A DNA stretch of 64,000 bases from Gammaproteobacteria bacterium (GTDB lineage Bacteria > Pseudomonadota > Gammaproteobacteria > Pseudomonadales > Pseudohongiellaceae). The first letter of the stretch is position 1. The number at the start of each line of letters is the position of its first letter. Position numbers and translations under genes: made by a program. The notes beneath the pieces were generated by a model, which was not told the DNA's origin, ran no database searches, and saw only the letters and a list, made by a program, of their open reading frames with translations. Of this stretch, positions 1 through 64,000 are shown one piece after another. The DNA lies in the NCBI GenBank assembly GCA_018661465.1, contig JABJIC010000018.1, positions 1 through 64,000 of the forward strand, written 5' to 3'.

Positions 1-2
1 AG

Positions 3-554
3 AAAAAGGCTGCTAAGAAGAAAGCGAAGAAGAAGGTAGCTAAGCGCAAGCCAGCCAAGAAGAAGGCTGCTAAGAAGAAAGCGAAGAAGAAAGTAGCTAA
101 GCGTAAGCCGGCTAAGAAGAAGGCTGCTAAGAAAAAAGCTAAGAAGAAGACAGTTAAGCGCAAGCCAGCCAAGAAGAAGGCTGCTAAGAAGAAAGCGAAG
201 AAGAAAGTAGCTAAGCGTAAGCCGGCTAAGAAGAAAGCTGCTAAGAAGAAGGCAGTGAAGCGCAAGCCAGCTAAGAAGAAGGCTGCTAAGAAGAAAGCGA
301 AGAAGAAAGTAGCTAAGCGTAAGCCGGCTAAGAAGAAAGCTGCCAAGAAGAAAGCGAAGAAGAAGGTAGCTAAGCGCAAGCCAGCCAAGAAGAAGGCTGC
401 TAAGAAGAAAGCGAAGAAGAAAGTAGCTAAGCGTAAGCCAGCTAAGAAGAAAGCTGCCAAGCGTAAGGCTCCAGCCCGTAAGAAGGCTGCAAAGAAGAAA
501 GCTGTAAAGAAAAAGGCCCCAGCAAGAAAGAAGGCTACGCGAAAGCGGAAGTAA
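3..554 (+). CDS. Histone H1-like/AlgP-like Lys-Ala-Pro-rich protein, 5' end truncated by the window
   Basis: Frame 3 is open from the window edge to the TAA at 552-554; KRKPAKKKAAKKKAKKKVA repeats. The GTG at 255 in the ORF track is internal. Confidence 0.8.
   Translation, partial: KKAAKKKAKKKVAKRKPAKKKAAKKKAKKKVAKRKPAKKKAAKKKAKKKTVKRKPAKKKAAKKKAKKKVAKRKPAKKKAAKKKAVKRKPAKKKAAKKKAKKKVAKRKPAKKKAAKKKAKKKVAKRKPAKKKAAKKKAKKKVAKRKPAKKKAAKRKAPARKKAAKKKAVKKKAPARKKATRKRK
42..470 (+). repeat. Tandem 57-bp (19 codon) repeat array, about 8 units, one unit shortened to 45 bp
   Basis: Units begin AAGCG[C/T]AAGCC at 42, 99, 156, 213, 258, 315, 372, 429. Confidence 0.9.
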
Positions 555-635
555 GCCAGCTGGGTAGAGCATAGCCATGCCCCACCATCTCGGTTGACCG
601 CTCATAGATGGTGGGATTTATGCTCAACTCTCCGG

Positions 636-670
636 AAATCCCTGTTGAGATAATCAATGGGGATTTTTTT
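636..670 (+). terminator. Candidate rho-independent terminator after the H1-like gene
   Basis: AAATCCC (636-642) pairs with GGGATTT (660-666) followed by a T run. An upstream IR CCCACCATCT/AGATGGTGGG (581-590/606-615) flanked by GAGCATA/TATGCTC is also present. Confidence 0.5.
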
Positions 671-717
671 ATGCCCGAAACTTAGCCCTTGTCAGGGCAA
701 AGCGGTAAAGTACGCAT

Positions 718-1416
718 ATGCAAAATATCCTCGCAATAGATACCTCTGGACCGATTTGCTCGGTGGCATTACAGAGTTCGGAGCGTACATCCTTTCGCAA
801 AAGTGACGCCCAGAGGCAATCAGCACAACGCATATTGCCTATGATTACCGAGCTTTTGTCAGAACATAAGCTAATGTTGGATGAATTGGATGGGATTTCT
901 GTAATGGCTGGCCCAGGTTCGTTTACGGGATTGAGAATAGGCATAGCGGTAGCTCAAGGCCTGAGTATGACAAAAAACATACCTTTGATTCCTGTATCCA
1001 ACCTTGTTGCTAAAGCGGCAGCTGTTTTTCGTAAGTTGGGAGAGACTTCTCCAGTCGATTCTGCCGTGATATGTGAACTAGCGCGGGAGGGCGAAGTTTA
1101 TTTTGGCGCCTTCCAAAAATCGGAAACATCTGGAGTAAGTTTGCTTGGAATGGAGCAGGTAAGTTTGCCAGAAAATATAATAATCCCAGAAGAGATGGCT
1201 AATATTTCCCAAATCGCTGCCTCTGGCGATGCCTGGACTGAGGATTGTCCCTTACATGGGCAATTAGCACCACACTGTGAGCTTGAAATTGTTTCAGTAG
1301 AGACCACTCTAGACGATTTGCTGGCTCTAGCGAACATAAAGCTCGGGTTGAATGAAACAGTCGTTGGGGCTGAGCTGAGACCGAATTACGTCAAAGAAGA
1401 ATTGGATTACAGCTAA
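718..1416 (+). CDS. tsaB: tRNA threonylcarbamoyladenosine biosynthesis protein TsaB
   Basis: MQNILAIDTSGPICSVAL...GPGSFTGLRIG motif. Confidence 0.95.
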   Translation: MQNILAIDTSGPICSVALQSSERTSFRKSDAQRQSAQRILPMITELLSEHKLMLDELDGISVMAGPGSFTGLRIGIAVAQGLSMTKNIPLIPVSNLVAKAAAVFRKLGETSPVDSAVICELAREGEVYFGAFQKSETSGVSLLGMEQVSLPENIIIPEEMANISQIAASGDAWTEDCPLHGQLAPHCELEIVSVETTLDDLLALANIKLGLNETVVGAELRPNYVKEELDYS

Positions 1417-1487
1417 GTGAGTGTCTTAAAGCTGGTCCTAAAGATCGTTCTAGAAAACGATCTTGAAAACAGAGTAAGGAGTCGATT

Positions 1488-2297
1488 TTGAACCTGGATT
1501 ATTTTCAGGTCAGTTTTCTGGCAATACTACAGGGATTTACAGAATTCCTGCCAATCTCTTCGTCTGGCCATCTTATTTTGCCGACTCTGTTATTTGGTTG
1601 GGAAGATCAGGGTCTGACTTTTGATGTCGCCGTTCATATTGGATCTTTGGCGGCAGTACTTATTTTCTTCCAGCGGGATGTGACCCGATTGTTGCATGCC
1701 TGGCTAGGCAGCATCTTTTCCCAGAGGCATAGCTCTGATTCACGTTTGGCATGGATGCTCTTCGTTGCAACTATTCCTGCCGGTCTTGCCGGGCTCTTGC
1801 TTGGCAACTATGTAGAGCAGTATGCGCGCTCCTTACCAATAATCGCCGCAGCTTCGTGGCTGTTCGCTGGCTTACTTTTCTGGGCCGACCGTGGCAGCAA
1901 AGAAGAACGAAGCATGGACGACTTGAGCTGGAAAGCCGTCATTTTTATCGGGCTTGCTCAGGCTTTGGCATTGATTCCTGGGACCTCTCGTTCGGGAGTA
2001 ACTATGACAGCAGCACTTTTTTGCCATCTTGATCGAAAAGAAGCCGCTCGATTTTCCTTTTTGTTATCCATCCCAATAATCATGGCGAGCGGATTGCTGA
2101 GAGGGGCAGACCTGATTAGCGCAGAGACAGTTGCAATCCAATGGCCAGTGCTTATCTATTCCATATTGCTCTCGGCGGCAGTTGCCTATCTCTGTATTCA
2201 TTATTTCCTGCAACTCATTGAACGAATCGGTTTTCTACCTTTTGTGCTGTATAGAATGGTGTTGGGTCTGCTCCTTATCGGTGTCTGGCTGGTATGA
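1488..2297 (+). CDS. uppP: Undecaprenyl-diphosphatase UppP/BacA
   Basis: LQGFTEFLPISSSGHLIL and PGTSRSGVTMTAAL motifs; TTG start in the track. Confidence 0.95.
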   Translation: MNLDYFQVSFLAILQGFTEFLPISSSGHLILPTLLFGWEDQGLTFDVAVHIGSLAAVLIFFQRDVTRLLHAWLGSIFSQRHSSDSRLAWMLFVATIPAGLAGLLLGNYVEQYARSLPIIAAASWLFAGLLFWADRGSKEERSMDDLSWKAVIFIGLAQALALIPGTSRSGVTMTAALFCHLDRKEAARFSFLLSIPIIMASGLLRGADLISAETVAIQWPVLIYSILLSAAVAYLCIHYFLQLIERIGFLPFVLYRMVLGLLLIGVWLV

Positions 2298-3091
2298 GTT
2301 CCGTATCAGAAGCAGCAATAGTTTTGTATCAGCAGGGCGTTGAGGCCAGCGAAGAAGAAAAGGCTCTTGCCAATGAATTGAATCTCAAACTTCTTGCCAA
2401 TAGTGAAGGGTTCGCTAACAACGAAGAGCTTGCTAGTGCAGCTGATTGTTATCTTCAGATTAAGCCCTGTGGTTTATGCCTCATAGTCAAAGATGGGAAC
2501 AGCTTCACCTCCACTCATGTGGATTTTGCGGATGCGAAGTTAAATTATCGCGTTCAAGATAAAGGCAAGACTCAAAATATAGCGAAGGCGGTGGGGTTGA
2601 AAGGTTCAGTTCTGCCCTCGGTACTGGATGCGACGGCTGGATTGGGAAAGGATGCATATCTATTAGCTAGTATGGGATGTGAGTTGGCGATGCTTGAACG
2701 TTCGCCGATTGTTTACAAGTTGCTGGTTGATGGTATTGAGAGAGCGGCGAAGGAATCACAAACAATTCGGCAGCGCATAGCAAGAATGCACTTGCGCAAC
2801 GATGATTTTCTTCAGTCCGAAGGTGTAATGGACAAATATGATGTTGTATATCTTGACCCGATGTTCCCAGTTAGGTCTAAGAGCGCTAAGGTAAAGAAAG
2901 AGATGTTCGCACTACAGAAGTTGCTGGGTAGTGATGATGAGAGTCTTGATTGGTTGGGTAAAGCGAGGACGCTGGCAAAAAAGCGCATCGTTGTGAAGCG
3001 TGCAAAATTGTCTTCTTTCCTCGGAGGGGAAAAACCGGATATTCAGTTTAAGGGAAGCAGTAGCCGATACGATGTCTACTTAGTGACCTGA
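2294..3091 (+). CDS. rsmJ: 16S rRNA (guanine1516-N2)-methyltransferase RsmJ
   Basis: VLDATAGLGKDAYLLASMGCELAMLERSP; 4-bp ATGA overlap with uppP. Confidence 0.9.
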   Translation: MSSVSEAAIVLYQQGVEASEEEKALANELNLKLLANSEGFANNEELASAADCYLQIKPCGLCLIVKDGNSFTSTHVDFADAKLNYRVQDKGKTQNIAKAVGLKGSVLPSVLDATAGLGKDAYLLASMGCELAMLERSPIVYKLLVDGIERAAKESQTIRQRIARMHLRNDDFLQSEGVMDKYDVVYLDPMFPVRSKSAKVKKEMFALQKLLGSDDESLDWLGKARTLAKKRIVVKRAKLSSFLGGEKPDIQFKGSSSRYDVYLVT

Positions 3092-3113
3092 GGCGTGTAT
3101 TTTGGAAAACTTA

Positions 3114-4241
3114 TCAGCTTAGTAGCTTTTCTAGAACGCGCTGGTAAATTTGAGAAAGAGTGTCGAGCTCAGAGACGGCAACACTTTCATTTATTTTGTG
3201 AATAGTGGCATTACAAGGACCCAGTTCCACGAGCTCAGTGCCAGTAGGCGCAATGAAGCGCCCATCGGAAGTGCCACCCGCCGTAGATAGTTCAACCTCG
3301 ATCTTGCATATGTCTCGTATCGCATCGCTCACCGTATCAATCAGTATTCCGCGAGAAGTCAGAAATGGTTCACCAGAGAGATGCCACTGAATGTCATATT
3401 CGATGCCGTCTTTGTCCAGTTCCTCGTGTACAGATTTCTGTATCGCTTCTGCATTAGTTTCGGTGGAGTAACGGAAGTTGAAATCCACTTTCAATTGCTC
3501 TGGGATAACATTGTTTGCGCCGGTTCCGGCATTGATGTTGGAAATCTGAAAACTGGTCGGGGGGAAAGAGTCATTGCCCTGGTCCCACTGTCGTGAACAC
3601 AGTCTCCCTAATGCAGGCAGAGCACTGTGAATCGGATTGGATGCCAATTGGGGGTAAGCGACGTGCCCCTGAATCCCTTTTACCTTCAGCTGACCGCTAA
3701 GTGACCCTCGACGACCTATTTTGATGGAGTCCCCAACTGTTTCTGCGCTGCTGGGTTCGCCAACTAGGCAGTAATCGATATCGGTACCGCGCTGCTTCAA
3801 CGTCTCCATCACTTTGCGGGTGCCATTGATGGCGATACCTTCTTCGTCACTGGTAATGAGAAATGCGATCCGAGCCTTCAGGGCGGGTTTCGAAGAAAGA
3901 AAAGCTTCTACGGCGGTTATCATCGCTGCCAGCGAACCTTTCATGTCCGCGGCTCCTCGCCCAATTAGCATTCCTTCATGTACCGTTGCAGCAAAGGGAG
4001 GGAATTGCCACTCTGTCTCAGGACCTGGAGGAACCACATCGGTATGGCCGGCAAAGACAAACAGAGGGCCATCATCGCCGAGAATCGCCCACAAATTGCT
4101 GACGTCAGCAAATGGAAGGGACTCGATGCTAAAACCCAGAGGAGATAGTCTGTCGGCCATTAGTTGCTGGCAGCCACAGTCTTCCGGTGTAACGGAAGGC
4201 TGTTGAATTAATTGTCTGGCTAAGTCGAGAGTGGATGACAT
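3114..4241 (-). CDS. dapE: Succinyl-diaminopimelate desuccinylase
   Basis: M20 peptidase family motifs FAGHTDVVPPG, GRGAADMKG, TSDEEG; next to dapD. Confidence 0.95.
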   Translation of the reverse strand: MSSTLDLARQLIQQPSVTPEDCGCQQLMADRLSPLGFSIESLPFADVSNLWAILGDDGPLFVFAGHTDVVPPGPETEWQFPPFAATVHEGMLIGRGAADMKGSLAAMITAVEAFLSSKPALKARIAFLITSDEEGIAINGTRKVMETLKQRGTDIDYCLVGEPSSAETVGDSIKIGRRGSLSGQLKVKGIQGHVAYPQLASNPIHSALPALGRLCSRQWDQGNDSFPPTSFQISNINAGTGANNVIPEQLKVDFNFRYSTETNAEAIQKSVHEELDKDGIEYDIQWHLSGEPFLTSRGILIDTVSDAIRDICKIEVELSTAGGTSDGRFIAPTGTELVELGPCNATIHKINESVAVSELDTLSQIYQRVLEKLLS

Positions 4242-4302
4242 GGTATCTTCTTCAGTAACTGTAGTTTCTTAAAAGTTTTTAAATGACCAGCCTAAGAATA
4301 AC

Positions 4303-5346
4303 TTAGTTATGGCCATGCAATTCTGCATTAAGACTGACTGATGATTTAAGCGGCACGCATTCAACTCCGCCGGAGAGAGAGTTACGTCTAAACAACAAAT
4401 TCTCCACGCCGCTTAATTCGACAGCCTTGCAGGTTTTGATGTGCTTGCCGGTGTTGTCACGCAAATCCAGTTTGGTTCCTGCTGTAACATATAGCCCGGC
4501 TTCCACGATGCAGCCATCGGCAAGGGGAATACCTATTCCTGCATTCGCGCCTATTAAGCAATTATTGCCAACAGTGATAATTGTCTTGCCACCACCGGAG
4601 AGGGTTCCCATTGTGCTGCAGCCGCCGCCAAGGTCACTATTGGCGCCAACCATAACTCCGGCGGAGATGCGCCCCTCGATCATCGCTGGGCCCTCTGTCC
4701 CCGCATTAAAATTCACAAAGCCTTCGTGCATGACAGTGGTGCCTTCGCCTAAGTAGGCGCCCAGACGAACCCTGGCCGTGTGTGCAATGCGAACACCTTT
4801 TGGCATTACATAGTTGCTCATCTTTGGAAACTTATCCACGGACATGATTTCCAATAGTTCATCATTCAGTCGTGCATCAAGCTGAACCTGGGGCAGATCT
4901 TCCAAATCAATAGCACCACGATTGGTCCATGCGAGATTGTGTAAAACGGCAAATAAACCATCAAGGTTGACGCCGTGAGGTTTAACCAATCTATGGGAAA
5001 GCAGATGCAGTTTTAAATAGGCTTCCGCAACATTTGCAGGAGCTGAATCTTCTTTCAGTATACAAAATATGGCCGTCTTGCTACTGATGGAGAATTTATC
5101 GAGAACGCTCGCAAGTTCCGCTTGATTGGCAGCGGAAAGAGCGCTCTGTAAATTTGCCAGAAGAGAGGAATCCAGCAGGACAACACCGTTGCCGCCATCC
5201 TCTGTCTTGCAAACCGCCGTTATGGCTTCCATCAAAGTCTCTGAGGGTGCAAGCAGGGGCTGAGGATAAAACACCTCTATGATTTCCCCTTTTGAGTTTT
5301 CGGTGGCCAGTCCAAAGCCGATACTGTGTACATTCGAGCTAGTCAT
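4303..5346 (-). CDS. dapD: 2,3,4,5-tetrahydropyridine-2,6-dicarboxylate N-succinyltransferase
   Basis: Hexapeptide-repeat protein with GVRIAHTARVRLGAYLGEGTTVMHEGFVNFNAGT. Confidence 0.95.
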   Translation of the reverse strand: MTSSNVHSIGFGLATENSKGEIIEVFYPQPLLAPSETLMEAITAVCKTEDGGNGVVLLDSSLLANLQSALSAANQAELASVLDKFSISSKTAIFCILKEDSAPANVAEAYLKLHLLSHRLVKPHGVNLDGLFAVLHNLAWTNRGAIDLEDLPQVQLDARLNDELLEIMSVDKFPKMSNYVMPKGVRIAHTARVRLGAYLGEGTTVMHEGFVNFNAGTEGPAMIEGRISAGVMVGANSDLGGGCSTMGTLSGGGKTIITVGNNCLIGANAGIGIPLADGCIVEAGLYVTAGTKLDLRDNTGKHIKTCKAVELSGVENLLFRRNSLSGGVECVPLKSSVSLNAELHGHN

Positions 5347-5402
5347 TGTTGTTTCCTGTGTTTAGCACTCTCTAGCGGGCTGTCTATGACTACAGAAGTT
5401 TT

Positions 5403-5750
5403 CTACTTGAGGAATACCTCAGTCATTTTTTGCTCATTATAGCCGAGTAACCAAGTTTTACTTGTTTCGATTATCGGTCTCTTGATCATCGAGGGTTGTT
5501 CCTGCATCAGGCTGATGGCAATTTTTTCCGTAACAGAGTTTTTAACGGCGTCTGGTAACTTTCTCCAGGTAGTGCCTCGGGTATTGATCAAATCCTTGTA
5601 GTCGAAATGCGTAAGGAAAGTGATAATCAGTTCCTCAGGGCATTGCTGTTTCTTATAATCGTGGAATTCGTACTCGATGTGATGATCATCTAGCCACTTT
5701 TTGCAGCGCTTGATCGTATCACAATTGGGTATGCCGTAGAGGGTAGTCAC
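5403..5750 (-). CDS. ArsC/Spx/YffB-family reductase
   Basis: MTTLYGIPNCDTIKRCKKWLDDHHIEYEFHDYKK; syntenic with dapD/dapE. Confidence 0.9.
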   Translation of the reverse strand: MTTLYGIPNCDTIKRCKKWLDDHHIEYEFHDYKKQQCPEELIITFLTHFDYKDLINTRGTTWRKLPDAVKNSVTEKIAISLMQEQPSMIKRPIIETSKTWLLGYNEQKMTEVFLK

Positions 5751-5797
5751 GAGGGAGTTCCTTGTTCGTCTGCTTCTGTTTTGTTTGCGTTAGTGGC

Positions 5798-8509
5798 TTA
5801 AGTGCTTAGTCGGCTTTCTAACTCGGAATGGATTGCTTCCTGCAATTCATCCGCTCTATCTGAATCTTCCAATAACGCTCCATCCTGGTCGGTAATGAAA
5901 AATAAGTCCTCAACTCTTTCACCTAATGTGGTGATGCGGGCATCTTTCAAAATTATGTCCTTCTCGGCAAATACCTTTCCGATAGATGCAAGAATCCCAG
6001 GCTGGTCCGGGCAGTTAATTTCCAGAGTCGTATAGTCCTTGTTTGTTGAATTGATCACGGCAGTTTCAATTCGATTGCTAAAATATTTGTCTTTGCGAGT
6101 CAGTCGAATGTTTGCTGGGCTGCTTGGCTGTCCTCCCACTGCGAGTTGCCTGATGAGAGATGACTTAATTTCTTCAATTCGCTTGCTGTTGTCTCCGACA
6201 CGTTGGCCGTTACTCTCCAGTACAGTAAAAGTATCCATACAGTGGTCATCTGCCGAGGTAAATATCCTGGCTCCCTGGATATTAAGATTGAGCTTCTCGA
6301 AGACGGCTGTACAGTTAGCAAAAAGGTAATTGCTATTGCTGGTATAGATGAATATCTGTGTCGCGCCTTCTGCGCTATTCTCACTGATGTCTCTGATGGA
6401 AACCAGGGCGCCTTCGCCATCAAATTCTGCGACTACCTCCGTGTGCCAGGCTATATTGCTGGCAGACTCTCGCACAAAATATTCGTCACTGACCTTGCTC
6501 CAGATTTTTGCAATTATGTCAGCGGGGATATTAAGTTCAGCCAGTTTTCCTGAAGCAGATTCTTTCTTGTCTGCGATTCTTTCGGCTCGGTTAACCGGGT
6601 TTTCCAGGCCCTGCCTCAGCACTCTTGCCGTATTTTGATAAAGCTGGCGCATCAGTGTGGCTCGCCAGCTATTCCACATCTCCGGATTGGTGGCCCTAAT
6701 ATCAGCAACGGTCATTGCATAAAGATAATCAAGATGAAGTTTATCGCCGACGATCTTGGCAAACTCAAGAATGACGTCAGGGTCTGAAATATCTTTTCTC
6801 TGAGCGGTCATTGACATAATCAGGTGCTTGTCGACGAGCCAGGTCACCAGTTTTCCGTCCCAGGTGCTGAGTTGATGCCGTTCACAAAAATTCTTAGCGT
6901 CTACCATGCCTAAAGTTGAATGATTGCCGCCGCGCCCCTTGGCAATGTCGTGATACAGGCCGGCAATGTATAACAATTCAATCTTGGGTAAATTACTTAC
7001 TATTTTAGAAGCGAGCGGGTAATTCTCTCTCTCATGGGGGCGGTTAAATGTACGCATATTCTCCACCACTTGAAGGGTGTGAGCATCGACAGTGTAAATA
7101 TGAAATAGATCATGTTGCATCTGCCCCTTGATCTTTCCGAACTCCGGAAGATAGCGTCCGAGGATTCCGTATCGAGACATGCGTCGTAGTTGAAAAGTTA
7201 AGCGGTGGGGTGAACGCAGCAACTCCATAAACAGAGAAGTGTTTCGAATATCAAGTCGAAATTCATCGTCAATCAATCGACGATTGTCCCGTAACAAGCG
7301 AATGGTGGACGCTCTGATCCCTTCGATCTGAGGGTTCTGGGCGAGAAGAACAAACATCTCCAGGATAGCGAAAGGAGTTCGCTCAAATACATTCCCAGAA
7401 CATACTTCGATGTATCCATTGTTTATCTGGAAGCGATTATTAAGAGGCTCAATTCTTACTCTTTCACCTTCGCGCAGAATGGCCTCGTCAAGATGCTGCA
7501 ATAAAACATCATTGAGCTCTCGAAGATTTGCAACTGCGCGGTAATACTGTTGCATCAGTTTCTCGACGCCGAGGCTGTTGTCGTCGTCTTCATATTCGAA
7601 TAATTTTGCCAGCTCTCTTTGCTTGTCGAACAGTAATCGGTCTTCGCGGCGACCTTCGAGCAGGTGCAGCCCATAGCGCAATTTCCACAGAAACTGCTGC
7701 CCTTTATTAATCATCGCTTCTTCAGATTCCTGAAGAAAGCCGAGCTTCACCAGGTCGTTAAATGAACTGGCGTCAAAATGCCGCTTGGCTACCCAGGCGA
7801 TAGTTTGAATGTCACGTAAGCCTCCGGGGGAGGTTTTGACATTGGGCTCAAGGGCATAATCGATATCGTGATATTTTTCATGGCGCGCAATTTGCTCATC
7901 CCATTTTGCCCGCAGGAATTTCTTACTAGGCCAAACTCGCTTGGCTGTAGTGATGCGGTACATTTCCTGTTGCAAGTCACCAGGCCCCGCCAAGGTTCTG
8001 GACTCCATCAGGGCGGTAGCCACTGTGATGTCCTTGATGGCTTCCTGCTTGCATTGTTTGATGGAGCGAACACTCTGGCCAATCTCAAGACCGATGTCCC
8101 ACAACAGTGTGAGGAAGGCACTGATGCAGTCTTTATATTTGGCATGCCTACTGGAGCGAGTGAGTATCAATAAGTCGATATCAGAGTGAGGTAGCAGCTC
8201 GCCACGGCCATAGCCGCCGACAGCTACAAGACTAATATCACCGGGGTTTGGCCATTGCTGTTGCTGCCAGGCAAGCTTGAGAATTTGATCTACAGCCTGG
8301 GCGCGCTGCTCTACGATTTCGCTAATATTCTCATTGCGCCGGTATCGGGAATCGAGAATGTCATTGGCTTGACTTAGTACCGTACGAAAAACCGCAATCT
8401 TGTTGGTGGCGGTAGCGAGTTGGTTCTCTAAATGGGCAGGATCGATAAGAGAGCCATGCCCGCCTTCTACAGGTTCAGAAGGGGCTACTGTGTCATTGTC
8501 CTGGGTCAC
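5798..8509 (-). CDS. glnD: Bifunctional [protein-PII] uridylyltransferase/uridylyl-removing enzyme
   Basis: Nucleotidyltransferase GGYGRGELLPHSDIDLLIL, HD domain, ACT domains. Confidence 0.97.
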   Translation of the reverse strand: MTQDNDTVAPSEPVEGGHGSLIDPAHLENQLATATNKIAVFRTVLSQANDILDSRYRRNENISEIVEQRAQAVDQILKLAWQQQQWPNPGDISLVAVGGYGRGELLPHSDIDLLILTRSSRHAKYKDCISAFLTLLWDIGLEIGQSVRSIKQCKQEAIKDITVATALMESRTLAGPGDLQQEMYRITTAKRVWPSKKFLRAKWDEQIARHEKYHDIDYALEPNVKTSPGGLRDIQTIAWVAKRHFDASSFNDLVKLGFLQESEEAMINKGQQFLWKLRYGLHLLEGRREDRLLFDKQRELAKLFEYEDDDNSLGVEKLMQQYYRAVANLRELNDVLLQHLDEAILREGERVRIEPLNNRFQINNGYIEVCSGNVFERTPFAILEMFVLLAQNPQIEGIRASTIRLLRDNRRLIDDEFRLDIRNTSLFMELLRSPHRLTFQLRRMSRYGILGRYLPEFGKIKGQMQHDLFHIYTVDAHTLQVVENMRTFNRPHERENYPLASKIVSNLPKIELLYIAGLYHDIAKGRGGNHSTLGMVDAKNFCERHQLSTWDGKLVTWLVDKHLIMSMTAQRKDISDPDVILEFAKIVGDKLHLDYLYAMTVADIRATNPEMWNSWRATLMRQLYQNTARVLRQGLENPVNRAERIADKKESASGKLAELNIPADIIAKIWSKVSDEYFVRESASNIAWHTEVVAEFDGEGALVSIRDISENSAEGATQIFIYTSNSNYLFANCTAVFEKLNLNIQGARIFTSADDHCMDTFTVLESNGQRVGDNSKRIEEIKSSLIRQLAVGGQPSSPANIRLTRKDKYFSNRIETAVINSTNKDYTTLEINCPDQPGILASIGKVFAEKDIILKDARITTLGERVEDLFFITDQDGALLEDSDRADELQEAIHSELESRLST

Positions 8510-9279
8510 AGTTGCTCATCAGATCGAACCGTCATCACTTCACAGCCATCCGCAGTGACCGCAAGCGTATGTTCCCACTGTGCAGAGAGTCGACGATCCT
8601 TAGTAGTAACTGTCCAGCCATCACTTTTTGATAACTTGGTGTAGCGAGTGCCGGCATTGAGCATGGGCTCAATGGTAAAAGTCATGCCTTCGACAATGGG
8701 TGTGCCGGTGCCTGCTTTTCCGAAATGCAGAACCTGGGGTTCTTCATGGAATATGCGACCGATGCCATGGCCACAATATTCGCGAACGATAGAATAGTTG
8801 TTGGCTTCACCATGCTGCTGGATGATAGCCCCAATATCTCCCAATGTAGTTCCGGGTCGGACGATTTCGATCGCTTTATAGAGACATTCCTGGGTAACCC
8901 TGATTAATCGTTTGGCATGGTCGGGAGTGTCACCGACGCAAAACATCTTGCTGGTGTCTCCATGAAAGCCGTCCTTTATTACGGTGATATCGATATTGAT
9001 AATATCCCCTGATTTCAATAACTTGCCATCGCTAGGAATACCGTGGCAGATCACGTTGTTAAGTGATGTACAGATAGACTTGGGAAAGCCATTGTAGTTA
9101 AGCGGGGCGGGGATAGCCTTCTGCTCATTGACTATGAAGTCGTGGCAGATGCGATCCAGCTCGCCGGTGCTTACTCCTGGCTGGACATGGGGGCCGATCA
9201 TTTCCAGAACTTGTGCAGCCAGTTTTCCGGCAATACGCATTTTGGAGATATCGTCAGCGGTCTTGATAGTTATGGTCAT
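8506..9279 (-). CDS. map: Type I methionine aminopeptidase
   Basis: NGFPKSICTSLNNVICHGIP and GHGIGRIFHEEP motifs; divergent from rpsB. Confidence 0.97.
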   Translation of the reverse strand: MTITIKTADDISKMRIAGKLAAQVLEMIGPHVQPGVSTGELDRICHDFIVNEQKAIPAPLNYNGFPKSICTSLNNVICHGIPSDGKLLKSGDIINIDITVIKDGFHGDTSKMFCVGDTPDHAKRLIRVTQECLYKAIEIVRPGTTLGDIGAIIQQHGEANNYSIVREYCGHGIGRIFHEEPQVLHFGKAGTGTPIVEGMTFTIEPMLNAGTRYTKLSKSDGWTVTTKDRRLSAQWEHTLAVTADGCEVMTVRSDEQL

Positions 9280-9489
9280 TGGAGTCCCATACTAGTGGCT
9301 TCCTTGCGGTGTTTACCGAATTTTCTTTTTAATTAGTAACAGGTTTATCGAGTGGTATATGTCAGGTGCTTCAAAAGCTCGTTATTGTAATGCAGCGAAT
9401 CCTGCAATAACAAGGCAGAGGTGGCGAATTACCTGCTTTACCGAGGCATCGGCATTAGCCCGGATATATGCTCAAAAAACACAGATTTT

Positions 9490-9701
9490 CTTTTCGTGGG
9501 GGCCTGTATATGGTATAAAGCGGCGCGTTTTCGATGTAGTCCCGTATGGGGTCGAAAAATTCGCAGTAAATATTAACTAAACGTCGCACATATACCGTCA
9601 CATGAGATCTGGGTGCCTCTTTGTGAAATTCTAAGGAATTTCTCTGAATTGGTTGATCCATGGGGTATATGGAAGACCTAACCCGAAACTAAGGAAATAA
9701 C
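9490..9701 (+). promoter_or_regulatory. Probable rpsB promoter and leader
   Basis: GGTATAAAG -10-like box near 9511-9518; long leader with hairpin GAAATTC/GAATTTC (625-631/636-642 of the 9000s) before the rpsB start. Confidence 0.4.
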
Positions 9702-10748
9702 ATGACTGTAAGTATGAAAGAGATGCTCCAAGCTGGAGTTCATTTCGGGCACCAGTGTCGCTACTGGAATCCAAAAATGGAGCCATTTATATTTGGCTCG
9801 CGCAACAAAATTCATATCATCAACCTCGAGCACACTGTTCCAGCCATGAATACGGCTTTGGAAGAGATTACGGATATGGCGAGCAAGAAGAAGAAAATCT
9901 TGTTTGTTGGAACCAAGCGTGCGGCGGGTAAGATTATCAAAGAGGAAGCCGAACGCGCTGGCATGCCTTATGTTAATCATCGCTGGCTCGGCGGTATGTT
10001 GACTAACTACAAGACCATTCGTGGCTCAATCAAGCGTCTTAAAGAGCTTGAGCAGCAGGAAGTGGATGGCACTCTAGGCAGATTAACCAAGAAAGAAGCG
10101 CTTATGCGTACCCGCGCCAAGGAAAAACTTGAGCGCAGTATCGGTGGTATTAAGGACATGGGTGGATTACCTGATGCCCTGTTCGTAGTCGATGTAGATC
10201 ACGAGCGCATCGCAGTAACCGAAGCTAATAACCTCAGAATTCCTGTAATTGGCATTGTTGATACAAATTCGAATCCAGATGGTATTAACCACATCATTCC
10301 AGGAAACGACGATGCAATTCGCGCAATTCAGCTATACGTTGGTTCTGTAGCCGATGCATGTGTTGAAGGTCGAGGCCAGAATGGCGGAGTAGAAAGCGAA
10401 TTCATCGAAGTTGATGATGAAGCACCAGCCGAGGCAGGTGAAGAAAAGACTGCAGAAGCTCCTGCTGAAGCCAAGGCTGAAGAAGTAGCTGAAGAGAAAG
10501 CTGAGCCGGAAGTGGAAGCTGCTGCGGAAGTAGTTGAAGAAGCCGTTGTTGAAGTTGAAGCCAAGGTCGAAGCTAAAGCTGAACCTGAAGCTGCTCCAGC
10601 TGCAAAGAAGGCTCCAGCTGCAAAGAAGGCTCCAGCCAAGAAGAAGGCTCCCGCTGCGAAAAAAGCTCCAGCAAAGAAAAAAGCTCCAGCGAAAAAGAAA
10701 GCTCCAGCCAAGAAGAAGGCAGCAGCTGACTCCGCTGATAGCGAATAG
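9702..10748 (+). CDS. rpsB: 30S ribosomal protein S2 with long acidic then Lys/Ala/Pro-rich C-terminal extension
   Basis: [22 protein letters not shown]...; 348 aa. Confidence 0.97.
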
Positions 10749-10804
10749 CAATATTTCTGGCAGACATGTCTTGTGCTGTTAGTTTTAGTAGATGAAACGT
10801 AGAA

Positions 10805-10826
10805 GGGGGCGAATAGCCCCCTTTTT
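10805..10826 (+). terminator. Terminator/attenuator between rpsB and tsf
   Basis: GGGGGC-GAATA-GCCCCC-TTTTT. Confidence 0.85.
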
Positions 10827-10897
10827 ACAGGAACGAATCGAGAATTTTGTTCTTAAAACAAAAGTTCGAACAGATTAGATAGAAGGAATATAAAGAG

Positions 10898-11779
10898 ATG
10901 GCAAATATTACTGCAGGCATGGTGAAAGAGTTACGTGAAAGAACCGGCTTGGGCATGATGGATTGCAAGAAGGCTCTAAGCGCAGCCGATGGCGATATGG
11001 ATAAGGCGATTGAAGATCTGCGTAAGGCGAGCGGAATGAAGGCGGCTAAGAAAGCTAGCCGCGTTGCTGCCGAAGGCGTAGTAGTTACCAAGATTGCTGC
11101 CGATGGCAATTATGGCGTAGTTGTAGAAGTGAACAGTGAAACTGATTTCGCAGCACGAGATAGTAATTTTCTTGCCTTTGTAGATACAGTTCTTGAGCAA
11201 GCCTACGAAAATAAAGAAGCTGATGTACAGGCATTGCTGGATGCGGGCCTTGAGGATACACGTCAGGCGCTGGTTCAGAAAATTGGTGAAAACTGTAATG
11301 TTCGCCGCATTGAGCGACTGAAATTTGAAGATGCAAACAAAGGCATCGTTGAGAGCTATGTTCACAGCAATAGTCGAATTGGTGTATTGATCTCCATTAC
11401 GGGTGGTGATGCAGCTTTGGCCAGAGATGTAGCAATGCATATCGCGGCCGTGAATCCTATGGTGGTTCGCGCTGAGGACGTTCCCGAAGATGTGCTGGCA
11501 AAGGAATCAGAAATTTACGCTGCACAGGCACGCGAGAGCGGGAAGCCTGAAGAAATCATTGAGAAGATGATTAGTGGAAGATTGCGAAAGTACGTTGCTG
11601 AAGTAAGCTTAATGGAGCAAGCATTCGTTAAGGACCCGGACACAACAATTGCCAATCTTTTAAAAGAAGCTGGTGCCGATATTGTTAAATTCGTACGCTA
11701 CGAAGTTGGCGAAGGCATCGAGAAAGAAGAAATCGACTTTGCCGAAGAAGTAGCACAACAGGCGGCAGGTAACACTTAA
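10898..11779 (+). CDS. tsf: Elongation factor Ts
   Basis: MANITAGMVKELRERTGLGMMDCKKAL. Confidence 0.97.
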   Translation: MANITAGMVKELRERTGLGMMDCKKALSAADGDMDKAIEDLRKASGMKAAKKASRVAAEGVVVTKIAADGNYGVVVEVNSETDFAARDSNFLAFVDTVLEQAYENKEADVQALLDAGLEDTRQALVQKIGENCNVRRIERLKFEDANKGIVESYVHSNSRIGVLISITGGDAALARDVAMHIAAVNPMVVRAEDVPEDVLAKESEIYAAQARESGKPEEIIEKMISGRLRKYVAEVSLMEQAFVKDPDTTIANLLKEAGADIVKFVRYEVGEGIEKEEIDFAEEVAQQAAGNT

Positions 11780-11803
11780 GAAACCCAAGCGAAGAAGGTA
11801 GCA

Positions 11804-12523
11804 ATGCCAAAACAGGAACGTAAGTACAATCGCATACTCTTGAAGCTTAGCGGTGAGGCACTGACCGGTGATGCCGATTTCGGTATTGATCCTAAAGTGC
11901 TGGATAGAATGGCGGTTGAAGTAGGTCAGTTAGTAGGGCTAGGCGTTCAGATTGGTATGGTTATAGGTGGTGGTAATCTTTTCCGCGGCGCGGCATTAAG
12001 CGCGGCAGGCATGGAAAGGGTTACCGGCGACCACATGGGCATGCTTGCTACTGTTATGAATGCTCTCGCCATGCGCGACGCACTAGAGAGAGCTAATATC
12101 CCGACTCGAGTAATGTCAGCAATACCAATGAGCGGTGTTGTTGAGCATTACGATCGACGTACAGCAATTCGTCACCTCAACTCTGGCGATGTCGTTATTT
12201 TCTCAGCCGGAACAGGCAACCCCTTTTTTACTACTGACACTGCGGCTTGTTTACGTGGTATCGAAATAGATGCTGACCTAATACTCAAGGCCACAAAAGT
12301 GGATGGCGTTTATTCAGCTGACCCTGAAAAAGATCCGAATGCAATTAAGTTCGAAAAGCTTAGCTTTGATGATGTTATTGAGAAGAAGCTTGGAGTTATG
12401 GATCTAACGGCGATCTGTCTCAGTCGCGATCATGAAGTTCCAATAAAAGTATTTAATATGAATAAGCCGGGCGCGTTACTGAATAATGTAATGGGTAAGC
12501 AGGACGGAACTCTTATTGAGTGA
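11804..12523 (+). CDS. pyrH: UMP kinase
   Basis: [22 protein letters not shown]...; syntenic. Confidence 0.97.
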
Positions 12524-12565
12524 AATTTGGTATTGAGTGAAATTTGGTATTGAGTAAAATCTGGA
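12515..12565 (+). repeat. Three tandem 17-bp copies spanning the pyrH stop codon
   Basis: ATTGAGTGAAATTTGGT x2 then ATTGAGTAAAATCTGGA. Confidence 0.95.
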
Positions 12566-12601
12566 ACTGCTTAAGTTCTGGCAAATAAGGCGGAGTAAAA
12601 T

Positions 12602-13159
12602 ATGATAAATGAAATCATTACTGATGCTGAAGAACGCATGCAAAAAAGCGTTGCTTCGCTGGAAGAAGCTTTCAAAAAAATTAGAACTGGTCGCGCCCAT
12701 CCCAGTATTCTGGATTCGGTGATGGTTTCCTACTATGGAACCGACACTCCTTTAAGTCAGTTAGCTAACGTTAATGTAGAAGAAGGGCGTTCATTGCTGA
12801 TTTCTCCCTGGGAGAAGCCAATGATCTCTGAAATAGAAAAAGCCATCATGAAATCTAATCTCGGGCTTAACCCTTCTAACAATGGAGACACTATCCGTGT
12901 TCCCATGCCACCCCTCACTGAAGAAACTCGCAAGGAATATACGAAACAGGCAAAGCAGGAAGCTGAGAATTGTCGAGTAGCTATCAGAAATATCCGAAGA
13001 GATGGAAATTCCGACTTCAAAGATCTTGAAAAAGAAAAAGAGATTAGCGAAGACGAGCAGCGTAAGGCTGAGGATCAGGTTCAGAAGCTCACTGATAAGT
13101 ATATTGCGCTTGTCGATTCGACCTACCAGCATAAAGAGACGGATCTGCTTTCCATATAA
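12602..13159 (+). CDS. frr: Ribosome recycling factor
   Basis: EERMQKSVASLEEAFKKIRTGRAHPSILD. Confidence 0.97.
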   Translation: MINEIITDAEERMQKSVASLEEAFKKIRTGRAHPSILDSVMVSYYGTDTPLSQLANVNVEEGRSLLISPWEKPMISEIEKAIMKSNLGLNPSNNGDTIRVPMPPLTEETRKEYTKQAKQEAENCRVAIRNIRRDGNSDFKDLEKEKEISEDEQRKAEDQVQKLTDKYIALVDSTYQHKETDLLSI

Positions 13160-13227
13160 GAAGTATCTTGTTTCCCAGTTTTATTTCCTGCTATTAATCA
13201 GGTGGCATAGGTACGATAATATCCAGT

Positions 13228-14001
13228 ATGACGCCTGACTCTGAATCTGAATTCCCGCAGCATATAGCCATCATAATGGATGGCAATAATCGCTGGGCAC
13301 AGGGAAGAAATCTCGCCCCTAAGTCTGGCCATCGACACGGTGCCGAAGCGGCACTGGAAGTTGCTAACTCCTGTGTATCGCGAAATATTCCCTATCTCAC
13401 CCTTTTTGCTTTCAGTAGCGAGAACTGGGTGCGCCCGATTAAAGAGGTTAGGGGCCTAATGGCGCTGTTTCTTTCCGTTTTAAAGCGTAAAGAAATCAAT
13501 CAGTTGCATGAAAAAAACGTTCGTTTGAAATTTATAGGCAACCGCTCAGGGTTCTCTGAAAAGCTACAATCTAATATGGCTGACGTGGAAAAGCTCACCC
13601 AGGCCAATACCGGCACAACAATAATTATTGCCGCGGACTATGGTGGTCGTTGGGATATTGCCAATGCTGCCAAATTGATTGCTGAGAAAGTTGTGAGTAA
13701 AGAGCTGGATGGGTCGAAAATAGATGGGGAAATGCTGCACCGATTTACAAGCCTTAGTGAGTTTCCTGATCCAGACCTTTGCATAAGGACTGGCGGTGAG
13801 CGCCGTATTAGCAATTTTTTGCTTTGGCAATTTGCCTACACTGAGTTTTATTTTACAGAATGCTATTGGCCCGATTTTAACGATGAGCAATTTCAACTAG
13901 CGCTTGATAATTATTCAAGTCGGCAGCGGCGTTTCGGCGGACATAATCAGGACGAAGGTAACTCTTCCGATGAACTCGTATCAAAGGGGAATGATAAGTA
14001 A
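13228..14001 (+). CDS. uppS: Isoprenyl transferase (undecaprenyl diphosphate synthase)
   Basis: HIAIIMDGNNRWAQGRNLAPKSGHRHGAEA. Confidence 0.96.
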   Translation: MTPDSESEFPQHIAIIMDGNNRWAQGRNLAPKSGHRHGAEAALEVANSCVSRNIPYLTLFAFSSENWVRPIKEVRGLMALFLSVLKRKEINQLHEKNVRLKFIGNRSGFSEKLQSNMADVEKLTQANTGTTIIIAADYGGRWDIANAAKLIAEKVVSKELDGSKIDGEMLHRFTSLSEFPDPDLCIRTGGERRISNFLLWQFAYTEFYFTECYWPDFNDEQFQLALDNYSSRQRRFGGHNQDEGNSSDELVSKGNDK

Positions 14002-14858
14002 TGTTATTGCAAAGAATCATTACTGCTTTGGTACTTTTGTTCGCGTTTGTCGCGATTACAATATTTCTCTCGGCTTTTCAGTTCTCGGTCTTACTTGCTC
14101 TGCTGGTTTTGATTGCCGCGTGGGAGTGGGCTGGATTTATCGGTCTGACCGGAGTTTCAGGTAAGCTGCCTTATCTTGCTACGCTTGCCGCCATGGAGCT
14201 CGGCATATTCTTTTTGTTAGGAATTAATCCCGAAGCATTATCTCTAGATGAGCTTCGAGTTTCGATGTTACTGATCCTGGGTTTGATATTTTGGGTGTTA
14301 TCATTGTTTATGCTAGTCGGCTTTCCTGATAATAAGTCCCTGTGGAATGATGAGTCGAAAATTGCGGTGATGGGTATATTTGCTCTGCTGCCAACATGGG
14401 TAGGTTTGCTCACTCTGAAGTATCTTGATCCAACCGGACACTACCTGCTTGCTTTAGTGATTCTGGTTGCTGCAGTGGATGTAGGCGCCTATTTTGTCGG
14501 CGTGAATTTTGGTTCAAAGAAACTTGCTCCAAACCTGAGCCCCAAAAAATCCTGGGAAGGAGTGTGGGGAGGTCTTGCTGTGTGCATGTTGGTTGGTGTT
14601 GGGTTTATCTGGGGTTTACACACTTATGTTGAGCCGTTGACAATATTTCAAATCGGCTTATTACTGCTGCTTATGATCCTGCTGTGCTTCTTTAGTGTTA
14701 TTGGGGACCTGGTTGAGAGCATGCTTAAACGCAACCAGGGAATTAAAGACAGCGGTGCGATATTGCCTGGTCACGGCGGAATGCTGGACAGGATTGATGG
14801 CTTGATGGCTGCCACTCCGGCGTTTGTTCTAACACTGATGCTCGTATTGAATATGTGA
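14001..14858 (+). CDS. cdsA: Phosphatidate cytidylyltransferase
   Basis: Polytopic; SPKKSWEGVWGG and GDLVESMLKRNQGIKDSGAILPGHGGMLDRIDG. Confidence 0.96.
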   Translation: MLLQRIITALVLLFAFVAITIFLSAFQFSVLLALLVLIAAWEWAGFIGLTGVSGKLPYLATLAAMELGIFFLLGINPEALSLDELRVSMLLILGLIFWVLSLFMLVGFPDNKSLWNDESKIAVMGIFALLPTWVGLLTLKYLDPTGHYLLALVILVAAVDVGAYFVGVNFGSKKLAPNLSPKKSWEGVWGGLAVCMLVGVGFIWGLHTYVEPLTIFQIGLLLLLMILLCFFSVIGDLVESMLKRNQGIKDSGAILPGHGGMLDRIDGLMAATPAFVLTLMLVLNM

Positions 14859-14908
14859 GCAATGGTCATTGATGGTTCTGAAATGGATCAGATGAGAAAA
14901 CAAATAGA

Positions 14909-16099
14909 ATGAGTTCCAATACACTAACAATTCTTGGATCAACTGGCTCAATTGGTTGTAGCACGCTAGCCGTGGTCGAGCAGAATCCTCAATATGAAAT
15001 TCATTCATTGAGTGCTCACCAAAATGTTGATCTTCTCTTTAAGCAGTGCCTCAAATTTAAGCCCCGTTACGCTGTAGTAAGTGACCTTAAAGCGGCGGAA
15101 TTGATGGCGAAGCTGTTGAGCGAAAGCGAGCTTGAAACAGAGCTGCTCACTGGGGAGGAGTCTCTGCTGAGTGTTGCTGCCGATCAGGGATCATCAATTG
15201 TGATGGCAGCCATTGTTGGTGCCGCTGGACTGGAGTCAACCCTTGCTGCGGTTAAGGCAGGGAAGAAGGTTCTACTGGCTAATAAAGAACCATTGGTTAT
15301 GACCGGTAATCTGCTGATGGAAGCGGTGAAAACCTCAGGTGCCACTTTGCTTCCTATCGACAGCGAGCACAATGCAATTTTCCAGTGTCTGCCTCATGTA
15401 GAAGAAGGTCTAAGTAAAAGCCAGACTCGCTTTGTAGACAAACTGGTATTGACGGCCTCCGGCGGCCCATTTCTGACCACCGATCTCGATAAATTTGCTG
15501 ACATTACTCCAGAGCAGGCCTGCAAACACCCCAAATGGTCCATGGGTCAGAAGATTTCGGTGGATTCAGCCACAATGATGAATAAAGGTTTGGAATTCAT
15601 TGAGGCCTGTCACTTATTTGGTCTGGCTGCTGATAGGGTGGAGGTAGTAATCCATCCCCAGAGCATTATCCACTCCATGGTGCATTATCGGGACGGTTCG
15701 GTCCTGGCACAAATGGCGGCTCCAGATATGAGGGTTCCCATAGCGAATGGTCTAGCCTGGCCAGAACGCATTGAGTCTGGCGCCAACAGTCTTGAATTGG
15801 TCAACGAAGAGCCGCTTCAGTTCTATAAGGCTGATTTACAGCGATTCCCCTGTCTGCAAGCCGGTATGGAAGCTGCAGAGCAAGGCGGAACTGCTCCAGC
15901 GGTGCTAAATGCGGCTAATGAAGTGGCGGTTGCGGCATTTTTGGCTGGAGATATCTCTTTTGCCTCGATTCCCTTAATTATTAGGGCTGTAGGGGCGAAA
16001 ATACCTTGTGAAGCAACACCATCTCTCGCTATTATTCGTGGCGTCGACGCGCAGGCACGCGCATTAGCTAATGAATTGATATTAAAGGATTTCTGCTGA
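14909..16099 (+). CDS. dxr: 1-deoxy-D-xylulose-5-phosphate reductoisomerase
   Basis: LTILGSTGSIGCSTLAVV; LANKEPLVMTG; SATMMNKGLE. Confidence 0.97.
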   Translation: MSSNTLTILGSTGSIGCSTLAVVEQNPQYEIHSLSAHQNVDLLFKQCLKFKPRYAVVSDLKAAELMAKLLSESELETELLTGEESLLSVAADQGSSIVMAAIVGAAGLESTLAAVKAGKKVLLANKEPLVMTGNLLMEAVKTSGATLLPIDSEHNAIFQCLPHVEEGLSKSQTRFVDKLVLTASGGPFLTTDLDKFADITPEQACKHPKWSMGQKISVDSATMMNKGLEFIEACHLFGLAADRVEVVIHPQSIIHSMVHYRDGSVLAQMAAPDMRVPIANGLAWPERIESGANSLELVNEEPLQFYKADLQRFPCLQAGMEAAEQGGTAPAVLNAANEVAVAAFLAGDISFASIPLIIRAVGAKIPCEATPSLAIIRGVDAQARALANELILKDFC

Positions 16100-16160
16100 G
16101 AAAAAGAGCAGGGGAAACAAGCCCTCTGCCTCTTCTATGAATCAGCGACGTTAAATCAAA

Positions 16161-17552
16161 ATGATACTGGAATTTCTTATCAACGGGCTTGCCCTCATTG
16201 TGACCTTGGGCATCCTGGTTACCATCCATGAATTCGGGCATTTCTGGGTGGCGCGGCGTTGTGGGGTAAAAGTACTCCGCTTTTCCATAGGATTCGGAAA
16301 GGCAGCTAAAACCTGGATCGGTAAGGACGGCGTTGAGTACGTGTTAGCCCCCATACCTCTTGGTGGTTACGTAAAAATGCTGGGTCAGGAAGACACCACA
16401 GTAACCACCGCCAGTGAAGTTCCTGCTAGTCAGCAACATCTCTCCTTTGCCAGCAAATCCTTGTGGCAACGCATGGCAATTGTGGCGGCGGGCCCAGTCG
16501 CAAATTTCATACTGGCAATTTTTATATTTTGGCTAATTAATATTGCTTATGGCGTAACCGGAGTGGCACCGGTAATCAGCAATATCATCGAGGACTCTAT
16601 AGCGGAAGATGCCGGGCTGCGGCTTGGGGATGAAATCATCGCGGTAGACGGTGAGCCTACGATGATTTGGCAGCAAGTGACTATTCAGATGCTGTCTCGT
16701 ATGGGTGAAAGCGGAGAATTGTCCCTCACAATTGATCCTACAGATTCGTCCACAAATAGAGAGCTGCGGCTGCCAATTAGCGCATGGATGGGCGATGAAG
16801 TAGAGCCAGACCCTCTAAGGAACCTGGGCATTGTTCGTTTTGAGCTGCCGGCTGCTATCGCAAGCGTGATCGCCGGAGGCGCAGCAGAGCGCGGCGGGTT
16901 GCAGGCTGATGATGAGATCGTTTCGGTAAATGGTGAGGCGATTACTAGCTGGGATCACTGGGTTGATGTAATCCGAGCGAATCCGGAACTCGCGCTGGAT
17001 GTGGTTGTCGAACGAAGTGACGGAAATACCGGTCTGGTGTTGATACCAGAACGTACCGCCGCTGAAAATGGTCAGGACATAGGCACTATCGGCGCTTATG
17101 TGAAGCAGTCCACCTTGCGGGAAATACTGCCAGCCGATAGGTGGCGGTCTTTGGAATACAATGTCTTCACGGCGGTACAGCCGGCGATGAAGGAAACCTG
17201 GGACATGTCCGTTTTTGTTCTGGCGTCTGTCAAGAAAATGGTAGTTGGCCTTATTTCTGTAAAGAATATTAATGGGCCGATAACAATAGCTCAGGTGGCA
17301 GGAGAAACGGCAACCTACGGCTTGGAAGTTTATTTGGGGTTTCTGGCTCTATTAAGTATTTCTTTGGGAGTGCTTAATTTGATGCCGATACCTGTTTTGG
17401 ATGGTGGACATTTGTTGTACTACGCAATCGAAGCGGTAATTCGCCGACCAGTACCGGAAAGAGTACAGGCTTGGGGTTTGCAACTGGGGTTGCTGATGAT
17501 TTCGGGCATCATGATGTTAGCCATATATAATGACGTGAATCGATTTCTCTAA
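16161..17552 (+). CDS. rseP: RIP metalloprotease RseP with tandem PDZ domains
   Basis: VTIHEFGHFWVARRCGVKVLRFSIGFG; LNLMPIPVLDGGHLLYY. Confidence 0.96.
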   Translation: MILEFLINGLALIVTLGILVTIHEFGHFWVARRCGVKVLRFSIGFGKAAKTWIGKDGVEYVLAPIPLGGYVKMLGQEDTTVTTASEVPASQQHLSFASKSLWQRMAIVAAGPVANFILAIFIFWLINIAYGVTGVAPVISNIIEDSIAEDAGLRLGDEIIAVDGEPTMIWQQVTIQMLSRMGESGELSLTIDPTDSSTNRELRLPISAWMGDEVEPDPLRNLGIVRFELPAAIASVIAGGAAERGGLQADDEIVSVNGEAITSWDHWVDVIRANPELALDVVVERSDGNTGLVLIPERTAAENGQDIGTIGAYVKQSTLREILPADRWRSLEYNVFTAVQPAMKETWDMSVFVLASVKKMVVGLISVKNINGPITIAQVAGETATYGLEVYLGFLALLSISLGVLNLMPIPVLDGGHLLYYAIEAVIRRPVPERVQAWGLQLGLLMISGIMMLAIYNDVNRFL

Positions 17553-17611
17553 GAAGAATTTATTAATCAGCTCGCCGCCACGTAACACAATAAATTGAGA
17601 ATGCATTACAA

Positions 17612-20287
17612 ATGAATAAAGCAGTTTTTTGTTTGCTGGTGGCTTTTGGTTTTTCCAAATCCCTCTACGCACAGGATTTCACAATCGCTGACATCATCGT
17701 CGATGGCTATCAGCGTATTTCGCCGGGCATTATCTATAACCTGTTACCAGTTGGTATTGGTGATACGGTCTCCGAAGGTGTTCCCGCACAGATTATTCGT
17801 GAACTTTCCGAGTCTGAGTACTTCGATGAAATCGAAGTTGCCAGAGAAGGAAATATTTTGGTGATTACTGTCTTGGAGCGTCCTTCGGTTGCAGAGATTA
17901 CTATCGAAGGAAACAGCGTTCTCGAAACTGAAGACATTATCGACAATATGGCGAGCGCCGATATTGCCGAGGGTCAGATATTTACCCGTGCTGCACTTGA
18001 ATTAATTCAACAAGGTATCCAGGAAGTCTATTCTTCTCGAGGTCGTTACGGTGCTGCTGTAGAAATTGAAGTTGAGGAATTGCCGCGTAATAGAGTTGCG
18101 ATTAGTTTGACTATTAATGAGGGCGAGGAATCACGAATTCGTCACATCAATATTGTCGGCAACGAAGCATTCCCTGAAGAAGATTTACTGTCATTGTTAG
18201 AGCTTGGAACCAAACCCTGGTTTATGTTTCTTAGTCAGCGTGATCGATATTCCAGAGAGCAATTTACTGGGGATCTTGAGCGACTAGAGTCATTTTATCT
18301 CGACAATGGGTATGTGGAATTCAATATAGAATCCACACCTATTTCCATAACGCCTGATCGCAAAGAAGTGTATATCACCATTAACCTCAATGAGGGTGAG
18401 CTCTACACCATTAACGAGGTAGACCTTGCTGGAGATTTGGTAGACGCTGAAACACTGCTACGTGCAGCAATTTTCGTGCGCCCTGGTGAAACTTTTTCTC
18501 AGGGCCTGGTAACGGCTACTGAAGAATTCATGGTGCAATTTCTTGGAAATCTGGGATATGCATTTGCCGAAGCCACTGGCGTACCGGAAGTTAATGAAGA
18601 CGAAGAGACTGTCGACGTCACCTTCTTTATTGTTCCTGGCAATCGTACCTATGTAAATCGAATCAGTTATTCGGGAAACATTTCGACAGCAGATGATGTT
18701 ATGCGTCGAGAAATGCGCCAGCTGGAAAGTGCGCCAGCTTCCAGTTTGCAGATTGAGCAATCCAAGGTTCGTCTGGAGCGTTTAGGGTATTTCGAAACGG
18801 TTGAAGTGGAAACCGAAGAGGTTCCCAGCACTACGGATCAGATCGATGTTAATTATTCTGTAATAGAGCAAAGTTTCGGAGCCGTACAATTTCAGGTGGG
18901 AACTGGCGGTGGTGGAAACTTTTTCATCAGCAGTAGTTTGCAAGCACAAAATTTTCTGGGAACCGGAAGAACGGTTGGAATTGGCATTAACAAGAGCCGA
19001 TTTCAGAAGGGGCTTAACTTTCAGTATGTGGATCCCTATTTTACTCCGGACGGAGTAAGTCGCGGATTCAATCTATTTGCTCGCGAGATCGACTCTCCGT
19101 TTAACGTTTCAAGTTTTAATACAGCCTCATTTGGTGGCTCTGCAAGCTTCAGTTATCCGCTGAGTGAGATTGAAGCCTTGGGCTTTGATGTTAGTTATAC
19201 GCACACAGAATTGAGCGCGGGATTGGGCTCGGTTCAAGAAATAATTTCAAGCCCGATACTTTTCGATGGAGTTGATAGTTATGTAATCTCCCCGGCTAAC
19301 GGCAATCCTTTTGAGGGCCCAGTAGTAGATTCTGTATTGGGTAGTGTGGCGGATCTACGTGCCGATCAATTGCAGCAAAATACTGACCCTGGCTTCGTTG
19401 ACAAATTTGGCGATACTTTCGACAACTATTCTTTAACTGGTAACTGGTTCCGAAATACGCTCAACAGGGGGCAAATGGCTACCGCCGGTTCCCTCCATAC
19501 TCTGGGATTAGAGGTCACATTGCCAGGTAGTGATTTGCAATATGCCAGGCTCAATTATTCAAACCAGATTTATTGGCCGGTAACCCGTGATCGTTCATGG
19601 GTGCTTGGGCTGCGCACCAACTTGGGCTATGGCATAGGTTATGGCGATACTGAGGAGCTGCCTTTTTTCAATAATTTCTTCGCGGGCGGTTTAAGCTCAG
19701 CGGGCGTACTGAGGGGATTCGAAGAAAACAGTCTTGGACCCGAGAGTACCGCGGGAGCGCGCTATCTGACCGAAGGAGGTGTGTCTCTGCTTAAAGATGA
19801 AGACGGCAATATCCTACGGACTGAAGATGGTTTTGCGCAAGGGCGCGCAAATGAATTCGGTTACAGAACTACGCCATTATTCGATGAAAACGGCGATCAG
19901 GTGTTGGATGCCAATGGCAATCAAGATATTGCACTAGCAGTAGAAAATTTCTATCTGGATAAGGATTATGACAGTTTTGGTGGTAATATACTGGCCACAG
20001 TTACCCTGGAATTACTGTTCCCAGTCCCTTTTATGGATGATACCAGTCGAGTGAGATCGGCATTCTTTATTGATGCGGGAAATGTGTTCTCTTCTAATTG
20101 TTCCGAGAGACAGGCGCTTCTTAAGAATTGCTCTGATTTTGATTTAGGCGAGTTCAGGTATTCAGCAGGAATAAGCGTCACTTATCTTTCACCTTTTGGC
20201 CCTCTGACGATGTATCTGGCGGCACCATTTGGAAAAGAAGGGGATGACACCAAGTCATTTGACTTCACGGTTGGAAATGGTTTTTGA
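17612..20287 (+). CDS. bamA: Outer membrane protein assembly factor BamA
   Basis: POTRA domains plus barrel, VLRGF L6-type motif; upstream of skp-lpxD. Confidence 0.96.
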   Translation: MNKAVFCLLVAFGFSKSLYAQDFTIADIIVDGYQRISPGIIYNLLPVGIGDTVSEGVPAQIIRELSESEYFDEIEVAREGNILVITVLERPSVAEITIEGNSVLETEDIIDNMASADIAEGQIFTRAALELIQQGIQEVYSSRGRYGAAVEIEVEELPRNRVAISLTINEGEESRIRHINIVGNEAFPEEDLLSLLELGTKPWFMFLSQRDRYSREQFTGDLERLESFYLDNGYVEFNIESTPISITPDRKEVYITINLNEGELYTINEVDLAGDLVDAETLLRAAIFVRPGETFSQGLVTATEEFMVQFLGNLGYAFAEATGVPEVNEDEETVDVTFFIVPGNRTYVNRISYSGNISTADDVMRREMRQLESAPASSLQIEQSKVRLERLGYFETVEVETEEVPSTTDQIDVNYSVIEQSFGAVQFQVGTGGGGNFFISSSLQAQNFLGTGRTVGIGINKSRFQKGLNFQYVDPYFTPDGVSRGFNLFAREIDSPFNVSSFNTASFGGSASFSYPLSEIEALGFDVSYTHTELSAGLGSVQEIISSPILFDGVDSYVISPANGNPFEGPVVDSVLGSVADLRADQLQQNTDPGFVDKFGDTFDNYSLTGNWFRNTLNRGQMATAGSLHTLGLEVTLPGSDLQYARLNYSNQIYWPVTRDRSWVLGLRTNLGYGIGYGDTEELPFFNNFFAGGLSSAGVLRGFEENSLGPESTAGARYLTEGGVSLLKDEDGNILRTEDGFAQGRANEFGYRTTPLFDENGDQVLDANGNQDIALAVENFYLDKDYDSFGGNILATVTLELLFPVPFMDDTSRVRSAFFIDAGNVFSSNCSERQALLKNCSDFDLGEFRYSAGISVTYLSPFGPLTMYLAAPFGKEGDDTKSFDFTVGNGF

Positions 20288-20402
20288 TTGGGGTTTTAGT
20301 AAAAATGTATTTAGCCCTACAGGGCTAAGTTTGAAGTAGAATTGCAGAAACAACTATATTGATAGTTCGAGATTGGCAGTTCGGTTTATTTGGAGATATT
20401 AC

Positions 20403-20924
20403 GTGAAAATTTTTAGAACATTCGTTGCTTGTATAAGTCTTGTCCTGATTTCTCAGGGTGCTTTCGCGCAAGATACCAAAATTGGTGTGTTGAATGCTTT
20501 GCAGGCTTTGTTTAATTCCGATGCTGCTCAAGTTGTGCAAGAAGAGCTTGAGCAAGAGTTCAGTGTTGATGAGGCTAGAGCGCAAGAACTCAATGAGGAA
20601 TTGCAAGCATTGGCAGAACGCTTTCAGAAAGACGAAGCTGTATTAACAGATTCAGAAAAGACCCGAATTAATTCAGATGCACAAAACCTGCAAGTTCAAC
20701 TTCAGTTGATTCAAGAAAGAGTGCAGACTGCGCTGCAAGCAAAGAATCAGGAATTCCTGGAAAGCATGCAGCCAGAACTTGCCGCGGCGGTAACCGATGT
20801 TGTAGCCGAAGGCGGTTATGACCTGATTGTTAATTCAGATTCCATACCTTATTTTGCGCCAGTGCTGGATATCACCGCCAAAGTGACTGCAAAATTAAAT
20901 GAATCCTCACAAGCTGCTCAATAG
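20403..20924 (+). CDS. skp: OmpH/Skp family periplasmic chaperone
   Basis: GTG start at 20403 gives signal peptide MKIFRTFVACISLVLISQGAFAQ; the ORF track starts at 20373. Confidence 0.85.
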   Translation: MKIFRTFVACISLVLISQGAFAQDTKIGVLNALQALFNSDAAQVVQEELEQEFSVDEARAQELNEELQALAERFQKDEAVLTDSEKTRINSDAQNLQVQLQLIQERVQTALQAKNQEFLESMQPELAAAVTDVVAEGGYDLIVNSDSIPYFAPVLDITAKVTAKLNESSQAAQ

Positions 20925-20951
20925 GCTTCTGTTGGTATAGGTTAGTGTCAC

Positions 20952-21989
20952 GTGACACATAAACACAGCTACACACTGAAAGAGATTGCCGATTTTTTGG
21001 AGGTTGAATTACTCGGCGATCCTCAGTGTGAGATTCACGGACTCGGCACTTTGAATGGTGCCGCTCCTGGTCAGCTAAGCTTTCTAAGTAATCCCTTCTA
21101 TACAGATCAACTTTCCTCCTGCAAGGCATCGGCAATAATTATTAGTGAAAAGTTTGCCGAGAGCTGCCCTGGCAATAAACTTATTTCCCCCGCGCCTTAT
21201 GTTAGTTTCGCTAAGGCTACCGGATTGTTTGCGGAACTTGCTTCCAGTGAAAGCCAGGGTGCCATTCATGAAAGCGCAATCATTCATGAGTCTGCACAGC
21301 TGGGCGAGAATGTTTCAGTTGCTGCGAATGTTGTAATAGAGGCAGGAGTGAGCATTGGTGCTAATTCTGTAATTGGTGTCGGTAGTTATATCGGTGAGTC
21401 TTCCAGCATAGAAAAAAATGCGAAACTCTATAACGGAGTCTCGATCTATCACAAAGTTAGTATTGGTGAGAACGTTATAATTCACAGCGGGGCCGTAATC
21501 GGTGCCGATGGTTTTGGCTTTGCCTTTGACGGCGCAGCGTCGGTAAAGATTCATCAGTTAGGCGGTGTAGTCATTGGTGATGATGTTGAAATTGGGGCAA
21601 ATACTACGATTGACCGCGGAGCCATTGAAGATACTGTGATCGGCAATGGCGTGAAGATGGATAATCAGGTGCAAGTGGCCCATAACGTCAAGATTGGCGA
21701 CCACACCATGCTTTGCGGCTGTTCTGGCGTAGGTGGAAGTACCACTATAGGTAAATACTGCATAGTAGGCGGGGGTGTTGGGATAATTGGTCATCTTAAA
21801 ATTGTCGATAAGGTGCATATCGGCGCACTTGCCTGTATTAATCAGTCCATCTCTGAGCCGGGAGTGTATACGTCGGGCACTCCTCAACAGAAAACCTCTG
21901 ATTGGAAGCGCAACGCCATCAGATTCCAGCAATTGGATAGTATTGCGAAGAGATTGAAAGAATTAGAGAAGTCTACCGATAAACCATAG
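20952..21989 (+). CDS. lpxD: UDP-3-O-acylglucosamine N-acyltransferase
   Basis: Hexapeptide repeats, HSGAVIGADGFGFAF. Confidence 0.96.
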   Translation: MTHKHSYTLKEIADFLEVELLGDPQCEIHGLGTLNGAAPGQLSFLSNPFYTDQLSSCKASAIIISEKFAESCPGNKLISPAPYVSFAKATGLFAELASSESQGAIHESAIIHESAQLGENVSVAANVVIEAGVSIGANSVIGVGSYIGESSSIEKNAKLYNGVSIYHKVSIGENVIIHSGAVIGADGFGFAFDGAASVKIHQLGGVVIGDDVEIGANTTIDRGAIEDTVIGNGVKMDNQVQVAHNVKIGDHTMLCGCSGVGGSTTIGKYCIVGGGVGIIGHLKIVDKVHIGALACINQSISEPGVYTSGTPQQKTSDWKRNAIRFQQLDSIAKRLKELEKSTDKP

Positions 21990-22034
21990 AATGAATTGGT
22001 GCCTGATGTGATCTGGTTTCAGATTTCCGGCTAA

Positions 22035-22502
22035 ATGATCAAGAGAATTATCATGCTATTAGATGTTGAAGAAATAAAAGAATACTTACCACAGCGCTAC
22101 CCATTCCTGTTAGTGGATAGAGTAGTCGAAATGGAAATGGGTAAGTACATCAAGGCCTATAAGAATGTGACAGTAAATGAGCCATTCTTCGAAGGTCATT
22201 TTCCAGAACAGCCAATTATGCCTGGAGTGCTAATTATCGAAGCTCTGGCACAGGCCGCTGGCGTGCTCGGTTTCAAGAGTCAGGAAAAGAAGCCCAAAGA
22301 CGGTTATCTCTATTATTTTGTGGGTGCGGACAACGTTCGCCTGAGACGTCCAGTTGTACCCGGCGATCAGCTCGTTCTGGAAGCGACAATAATCACCAAT
22401 AAGCGGGGCATCTATAAATTTGAATCCCGTGCTTCCGTGGGTGATGAGCTAGTCGGATCTATGACTATTATGTGTGCTGAGAGAGAAGTGGATGTCGATT
22501 GA
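22035..22502 (+). CDS. fabZ: 3-hydroxyacyl-ACP dehydratase FabZ
   Basis: [36 protein letters not shown]; start may be ATG 22053. Confidence 0.96.
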
Positions 22503-23265
22503 TTCCAGTTCCAGAATAGATCCTTCGGCTGAGATTGCCGAGGACGTAACAATCGGTCCATGGTGTATTATCGGGCCCAATGTCACTATCGATTCCGGTA
22601 CCGTACTGGAGTCTCAAGTTGTAATTCGCTGTAATACTAAAATCGGCAAGAACAATCGTATCTTCCAATTCAGTTCAGTTGGTGAAGACCCTGCGGACAA
22701 AAAATTTGAAGGCGAAGAAGTCTGGCTGGAAATCGGTGACAATAATATTATTCGTGAAGGTTCCAATATACATCGTGGTACTGGAGTTGCTGGCGGGTAT
22801 ACCAGGATCGGTAGTAATAACCTGATGATGCCATATGTGCATGTGGCCCATGATTGCATCGTTGGCGACAATACCATCTTTGCGAATAACGCGAGTATAT
22901 CGGGTCATGTCGAAATTGGTGACTGGGCCATACTGGGCGGCTATTCAGGGGTGAATCAGTTTCTAAAGATTGGTTCCCATGCCATGGTTGGTGGAGTCAC
23001 ACATATTACCAATGATGTGCCTGCCTATATTATCGTTAGCGGCCAGCCAGCGGCTGTGCGAAGCATTAATAAAATTGGTCTCGAGCGCCGAGGTTTTGAC
23101 AAGAATGCCATTGGCAAGATTCGCGAAGCATTCAAGATAATCTATCTTCGCGGACACTCACTAAAAGAAGCTATAGAGCAGATCAAAGCTCTTAGCCAAG
23201 AATGCGATCAACTAAATACCCTGGTGGACTCTCTTGAAAGTTCTGCTAAAGGCATACATCGCTAG
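22492..23265 (+). CDS. lpxA: Acyl-ACP--UDP-N-acetylglucosamine O-acyltransferase
   Basis: Hexapeptide repeats; ATG 22492 overlaps fabZ end by 11 bp; the track starts at GTG 22474. Confidence 0.95.
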
Positions 23266-23370
23266 CACTCGGCTTAAGTCAAAAAGCCCACGTCGAAACC
23301 ACATGCCTGCATTCAAGCCGGATCAAGGTTAGAATTCAGCCTGTCTACACATGGCTCCATTGAATTTTCT

Positions 23371-24561
23371 ATGAAGAAAGCACCATTATTCGGCATTGTT
23401 GCCGGTGAAAAATCCGGAGATGTTCTCGGAGCGGGCTTGATAGCTGCGCTAAAGGAAATCTATCCAGACGCAAAATTTGTCGGCATCGGTGGAGCCGACA
23501 TGGAAGCACAAGGCTGCGAATCTCTTGCTGACATAGATCGACTCTCAGTAATGGGCTTTGTCGAGCCACTTGGTCGCTTGCCCGAGCTATTTGCCATTAA
23601 GAAACGCTTGCGGGAATACTTCATTGAGCATCGCCCAGTTGCATTCATCGGTGTAGATGCCCCTGATTTCAATCTGCGCCTTGCAGCAGAGTTAAAACTC
23701 GAAGGTATTAAGACAGTTCAATACGTCAGCCCCAGTGTGTGGGCATACCGTGAAGGGCGAATTCATAAGATAAAACGAGCCATCGACCTTATGCTCACCC
23801 TGTTCCCCTTTGAGACAGATATCTATATTGAACATGAAATTCCAGTTCACTGCGTAGGTCATCCACTGGCCGATGATATAGGCTTCGAAGACAACAAGCT
23901 GAGCAGTAGAGTAGAGCTTGGATTAAAAGAAAGTGATGCCGTAGTTGCGCTAATGCCCGGAAGTCGTGGCGGAGAGATTAAACGGCTAGGCTCAGTCTTT
24001 CTGGAAGCAGCAATTGCAGCCCTCGAAGAATACCCACAACTCAAATTCATTATTCCCTTTAGTAGCGACGCCTCAAAATCACGAATCGAAGCATTGCTAC
24101 GAAATGCCAATATTTTTCCTGATAGTCAGTTCCAGTTAGTGAGTGATTCTCATCTCGCGATTAGTGCAGCTGATTACATTGTGCTGGCATCTGGCACCGC
24201 TACCCTCGAAGCAATGCTACTGAAACGCCCCATGGTAGTCGGCTACAAAATTGCATCCCTTACCTATGCCATAGCCTCCAGAATATTAAAGATTCCCCAC
24301 GTAGCATTGCCCAATTTGCTGGCAAGAAAATTACTGGTTCCCGAGTATCTGCAAAACGATCTCAATGCCGACGTTCTCAAGACTGAGATCCTTCGACATA
24401 TGAGTGGCAAAGATGATCACAGCGCCATGCTTGAAGAATTCGATACCATCCATCGAAGTATTCGCCTCGATGCCTCAAAACAGGGAGCCGCCGCGATCAG
24501 CAAAATGGTTGAAGCCGCAGCCGATTCAGCAAAAGAGCCGGCCAAAAAGGCTGCAAGCTAA
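23371..24561 (+). CDS. lpxB: Lipid-A-disaccharide synthase
   Basis: IVAGEKSGDVLGAGLI; SPSVWAYREGR. Confidence 0.96.
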   Translation: MKKAPLFGIVAGEKSGDVLGAGLIAALKEIYPDAKFVGIGGADMEAQGCESLADIDRLSVMGFVEPLGRLPELFAIKKRLREYFIEHRPVAFIGVDAPDFNLRLAAELKLEGIKTVQYVSPSVWAYREGRIHKIKRAIDLMLTLFPFETDIYIEHEIPVHCVGHPLADDIGFEDNKLSSRVELGLKESDAVVALMPGSRGGEIKRLGSVFLEAAIAALEEYPQLKFIIPFSSDASKSRIEALLRNANIFPDSQFQLVSDSHLAISAADYIVLASGTATLEAMLLKRPMVVGYKIASLTYAIASRILKIPHVALPNLLARKLLVPEYLQNDLNADVLKTEILRHMSGKDDHSAMLEEFDTIHRSIRLDASKQGAAAISKMVEAAADSAKEPAKKAAS

Positions 24562-25164
24562 ATGGCAGGCAAGCACGATTGGGAAGAGCCCCAGACTGGC
24601 TTCACCCTCATAGCTGGAACCGATGAAGTAGGGCGAGGCCCTCTCGCCGGAGATGTCGTTGCCGCCGCAGTAATCCTCGATCCGGCACGTCCTATTCCGG
24701 GATTAAACGATTCAAAGAAGTTGTCCGAGTCCAAACGTGAAGACTGTTTTCCTCTCATACAGGAATACGCTATCGCCTATGCTGTGGCGCGAGCGACGGT
24801 TGCAGAGATAGATAATATCAACATCCTTCAAGCCAGCCTCTTAGCAATGCGCAGGGCAGTGACTGCCCTCGATCCCCAGCCTGAATATGTCTATGTCGAC
24901 GGTAACCGTCTACCCGTCTGGGACTATCAAGCGGAGGCGGTAATTAAGGGCGACTCTCGTATACAGGCAATAGCTGCAGCCTCAGTCCTCGCCAAAGTAA
25001 CGCGCGATCGCGAAATGATTGCTTTTGAAGAAAGCTTTCCAGGTTACGGCTTTGCTCAACACAAAGGCTATCCGACACCTGTTCATTTGGCGGCGCTTGA
25101 GTCCTTAGGTCCATGTGAAATTCATCGACGTTCGTTTGGACCGGTGGCTCGATTGCTGGATTGA
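24562..25164 (+). CDS. rnhB: Ribonuclease HII
   Basis: [23 protein letters not shown]; start abuts the lpxB stop. Confidence 0.96.
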
Positions 25165-25197
25165 ATTCATTGAGTACGCACTGTTCGTAATCTGGCC

Positions 25198-25432
25198 GGA
25201 AGAGGCTGCTAGACCTGAGTTAGTGCCGACCATTCACTTGGGCGGGAAATCAGCGCTGCGGAACTCGCTCTTTTGTAAGAAAGCTTAGTCAGCCCGAGAA
25301 TGAAGGGAATTCGTATTAACTAATTTGTTGCGGCAGGCATGATCGCTCAGACATGTCCTCGCTTACTCTGATTTCCCGCTCAAGTGAAATCATGGTCTGA
25401 CTGGCACTAACTCAGGTCTAGCAGCCTCTTCC
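25198..25432. repeat. Large imperfect inverted repeat, possible MITE-like element or structured RNA
   Basis: Outer 30-bp perfect arms GGAAGAGGCTGCTAGACCTGAGTTAGTGCC (25198-25227) vs its complement 25403-25432; inner 21-bp arms (25233-25253 vs 25368-25388) with one G-T position. Confidence 0.85.
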
Positions 25433-25854
25433 TAGAATTCTGATGGTTGGTCGTTTTTTTTCGAACAGGTCACTGAAGTTGTAGGGTCGGAGTGGGATGT
25501 CCGAAGGAGTGACCGTCTTTGTTCCTCCAGGAGTATCGGTGAGACGTATAAGAGAGAGCCCTATTTAATTTCTAAAATAGCGAGTAGTGGGTTCTCACAT
25601 GGATGTGGGCGCCGAGCCTTATTCCTCCAGAAGGTGAAGAGTAACTCATCGGAATGAAATGTTCTTTACCAGCAGCTAGGAAGTGAGTGGGTTCTGGGCG
25701 TATTCACGGCGTGTCACGGAAGCGGATATCCCGCTCCGGCCCAATCATCACCTCATCAAAATCAATCCAAAAAACCAAAGAAAACAGCTTCAAAAAAGAG
25801 TATATTTATCAGCAATAATTCCTCTTTTAAAACAACAACGGTTACAAAGAATTA

Positions 25855-28800
25855 ATGTCTGAGAACCCATCGCCAATGTCCTTTGCTCATCTGCGATTAC
25901 ACACCGAGTTCTCCATTAACGATGGTCTGGTGACCATCAAGCCTCTTCTCTCCCGACTGCAAGACCTCTCCATGCCGGCGGTGGCAATTACCGACCTGGC
26001 GAACATGTTCGGCCTGATCAAATTCTATAGCGGATCAATGAAGTCCGGAATAAAGCCAATATGTGGTTGCGATGTGCTGATCAGTGATGAAGCCGGGCAA
26101 ACGCGATTGGTCTTGCTGGTTAAGAATCATCAGGGCTATTTGAATCTCACCCGATTGATTTCTGATCTGTATACGGAAAACCCTAGTCACGGTGTTCCCG
26201 AAATATCCAAAAAAAATCTGGCGGAATTTAGCGAAGGCCTAATTGCTATATCCGGAGCACAACACAGTGATATTGGTACGGCCTTGCTGGCTGGTGAAGA
26301 AGCTCAAGCTAGAGAATTATTGGGGCGCTGGTGCGAGATATTTCCTGACAGCTTTTATATTGAGTTGCAGAGAGTAGGGCGCAACTTTGAGGAGGACTAT
26401 ATCGATGCTGCGGTGGCGTTGGCTTCGGCATGTGGCTGCCCTGTAGTAGCGACCAATGATGTGCGCTTTCTGGATAGAGATGATTTCGAAGCTCACGAAG
26501 TGAGGGTCTGTATCAACGGCGGACGAAGTCTGGACGATCCACGCCGACCTCGTGATTACACAGAGCAGCAATACCTGCGAAGTGCAGACGAGATGCAGGA
26601 GTTGTTTTCCGATATTCCTGAAGCCATAGAGAATTCAGTGGAGATTGTGAAGCGCTGCAACCTGACACTTGAGTTAGGTAAGCCCCATTTGCCAAACTAT
26701 CCAATCCCCGACGGTATGGGAATTGAAGAGTATTTGTCAGAGCTTAGTACAGAGGGACTCAATAAGCGATTGGCGGTTATCTTTGGAGACGATCACAGTA
26801 ACGTAGACGCCGCCAAAGCTTACTGGGAGAGGCTGGAGTTTGAGTTAACCATTATTAACCAGATGGGCTTTCCCGGTTATTTTCTGATTGTGATGGAATT
26901 TATTCAGTGGTCAAAAGATAACGATATTCCCGTGGGCCCAGGTCGTGGTTCCGGAGCGGGGTCCATAGTCGCTTATGTCTTGGGTATTACAGATTTGGAC
27001 CCACTCAAGTATGACCTGCTATTCGAGCGCTTCCTCAACCCCGAGCGTGTTTCCATGCCGGATTTCGACGTGGATTTTTGCATGGAAGGACGGGATAGAG
27101 TTATTCAGCACGTGGCTGAACTCTATGGAAAGGATGCTGTATCGCAAATTATTACCTTCGGTACCATGGCTGCTAAAGCGGTGGTGCGAGATGTTGCTCG
27201 GGTGCAGGGGAAACCCTACATGCTGGCGGACAAGATTTCCAAACTGATTCCCTTTGTGCCCGGCATTACTCTGAAGCAGGCATTCGAAGATGAGCCTTTA
27301 CTGGGTGAATTCGTGAGCGGCGATGAGGATGCTCAGGAAATCATGGAGATGGCTTATAAACTCGAAGGCATCACGCGTAATGTGGGCAAGCACGCCGGGG
27401 GCGTAGTAATAGCACCAACTCGTCTGACTGACTTTACTCCGCTTTACTGTGATGAATCAGGTGAAGGCCTGGTTACCCAATTCGACAAGAATGATGTGGA
27501 AACTGCCGGGCTGGTGAAATTTGACTTCCTCGGCCTGCGTACGCTTACCATCATCGATTGGGCAGTGAAGATGATTAACGAGCGGGCTGCTGACGAAGAA
27601 TCCAAAGTCGATATAAATGACCTTCCTCTAGGAGATGAGGGAGTCTATAAATTATTACAGAAGGGCGAGACGACAGCGGTATTTCAGCTTGAGTCCCGTG
27701 GCATGAAGGAGCTGATCAAGAAGCTGGTTCCAAATTGCTTTGAAGATATAATTGCACTTGTAGCATTGTTCAGACCCGGCCCTCTTCAGTCGGGAATGGT
27801 TGATGACTTTATTGACCGTAAGCACGGTCGAACCAAAGTAATCTATCCCCACCCCGAGCTAGAGCCTGTGCTCTCAAATACCTACGGAGTCATCCTCTAT
27901 CAGGAACAGGTGATGCAGATCGCCCAAGTCCTGGGTGAGTACACTCTTGGCGGTGCAGACATTCTACGTAAGGCAATGGGTAAGAAAGACCCAGCGGTAA
28001 TGGCCAAGCAGCGCACCTTGTTTGTTGATGGTGCGGTAGCGAGGGATATCGATTCTGACTTAGCGGGTTCCATATTCGATTTGATGGAAAAATTCGCGGG
28101 ATACGGATTTAACAAGTCTCACTCCGCGGCTTATGCTCTTGTGTCGTATCAAACAGCATGGCTGAAGCATCATTATCCGGCATTTTTTATGGCAGCGGTG
28201 CTGTCTGCTGATATGCAAAACACCGATAAGATCGTTACGCTGGTCGATGAATGTCGTTCCATGAAGCTCAAAATCGTACCGCCAGATATTAACCTAGGGC
28301 AGTTCAATTTTACCGTGAATGATGAGGGTGAGATCGTCTACGGACTTGGTTCCATCAAAGGACTGGGTGAAGGTCCAGTAGGGAGCATTCTGGCAGCAAG
28401 GGAAGATGGTCCATTCACCAGTATCCTGGACATTTGCCAGCGGGTTGATTCTCAAAGTGTTAACAAACGTACTATGGAAGCTATGGTGAAGGCGGGCGCT
28501 CTCGATCATATGGTAGCGGGAGACACCGACCTGTCACGCGCAAAGCTATCGGCAATAATGCCGCAGGCGATGCAGGCTGCAGAACAGTCTTCCCGCAACG
28601 AAGCCAGCGGCGTAGCTGACCTATTCGGCGAGATAGCGCCGGAAGGTACCGGTTCAGTGGAAGAGGACAAAGCAGAGCTTAATGTTCGGCCCTGGGCGGA
28701 ACAGCACAGGCTGAGTGCAGAGAAAGAAGCTCTCGGCTTGTATCTGTCAGGACATCCAATCGATGAGTTCTTGCCGGAGCTGGCTCACATTACTCGCAAC

Positions 28801-29460
28801 CGTCTGGCTGAACTGCGACCCGAAAGAGCACCTCAGCTTGTAGCAGGGCTTCTCTACGGTGTTCGTACTATGAAAAGTAAGGCGGGAGATACTATCGCGT
28901 TTCTTACCCTGGATGATCGGAGTGGCCGCTTCGAAGTCTCTCTGTTTGCCAAGGAATACGAAAAATTTAGAGATCTTATTCAGCCCGATGTGATCCTGGT
29001 GGTTGAGTGTTCAGTGAGTATCGACGACTACAGCGGTGGTATGCGCGGTCGGGCGAAGGATGTGAAGACGCTCTCTCAGGCACGGCAGCAGCGTGCGAGG
29101 CAGCTTAATCTGCATCTTGACCAGAATCGGCTGCATAGTGGCTTCACTGAGGCATTGGAAAATATTCTCAATCCATATCTCTTACATTCTCAGTCAGAAG
29201 AGGCGGCGGAGCCTCTGCAAGCAGTGGCAGGTGACTATCCACCCGGTATTCGTCCGCCGGGTCTGAACCCGCCTGGCATGGCTAATTCCGTGGCTCCTGT
29301 GGATACTGGCAGTGGTTGCAAGGTTCTTATAAGGTATCGTCGCTCCGACTCCATAGGGTGTATAATGTTGGGTCAGGAATGGCTGGTTACACCTAGCGAT
29401 GACTTGATTCAACGCCTCCGTCTGGAATACGGTAAAGATAAGGTTGTTTTGGGTTACTAA
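25855..29460 (+). CDS. dnaE: DNA polymerase III subunit alpha
   Basis: FAHLRLHTEFSINDGLV; PDFDVDFCMEGRDRVI; 1201 aa. Confidence 0.97.
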   Translation: MSENPSPMSFAHLRLHTEFSINDGLVTIKPLLSRLQDLSMPAVAITDLANMFGLIKFYSGSMKSGIKPICGCDVLISDEAGQTRLVLLVKNHQGYLNLTRLISDLYTENPSHGVPEISKKNLAEFSEGLIAISGAQHSDIGTALLAGEEAQARELLGRWCEIFPDSFYIELQRVGRNFEEDYIDAAVALASACGCPVVATNDVRFLDRDDFEAHEVRVCINGGRSLDDPRRPRDYTEQQYLRSADEMQELFSDIPEAIENSVEIVKRCNLTLELGKPHLPNYPIPDGMGIEEYLSELSTEGLNKRLAVIFGDDHSNVDAAKAYWERLEFELTIINQMGFPGYFLIVMEFIQWSKDNDIPVGPGRGSGAGSIVAYVLGITDLDPLKYDLLFERFLNPERVSMPDFDVDFCMEGRDRVIQHVAELYGKDAVSQIITFGTMAAKAVVRDVARVQGKPYMLADKISKLIPFVPGITLKQAFEDEPLLGEFVSGDEDAQEIMEMAYKLEGITRNVGKHAGGVVIAPTRLTDFTPLYCDESGEGLVTQFDKNDVETAGLVKFDFLGLRTLTIIDWAVKMINERAADEESKVDINDLPLGDEGVYKLLQKGETTAVFQLESRGMKELIKKLVPNCFEDIIALVALFRPGPLQSGMVDDFIDRKHGRTKVIYPHPELEPVLSNTYGVILYQEQVMQIAQVLGEYTLGGADILRKAMGKKDPAVMAKQRTLFVDGAVARDIDSDLAGSIFDLMEKFAGYGFNKSHSAAYALVSYQTAWLKHHYPAFFMAAVLSADMQNTDKIVTLVDECRSMKLKIVPPDINLGQFNFTVNDEGEIVYGLGSIKGLGEGPVGSILAAREDGPFTSILDICQRVDSQSVNKRTMEAMVKAGALDHMVAGDTDLSRAKLSAIMPQAMQAAEQSSRNEASGVADLFGEIAPEGTGSVEEDKAELNVRPWAEQHRLSAEKEALGLYLSGHPIDEFLPELAHITRNRLAELRPERAPQLVAGLLYGVRTMKSKAGDTIAFLTLDDRSGRFEVSLFAKEYEKFRDLIQPDVILVVECSVSIDDYSGGMRGRAKDVKTLSQARQQRARQLNLHLDQNRLHSGFTEALENILNPYLLHSQSEEAAEPLQAVAGDYPPGIRPPGLNPPGMANSVAPVDTGSGCKVLIRYRRSDSIGCIMLGQEWLVTPSDDLIQRLRLEYGKDKVVLGY

Positions 29461-29655
29461 AGCTGAAGTGGGAAGGCGAACAGGGATCACGCACATAAAG
29501 GTATGTGATTTAAGGCTCCTGAGAGTTAAAACCACAGGCGAACAGCCGATAAACATTAAGATGCTTGTTTTGCGATAGCTTTTGAAAGTTAGTTCGTGAT
29601 TTAAAACAGGTGAACGATTTCCCCGATATTTTTCCCGGGGCTTACTGGACAGGGT

Positions 29656-30609
29656 ATGGATCCGAATTATCTCGATTTTGAGCAGCCTATTGCAGAGCTG
29701 GAAGCAAAGATTAGTGAACTCAGATTAGTCGGTAGCGACAACGAACTGAATATCACTGAAGAAATTCAGAATCTCAAGGACAAGAGCACCAAGCTCACCG
29801 AGAAGATTTATACGAACCTATCGTCCTGGCAGATTTCCCAGTTGGCAAGACATCCACTGCGTCCATATACCCTGGACTACCTCGAACTAATCTTTACCGA
29901 CTTCGATGAGTTGCATGGCGATAGATTGTTTGCAGATGACCAAGCCCTGATAGGTGGCTTGGCCAAGATTGATGATCGTCCTGTTGTAGTTATCGGCCAT
30001 CAAAAGGGTCGCGGCACAAAGGATAAAGTACGACACAATTTCGGCATGCCTCGCCCGGAAGGTTATAGAAAGGCTCGGCGACTGGTGCGACTGGCCGAAC
30101 AGTACAAGCTACCTGTTTTAAGTTTTATAGATACACCTGGCGCCTATCCAGGAATAGATGCCGAAGAGCGCGGGATTAATGAAGCGATTGCTGAAAATAT
30201 GGCGATGATGTCGCGGGTTCGCACTCCCCTCATAGCAACCGTTACCGGGGAAGCAAACTCCGGTGGAGCGATAGCTATTGGAGTCTCGGATCAATTGAAT
30301 ATGTTGCAGTATTCAACTTATACAGTAATCACGCCAGAAGGCTGTGCAACCATTCTTTGGAAGTCATCAGAATATGCCTCGGCAGCTGCTGAAGCTATGG
30401 GAGTGACTTCAAAACGTCTGGAAGAACTTGGCATTGTTGACCATACAATACCTGAGCCTCTCGGCGGCGCCCATCGCGATGTCGCGGCCACTGCTGCCAG
30501 CGTTAAGGCCGCTTTGATAGAGCAGCTCGACCGGCTATGTGCAGTCGATATAGATGAGCTGGTAGACCGTCGTTATCAGCGATTAATGAGCTTCGGTCTC
30601 AATAGCTAG
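29656..30609 (+). CDS. accA: Acetyl-CoA carboxylase carboxyltransferase subunit alpha
   Basis: [31 protein letters not shown]. Confidence 0.97.
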
Positions 30610-30686
30610 CCTCGATACATAGATACCCTTAATAGCATTCCCGATCTTAATGGGAAAACCGTTTTCAATTCGCTTGAAATACCATC

Positions 30687-32111
30687 ATGACTTTTAGTCT
30701 CGACTCACTGTTATCCGCGCTGCATTCTCTTTTGCCTTCGGCAGAGAAGGATCAGCAATTACTTGTTGCGCTTAGCGGAGGCTTGGATTCGGTTGTGCTA
30801 TTGCATGGGCTTTCTGTGTTACGCCAGCAGGGAAAGCTAAAGAACGAGATCGCTGCAGTTCATATCAATCACGGCCTTCAGAAAGAAGCGGACAGCTGGC
30901 AAAGTTTTTGTATGAACTTATGCAACAAACTTGATGTCCCTATCTCCTGTCATAGCGTGGATCTGAATATTCCGGAAACTGACAGTAGTTCCGAAAAGAC
31001 AGGTATGGAGAAGAGGGGTGCCGAAAAGGGTACCGTAAAAAGAGGTATCGAGAACGCAGCACGAATTGCCCGCTATGAAGTCTTCGATGGCTTGATGGGC
31101 CCGAGCACAGTGCTGCTACAAGCCCATCACCGAGACGACCAGATGGAAACCCTTTTATTGAGGCTAATGCGCGGAGCGGGTGCTTTAGGTCTCAGTGGGA
31201 TACCAGCCTCAAGAGCACTGGGAATGGGCTGTTTAGTGCGACCCATGCTGCAATTTGATCGAGCAGAGCTGCTTTCCTATGCTCAAGAGAATGATCTGGA
31301 ATGGGTTGAAGATGTCTCCAACACAGACCAGAATTTCGATAGAAACTACTGCCGCCATACGCTACTGCCCATGGTTGAAGAACGCTGGCCCTCTTACAGA
31401 GAAAGCTGGAGTAAGACTGTCGCTCTGGAGTCGGAATCTCTCGCTCTGCAACAGGCCTTGGCAGAGATCGACCTTAATTCCTGTCTCAATGAAAATGCGA
31501 CTGGTTTGAAAGTGGATGAAGTAATGAAGCTTGATGATCCCAGGCGGCGCAATCTTCTGCGCTTCTGGTTATCTACTCTCGGGCTGCCTGACCTTGGCTG
31601 GAATCGCTTGCGTCAACTCAGTCTGGAAGTTCTTGCCGCGGCGGAAGATACAGCCAGACTGGAGGGCGAAGGCTATGCTTTGTTGCGCTTTAGAGGCAGC
31701 CTGTTTGCGGTGAGAAACGATTCGCTGACTACCGCTGTTGATCAGGATTTGCAGTGGCGTTTAAGCGAGCCTCAGGAATTCTCTCTGCAGGGTAATGGCC
31801 GTTTAATTTCAGCACTTGAAACGGGGCTTGGGTTGTCGGCTGAAAAGAGCGTGACTTTGAATATTCGCTACCGTCAAGGTGGGGAAAGTTGCCACTTGTC
31901 CGGGCGGCCACGCAAACTTTTGAAGAAAATATTATATGAACATCATGTGGAGCCCTGGCTGCGTTCTCGGATTCCCTTGCTGTTCTGTGGCGATGAACTG
32001 GTTTGCATTCCCGGCATTGGTGTTGCCGAGGGATACCAAGCTGAAGAGGGTGAGAAAGGCTGGCGGGTGGAGTGGGAAAAACCTCGTTTGTTGGTCACAG
32101 GGCTTTCTTAG
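30687..32111 (+). CDS. tilS: tRNA(Ile)-lysidine synthetase
   Basis: PP-loop LLVALSGGLDSVVLLHGL; AAVHINHGLQ. Confidence 0.95.
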   Translation: MTFSLDSLLSALHSLLPSAEKDQQLLVALSGGLDSVVLLHGLSVLRQQGKLKNEIAAVHINHGLQKEADSWQSFCMNLCNKLDVPISCHSVDLNIPETDSSSEKTGMEKRGAEKGTVKRGIENAARIARYEVFDGLMGPSTVLLQAHHRDDQMETLLLRLMRGAGALGLSGIPASRALGMGCLVRPMLQFDRAELLSYAQENDLEWVEDVSNTDQNFDRNYCRHTLLPMVEERWPSYRESWSKTVALESESLALQQALAEIDLNSCLNENATGLKVDEVMKLDDPRRRNLLRFWLSTLGLPDLGWNRLRQLSLEVLAAAEDTARLEGEGYALLRFRGSLFAVRNDSLTTAVDQDLQWRLSEPQEFSLQGNGRLISALETGLGLSAEKSVTLNIRYRQGGESCHLSGRPRKLLKKILYEHHVEPWLRSRIPLLFCGDELVCIPGIGVAEGYQAEEGEKGWRVEWEKPRLLVTGLS

Positions 32112-32286
32112 TTGGTGCCTTAGTCAGCGTCCTAGTCAATCTCATAATTATTCCCTAAGCTAATCTAGTAACTATCTGTGAAATAAAAGACAATTCAGCG
32201 CAATTCAGATTGTGGTCAACAGGGGCTTCTGGTAGGCTGTAACTCCATCTGCAAAGGATTGGCGCACGGCTAATTCGCATCATTGA

Positions 32287-33954
<1,668 letters not shown>

Positions 33955-34004
33955 GGCTTCCGTTTAGTAAAGAACTTAAGCAAGGAACTAAGAGCGGGAC
34001 CTTA

Positions 34005-34850
34005 ATGACAAACAAGCAAATACAAGTTGCAGATATCAGCATCGGTAATGATCAGCCCTTCGTTCTCTTTGGCGGTATGAATGTACTGGAGAGTCGTGAG
34101 ACGGCAATGACAGTTGCTGAGGAGTTTGTAGAAGTAGCCTCGCAGCTTGGCGTTCCCTATGTATTCAAGGCCTCATTCGACAAGGCCAATCGCTCGTCTG
34201 TAAACTCATTCCGTGGCCCAGGGCTTGATGAAGGTCTGGCTATCCTATCGGAGATCAAACAGCAGTTTTCAGTTCCCATTATCACCGACGTGCATGAAGT
34301 TGCTCAGGTGGCAGCCGCTAGTGAAGTGGCGGATATCATTCAGTTGCCGGCTTTCCTCTCCCGTCAGACCGACCTTGTTGTGGCTATGGCGGAAAGTGGT
34401 GCTGTTATTAATATCAAGAAAGCTCAATTCCTGGCGCCTCAGGAAATGGAGCATATCCTCAAAAAGTTCGAATCCGCAGGTAATGACAAGCTGATTTTGT
34501 GCGAGAGGGGCAGCAGCTTCGGTTATAACAACCTGGTGGTCGATATGTTGGGCTTCTCGGTGATGAAGAAATTCGGCTATCCGCTGATGTTCGATGCTAC
34601 CCACGCGCTGCAAAAACCTGGCGGTTTGCCCAATGCAGCAGACGGTCGTCGTGCCGATGTCACGGCGCTTTCCCTGGCGGGTCTTTCCCAAGGCATTGCG
34701 GGTCTGTTTATTGAGGCCCATCCGGATCCAGATAAGGCTCTTTGTGATGGTCCTTGCGCTCTGCGCTTATCCAGCCTCAAGTCGTTTGTGCAGCAAATGA
34801 AGGCGCTGGACGATTTGATAAAAACCCTGCCGGTTCTTGATACGGCTTAG
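34005..34850 (+). CDS. kdsA: 3-deoxy-8-phosphooctulonate synthase
   Basis: [30 protein letters not shown]. Confidence 0.96.
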
Positions 34851-34910
34851 TAATTCCTCGTTTTACTTATTAGTTTAAGCTTAAGATATAACTTTAATAT
34901 ACAAATATAA

Positions 34911-36218
<1,308 letters not shown>

Positions 36219-36284
36219 TATTTAGCCGTCTGGACATGGTCGCCTTATCGGGACGCTTTTTTCAGGACAGGGCTTGATTACTAC

Positions 36285-36572
36285 ATGAAAATATTTTTTG
36301 GCTTCCTCGGCTTTCTTTTGCTGACACTGCAATACCAGCTATGGCTGGGAGATGACAGTGTGCGCAGTTTGAATCTGGTGGAAGCCGAACTTGAGGCTCA
36401 GCGTAGTAATAATGATGGCTTGATAGATCGAAACCGCTTGGTTGAGATCGAAGTGCTGGATCTTAAGAGCGGCACCGAGGCTGTTGAGGAAAGGGCGCGC
36501 TCAGAGTTAGGCATGATCGGTAAGGGCGAAACTTTCTACATGATTCTGCTGAAAAATACAGCCAACGAATAA
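36285..36572 (+). CDS. ftsB: Cell division protein FtsB
   Basis: Small single-TM coiled-coil protein between eno and ispD. Confidence 0.88.
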   Translation: MKIFFGFLGFLLLTLQYQLWLGDDSVRSLNLVEAELEAQRSNNDGLIDRNRLVEIEVLDLKSGTEAVEERARSELGMIGKGETFYMILLKNTANE

Positions 36573-36642
36573 CTAGCGACCCAGGATTTAGATTTTTGGC
36601 CCTGATTTAGCAGGGTGTTCTTTCAACAAAGAAGACTTCAAT

Positions 36643-37452
36643 ATGACAATCTGGGCTATATTGCCAGCCGCTGGCATCGGTCGCCGCATGGGATCGAATA
36701 CACCCAAACAATACCTTCCTTTGCCAGAACTAACTGCTGGAGTTGATGCTGTAGCAGATGCGAAACCTGTAATTAGACACACCCTGGAACGATTGTTAGC
36801 TGTTAGCGCCATAACGAAGGTGGTTGTAGTGTTGCATCCGCAAGATGAGCATTGGCATTTATTGGGAATGGAGAGGGAGAATGATTCTCGTGTCAGCACA
36901 TGTATTGGCGGAGATGAGCGTTATCAATCAGTGCTGAATGGGCTCAATCATATTTTCACCGAAGCAAAGAGCGAAGACTGGGTGCTGGTACATGATGCGG
37001 TACGTCCGTGCGTTCGTGTCGAAGATATACAAAAGCTAATCGATAGTCTGGATAAACATGACGTAGGTGGTTTGTTAGGTTCTTCTATTGACAATACGCT
37101 TAAGCAGATTGATAGCGGCGATAATATTGTAGCCACAATAGCGCGAAGTAGTTATCGAAATGCCTTAACTCCTCAGATGTTTCGTTTTGAAATGCTAAGA
37201 AATGCTATAGAAGATTTGATTTCTAATAGTGAGACGGTGACGGATGAGTCTGCTGCAATGGAGCGAATGGGGCATACCCCGTTAATGGTGATGGGGAACA
37301 AGGACAATATCAAGATTACTCACGAGTCAGATTTGATTCTTGCAGCCGCGATTCTTCAGTCGCAGGAGAGCTCTCGTGCAGAGCAGTCAGCGAATGAAAG
37401 GCCATCAGCGAATGAAAAGCCCTCAGCGAATAAGGAGCCAGGCAATGAGTAA
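36643..37452 (+). CDS. ispD: 2-C-methyl-D-erythritol 4-phosphate cytidylyltransferase
   Basis: WAILPAAGIGRRMGSNTPKQYLPL; repetitive C-terminal tail. Confidence 0.95.
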   Translation: MTIWAILPAAGIGRRMGSNTPKQYLPLPELTAGVDAVADAKPVIRHTLERLLAVSAITKVVVVLHPQDEHWHLLGMERENDSRVSTCIGGDERYQSVLNGLNHIFTEAKSEDWVLVHDAVRPCVRVEDIQKLIDSLDKHDVGGLLGSSIDNTLKQIDSGDNIVATIARSSYRNALTPQMFRFEMLRNAIEDLISNSETVTDESAAMERMGHTPLMVMGNKDNIKITHESDLILAAAILQSQESSRAEQSANERPSANEKPSANKEPGNE

Positions 37453-37942
37453 TATGCGAATAGGTCATGGATACGATGTGCACAGATTCGCTGATCAGTT
37501 CGATGAGAACAAACCTTTGGTGTTAGCTGGCGTTACGCTGGATGAGAAGCGCAGCTTGCTTGCACATTCTGACGGCGATCTGGTTTTACATGCGATCTGT
37601 GATGCGCTTCTTGGCGCTATCGGCGCGGGTGATATTGGAGAACATTTTCCGGATACAGATGAGAAATATGCCGGTATATCCAGTGTCGAATTGTTATCTA
37701 TGGTTCTAGACTTGCTGTTGTCGAAAAACATGCAGGTAGTGAATATCGATGTCACGGTTGTCGCTCAGGTGCCAAAACTTTCAGACTATCGAAAGCTGAT
37801 GGTTGCGAAAATTGCAGACCTGTTATCAATACCAGATGACAGAGTGAACCTGAAGGCAACAACTACTGAAGGTCTTGGGCCCATTGGTCGTGAAGAAGGC
37901 TTGGCTTGCCACGCCGTGACTCTGTTAGTCAGCAATGACTGA
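37445..37942 (+). CDS. ispF: 2-C-methyl-D-erythritol 2,4-cyclodiphosphate synthase
   Basis: MRIGHGYDVHRF; ATG at 37445 overlaps ispD by 8 bp; the track start 37340 is too early. Confidence 0.95.
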   Translation: MSNMRIGHGYDVHRFADQFDENKPLVLAGVTLDEKRSLLAHSDGDLVLHAICDALLGAIGAGDIGEHFPDTDEKYAGISSVELLSMVLDLLLSKNMQVVNIDVTVVAQVPKLSDYRKLMVAKIADLLSIPDDRVNLKATTTEGLGPIGREEGLACHAVTLLVSND

Positions 37943-39170
37943 TACCCAAGAAAAATTCAAATCATTTGATTCACTTCTCTTTGCCAATGGCGAACCAAGC
38001 GGCCAGGCGATTCTTAAACATTCCTGCGTTGATTTTATCGTCGATGAGGAGCTGGGTTTTCCTCTAAGCGGAAATGGCGAGCACCTATGCATTCGCATCC
38101 AAAAAACTGACATTACCACCGCGCAGCTAGTAAGACATCTTCGAGAGTTATTTAAAGTTGATTCATCTGCTATTGGCTATGGCGGCTTGAAAGATAGACG
38201 CGCTATAACCAGTCAGTGGTTCAGCGTACAGCTCCCTGCCGGTGAAGACAGTGATGAGAAACTGCTGGCGAGTATAGAAAACGAATCCCTCAAGGTTCTG
38301 GAGAACAGTCGAAACTCCCGCAAGATCAAAATTGGTAGCCATCGGGCTAATCACTTTGTTATCCGACTGCGGGATTGCACCGAGGACGGGCAGGCGCTCC
38401 AGGATCTGTCAACTAAGGTCTGGGAGACAAGGCTGGAAAACATATCAACTCAAGGGGTGCCGAATTACTTCGGGCCACAGCGCTTCGGCTGGGATTACAG
38501 TAACCTCCAGCAAGTCTGGGAGCTGATGGAGTCGGCATTGCCTGGCCCAAGCGGAGCGCAACAGGAGAGTGGAGGAGCGAAACAGGAGAATGCTTCAGCG
38601 CAGCAGCGGGGAAGACGTCGTGGGCGACAAGGCAGAGGTAGGAATAATCGAAACGGCATGTTGTTTTCTGCTGCCAGATCCTATCTTTTTAATCTTCAGC
38701 TATCCCACCGGCTCGAACTGAGTAACTGGGCTCAATATCTACAAGGTGATGTGCTAAATCTGGACGGCAGCAATCGCTGCTTTCTGTTGGATGAGGGGCT
38801 GATGTGGGACGAGGAGATGCAACAGCGTCTGGATAGCTTCGACATCCATATTACCGGCCTGCTGCCAGGAATCATTGAATCGAAAGAAAGGTATGTAAGC
38901 AGCGGCAAATCAGCCGATATTGAAGATGCAGTGTGTAAAGAATATCCAATTCTGCTGGAGGGTCTGAAATTCTTTGGCCTAAAGGCGTCAAGACGGTCCT
39001 TTCGCTTCAGGCCGGCTGACCTTAAATGGGACTGGCAGGATGGAGATTTGAATGGAACCCGGGATTTAATTCTGGAATTCACATTACCTAGAGGGGCCTA
39101 TGCAAGCAGTCTGCTGCGAGAGCTCTGTCATACTAAAAATAGTGAGTTAGCGGCGGTAAGCAGGAGCTAG
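37935..39170 (+). CDS. truD: tRNA pseudouridine(13) synthase TruD
   Basis: GYGGLKDRRAITSQWFSV; GVPNYFGPQRFG. Confidence 0.94.
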   Translation: MTDTQEKFKSFDSLLFANGEPSGQAILKHSCVDFIVDEELGFPLSGNGEHLCIRIQKTDITTAQLVRHLRELFKVDSSAIGYGGLKDRRAITSQWFSVQLPAGEDSDEKLLASIENESLKVLENSRNSRKIKIGSHRANHFVIRLRDCTEDGQALQDLSTKVWETRLENISTQGVPNYFGPQRFGWDYSNLQQVWELMESALPGPSGAQQESGGAKQENASAQQRGRRRGRQGRGRNNRNGMLFSAARSYLFNLQLSHRLELSNWAQYLQGDVLNLDGSNRCFLLDEGLMWDEEMQQRLDSFDIHITGLLPGIIESKERYVSSGKSADIEDAVCKEYPILLEGLKFFGLKASRRSFRFRPADLKWDWQDGDLNGTRDLILEFTLPRGAYASSLLRELCHTKNSELAAVSRS

Positions 39171-39176
39171 ACAGCA

Positions 39177-39845
39177 TTGAATAGCAAAAAGAATTTGAGT
39201 GGAATTGGCATGACTTCCCAGCGTACTCGCGAGCGCCTTCTAGGCCGCTTGATGGACCAGGGCATTAGCAGCATGGAAGTATTGGATGTGATCCGCTCCA
39301 CTCCCAGGCATATCTTTCTGGACGAAGCGCTTTCTCATCGAGCTTATGAAGATGTCGCCTTGCCCATTGGTCATAACCAGACTATTTCCCAGCCCTACGT
39401 TGTTGCGCGAATGACAGAAGCCATTATTAAGAGCGGGCCGGTTGATAAGGTGCTTGAGATTGGCACCGGCTGTGGTTACCAGACCTCCGTTATGGCGCGA
39501 CTCGCGAAATCTGTGTACACGGTAGAGCGAATTAGACCTTTATTGGATCGTGCGAAAAAGAATTTGAAACTTATTGGTCTTAGAAACATCGAATTTAAAT
39601 TTGGAGATGGCAGTAATGGCTGGGAAGAGAAGGGGCCATTCGATGCGATTATTACCACGGCCGCTCCCCAACAGATTCCCGAAAGCTTGCTCCGGCAACT
39701 TAATGAAGGGGGACGATTGGTGATTCCTGTTGGTGGTGATCAGCAAGAGCTGCATCTCATTACTCGACAAGGGGATAAATTTAAATCTGAAGTGTTAGAA
39801 GCGGTTCGCTTCGTACCGCTTCTTGTAGGTCAGTTGCAACACTAA
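39177..39845 (+). CDS. pcm: Protein-L-isoaspartate O-methyltransferase
   Basis: [28 protein letters not shown]; start may be ATG 39210. Confidence 0.95.
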
Positions 39846-39874
39846 GTTCAGCGTCGCTGAGCGGAGGAATATTC

Positions 39875-40852
39875 ATGTCCGGTTTGGATTCCACGCCCTC
39901 AAGCGAGGATTCGCAATCAGTCGGAGTTAGTCTCTTTCTGAAAGGCATGGCAATGGGCTTGGGTGATTCGGTGCCCGGCGTGTCCGGTGGAACTATTGCT
40001 GTCATAAGCAACATCTACGACAAACTGGTTCACTCTATTCGTTCCGTTGATCTGCGGGCGTGTAAGCTTTTGCTTAGTGGGAATTTTGCCAAAGCATGGA
40101 GCCACGTTAATGGAAATTTCCTCACTGTTTTATTTCTTGGAATTTTAAGCGGACTTTTGCTGTCAGCTAATAGTGTGCTTTTTTTGCTCGAAAACTATTT
40201 TCCACCATTGATGATGTTCTTTATAGGTTTGGTGCTGGCATCATGTTGGTTGCTCAAGAATCAATTTGAGCTGGCACGCATTCAAAACCTGATGGCTATG
40301 GTTTTTGGCTTGGCATTGGCTATAGCTATTAGTTTTGTAAGTCCGAGAGAAGCAGACTTGAGCTATACCTATGTTTTTTTTAGCGGCATGATTGCCATTA
40401 GCGCGATGATTTTGCCCGGGCTTTCGGGCGCGTTTATTCTAATATTGTTAGGGGTTTATGAGTTTATACTCGGCGCACTTACTGACTTTAACTTGCCATA
40501 TATTTTGGTATTTGTTTCAGGTTGCGCCATCGGCATAATGGCTTTTTCCCGGTTTCTTTCCTGGTTGCTTCTCAAACATCATCAGCTTAGCTATGGCGGT
40601 ATCACTGGCATGTTAGTGGGATCCGTTGTCGTACTCTGGCCGTGGCAGCATACCCCTGCCTTTTACACTGGTCCTATAGAAGAGGCCAGGGTACAAATAG
40701 TAAAAGTTTCTCCGTTTAATTACGAAGCTCTTACTGGCGATGATGCGATGTTGGTGAGCGGGATAATTTGTCTGATTGCAGGCATCGCTGCGGTTACTTT
40801 ATTGCATTGGGTGTTCGATAGCAGAAATTTAGAAAACAAAAAGAACAGTTAA
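39875..40852 (+). CDS. DUF368 family membrane protein
   Basis: GMAMGLGDSVPGVSGGTIAVISNIYDKLVHSI; multiple TM helices. Confidence 0.88.
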   Translation: MSGLDSTPSSEDSQSVGVSLFLKGMAMGLGDSVPGVSGGTIAVISNIYDKLVHSIRSVDLRACKLLLSGNFAKAWSHVNGNFLTVLFLGILSGLLLSANSVLFLLENYFPPLMMFFIGLVLASCWLLKNQFELARIQNLMAMVFGLALAIAISFVSPREADLSYTYVFFSGMIAISAMILPGLSGAFILILLGVYEFILGALTDFNLPYILVFVSGCAIGIMAFSRFLSWLLLKHHQLSYGGITGMLVGSVVVLWPWQHTPAFYTGPIEEARVQIVKVSPFNYEALTGDDAMLVSGIICLIAGIAAVTLLHWVFDSRNLENKKNS

Positions 40853-40943
40853 CAAAATAGATAGTAAAAAGTAGATAGCAAAAAGTTAAGTAGCGAGTAG
40901 ACAGGTATTGGGAAGATTAGCAGTCAAGATCTAGAGAATTAGT

Positions 40944-41957
40944 ATGATGAGATTTGCACGTTCACAATGTTTTAGTTCGGGGTTCTTAATGAGTCCCACA
41001 CTAACGCGTGTGCGTATGTTTCTCATTTTCTTGCTAACGTTACTTTTTCTACAGGCTTGTGGCGGTGGTTATCAAGCGCCCATTCTGGAGCAGGGTGAAG
41101 AGCAACAGCTCAGGGCTCCAATTATTGTCGATAGCTCGACCCCTGACAGCAACTTTCGTTCACCTGACAGTCCAGTGCGGGTTTCATCATCGTCTTCAGC
41201 TGCAGCTTCATCCTCCTCCCCAGCCACATCAGACAGGATTACTCGAAGCAGGGCAGTAGTTACACCTGCTTCAGGCTCGAATTCATCCAGCGGAAATTCA
41301 GCGCCAGGCAGTCATCGAGTTCGTTCTGGTGACACATTATTTTCCATTGCTTTTGAATACGACCTGGATTTTAGATCGCTCGCTTTGGCTAACGGTTTGC
41401 GTCCACCCTATACGATTTTTGTGGACCAGCAGTTAAGTCTGGATATTAATAATATTACTCAGTCTTCATCGAGGGTTAGCAATAGTAATCTGGGTACGGC
41501 TGTTGGAAATGATTCCGTTGCTCGCGCCCAGGGTAGTAACACCTCTTCGGGCGGGGTTCTGCGTCAGCCAATTAGTAGTAGCACAAACCGGGAATTACGA
41601 TGGCAATGGCCCCATCGAGGTCGCGTGATGCGTGCATTCGGAACAGGCAGTAGTAAAGGTTTGGATATTAGTGGTAGTAGCGGAGAGCCGGTATTAGCAG
41701 CCGGAGATGGAGACGTGGTTTATTCAGGTCGTGGCATACAGGGCACAGGGGACCTGATTATTATCCGCCACAGCGACAGATATCTTAGTGCCTATGCTCA
41801 TAATAGTGTGATGCTGGTGAGTGAAGGTAGTCGGGTCAGGGCTGGAGATAAGATTGCCGAGATTGGTCAGAGCCCGGCTGGGGAGGATATGCTGCACTTC
41901 GAGATTCGAGAAGATGGGAACTCCGTGGATCCCATCAGGTTCTTACCTGGTCGTTAA
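40944..41957 (+). CDS. nlpD: NlpD-like lipoprotein, LysM plus M23 peptidase domain
   Basis: Lipobox FLQACGGG if started at ATG 40989; LysM HRVRSGDTLFSIAFEYDLDFRSLALANGL; M23-like C-terminus. Confidence 0.88.
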   Translation: MMRFARSQCFSSGFLMSPTLTRVRMFLIFLLTLLFLQACGGGYQAPILEQGEEQQLRAPIIVDSSTPDSNFRSPDSPVRVSSSSSAAASSSSPATSDRITRSRAVVTPASGSNSSSGNSAPGSHRVRSGDTLFSIAFEYDLDFRSLALANGLRPPYTIFVDQQLSLDINNITQSSSRVSNSNLGTAVGNDSVARAQGSNTSSGGVLRQPISSSTNRELRWQWPHRGRVMRAFGTGSSKGLDISGSSGEPVLAAGDGDVVYSGRGIQGTGDLIIIRHSDRYLSAYAHNSVMLVSEGSRVRAGDKIAEIGQSPAGEDMLHFEIREDGNSVDPIRFLPGR

Positions 41958-41994
41958 GCTAAGAGTCGTTAAGCCTAAAGTTGTTAAGACAAGG
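41950..41994 (+). repeat. Three tandem 15-bp copies spanning the nlpD stop
   Basis: GTCGTTAAGCTAAGA / GTCGTTAAGCCTAAA / GTTGTTAAGACAAGG. Confidence 0.85.
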
Positions 41995-42014
41995 CTTAGC
42001 TATGCTGGATAGCG

Positions 42015-42338
42015 TTACCGCTCCAGGTATTGCAGTTTATTAGGCTTGTCAGTCCACTCTTCAGCTTCGGGAAGAGGATCTTTCTTTTCGGTAATATTCG
42101 GCCAGTTTTCTGCAAGATCCGCATTGAGTTGCAAAAATTCTGCTTGATCCTCCGGTATCTCGTCTTCGGCGTAAATAGCGTCTACGGGGCATTCGGGTTC
42201 ACACAAGGCGCAGTCGATACATTCGTCGGGATGAATTACCAGGAAGTTTGGTCCTTCATAGAAGCAATCTACCGGACAAACTTCAACACAGTCAGTGTGC
42301 TTACAGCGTATACAATTATCACCTACTATGAACGTCAT
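42015..42338 (-). CDS. fdxA: Ferredoxin FdxA, 7Fe-type
   Basis: [51 protein letters not shown]. Confidence 0.96.
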
Positions 42339-42472
42339 CTTGTCTCCAAACTTCTTTCTCTAAATACCCTGACTTATGTACTGATAGGGCGGGTTTATGG
42401 CTGTGGCTGGGATCGAATCTGTCGATGTTCCAGCGCGGAGCATTCTACCAGTTTTTTTCGGCAGATTCTCAC

Positions 42473-45076
42473 TCAGCTGGAGCTTTTCTTCTTCAGGTCG
42501 TAGAGGATGCTAAGGGCTTCTTTTGCGGTGATGTCATCAGGGTTGAGCCGCTGCAGAGTCTCTACCGCAGGATGGGGAGCGCTGTTAAACATTTCACCTT
42601 GAAAGGGTTCAGTTGCGACTCGTGTCGGCGCTGGAGATTTGGGCTGGGTTCCATGGCTTTCAGACTCCAGTTGATGCAGTTTGTCACGGGCACTATCAAT
42701 TACAGCACGAGGGATGCCGGCGAGCTGAGCAACCTGCAGCCCATAGCTCTGATTGGCTGGACCTGACTTAACAGAATGCAGAAATACGATGCCACTATCA
42801 TGCTCCACCGCATCCAGATGGACATTGATTATATTGTCGTAATCATCAGGCAGGCTGGTGAGTTCGAAATAGTGGGTGGCAAATAATGTATATGCCTGCT
42901 GCTGAGCGATATATACGGCAGCGGCCCAAGCCAGAGACAGGCCGTCGAAGGTGCTGGTACCTCGGCCAATTTCATCCATTAATACCAGGCTGCTGGAGGT
43001 GGCATTGTGCAGAATATTCGCAGTCTCGGTCATTTCTACCATGAAGGTTGAGCGACCGCCGGCAAGGTCGTCTGATGAACCTATGCGAGTGAATATCCGA
43101 TCGATAGGCCCGAGTCGAACAGAATCAGCGGGAACATAGCTGCCGCATAGTGCCAGCAGGCAAATTAAAGCTGTCTGTCTCATGTAGGTAGACTTACCGC
43201 CCATATTAGGGCCGGTAATGATCATCATCTTCTGTTGTTGATTCAGGCAGAGGTCATTGGCGACGAAATTCTCGACTGTTACTTTTTCCACTACCGGGTG
43301 TCGGCCAGCAGCGATTTCAATTCCAGGCTCGTCAGTCAATTCAGGTTGGCAGTACTGCAGATTAGTTGCTCGCTCTGCAAAATTATTCAATACATCAACT
43401 TCGGCTATCGCTTCGGCACTGGCAATCAATGCAGCAAGCTCCGTAGCAAGATCTTCAATCAGGGTGTCATAGAGTGCTTTCTCTCGAGCCAGGGATTTGC
43501 TGCGGGCGCTTAAAACCTTGTCCTCGAATTCTTTTAGCTCTGGAGTAATAAATCGTTCGGCATTCTTAAGAGTTTGGCGACGGATGTACTCGGCGGGCAA
43601 TTCGATGCCAGCCTGACCTTTACTTATTTCTATGTAGTAGCCATGTACTCGGTTGTATCCTACTTTGAGCGTGCCCAGCCCCGTTCTTTCTTTTTCACGC
43701 AGCTCGAGGTCCACCAGATACTGACCGGCATTACTGCTCAGGTTGCGCAGGTCATCCAGTTCATCATCGAAACCTTCGGCGATGACTCCACCTTCACGTA
43801 TCACTACGGGAGGGTTTTCCTCGATAGCCCGGTTCAGCAACTCCACTTGCTGAGGAAAAACTGAAACCTGAGTAGACAATAATCCCGCGTGCTCCGATTC
43901 AACGAGGCTAAGATGGGATTGAAGATCGGGAAGCAGGGTCAGGCCATCGCGGAGCTTGGCTAGATCTCTCGGGCGAGCAGAGCGCAGCGCCAGTCTTGCC
44001 AGAATGCGTTCGAGGTCACCAATGTTGCTTAATACTTCAGATATTTTCTCAAATCGATAGTCGGAGATAAGCCCGGCAACGGATTGCTGACGATTCTGTA
44101 ATTGCTGTCGGTCTCTGAGAGGCCGATTGATCCATCGGTTTAATAACCTGCTGCCCATGGCGGTGGCGCAGCGATCCATAACAGAGAGAAGCGTGTTGTC
44201 CCGACCGCCGGAGAGATTAGTATCCAACTCCAGGTTTCGGCGGCTGGCAGCATCTAAAATCACACTGTCTTCCTGTTGTTCTACCTGTATACCCTGAATG
44301 TGCGGCAGTTCTGATTTCTGTGTTTCTCTCGCGTATTGGAGCAGGCAAGAGGCTGCCTGCAGTGCGATATGTAATTCTTCGCAGCCAAAGGCACTTAGGT
44401 CCTTGGTATTGAAATGTTCAGTGAGGGTACGAATGCCATTATCTAATTCAAATTCCCAAATCGGGCGCCTGCGTTTGGCTGGATGATTCAGACTGGATTC
44501 AACTTCAGTCAACTCATCCTGCAAAAGGATCTCGGCGGGCTTTATGCGTTCGACTTCTGCTATCAGTGCTTCAAGCCCGGTGAGTTCGCATAAGACGAAT
44601 CGGCCACTGCTGATATTCATGTGGGAAATTCCATATTCTCGCTTGTCACTGTCTGCGATGTTTTTGCTATTGGCACTAATGGCCAGCAGGCAATTATCTC
44701 GGCGCTCATCCAGCAAGGCTTCATCGCTGACTGTTCCGGGCGTGATAATTCTGACCACCTGTCGCTCAACTGGTCCTTTGCTGGTTGCTGGGTCGCCGAT
44801 TTGTTCGCAGATAGCAACGGAGACTCCGGCCTCTACAAGCTTGGCCAGATATCGGTCCGCTGCGTGGTAAGGAATGCCGCACATGGGGATGGGTTCGCCG
44901 GCGGCTTTGCCGCGAGCAGTCAGGGTGATATCAAGGATGTCAGCAGCAGATTTGGCGTCGTCAAAAAACAACTCATAGAAGTCACCCATGCGATAGAACA
45001 AGAGACTGTCTTGATGCTGAGCTTTGATGCGCAGAAATTGCTGCATCATCGGGGTATGGGTTTGTGCGTCGGCCAA
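42473..45076 (-). CDS. mutS: DNA mismatch repair protein MutS
   Basis: [31 protein letters not shown]; Walker [13 protein letters not shown]. Confidence 0.98.
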
Positions 45077-45283
45077 GTTGTTACTGCTGTTTGCGTTTGA
45101 CTAAGGAATCAAATTCTACCTCAAAAAAGCAGACGGCGTTATCACAACTCGGAGTGGCTTAAGGTTTGATGGCGGCGCTACCTTTTCAAAGCCAAAATAG
45201 TTAGGCAAGCGTAGCTGAGCTAACAATGCCTGGTAGGCGTGCTTTACTAGTTTCAGGGGATTGATCTTGGATTCAAAAATATA

Positions 45284-45820
45284 GTGTCCCCATTCAGCAG
45301 GAGCGGCTACTATAACCCTATGGTGCCTTCTCCTTCGAAAACTGTTTCAAACCTCGTTGAAAAACTGGCCAATACACTCCTCTCGAAAAAACTGATTATG
45401 TCCACAGCCGAATCCTGCACCGGTGGTTGGATATCACAATGTCTCACTGCTATTTCCGGAAGTTCTCAGTGGTTCGATACCGGCTTTGTAACTTATTCGA
45501 ATGAAGCCAAGCAGAGATTATTGTCCGTTCCTCCTGAGATTTTTGAAATTGATGGCCCTGGAGCCGTGAGTGAAGAGACCGTATTGGCTATGACTCGCGG
45601 AGCTATCGCTAATAGTCGGGCCAATGTTGCTGTGGCGGTTAGCGGTATAGCCGGCCCTGACGGCGGCAGCGATGACAAGCCTGTTGGCACGGTATGGATA
45701 GCCTGGCAATGGGAAGACAAGTCCCTGGCCCAGTGCTTTCAATTCAGCGGTGATCGTGAGGCAGTGAGACTGGCTACGGTAGAAGCGGCTCTCCATGGAA
45801 CCCTTCTGCTAGTGAACTAG
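45284..45820 (+). CDS. pncC: Nicotinamide-nucleotide amidase (CinA C-terminal family)
   Basis: MSTAESCTGGWISQCLTAISGSSQWFDTGFVTYSNEAK; ATG 45320 is the likely start. Confidence 0.92.
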   Translation: MSPFSRSGYYNPMVPSPSKTVSNLVEKLANTLLSKKLIMSTAESCTGGWISQCLTAISGSSQWFDTGFVTYSNEAKQRLLSVPPEIFEIDGPGAVSEETVLAMTRGAIANSRANVAVAVSGIAGPDGGSDDKPVGTVWIAWQWEDKSLAQCFQFSGDREAVRLATVEAALHGTLLLVN

Positions 45821-45888
45821 CGGGCTCGGGAAGAGCGTCAAGGGAGGGATGAAAAAAAACTAAAGGATTTTGATTTTTTGCCAATATA

Positions 45889-45904
45889 CTGGTTGTATAT
45901 ACAG
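45889..45904. promoter_or_regulatory. LexA (SOS) box 1
   Basis: TACTGGTTGTATATACAGTA contains CTG-N10-CAG. Confidence 0.85.
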
Positions 45905-45926
45905 TAATATTTTGTTTAAATTAGCA

Positions 45927-45942
45927 CTGTCTGTATATACAG
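45927..45942. promoter_or_regulatory. LexA (SOS) box 2
   Basis: CACTGTCTGTATATACAGTG contains CTG-N10-CAG. Confidence 0.8.
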
Positions 45943-46335
45943 TGATTTGCTGAATCGAAGGAAGGCCTCCGAATTTTAAAGGAATTCGAAAGAGTTTAAA
46001 GAAAGACCGAGGCTAAGATACTCAAATCAATTATGGCTGAACTCGATGCTACTCTGATGGGTCCATCGATGGTCATCAGAGAGCATCGAGTTCGAGCCAC
46101 CAAACATTGCCAGGATCTCTTTATAGGACTATTAAGAGGGCTTGGGATAACAGGCAAGCAGATAAAAGGCTTGATAGAGAATTTAACAAGGTTTGATAAA
46201 AAGTTTAGCAAGTAGTTGGGGACAGACTACTATTTAAAGCTCAGCAAGCTAAGGAAGCACGCTGGGAAAACAAGAACAACTGCATTACTCACGGAACCAG
46301 CATCAGTTGTGGATTAAATAATCAAGGATACAACT

Positions 46336-47415
46336 ATGATCGAAGATAACAGCAATAAAGAAAAAGCACTGGCAGCAGCCCTTTCTCAAATCGAAAGACA
46401 ATTCGGTAAAGGTTCCATGATGCGCCTCGGTGACACCGACCGCGTAGCCATTCCCGCTATCTCCACCGGTTCTCTCGGCCTGGATGTTGCGCTAGGTATA
46501 GGCGGCCTGCCCAGAGGCAGGGTAGTCGAAATTTATGGCCCTGAATCTTCGGGTAAAACCACATTAACACTTCAGGTTATTGCCGAAGCACAGAAAGCCG
46601 GTGGTAGCTGCGCCTTTATCGATGCCGAGCATGCTCTTGACCCGATTTATGCAGAGAACCTTGGTGTAGACGTGGATAATCTTTTGGTCAGCCAGCCGGA
46701 CACCGGTGAGCAGGCTCTGGAAATCTGCGACATGGTTGTGCGTTCAGGCGCTCTCGATGTGGTGGTGATCGATTCCGTCGCAGCGCTTACACCGAAGGCT
46801 GAAATAGAAGGCGATATGGGTGATACCCATATGGGGCTGCAGGCACGTTTAATGTCTCAGGCCTTGCGTAAGATGACTGGTAATATCAAAAACTCAAATA
46901 CGCTGGTGATCTTTATTAACCAGATTCGCATGAAGATCGGTGTCATGTTCGGTTCGCCCGAAACTACTACCGGTGGTAATGCACTTAAATTCTATTCCTC
47001 TGTGAGATTGGATATTCGCCGCATCGGCTCCATCAAGGATGGTGATGAAGTGGTGGGTAACGAGACTCGTGTGAAGGTTGTGAAAAACAAGGTTGCTCCT
47101 CCATTCAGGCAAACTGAATTTCAAATCATGTATGGCAAGGGTATTCATCACCTGGGTGAAGTTATCGATCTTGGGGTGAAGCAGAACCTAATCGAGAAGT
47201 CCGGCGCCTGGTATGCCTACAAGGGCGAAAAGATAGGGCAGGGTAAAAAGAATGTTGCTCTGTATCTTGAAGAAAACCCGGAAATTGCTGTTGAGATTGA
47301 AACCGGAATTCGAGCTCAGTTGCTCGGAGCCGAAGCAGATAACGATGAAGATGTAGCACCGGCCAATGACGATGTAGTGGTATTGGCAGATGCTAAAAAC
47401 AAGGAAGCTTCATAA
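46336..47415 (+). CDS. recA: Recombinase RecA
   Basis: [34 protein letters not shown]. Confidence 0.98.
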
Positions 47416-47480
47416 GCATTTCGAAAATAGAAACTCCGCAAGATAATCTTCCCGATGTCCCCGTTCTCCGGCGAGCCGCA

Positions 47481-47939
47481 ATGGACTATTTGGCTCGTCG
47501 GGAACACTCTTCCTACGAATTAACGCAAAAGCTAAGCAAAAAATTTCCTGATACCGATCAGGAGCTGATATGCGAAGTTCTAGCTCAGTTGCAAAAGGAC
47601 AATCTGCAGTCAGACGAGCGTTTCGCCGAAGCCTATGTACGCTATCGGAAGACTCGAGGTTTTGCCTACAATCATATCAAGGCAGATCTGGGCGCTCGCA
47701 GGGTTGATGAGAGCACTATTGATCAGCATCTCTACCCGGACGACAGCGACTGGCTAACTATGTTGAAGGCCTTGCTTGATAAAAAACTGGGTGTGGGTGG
47801 TGTTGTAGAGTTCGGCTCAAAAGAACACCGGCGCGTACTGCGATTTTTGGAGTCGAGGGGCTTTCAATCCTTGGATATCCGCAAGGCTATAGAGAAGCGC
47901 ATCGCTCTCAGAAAACCATGTGGTCCCGACCTAAAATAA
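47481..47939 (+). CDS. recX: Regulatory protein RecX
   Basis: DYLARREHSSYELTQKLSKKF; downstream of recA; true start may be upstream. Confidence 0.9.
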   Translation: MDYLARREHSSYELTQKLSKKFPDTDQELICEVLAQLQKDNLQSDERFAEAYVRYRKTRGFAYNHIKADLGARRVDESTIDQHLYPDDSDWLTMLKALLDKKLGVGGVVEFGSKEHRRVLRFLESRGFQSLDIRKAIEKRIALRKPCGPDLK

Positions 47940-48110
47940 CGTCCCACCAAGAAAAGCTCCATAGACTGGTAATTGCCACAGGATATTGTGTTGACTTGCT
48001 AGTAGGGCCCTCTAATACAAAATCATCAATTTCGTAAGTTACAGGAAAATGCGACAATACCATTCTACGCACCCTGACTAACGCAGCACCACAATGGAAC
48101 TACTTACAAA

Positions 48111-49364
48111 ATGAAATTGATCAGACCCTTCCGCGGCCTTCGCCCGACTCGTGAATTGGCAGCTAAAGTCGCCTCCCATCCCTATGACGTCTTAAACCGG
48201 GAAGAAGCTTTCGAGTTAGCTAAAGGCAAGCCTTTCAGTTTTCTCCACATTAATAAGCCAGAGATAGATGTTGAGTCATCTGTAGATGTTCACGATCAGT
48301 CCGTGTATGACAAAGGTAAGGAGAATCTGGATAGATTTATCTCGGAAGGCACCTTGGTACAGGACGGTGAAGATAAGTTGTATGTATACAAGCAGGTAAT
48401 GGGCGATCATGAGCAATACGGATTGGTAGCTGCAGCATCTGTTGAGGCGTACGAGAATGACCTGATTAAGAAGCATGAATTCACGCGCCCAGAGAAAGAA
48501 GACGATCGTGTCGATCACATGGACGCGCTAGGAGCTCAAGTAGGTCCGGTGTTTCTGACATACAAAGCGAACGAGTCCATTGATGAAATGATTGCTCAGG
48601 TAACAGCTACGACACCGGAATACGATTTTGTCGCCGAGGACGGTACTGGCCATGTGTTTTGGGTTATTGAGGATCTGGCATTGGCTGCGTCTATCGAAAC
48701 TGCCTTTAATGAATTGGAATGTCTCTACGTTGCAGACGGGCACCATCGATCAGCGGCGGCTTCCAGAGTGAGACATTTACATCAGAAGAGGAATGACTCT
48801 CACTCCGGAGAAGAGCCATATAACTATTTTCTTACGGTTTTATTTCCTCACAACCAGATGCAAATTCTCGATTACAACCGTGTTGTGAAAGATCTGAACG
48901 GCTCCGAGCCTAAAGCTTTTCTGGAAAAGATTTCCCAGGACTTCAATATTGAAGAAGTTGAACTGGCAACAGCAAAACCTAAAACGGCCAGACAGTTTGG
49001 TCTTTACCTCGAAGGTAAGTGGTACTCACTGAGCGTTAATGAGAAATTGCAGTCTCGAATAGATGATACTGACCCGGTAAGCAGTCTTGATGTAAGTATT
49101 CTTCAAGATGCAGTTTTCTCCCCCATGTTGGATATCCATGATCAGCGTACGGACAAGCGAGTTGATTTTATAGGAGGCATACGCGGCCTTGAAGAATTGG
49201 AAAAGAGGGTAGACTCTGGGCAATGGGCAGCAGCCTTTGCCTTGTTTGCAACGTCAATAGAAAGTCTTATGGCAATAGCTGATGCGAATGAAGTTATGCC
49301 TCCCAAATCTACCTGGTTTGAACCCAAGCTTAAGAGTGGTTTGGTGGTTCACATCCTGGACTAA
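48111..49364 (+). CDS. DUF1015 family protein
   Basis: MKLIRPFRGLRPTRELAAKVASHPYDVLNREEA; YVADGHHRSAAA. Confidence 0.9.
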   Translation: MKLIRPFRGLRPTRELAAKVASHPYDVLNREEAFELAKGKPFSFLHINKPEIDVESSVDVHDQSVYDKGKENLDRFISEGTLVQDGEDKLYVYKQVMGDHEQYGLVAAASVEAYENDLIKKHEFTRPEKEDDRVDHMDALGAQVGPVFLTYKANESIDEMIAQVTATTPEYDFVAEDGTGHVFWVIEDLALAASIETAFNELECLYVADGHHRSAAASRVRHLHQKRNDSHSGEEPYNYFLTVLFPHNQMQILDYNRVVKDLNGSEPKAFLEKISQDFNIEEVELATAKPKTARQFGLYLEGKWYSLSVNEKLQSRIDDTDPVSSLDVSILQDAVFSPMLDIHDQRTDKRVDFIGGIRGLEELEKRVDSGQWAAAFALFATSIESLMAIADANEVMPPKSTWFEPKLKSGLVVHILD

Positions 49365-49904
49365 AAAAGGCGGGCTAAAAAAGAACGGGGAACAAAAGGA
49401 CAAGGACTGAAAAGAAAAGGGGCTGAAAACGCGAAGTGTTCTCAGCCCCAAAAGTGCCTCTAGGGAGAGGCATGGAAACGCGCAATGCGTATCCGAGAGA
49501 TATTCTGTTATGTTGGCGCTGCGAATTAGCAGTGTGCCGAACAATATTCCTGGTGACATTTCTCGCTGATAGTAAATTCCGGTGAAATGTTTAGCATATA
49601 GCTACGAAATTTAAATCTTACACACATATAGTGTGAGAGCGAGCTAATCAGATGTCGCATGCTTGTAGTTAAAGTAGTCATTTTTACGTTCCCTTTGTTC
49701 ATTCTCGGAAAATACTACGCTTATCTTCTAGAGGGCCGTATTTACGAGTTGTGCTATCTATAACGCCGCTTAATACTATTTGGTTTACATCGAGTGAAAT
49801 TAATTTCTTGGCATTTGTCTGTATAAAAATCAAATATAGAGAAATCAGATATAGCGAAACAAGATATCACTGTTAGCAAATAGCAATGAATATACAGAAG
49901 CAGA

Positions 49905-49943
49905 TAAAAAAGCCGCAGCCCATCAAGTGATGACGCCGCGGCT
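49905..49943 (-). terminator. Terminator of the hsp20 gene
   Basis: Minus strand AGCCGC...GCGGCT followed by TTTTTT. Confidence 0.7.
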
Positions 49944-49965
49944 AGCTCTCAAGGAGGAGAGGTGT

Positions 49966-50433
49966 CTATGCGGCGCTCTGTTTACTCACATCTATTAGGG
50001 CTGCCGTATTATCGCCAATAGGAATTCGCTTAGGCTTCATTGCCTCGGGAATTACACGGACCAGGTCGATATATAGAATGCCGTTGGCAAGGCTAGCACC
50101 GGTTACTTCTACATGATCGGCTAACTGAAAGCGGCGCTCGAAATTCCTTGCGGCAATACCCTGGTGTAGATAGTTTCGTTGATCTTCTTCAGGTGCTGCC
50201 TTTTTTCCCTTCACTGTGAGTGTTTGTTTCTCAGAATGTAGTTCCAGCTCTTCTTCTGCAAAGCCGGCAATAGCCATGATTATCTGATATTTATCTTTAT
50301 CCAACAGTTCAATATTGTAAGGAGGATAAGCAGGTTGATTGGTGTCGCTCCGGTTCGCAGCATCCAGTAGGGATGACAAGTGATCGAAGCCAATGGTTGA
50401 TCGGTACAGTGGTGAAAAATCGAAATTACGCAT
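49966..50433 (-). CDS. Hsp20/alpha-crystallin family small heat shock protein (IbpA-like)
   Basis: MRNFDFSPLYRSTIGFDHLSSLLD...YPPYNIELLDKDKYQIIMAIAGFAEEEL. Confidence 0.95.
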   Translation of the reverse strand: MRNFDFSPLYRSTIGFDHLSSLLDAANRSDTNQPAYPPYNIELLDKDKYQIIMAIAGFAEEELELHSEKQTLTVKGKKAAPEEDQRNYLHQGIAARNFERRFQLADHVEVTGASLANGILYIDLVRVIPEAMKPKRIPIGDNTAALIDVSKQSAA

Positions 50434-50923
50434 AGTTCATATCCTTATAGGAAGCTTTTTGCTTCCAAGCAATATGGTTAATTAAACTGATAGTTTGATA
50501 TCAGTGATCCCTGCCTATCTATTTGATCAGGCATATAGCAAATCTCTTATGAGCACCTGCTACAAAATATAATATGGGGGCATTGAAATTATTTACAAGG
50601 ATGCTGTGGTGATAAGTAAAGCCGATGCCATTCGTTGTTGAAGCTTCCTGAATAAAAGTTAGAGAGGTTGAGTCAAAAATGGGAAAAGAATGAGATGAAA
50701 CAAAAGCAGGTGAAGGGCGCAAGAAATGACTAGAAAAAACAAGAGTAACTTAGATTTCGCTTGAAGAACTCACTCTAAGAAGCTGCTAGAGAATCGAGCG
50801 TTCAAAAAGAGATTTGCTCAGGTAAATAAGGGCTTGAAGCAGAAAAGATAATTTAGATCTAAGCTATCCCCGTTATTCTAGTATGTATGGCTTTTTAGAA
50901 GCGAAAGAAAGTAGGGCTAGCTC

Positions 50924-51379
50924 TTAGTGAGTTTTAATTACATAAACCCCGGCAAGCATTAACAGAACGCCACTCACTCGCCACATGTTTAGTGAAATTT
51001 GCGGATTACCAAAAGCGCCAAAATGATCGAGTGCCAGTGCCATGACAAGCTGACCACAGAGTATCAATGCCGTAGTTAAGCCAACTCCCAATTTAGGTGA
51101 TACAAAAATTATTGCGACCATGTAGATCGAGGCTATCACTCCGCCTAAAAACGCTGTTGGGGGAGCGGCAGTCAGTTCGCTAACGCTTGGGAAAGTAGGG
51201 CGCATCACCAGCACGACCAGTGACATAGTGATGAAACCAACGATCATTATCAAAAGGCCGGCGGAATAGGGGCTACGTGTAACTGAGCCCAATTGGGCAT
51301 TGAATACCAGTTGCAGCGGGATTAGCGAGCCGGTGACAAACGCAATAGAGATAAAAAGTGAGCTATTCATTAGTTTCAT
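50924..51379 (-). CDS. DMT-type membrane protein of the DUF606/YdcZ family
   Basis: GSLIPLQLVFNAQLGSVTRSPYSAGLLIMIVGF, four or more TM helices. Confidence 0.8.
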   Translation of the reverse strand: MKLMNSSLFISIAFVTGSLIPLQLVFNAQLGSVTRSPYSAGLLIMIVGFITMSLVVLVMRPTFPSVSELTAAPPTAFLGGVIASIYMVAIIFVSPKLGVGLTTALILCGQLVMALALDHFGAFGNPQISLNMWRVSGVLLMLAGVYVIKTH

Positions 51380-51437
51380 TCACTGTCCATAATCATTGGG
51401 CGTGCCACCGGTCGCTTTTCTAGTTAATTGGACCTGA

Positions 51438-52886
51438 TTAGATTACAAGCAGATCCATAAATTCATTCACTGCTGTCTGTTCAAGTCGCTTCTGGTCTTT
51501 GCAAAGCTCGAAAATCTCAGCACAGCGTTTCGCCGGGAACCGAGTCGCCAGATTAGCCTTGAATTTGTCCTCTAGCAGAGGAATTCCTTCTTCGCGACGA
51601 CGTCTGTGACCCACAGGGTAGTCTATCTCGACCTTATCCGTGGAGTTCCCGTCCTTGAAATACACCTGGAGAGCATTGGCGATAGAGCGTTTCTCTGGCT
51701 CCAAATACTCTTTTGTATAGGTTGGGTTCTCATGAATCTCCATTTTCTCCCGTAATTGGTCGATTATGGGGTTGTTGGCATGAAAATCGTCTTCATAGTC
51801 CTCTGCAACCAGATCGCCAAATGCCAGCGGCACGGCGGTCATATACTGCAGGCAGTGATCGCGATCGGCAGGGTTGTTTAGTGGTCCAACCTTGCTAATG
51901 ATGCGAATTGCCGATTCGTGGGTGTGAATAACGATCTTCTCGATATCATCCAATCTGTCTTTAACTTGAGGGTGTAATCTTACTGCCGCCTCGGCAGCTG
52001 TCTGCGAATGAAACTCAGCAGGAAAAGAGATCTTAAATAGAATGTTTTCCATTACATAACTTTCATAATCCCTTGTAAATTCTAAAGGTTTTCCATTAAA
52101 GGAAACGTCATAAAAGCCCCAGGTAGGTGCGGTAAGCACGCTTGGGTAACCTATCTCTCCTCGTAGTGTGAAATCAGCCAACCTTACTGCCCGCGATGTT
52201 GCATCTCCTGCAGCCCAGGACTTGCGGGGCCCGGCATTTGGGGAGTGGCGATAGGTTCGAAGGCTGGAGCCGTCTAACCAGGCTTGTGATAGGGCGTCGA
52301 TGATCTGTTCTCGGCTTCCTCCGAGCATTTTGGTAGCGACGGCGGTAGAAGCGACGCGAACCAAGAGAACGTGACATAGGCCAACACGGTTAAAGCTATT
52401 CTCCAAGGCGATAACCCCTTGAATTTCATGAGCTTTAATCATTGCTGTTAGCACGTCCTTCATTGTTAGCGGCGCTTTGCCGGCCGCGACATTCTGCTGT
52501 GATAGAAAATCAGCTACCGCCAGAATTGCTCCCAGGTTGTCCGAAGGGTGGCCCCATTCTGCGGCGAGCCAGGTATCGTTGTAGTCTAGCCAGCGAATGA
52601 TGCAGCCTATATCCCATGCGGCTTTCACCGGATCCAGACGATATTGGGTGCCTGGTACTCGAGCACCGTTGGGTACTGTAGTTCCTTCAACCAGAGGACC
52701 GAGCAATTTAGTGCATTCAGGAAAGCGTAGAGCCAGCAATCCGCAGCCCAGGGTGTCCATGAGGCAATTACGCGCTGTATCAAAGGCTTCGTCTGAATTT
52801 ATCTCGTAGTCACAGACGTAATCCGCGATATCAACGAGCACCTGATCCGGCTCAGGCCGGGTATTTTGTTCAACATTTTGTGACAC
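51438..52886 (-). CDS. prpD: MmgE/PrpD family 2-methylcitrate dehydratase
   Basis: Similarity to PrpD ([30 protein letters not shown]); prpBCD context. Confidence 0.93.
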
Positions 52887-53004
52887 TTTAAAATCCTTAT
52901 AAAACAGTTAAATATAGTATATATATAAAGTAATTAGTCAAAATATTACCGCGCTATCTTACTCTCCTGATAACAATCCAGACCCCGGATAGTCCATTGC
53001 AGGT

Positions 53005-54129
53005 TTAGCGGTCCGCAATATCCACCCAATCAGAGGTTTCGGGTCCCGTATAGTCCGCACTAGGGCGAATAATGCGGTTATTAGCCCGTTGCTCTTTAAC
53101 ATGGGCAGCCCAGCCTGTGAGCCGCGACATCACGAATATCGGTGTAAACAGCTTGGTTGGGATATCCATGAAGTGATAGGCGGAGGCGTGAAAGAAGTCC
53201 GCATTACAGAATAGCTTCTTCTCCCGCCACATGACTTCTTCGCAGCGCACGGATACCGGGTAGAGCGTTGAATCACCCACCAGTTCGGCCAGTTTCTCGG
53301 ACCATTGCTTGATGATGGTGTTGCGAGGGTCGGATTCGGTGTAGATGGCGTGTCCAAAGCCCATGATCTTGTCTTTTCGCTCAAGCATGGCGAGGATCTC
53401 TTTCTCGGCCTCGTCGGCGCTGCTCCAGTTTTGAATCATATCCATGGCGGCCTCGTTTGCGCCCCCGTGGAGAGGTCCGCGTAGGGTGCCGATAGCGCCA
53501 GTGATGCAGGAATGCATGTCAGAGAGTGTAGAAGCACATACTCTAGCGCTGAAGGTTGATGCGTTAAACTCATGTTCTGCATAGAGAATTAGGGAAACGT
53601 TCATTACCTGGGTAAACAGCTCGCTAGGGGCTTCGCCTCCCAGCATGTGCAAGAAATGTCCGCCAATTGAGTCATCATCCAGAGCGGTTTCGATGCGTTC
53701 ACCCTTGTGGGAGAACATATACCAATAGCAGATGATGGAGGGGAAGGCCGCCAGTAGGCGGTCGATGACCTCATCCTGTTGTGAAAAATCTTCCTCTATC
53801 TCCAGATTTCCCAGCATCGAACAGCCGGTTCGCATCACATCCATTGGGTGAGCAGTTGCAGGAATGCGTTCCAGGACATCTTTTAGCTCTTGAGGAAGTG
53901 CCCGTAATGATTTGATTTTACTTACATATTCATCAAGCTCAGCCTGATTGGGTAATTTGCCTTTTAGTAGAAGGTAGGCAACTTCTTCGAATTTAGCATT
54001 TTCCGCCAAGACGCTGATGTCAAAGCCGCGATAAGTAAGTCCTGTGCCAGTCTTGCCAACAGTGCATAGCGCTGTTTCTCCGGCTACCTGGCCCCGTAAG
54101 CCTGCTCCGCCTAGTTTTTTCTCTGCCAT
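53005..54129 (-). CDS. prpC: 2-methylcitrate synthase
   Basis: KLGGAGLRGQVAGETALCTVGKTGTGLTYRGFDI; GPLHGGANEAAMDMI. Confidence 0.94.
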   Translation of the reverse strand: MAEKKLGGAGLRGQVAGETALCTVGKTGTGLTYRGFDISVLAENAKFEEVAYLLLKGKLPNQAELDEYVSKIKSLRALPQELKDVLERIPATAHPMDVMRTGCSMLGNLEIEEDFSQQDEVIDRLLAAFPSIICYWYMFSHKGERIETALDDDSIGGHFLHMLGGEAPSELFTQVMNVSLILYAEHEFNASTFSARVCASTLSDMHSCITGAIGTLRGPLHGGANEAAMDMIQNWSSADEAEKEILAMLERKDKIMGFGHAIYTESDPRNTIIKQWSEKLAELVGDSTLYPVSVRCEEVMWREKKLFCNADFFHASAYHFMDIPTKLFTPIFVMSRLTGWAAHVKEQRANNRIIRPSADYTGPETSDWVDIADR

Positions 54130-54241
54130 GTGATACTCCGTTTAGTGTCTCAGCTTGGCAGCAGTGTCTCTGCCAAGCTATATTCATGTTATGAATTAAT
54201 AAAGTAGTATAATTTACTGATATTTATAGTTATAAAATTTC

Positions 54242-55126
54242 TTACTGATCTTCTGAGTCGAATAAGGCGTCCAGTTTTTGCTCGTAAGCGTGATAGCCCA
54301 ATACTTCATAGAGTTCCATTCGTGGCTGCATTTTGTCCAGCACAGCTTTCTGGTCGCCATTGATTGCGATGGCCTGATAGACATCCAGGGCTGCTCTACT
54401 CATAGCTCGAAAGGCGCTAAGCGGATATAGCACCATGCCGACGCCGTTCTCTGCTAATTCCTCGCAGTTAAACAGGGGTGTATGTCCAAATTCAGTGATA
54501 TTAGCCAAAACAGGTACTTTGACAGCGTCTACGAATTGGCGGTATTGGTCCAGTTCCAGCATAGCTTCAGGGAAAATGGCGTCTGCACCGGCCTCAACGC
54601 AGGCAATGGCACGCTCGATAGCGGAATCCATTCCTTCTACAGCCAGCGCATCGGTACGGGCCATGATGACAAAGTCCGAGTCAGTCTTGGCGTCGGCGGC
54701 GGCTTTGACTCTATCAGCCATCTCACTTTGGCTCACAATCGCCTTGTTTGGGCGGTGGCCGCATCGCTTCTGAGATACCTGGTCTTCTATATGTACCGCT
54801 GCTGCGCCCGCATTCTCCATGGCTTTGATGGATCTGGCGATGTTAAATGCGCCGCCCCAGCCGGTATCGATATCCACCAGCAAAGGAATGTCTGTGGCAT
54901 TACAGATGCGCTCCACATCGGCGACAACATCATTGAGACTGGTTATCCCTAAGTCTGGCAGGCCATAGGAAGCGTTGGCTACGCCGCCACCTGACAGATA
55001 TATGGCTTTATGGCCGGCATCTTCCGCTAACATCGCGCAATAGGCGTTTATCGTGCCAACAATCTGCAGCGGTTTATTGTCTTCCAAGGCTTGCCTGAAC
55101 TTGGCTCCCGGGGATGGGCTTTTCAT
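54242..55126 (-). CDS. prpB: Methylisocitrate lyase
   Basis: [10 protein letters not shown]...; [21 protein letters not shown]. Confidence 0.95.
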
Positions 55127-55205
55127 ATAAAACTCCTTAGGTAATACGTCTAATAATTTGAAATATATAGATTTAACATATTCTCGCTATTGTTCTTAGC
55201 AGCTA

Positions 55206-55880
55206 TTAGTCAATTTGTTCTAGCTGACTCATCAGGGTCTTTCTGGCGCCGCTAATATGGCGCTTCATCAGCAGTTCGGCTAACTCACAATCATTATTTT
55301 CCAGGGCATCAACGATTTGGTGGTGCTCTTTAAATGCCTGCTCGGGACGGGATGGGCCGCTGCTGGTCTGCACCCTGTACAATCGCAGCAGGTGATAGAG
55401 TTCGTCGCAGAGAAGTTTAAACAGACGATCATTACCGCTGAGGCTGACAATAAGATAATGAAAGTCCAAATCGCCTTCCTTCTGGTAATAGAGTCGGCCG
55501 TTCTCGGATTGGATCTGGGCTTCGTGATTTGCCAGTAACTGGCGCAGACGAGCACAGTCCTCAGCGCTGGCCTTACTGGCGGCCAAACGACAGGCTAGGC
55601 CTTCCAGTGATTCTCTTATTTCATATATTTCAATAGCTTGCACTTTATTTAGAGAAATAACTTTAGCCCCGGAATTGGGCTTGATCTCTACTAATTTACA
55701 GCCTTCCAGGCGGCGAATCGCTTCGCGAAGAGGGCCGCGTGAAATTCCGTATTGTTTGCTTAATTGGGGTTCGTTGACCTTACTGCCTGGTGCTAGCTCT
55801 CCTTTTACAATCGCCGTGCGTAATTGAGCGAAGACTGAGTCAGAAAGAGTGGCGGCTTTGGCAGGTGTTTCTACGTCCAT
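55206..55880 (-). CDS. GntR family transcriptional regulator with FCD domain
   Basis: LRTAIVKGELAPGSKVNEPQLSKQYGISRGPLREAIRRLEGCKLV. Confidence 0.93.
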   Translation of the reverse strand: MDVETPAKAATLSDSVFAQLRTAIVKGELAPGSKVNEPQLSKQYGISRGPLREAIRRLEGCKLVEIKPNSGAKVISLNKVQAIEIYEIRESLEGLACRLAASKASAEDCARLRQLLANHEAQIQSENGRLYYQKEGDLDFHYLIVSLSGNDRLFKLLCDELYHLLRLYRVQTSSGPSRPEQAFKEHHQIVDALENNDCELAELLMKRHISGARKTLMSQLEQID

Positions 55881-55889
55881 CTGTAATTA

Positions 55890-55959
55890 TGTCAACAATA
55901 TTGAAATATTGTGTGCATTATTGTCCAAATACAGCCAAAATACAACAGTATTGTTGACA
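55890..55959. promoter_or_regulatory. Candidate GntR operator pair in the divergent promoter
   Basis: TGTCAACAATATTG (55890-55903) inverted relative to CAGTATTGTTGACA (55946-55959); ATTGTTGACAAT core. Confidence 0.6.
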
Positions 55960-55965
55960 ATATGA

Positions 55966-57330
55966 GTGCGCAAGTTTGCTTTGCGTTATACTCATTGTTT
56001 TACTCCGGAAGCGCTCTATAGCGAGGTTCTTAGTCCTATGGCATTTGGTAAATTTCAGGATTTTTTGTCAGGTCTGGTTAAAGTCCAGCGAGGCCTCTTT
56101 GTCGGCAATACGCCACCCACTATGGATGAGTTGCTTGAAAAGCTCATGGGCAATACTGGTGAGGTTTCGGCGGCAATTGCTGCAAGAGAGCTGTTGGATC
56201 TGTATAGCGATTTAGATGATGATTCCAAATTGGCCTTCTTTATGAACCTCGAGCAACACTTCAATGCCAATGAAGAATCCATAAAGCTGGCTTATGAGGA
56301 TTACTCTGCTGAATCTACCAGCGCGAACCTGAATCGACTTTCTCGAGCAGCCGAGCCACGCCGCCATGAATTGCTTCGAAGGCTAAACCAAACTCCTGGG
56401 GCAACTCATGATCTGGTAAGTATGCGTACAGACCTGATTCGCTTTACTCGAGATAACCCCGAGCTACGCTCAGTTGATGAAACATTTGTTAGGCTTTTTA
56501 CTTCCTGGTTCGGTCGTGGATTTCTCGTACTACAAACTATTAACTGGTCAACCTCGGCAGCGATCCTCGAGAGGATTATTCGTTATGAGGCTGTTCACGA
56601 GATTAAAGACTGGGATGACCTACGGCGCCGTATTGATCCGCCAAACCGGCGGTGCTTTGCATTTTTTCATCCAGCGCTAACTGATGAGCCGCTTATATTT
56701 GTTGAGGTTGCCCTAAGCGATGAAGTGCCGGGATCGATTAATTCCATATTAGAGGATACCGCCGAGGGCGATGTAGATCCCAGTAAGTTTACGACAGCGA
56801 CGTTCTACAGCATCAGCAACTGTCAGCCAGGTCTAAAGAATATTACTTTTGGAAATTTTCTTATAAAGCAAGTAGTCAATGAACTTCAAGCCGAGTTTCC
56901 TTCAATTACCCAATTTGTCACTCTTTCGCCAATACCCGGCTTTCATCGCTGGCTCAGCCAAGAGTCGGATGATGAGCTTGAGGAACTGAAGACCTTGAAA
57001 GCCGTCATACGCTCCATGCCGGAAACCGATGATTCAATTCATGAGAACGGTGACGCCATTAAGCGGCTGGTATTCAATTACTTATTGCAGGCCAAGAAGG
57101 GGAAATACCCAGCGGATCCAGTTTCCCGATTCCACCTTGGTAACGGTGCCAAAATTTTCCAGTTACACACTGCGGCGGATATGAGCGAGAAGGGCAGAAC
57201 GCAGTCCTGTGGCACCATGGTGAATTACCTGTATGACCTGAGTTGCGTTGAGCAAAATCATGAAAAATACGTGACTGAGGGTAATGTGGAATACAGCGAC
57301 AAGCTAAAACCTCTGATCATCAAACGCTGA
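55966..57330 (+). CDS. Malonyl-CoA decarboxylase
   Basis: WSTSAAILERIIRYEAVHEIKDWDDLRRRIDPPNRRCFAFFHPALTDEPLIFVEVAL; alternative start ATG 56038. Confidence 0.92.
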   Translation: MRKFALRYTHCFTPEALYSEVLSPMAFGKFQDFLSGLVKVQRGLFVGNTPPTMDELLEKLMGNTGEVSAAIAARELLDLYSDLDDDSKLAFFMNLEQHFNANEESIKLAYEDYSAESTSANLNRLSRAAEPRRHELLRRLNQTPGATHDLVSMRTDLIRFTRDNPELRSVDETFVRLFTSWFGRGFLVLQTINWSTSAAILERIIRYEAVHEIKDWDDLRRRIDPPNRRCFAFFHPALTDEPLIFVEVALSDEVPGSINSILEDTAEGDVDPSKFTTATFYSISNCQPGLKNITFGNFLIKQVVNELQAEFPSITQFVTLSPIPGFHRWLSQESDDELEELKTLKAVIRSMPETDDSIHENGDAIKRLVFNYLLQAKKGKYPADPVSRFHLGNGAKIFQLHTAADMSEKGRTQSCGTMVNYLYDLSCVEQNHEKYVTEGNVEYSDKLKPLIIKR

Positions 57331-57364
57331 AAAATCCATTCTTCCGCAAACTTGCTATCTATTA

Positions 57365-57397
57365 TTACCAAGGTATAATTAAATATTACCTTGGTAA
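57365..57397. promoter_or_regulatory. Paired palindromic operator candidates upstream of the DUF2239 gene
   Basis: TTACC-AA-GGTAT (57365-57376) and TTACC-TT-GGTAA (57386-57397), centres 21 bp apart. Confidence 0.6.
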
Positions 57398-57444
57398 ATA
57401 AGATGACGTATTTAGGCAAGAAGCCATATAAAAGGCAGGAAGTG

Positions 57445-58053
57445 ATGAAAACCACAGACAAATACTATGCATTCAGGGCGCAGGAGCTACTCGCATCGGG
57501 TCCGTTGCAGGAAATAGCTGTTGATATAAAAAATCAGTTAAATCAATCAGCTAAAGAAAGTATCTCATTTTTTAATTTAAGAAATGGAAAGCAAATAGAC
57601 TTGGATCTCTCTGGGTCTGAAAGCGATGTTCGTCAACGCTATGGGGCCACTGAGACTGCTGGAGGAAAAGAAGACGCGGGCAGTGAGGCTGCAAAGAACC
57701 CTATGCCGAAAAAAGGCAGAGGGCGTCCAAAACTGGGCGTCATCGGCCGCGAGGTGACTCTCTTGCCCAGGCACTGGGAATGGTTGGATACCCAGCGGGG
57801 TGGCGCGTCAGCTGCTTTACGGCGATTGATTGAAGAATCTCGCAAGGCCGGGGCTGCCGATGAGATGATTCGCCAATCTCAAGATAGTGCGAATCGCTTC
57901 ATGTATGCCATGGCGGGGGATTTGCCTGGTTTTGAAGAGGCTGTGAGGGCGCTATATGCCAAAGACAAACAAGTCTTTGATCAAGAGACCCAAGCCTGGC
58001 CGCTTGATATACGGGATTGTTCCCGTAGATATGCTGAGGCAGCCTTGAGCTAG
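57445..58053 (+). CDS. DUF2239 family protein
   Basis: GRGRPKLGVIGREVTLLPRHWEWLDTQRGGASAALRRLIEESRK; ATG 57445 preceded by AGGCAGGAAG; the track start is TTG 57391. Confidence 0.85.
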   Translation: MKTTDKYYAFRAQELLASGPLQEIAVDIKNQLNQSAKESISFFNLRNGKQIDLDLSGSESDVRQRYGATETAGGKEDAGSEAAKNPMPKKGRGRPKLGVIGREVTLLPRHWEWLDTQRGGASAALRRLIEESRKAGAADEMIRQSQDSANRFMYAMAGDLPGFEEAVRALYAKDKQVFDQETQAWPLDIRDCSRRYAEAALS

Positions 58054-58180
58054 GCTGTTGGCTGCGGCTTCAGTGGGGTTGCGTCCGTTGTTGGTGTAAA
58101 ATGCCAGCTGCTTAACATGAGCCCATTCTAATCGGATGGGTGTATGTTCTCGATAATTCTCAGGTTTTGAAAAACCACAT

Positions 58181-59515
58181 ATGACTACCCAGGACACTAA
58201 CTCGTATATCTATCTCTCAACAGAAGAGGCATATAGCTCAAGTGAATTGAATGAGCTATGCGAGAGAATCATTAGCAGCGGCGTGTTGGGGCGCTCCCGT
58301 CACTATGTGGAATTGTTAAGGTATTTGGTGAAGTGCTCAATTGAAGGATATTCACCAAGAGAGCTGGAGCTAGCTATCAATGGGTTGGGCAAGCCTGAAG
58401 ATTTCGATGTTTCTGCTGATTCCGCAGTGCGGGTCTATGTGCACCAGCTTCGTAAGAAGCTGGACAATTATTTTGAAAGCAATGAGGTTCAGAGTGACTG
58501 TCGCATTGTCATACCTAAAGGGCAGTACACTATTGCGGCGCTTAAAAAAGAAATCCCCTTGTCATCTGCCGTTGCAAACACAGGCTTGTTCAAGTCGAGG
58601 CTAACGAACTTGCTTTTAGTTGCGGTCGTGCTGCTGCTTGCGGCGAATATTACATACCTAACTACTGACAATGAGCAAACCTTAAATTTGGAAACTCAGC
58701 AAATATTGCAAAGCTCGGTATGGGGCACTGTTCTCACTGATGATAAACCCATACTGCTTGTTATGGGAGATTACTACATTTTCGGCGAGCTAAATTCCAA
58801 CGGCAATATCGCAAGAATGGTTCGAGAGTTTGATGTCAATTCCCGAAGAGATCTTGAAGACCTGCATTTCAGTGACAACGAGAATGATAGTGATAGTGAG
58901 AGAAGTGAAAACTATCTCGATTTAGACCTTTCCTATATGCCGGAAGGGAGCGCTTTTGCATTAGCTAGTATTGCTCCTGTTCTTTACGGGAGCGGGAAGG
59001 GGGTTGGCATTACCATGATGTCCGACCTGACCACCTCTGATATCCGAAGTAATCATATCGTTTATATAGGTTATCTAAGTGCCCTGGAAAAGCTGAGTGA
59101 TATGACATTCGCCGCATCCAGTTTGCGGATAGGCCGTAGCTACGATGAGCTATTTAATACCAAAACTTTGGAGTACTACACAAGTGATGCAGGCCTGCCA
59201 GAAGAGGGTGAAGCCTTTCGCGACTATGGCATGTTTGCCACTTTCCCTGCAGGCAGCGAGACTCAGATAGTAATGATTGCTGGTATGCGAGATGCAGGTC
59301 TAATGCATACCGCACAAGCAGTAGTTAATCCAGATATGCTGCTAGAACTGGATCAGGCTATTGGTTCTGAAGGTGGTGGAAATGATCCCAGCTTCGAAGC
59401 TTTGTTTGAAGTGTTCGGTGTCGATCGTCTGAATTTCGACGCAAATCTCATTTACACCTCTGTTCTGGATAGCAGTAAAATCTGGAATTCTTCAGCTGTT
59501 GAAAGTCTGCAGTAA
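58181..59515 (+). CDS. Membrane-anchored winged-helix regulator with uncharacterised C-terminal domain
   Basis: N-terminal FDVSADSAVRVYVHQLRKKLDNYFESN...RIVIPKGQYTI, then TM LTNLLLVAVVLLLAANITYL, then about 270 aa C-terminal region. Confidence 0.7.
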   Translation: MTTQDTNSYIYLSTEEAYSSSELNELCERIISSGVLGRSRHYVELLRYLVKCSIEGYSPRELELAINGLGKPEDFDVSADSAVRVYVHQLRKKLDNYFESNEVQSDCRIVIPKGQYTIAALKKEIPLSSAVANTGLFKSRLTNLLLVAVVLLLAANITYLTTDNEQTLNLETQQILQSSVWGTVLTDDKPILLVMGDYYIFGELNSNGNIARMVREFDVNSRRDLEDLHFSDNENDSDSERSENYLDLDLSYMPEGSAFALASIAPVLYGSGKGVGITMMSDLTTSDIRSNHIVYIGYLSALEKLSDMTFAASSLRIGRSYDELFNTKTLEYYTSDAGLPEEGEAFRDYGMFATFPAGSETQIVMIAGMRDAGLMHTAQAVVNPDMLLELDQAIGSEGGGNDPSFEALFEVFGVDRLNFDANLIYTSVLDSSKIWNSSAVESLQ

Positions 59516-59676
59516 ACTGTAAGTTTCGCTACCTTTACCAACTGGAAGACCTTTCCTTCAGATTACATTCACGTTTTCTGGACTTTTTACGTAACTAAAT
59601 CCCTTTACCCTGCGTCATATCCTTCATTAACGAAGAGTGCAGTCTTGCCAGTAAGCAATTTAGGCGAGAAAATAAG

Positions 59677-59720
59677 TTGACATAAACTACATTTGTAGCC
59701 ATCATAACTACAAATGTAGT
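59677..59720 (+). promoter_or_regulatory. Promoter with two BlaI/MecI-type operators
   Basis: TTGACA (59677-59682), CTACATTTGTAG (59687-59698), ACTACAAATGTAGT (59707-59720). Confidence 0.8.
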
Positions 59721-59814
59721 TTTAAACGGTTCGGGACATGCATCTAAAGGCGCAACTTTGAGCATCTTTAGAGTATGAAAAGAAACATCCAGAAGCGTAA
59801 GTCGACAAACTACT

Positions 59815-61755
59815 ATGAGGTTGGAACCAATGTTTGGGTTTTTCGAACTACTTAATATAGATGGAAGCTTCTTACTGCTGAATGTGCTTATTCAGCTAAG
59901 TTTGATGGCTAGCTTTGCCATTCTCTTCGCCAAGAAATTTAAGAACAGCGCAGCGGCGCGTTATGCAATCTTATACTCCGCCATGTTATCCCTGCCGATT
60001 TTACTTGGGTTTTCCTTGCTGTTTCAGGCTGGAGAGCAGTCGCTGGTCTATTTGCCAATCGAAGATTCCTCATTCCAAACATCGACTTCAAATTCGGCAA
60101 CTGGCTTGGAGTTTGCAGCTGCAGCTAAAGAGTCGAGTGCATCAAATGGTGAATATTGGAGCACGGAACCAGAAGGTACCATTCACTTCGGGCAGGCACT
60201 ACAGGCTGTGTATACAGAATACTTGCCGGTTAATCTTCCTTCCGTTGCGACCCTACTTGCAGATTCCGAGTCGAAGGCGTTCCTTCTCTGGCAATGGTTT
60301 GTTGGCCTGTCCTTCAGTCTACAGATTTCTCTTTTATGGTTCGCGGGCTTCTGTCTCCAAAGTCTTGGCCTGGTACGGAGCTTTCAAAAGCTTAAACAGC
60401 TTGCTGCTCGGTCAAGAGATTTGCCCGCTGGTGAACAAGAGAAAGTTGATCAGTGCCTTGAAGGTATTTCATTGAATTACAAACAAGTTGGAATTGCACT
60501 GTCACGTGAGGTAAGTAGCCCTGTAGTGATGGGGTATATAAGTTCCACTCTGTTACTGCCTGAAGGGTTTGTGTCGCAGCTAGGTCATACCGAGCTTCGC
60601 GCGGTGTTGCTTCATGAGATGGCCCACGTTGAGCGATATGATGCGCTTAAGAATCTGATTCAAAAGTTTCTTTTGGCTCTATTCTGGTTTCATCCTCTAG
60701 TGCATATCATGGACAGAATGATTTCAATTTCCCGGGAAGAAATTTGCGACAACTATGTGTTGTCCCAACAACAAGCTCTGGAATATGGGGAAGTCTTGCT
60801 CAGCGTGAGCGCTATGCAAGCTAACCTGGCAATGTCACCAAACAATAATTTGAGAACCGCTCAGGTTCCGTTAGCAATGGGGATGATAGGAAGTGAATGG
60901 AAACTTGAACAACGAATCATTGAGCTCTTGAGTGAGCGAAGGGAAAAGACTATGAAACTTAGCAAACCTAGAAATCATTTAGTACAGGGCACATTAGTAT
61001 CTCTTTCAATACTTTTGGCCGCCTGTCAGGTTGGTGCGGCAGAAAATGTAAATAGCGCAGCGCTTACAGCACAGGATAGGGAATTGGCTGAACAGCAAGA
61101 GGCGTTGGAAATGAATGCCCTTGCTCTTGAGTCAGCTGCTGAAATAATGGAAGCGGATGCTAGGCGTATGGAAGCTGACGTCGAACGCATGCATGCTGAC
61201 ATTCAACGCACGGAGATAGAAATTGCTCGAATCAATGATGAAGCTGCAATAAATGCAGACATAGATATTCGTGCTCTACGCATGGGTGTAGAAGCGCAGC
61301 GCATTGACATAGAAGCCAGAGAAATGGTGAGAGAGCTCCGAGAGCACTCAGTTGAACTTGCTATTGACCTGGAAGATGTTCGGGCTCAAGTAGAGCAAGA
61401 GTTGGAAGATGCGGATATCGGCGGTTCAATTCGCGAATCAATGGATGAGCTTCGTTCCAATCTTGCTGAGCTCGATGAAGAGACTGTGGTTGAGGGTATC
61501 GACAGCGAACAGATAAACCTAATCACCAGACAAGCACTGCAGACCGCATTACGCAGCCTTGAGGCTATCGATGTCGAGGCGCTTGAGTTGAGCATCAGAA
61601 AATCACTGGAGATAGAGTTAGATAGTCTGGAAATTCTGGAATTGGATATCAATATTGATATCGATCCTGAGATTGATGCTATAGATTTTTCTGCTGATCA
61701 AGTTAGACAGTTTGAGATAGAAAGATTGAACGCAAATAGCACACTAACTATTTAA
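59815..61755 (+). CDS. BlaR1/MecR1-like M56 family metallopeptidase with coiled-coil C-terminal domain
   Basis: AVLLHEMAHVERYDALKNLIQKFLLALFWFHPLVHIMDRMISISREEICDNYVLS. Confidence 0.88.
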   Translation: MRLEPMFGFFELLNIDGSFLLLNVLIQLSLMASFAILFAKKFKNSAAARYAILYSAMLSLPILLGFSLLFQAGEQSLVYLPIEDSSFQTSTSNSATGLEFAAAAKESSASNGEYWSTEPEGTIHFGQALQAVYTEYLPVNLPSVATLLADSESKAFLLWQWFVGLSFSLQISLLWFAGFCLQSLGLVRSFQKLKQLAARSRDLPAGEQEKVDQCLEGISLNYKQVGIALSREVSSPVVMGYISSTLLLPEGFVSQLGHTELRAVLLHEMAHVERYDALKNLIQKFLLALFWFHPLVHIMDRMISISREEICDNYVLSQQQALEYGEVLLSVSAMQANLAMSPNNNLRTAQVPLAMGMIGSEWKLEQRIIELLSERREKTMKLSKPRNHLVQGTLVSLSILLAACQVGAAENVNSAALTAQDRELAEQQEALEMNALALESAAEIMEADARRMEADVERMHADIQRTEIEIARINDEAAINADIDIRALRMGVEAQRIDIEAREMVRELREHSVELAIDLEDVRAQVEQELEDADIGGSIRESMDELRSNLAELDEETVVEGIDSEQINLITRQALQTALRSLEAIDVEALELSIRKSLEIELDSLEILELDINIDIDPEIDAIDFSADQVRQFEIERLNANSTLTI

Positions 61756-61769
61756 GGAGCGTAAAAGCA

Positions 61770-62156
61770 GTGGTCATTGCAAACAAAACACCCCTCTCTC
61801 GCGGTGAAAGAGAAATCATGGAGATAATCTGGGATCAGGGAGAGGTCGGGGTGCTCGAAGTAACCGAGATATTGAATAAGCAAAGGCCTATTGCGAGGAA
61901 TACGGTGCGCACATTGATGGAGCGCATAAGAGAAAAAGGCTGGTTAGTCTATCGCGCGGTTGGACGTAGTTATTTATATGAGGCTACTGTTCCGAGAGAA
62001 GAGAGCCTCGGTGAGAGAGTGGTAGATATGGTTGATAAAGCCTGCGGTGGAGATCCAGAGAAGCTTATGATGGCGCTTTTGGATTATCGCGGTCTCAGTA
62101 CTGAGGAAAGTAAACGTATTCGGAAAATTCTCGATGAGGCAGGCAAAAAGTCATAG
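61770..62156 (+). CDS. BlaI/MecI/CopY family transcriptional repressor
   Basis: LSRGEREIMEIIWDQGEVGVLEVTEILNKQRPIARNTVRTLMERIREKGWLVYRAVGRSYLYEA. Confidence 0.93.
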   Translation: MVIANKTPLSRGEREIMEIIWDQGEVGVLEVTEILNKQRPIARNTVRTLMERIREKGWLVYRAVGRSYLYEATVPREESLGERVVDMVDKACGGDPEKLMMALLDYRGLSTEESKRIRKILDEAGKKS

Positions 62157-62332
62157 CTGTATGTTGCAGGCAGCAGTAAAAGAGAGAGTAAAAATCAGTA
62201 GGCATGAGAAAAGTTAAAATCACTTGGCTTAGAAGTTAACTGGACTGAAAGTAGGCCGTTACTGATTTGATCAAAGTCTTGAAGATGTCTCTGCATCCCC
62301 CTGCGGAGATTCACAAGGGAGAGACCGTTAAG

Positions 62333-62364
62333 GCGGAAGGGCCACAACCCTTCCGCTTTTTTTT
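62333..62364 (+). terminator. Rho-independent terminator downstream of the BlaI gene
   Basis: GCGGAAGGG-CCACAA-CCCTTCCGC-TTTTTTTT. Confidence 0.9.
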
Positions 62365-62369
62365 CGGTC

Positions 62370-62804
62370 TTATGCTATACGGTTTGCTCTAACAGCACTG
62401 CGCCTTGCCTTAATCGCCAATTGCTTTGCCTTCTCATCACCATATTTGTTAATTGAGAAGTAAGCATTTTTTTGCTTCCGGCGAGCGCCTTTACCTTCTT
62501 GCCAAGTTGCAACCCATGAATGGTCCTTCTCCGAATAGCTCACGCCAATTTCTCCAGAGCTATTAAGAGGGGATACTTTTCTTGGGCTGAATTTGGCGTA
62601 GGGCCAATTTGCACCGTAAATTTTCTTGCCTTCAATATCCCGTTTCTTTTTGGCAGCAGCAATGGCTTTATTCTTGCCGCCAAACTTCTTGAAAGGGAAT
62701 GACTGTTGAAAGCTCTTATCGTTGTACTTGATTCTCACCCATGCACAGTTTGTGCCGCGGGATTCGATAATGCTGATGTGGTGGAGCGCGCTTAGTTTTT
62801 TCAA
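62370..62804 (-). CDS. Standalone AP2/ERF-like DNA-binding protein with two AP2-like segments
   Basis: EIGVSYSEKDHSWVATWQEGKGARRKQKNAYFSINKYGDEKAKQLAIKARRSAV and a related upstream segment. Confidence 0.7.
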   Translation of the reverse strand: MKKLSALHHISIIESRGTNCAWVRIKYNDKSFQQSFPFKKFGGKNKAIAAAKKKRDIEGKKIYGANWPYAKFSPRKVSPLNSSGEIGVSYSEKDHSWVATWQEGKGARRKQKNAYFSINKYGDEKAKQLAIKARRSAVRANRIA

Positions 62805-63022
62805 AAGAACCTCTCTATCGATCTATGTTTGTCTACAGGTCAAAGTGGTAGTCGGTCGTACCCCAGGTACTGCTGTTATGACTATTATAGACAGCAATGA
62901 GTCACTCTTTGTATTGGAATATCCATTTCTCTAAATCATTCCAAAACTCTGCTATAAGTAGGAAATCAATGAAAGGTTTCTTCCATTACTCTAGGTAGTG
63001 TACACCTCTGTGAGAGGCTGGG

Positions 63023-63250
63023 CTAGGCGTGAGATGCCATGTGTTGGATAACACCTGGCTTGCGGCTTTCTACTTTATCTATGCTGTAATCATAGCGTTT
63101 GGCGCTGGGGTCAATATCCAGAGCCTCGTCTATCGCAGCCGATAGATCGGCCTTGGCAGCCTGCTCGGTAAGATAGGGGCCAGATATTTTCACCTGCAAA
63201 CTGGGTTCGTCAGGTGCTGTAGCTACGATGTAAAAGTTTTTTGCGTCCAA
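63023..63250 (-). CDS. Small hypothetical protein
   Basis: 75-aa ORF with balanced composition; no overlapping better ORF. Confidence 0.5.
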   Translation of the reverse strand: MDAKNFYIVATAPDEPSLQVKISGPYLTEQAAKADLSAAIDEALDIDPSAKRYDYSIDKVESRKPGVIQHMASHA

Positions 63251-63632
63251 TTTAATATTCCACCCGTTCTATGGCAGATGTACAGATTGCTATCGGCAAG
63301 CTGAACGATAGCTGAAACACTCTGAATTTAAGGCTTTGTCTTGATACACGGCTAATATCGGCCGCGTATTAAAATCCAACAGCTTCCCTTATATAAGAAC
63401 CTGAAAGGGGTATTTTTATTGCTTCTACCCCAAACACAAAATCCAACAGGCACACAGTACAAGGATATTCCCCTTATTCTGGCATTGTGCGTCCCCGGTC
63501 ACATCTTGAGCAATCTTCAATAGAATATGGCTGTGACAGAGCTAAACCTTAAAGATAGTCAGAATCCACTCCAGAAAAGGCTAAGATGCAGTCTGCGCGC
63601 CTAAACCCATAATTCACAGCTGAGCAGCGACA

Positions 63633-64000
63633 TTGAAAGAGCAGAAGAAGCAAGAAGTAGCTGTAGAAAAGATCAGCTTTATTCTTCCAGTATTGAATGA
63701 GAAAAGACTTGTAGGGCCGCAGCTGGAGCGCCTCCAGGTGTATCGGAGCGCTGGGCATGAGGTTTTGCTAATAGACGGAGGAAGCAGCGACGGTAGCCCG
63801 TCCGGCCTGGCTGGGCTAGTTGACTATGTCGATATAGCCCCACCAGGGCGCTCTTCTCAGATGAACCGCGGTGCCGAACTGGCATCAGGGGACATATTAC
63901 TCTTTCTGCATATTGATACGATCTTGCCAGAGTCAGCAGACACTCTTATCCGCGATGCCTGCAAGCAGGCGGAGTGGGGTTGGTTTGATGTTGAACTAGC
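63633..64000 (+). CDS. Family 2-type glycosyltransferase, TIGR04283-like, truncated by window end
   Basis: From TTG 63633: KISFILPVLNE...LLIDGGSSDGS...APPGRSSQMNRGAELASGDILLFLHIDTILPES; open to the window edge, so absent from the ORF track. Confidence 0.75.
   Translation, partial: MKEQKKQEVAVEKISFILPVLNEKRLVGPQLERLQVYRSAGHEVLLIDGGSSDGSPSGLAGLVDYVDIAPPGRSSQMNRGAELASGDILLFLHIDTILPESADTLIRDACKQAEWGWFDVEL

Follow-up and report, generated by a model that had tools for sequence, protein, structure and literature searches.

The M56 receptor proteases BlaR1, of Staphylococcus aureus and Bacillus licheniformis, and MecR1 join a zinc protease carrying HExxH and ExxxD motifs to a C-terminal penicillin-binding sensor, and act with a partner BlaI repressor and palindromic operators, BlaI and MecI binding TACA/TGTA sites (PMC7253601). 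Work on BlaR1 has dealt with it almost exclusively as a sensor of antibiotics. In the S. aureus protein the signal peptidase SpsB cuts at Gly331, between the last transmembrane helix and the sensor, and shedding is documented (PMC9834060); a signal-peptidase junction is thus already known for this fold. The Mycobacterium tuberculosis BlaR1 homologue has a similar zinc metalloprotease domain and no equivalent sensor domain (PMC9834060). A second point of reference is the Ton2-type system TtpC-ExbB-ExbD-TonB-TtpD, in which iron transport by TonB2 in Vibrio requires the tetratricopeptide (TPR) protein TtpD2 (PMC6957404). Pfam already records M56 domains fused to other domains, and the locus described here is a variant of this known kind.

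The window, by which we mean the whole stretch of 64,000 nucleotides that was analysed, comes from a marine-type gammaproteobacterium of the Pseudohongiellaceae. The operon and its control region contain the following features.

59677-59705, + strand: sigma-70-type promoter, TTGACA-17-CATCAT, 10 of 12 consensus matches, with operator 1 in its spacer
59687-59698, no strand: candidate BlaI-type operator 1, CTACATTTGTAG, an exact palindrome
59708-59719, no strand: candidate BlaI-type operator 2, CTACAAATGTAG, an exact palindrome just downstream of the -10 hexamer
59830-61755, + strand: M56 receptor protease gene, from PF05569 and ortholog alignment
60613-60627, + strand: HEMAH zinc-binding/catalytic motif
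60736-60750, + strand: EEICD, with the zinc-ligand Glu and the Asp of the gluzincin ExxxD motif, invariant in aligned orthologs
60952-61023, + strand: signal-peptide-like last membrane segment, MKLSKPRNHLVQGTLVSLSILLAA, opening with an in-frame ATG
61015-61026, + strand: lipobox LAAC with Cys404, a lipobox being found in 15 of 16 orthologs
61024-61752, + strand: acidic C-terminus of 243 residues, predicted all-helical, a helix of about 106 residues being followed by a helical bundle
61770-62156, + strand: BlaI-family repressor, PF03965
62330-62359, + strand: terminator-like hairpin 3' of the operon, 12-bp stem with seven G-C pairs and a T tract

The first-pass annotation had recognised an M56 protease (HEMAH, EExCDxYVL) and a BlaI repressor, with the protease gene first, and all of this is borne out. 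The frame 59815-61755 matches PF05569 over residues 170-338 (E=3e-33, cut-off passed), and the second gene begins 14 nt beyond the end of the first and matches PF03965, the Penicillinase_R family, at E=9e-29 (100.6 bits against a cut-off of 22.6). The true start of the M56 gene is probably the Met codon at 59830, since in the alignment orthologs begin near there; the earlier start at 59815 adds five residues. Counted from 59815, HEMAH occupies residues 267-271 and EEICDNYVL begins at residue 308 (position 60736), giving the HExxH...E zinc motif of peptidase family M56. In an alignment of eight orthologs H262, E263, H266 and D271 (numbered from 59830) are invariant, and the same holds for the Glu ligand and its accompanying Asp, so that both His residues, the Glu and the Asp residues are all retained. 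The best PDB sequence-profile match is S. aureus BlaR1 (8exs, 2.7e-20), and Foldseek also returns S. aureus BlaR1 (8exp, 9e-9), for the protease part only. A model of the full-length protein, in which the C-terminus is also helical, reaches a mean pLDDT of only 57.7 and is thus of low confidence.

The repressor is 68-84% identical to those that adjoin M56 orthologs. Assignment as the copper repressor CopY was rejected, the TIGR02698 score (74.5 bits) falling below its cut-off of 121.95 and the protein having one Cys and no CxC motifs. Two perfect palindromes, CTACANNTGTAG, flank the -10 region on both sides, so that an adjacent BlaI gene and TACA/TGTA operators are both present, as in the BlaR1/MecR1 systems. 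Because the 10-base core alone predicts binding poorly, we used the pair as the search pattern. It occurs once in the whole genome, on the M56-blaI operon. Across the family 137 genomes were scanned and 10 carry the pair; a reversed control pattern was never found in the same genome set. The arrangement of TTGACA and operators is the same in five syntenic relatives (L032, L033, L035, L039 and L190). The uniqueness of the pair in the genome, together with the preservation of this layout upstream of five relatives, makes it likely that the M56-blaI operon represses itself. BlaR1/MecR1 systems control a gene for a beta-lactamase or a penicillin-binding protein, whereas here the exact pair lies only on its own operon; the search for other BlaI targets in the genome gave no second exact pair, single or diverged sites falling outside the pattern. 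Exact single sites occur at two further places, inside ordinary open reading frames or next to them, with no visible link to envelope sensing. Terminator-like hairpins such as that at the end of the operon are, as a class, not clearly above shuffle expectation.

Three further observations concern BlaI-type control. The source genome has a second BlaI-family gene (L121, 4763-5092), without an M56 neighbour. In one relative, G136, the operator pair precedes two near-identical 304-residue TPR proteins (L187, 4443-5419; L188, 4675-5651) with transposase-like genes nearby; these proteins possibly represent a BlaI output, and are the only hint at one. In another, G124, the syntenic upstream genes and the operator pair stand at a contig end (L190, 1-52), with the M56 gene cut off.

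The protein departs from BlaR1 and MecR1 in what follows its protease domain: it has no C-terminal penicillin-binding sensor, a helical stalk stands in that place, and the junction resembles a type II (lipobox) rather than a type I signal. Searches of Pfam and NCBIfam, PDB sequence profiles and Foldseek revealed no penicillin-binding protein (PBP) or beta-lactamase domain anywhere in the M56 protein, and as a positive control the same Pfam search does pick up the beta-lactamase domain of L189, an M56 protein from a related genome. The initial reading had seen no SxxK/penicillin-binding domain; the domain is indeed absent, although the protein contains a single SxxK tetrad (SIRK, residue 593). 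A motif scan found no SxN or KTG in the protein, and a divergent PBP sensor was accordingly rejected, for lack of any domain, profile or fold match and of the SxxK/SxN/KTG set.

The same annotation described this region as about 240 residues of heptad-like, acidic coiled coil. The part that starts with Cys404 is indeed 243 residues long and strongly acidic (63 D/E against 21 K/R, net -42), and an AlphaFold2 (AF2) model of the C-terminus alone, built with its one close homolog, consists of a 106-residue helix and shorter helices with no strand and no PBP fold (mean pLDDT 74). The heptads fared less well. A period of 3.52 over residues 434-533 is matched by 134 of 2000 shuffles, which is suggestive and not significant at the 5% level, and the periodicity test found none in the Ile/Asp/Glu-rich tail; a helical C-terminus is thus well supported, a coiled coil less so. 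At the alpha-helical rise of 0.15 nm per residue, the modelled helix of some 106 residues would measure approximately 16 nm, enough to cross a large part of a typical periplasm. A frameshifted or non-coding C-terminus is ruled out by codon statistics, which give 0.39 bits per codon in frame and negative values in the five other frames.

What, then, does this switch report? We consider it moderately probable that the locus is an autoregulated, BlaR1/BlaI-type operon of a Pseudohongiella-like clade that encodes an envelope-sensing receptor protease. BlaI, bound to both palindromes across the promoter, would repress the operon. By analogy with BlaR1, the M56 protease would be anchored in the inner membrane and present its active site to the cytoplasm, its last membrane segment being a lipoprotein-signal-like helix that ends in the lipobox Cys404 and its acidic stalk, the long helix and the bundle, reaching into the periplasm. 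A change in the envelope could then act through the stalk and the last membrane segment to activate the protease, which, if it behaves as BlaR1 does, would cleave BlaI and derepress the operon. What the switch monitors is probably the cell envelope and not antibiotics, because the penicillin sensor is absent, the stalk follows a lipoprotein-type signal, and close relatives carry at the same position parts of the Ton machinery, which serves nutrient uptake at the outer membrane. The paired operators, the lipobox and the Ton link are points that go beyond the first-pass annotation.

The junction between protease and stalk bears most directly on how such a receptor might work. The last membrane segment reads MKLSKPRNHLVQGTLVSLSILLAAC, with the basic n-region, hydrophobic h-region and lipobox Cys of a lipoprotein signal, placed internally (residues 380-404) rather than at the N-terminus. 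Its Ala-Cys pair is invariant in the eight aligned orthologs, and the Cys lies exactly 40 residues after the Glu of an EQRI motif in all 14 orthologs measured, a spacing held despite an overall identity of roughly 30-40%. Counted automatically over a narrower interval, the lipobox appears in 13 of 16 orthologs, as against 4 of 56 M56 proteins outside this group; the N-terminal parts of these orthologs, 3878 residues in all, contain no strict lipobox. Lipidation or LspA cleavage at Cys404 is predicted from sequence. We know of no type II signal-peptidase junction in a BlaR1-type protein, so that one here would be new; nor do we know of a lipobox or helical stalk in the M. tuberculosis homologue. 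In the open PMC literature we found no paper on M56-TonB or M56 lipobox proteins.

If LspA did cut at Cys404, it would sever the sensor from the protease, an outcome that a simple receptor model leaves unexplained. It is possible, and we advance it tentatively, that the sensor is meant to be cleaved: Lgt would lipidate Cys404 and LspA would cut before it, so that one gene supplies both a protease of the inner membrane and a stalk that is a lipoprotein in its own right, and a failure of maturation or export would leave the receptor uncut and the protease on, as a sensor of lipoprotein biogenesis or of the envelope. The conservation of the lipobox at a fixed spacing is in keeping with this, as are the lipobox-like Cys residues of the M56 paralogs L079, L089, L103, L112 and L117 and, in S. 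aureus BlaR1, the SpsB cut at Gly331 and the documented sensor shedding (PMC9834060). On the other hand, the ortholog L047 has no such Cys, and the lipobox is internal, unlike that of ordinary lipoproteins. Production of a separate lipoprotein from the internal ATG (60952) ahead of the segment was rejected for the gene studied here, its match to a ribosome site being weak (p=0.41), which also counts against cleavable sensing. Four orthologs (L040, L042, L043 and L044) do have a strong AAGGAG-GTG start there, within the M56 frame and immediately ahead of the lipobox segment, possibly marking a nested lipoprotein gene; these form one related group, and the internal start is not independent evidence among them. 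In E. coli, Gln at position +2 favours the outer membrane, and the predicted lipoprotein stalk would have Gln there. Lipidation and an LspA cut at the last membrane segment might free the sensor, leaving it on the membrane surface or in the outer membrane. The more specific proposal, a receptor protease with a cleavable internal lipoprotein sensor that reads lipoprotein maturation or export, or Ton and outer-membrane engagement in the TPR-TonB relatives, and not a small ligand, is in our judgement rather doubtful. Outer-membrane lipoprotein sensors of the NlpE/RcsF type offer a possible analogy, with lipoprotein maturation or export as the signal; this is only a lead, as the proteins and the downstream pathway differ from M56-BlaI.

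Where did the stalk come from? The first-pass annotation supposed that a coil had replaced the penicillin sensor, and this is the part of it that is not supported. The gene order DUF2239, Trans_reg-like, M56, BlaI, AP2-domain gene, glycosyltransferase is kept in L032, L033, L035, L039 and L045, not all of these genes being present in each genome piece compared, and the M56-BlaI pairing is conserved among the relatives, whose named records are metagenome-assembled Gammaproteobacteria, one of them labelled Pseudohongiella. The upstream neighbour (58181-59515) encodes a conserved protein, with identities of 59-63% in the clade, that matches Trans_reg_C weakly and has a TM-like segment. The studied M56 gene shares its locus, operators, BlaI and lipobox with an M56-TPR-TonB_C subfamily of this clade. 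Most orthologs have TtpD-like TPR and TonB_C following the coil or LysM. After the M56 domain, L036, L040, L044 and L050 carry TPR and TonB_C, L052 and L053 TPR only, and L049, the same gene as L035 and the only ortholog with LysM, carries LysM, TPR and TonB_C; the studied gene and L048 (the L032 gene, from genome G092) have neither TPR nor TonB_C. The source genome holds a TtpC-ExbB-ExbD-TonB-TPR operon. With the TtpD-like protein of this operon the TPR part of the orthologs shares 42-49% identity, and with its TonB their TonB_C domains mostly share 60-71% (34-50% in two). Stand-alone copies of such Ton-operon proteins are nearly universal in the family. The likeness to the Ton2-type system lies in this C-terminal TPR and TonB_C; the Ton2 components are transport proteins with no protease, and the studied protein lacks both domains. 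With coil or LysM, TtpD-like TPR and TonB_C at the same position in relatives, loss from a Ton-type sensor is a simpler account than replacement of a penicillin sensor. What stands of the original proposal of a receptor protease responding to something other than beta-lactams is an operon without a beta-lactam sensor and, probably, an envelope signal.

The tail itself is homologous to the C-terminus of the G092 ortholog (E~1e-8, 31% over 232 residues); a search with the coil alone found no other homolog in the family, all other matches having E>0.01, and neither remnants of TPR or TonB_C nor homology to the TtpC coil were found in it. The studied gene and G092 group together at 89/91 in a tree that is not fully resolved, this grouping not being fully supported, and nest among carriers of TPR and TonB_C. 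Given this grouping, the nesting and the homologous tail, the simplest history would be that the sensor, descended from a Ton-type sensor of coil, TtpD-like TPR and TonB_C, lost its Ton parts while keeping the homologous coil. At the syntenic locus of L035 the M56 protein is 39% identical, as against 84% for BlaI and 92% for the AP2-domain protein, so that the repressor changes much more slowly than the sensor-protease. This divergence, the absence of TPR and TonB_C from both genes and an operator pair confined to its own operon could also be read as decay, the loss of the Ton parts having left a non-sensing stalk and a self-repressing remnant. We think this unlikely, since the catalytic residues are intact, the frame is open with a strong coding signal, the tail is retained in a second species, and the promoter and operators are perfectly kept. 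A genuine beta-lactam receptor whose sensor is hidden or comes from a partner protein, for which there is the precedent suggested for the M. tuberculosis homologue (PMC9834060) and the beta-lactamase domain of some M56 relatives, is very improbable in view of the missing PBP motif set and fold, the lack of any other gene in the genome with the operator pair, and the Ton and LysM domains of the orthologs.

The envelope-sensing operon that we favour, with its same-position relatives, suggests that M56-BlaI is a general chassis for envelope signalling, in which repressor, operators and neighbours are near-fixed while the periplasmic sensor is swapped among Ton parts, LysM and coil. The conserved lipobox at the sensor junction, matching the place where S. 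aureus BlaR1 is cut, leads to the testable idea that sensors are shed or turned off there.

Elsewhere in the family, M56 genes (L079-L118), many of them adjoining a BlaI gene, have varied C-termini, including TonB_C-like and ankyrin domains by Pfam and, by eye, VWA-like, secretin-like and HEAT-like ones. One M56 protein (L189, 4145-6592) combines M56, beta-lactamase (PF00144, 4e-39) and TonB_C in a single chain, and ahead of its gene stand an operator pair and a gene of BlaI-like type.
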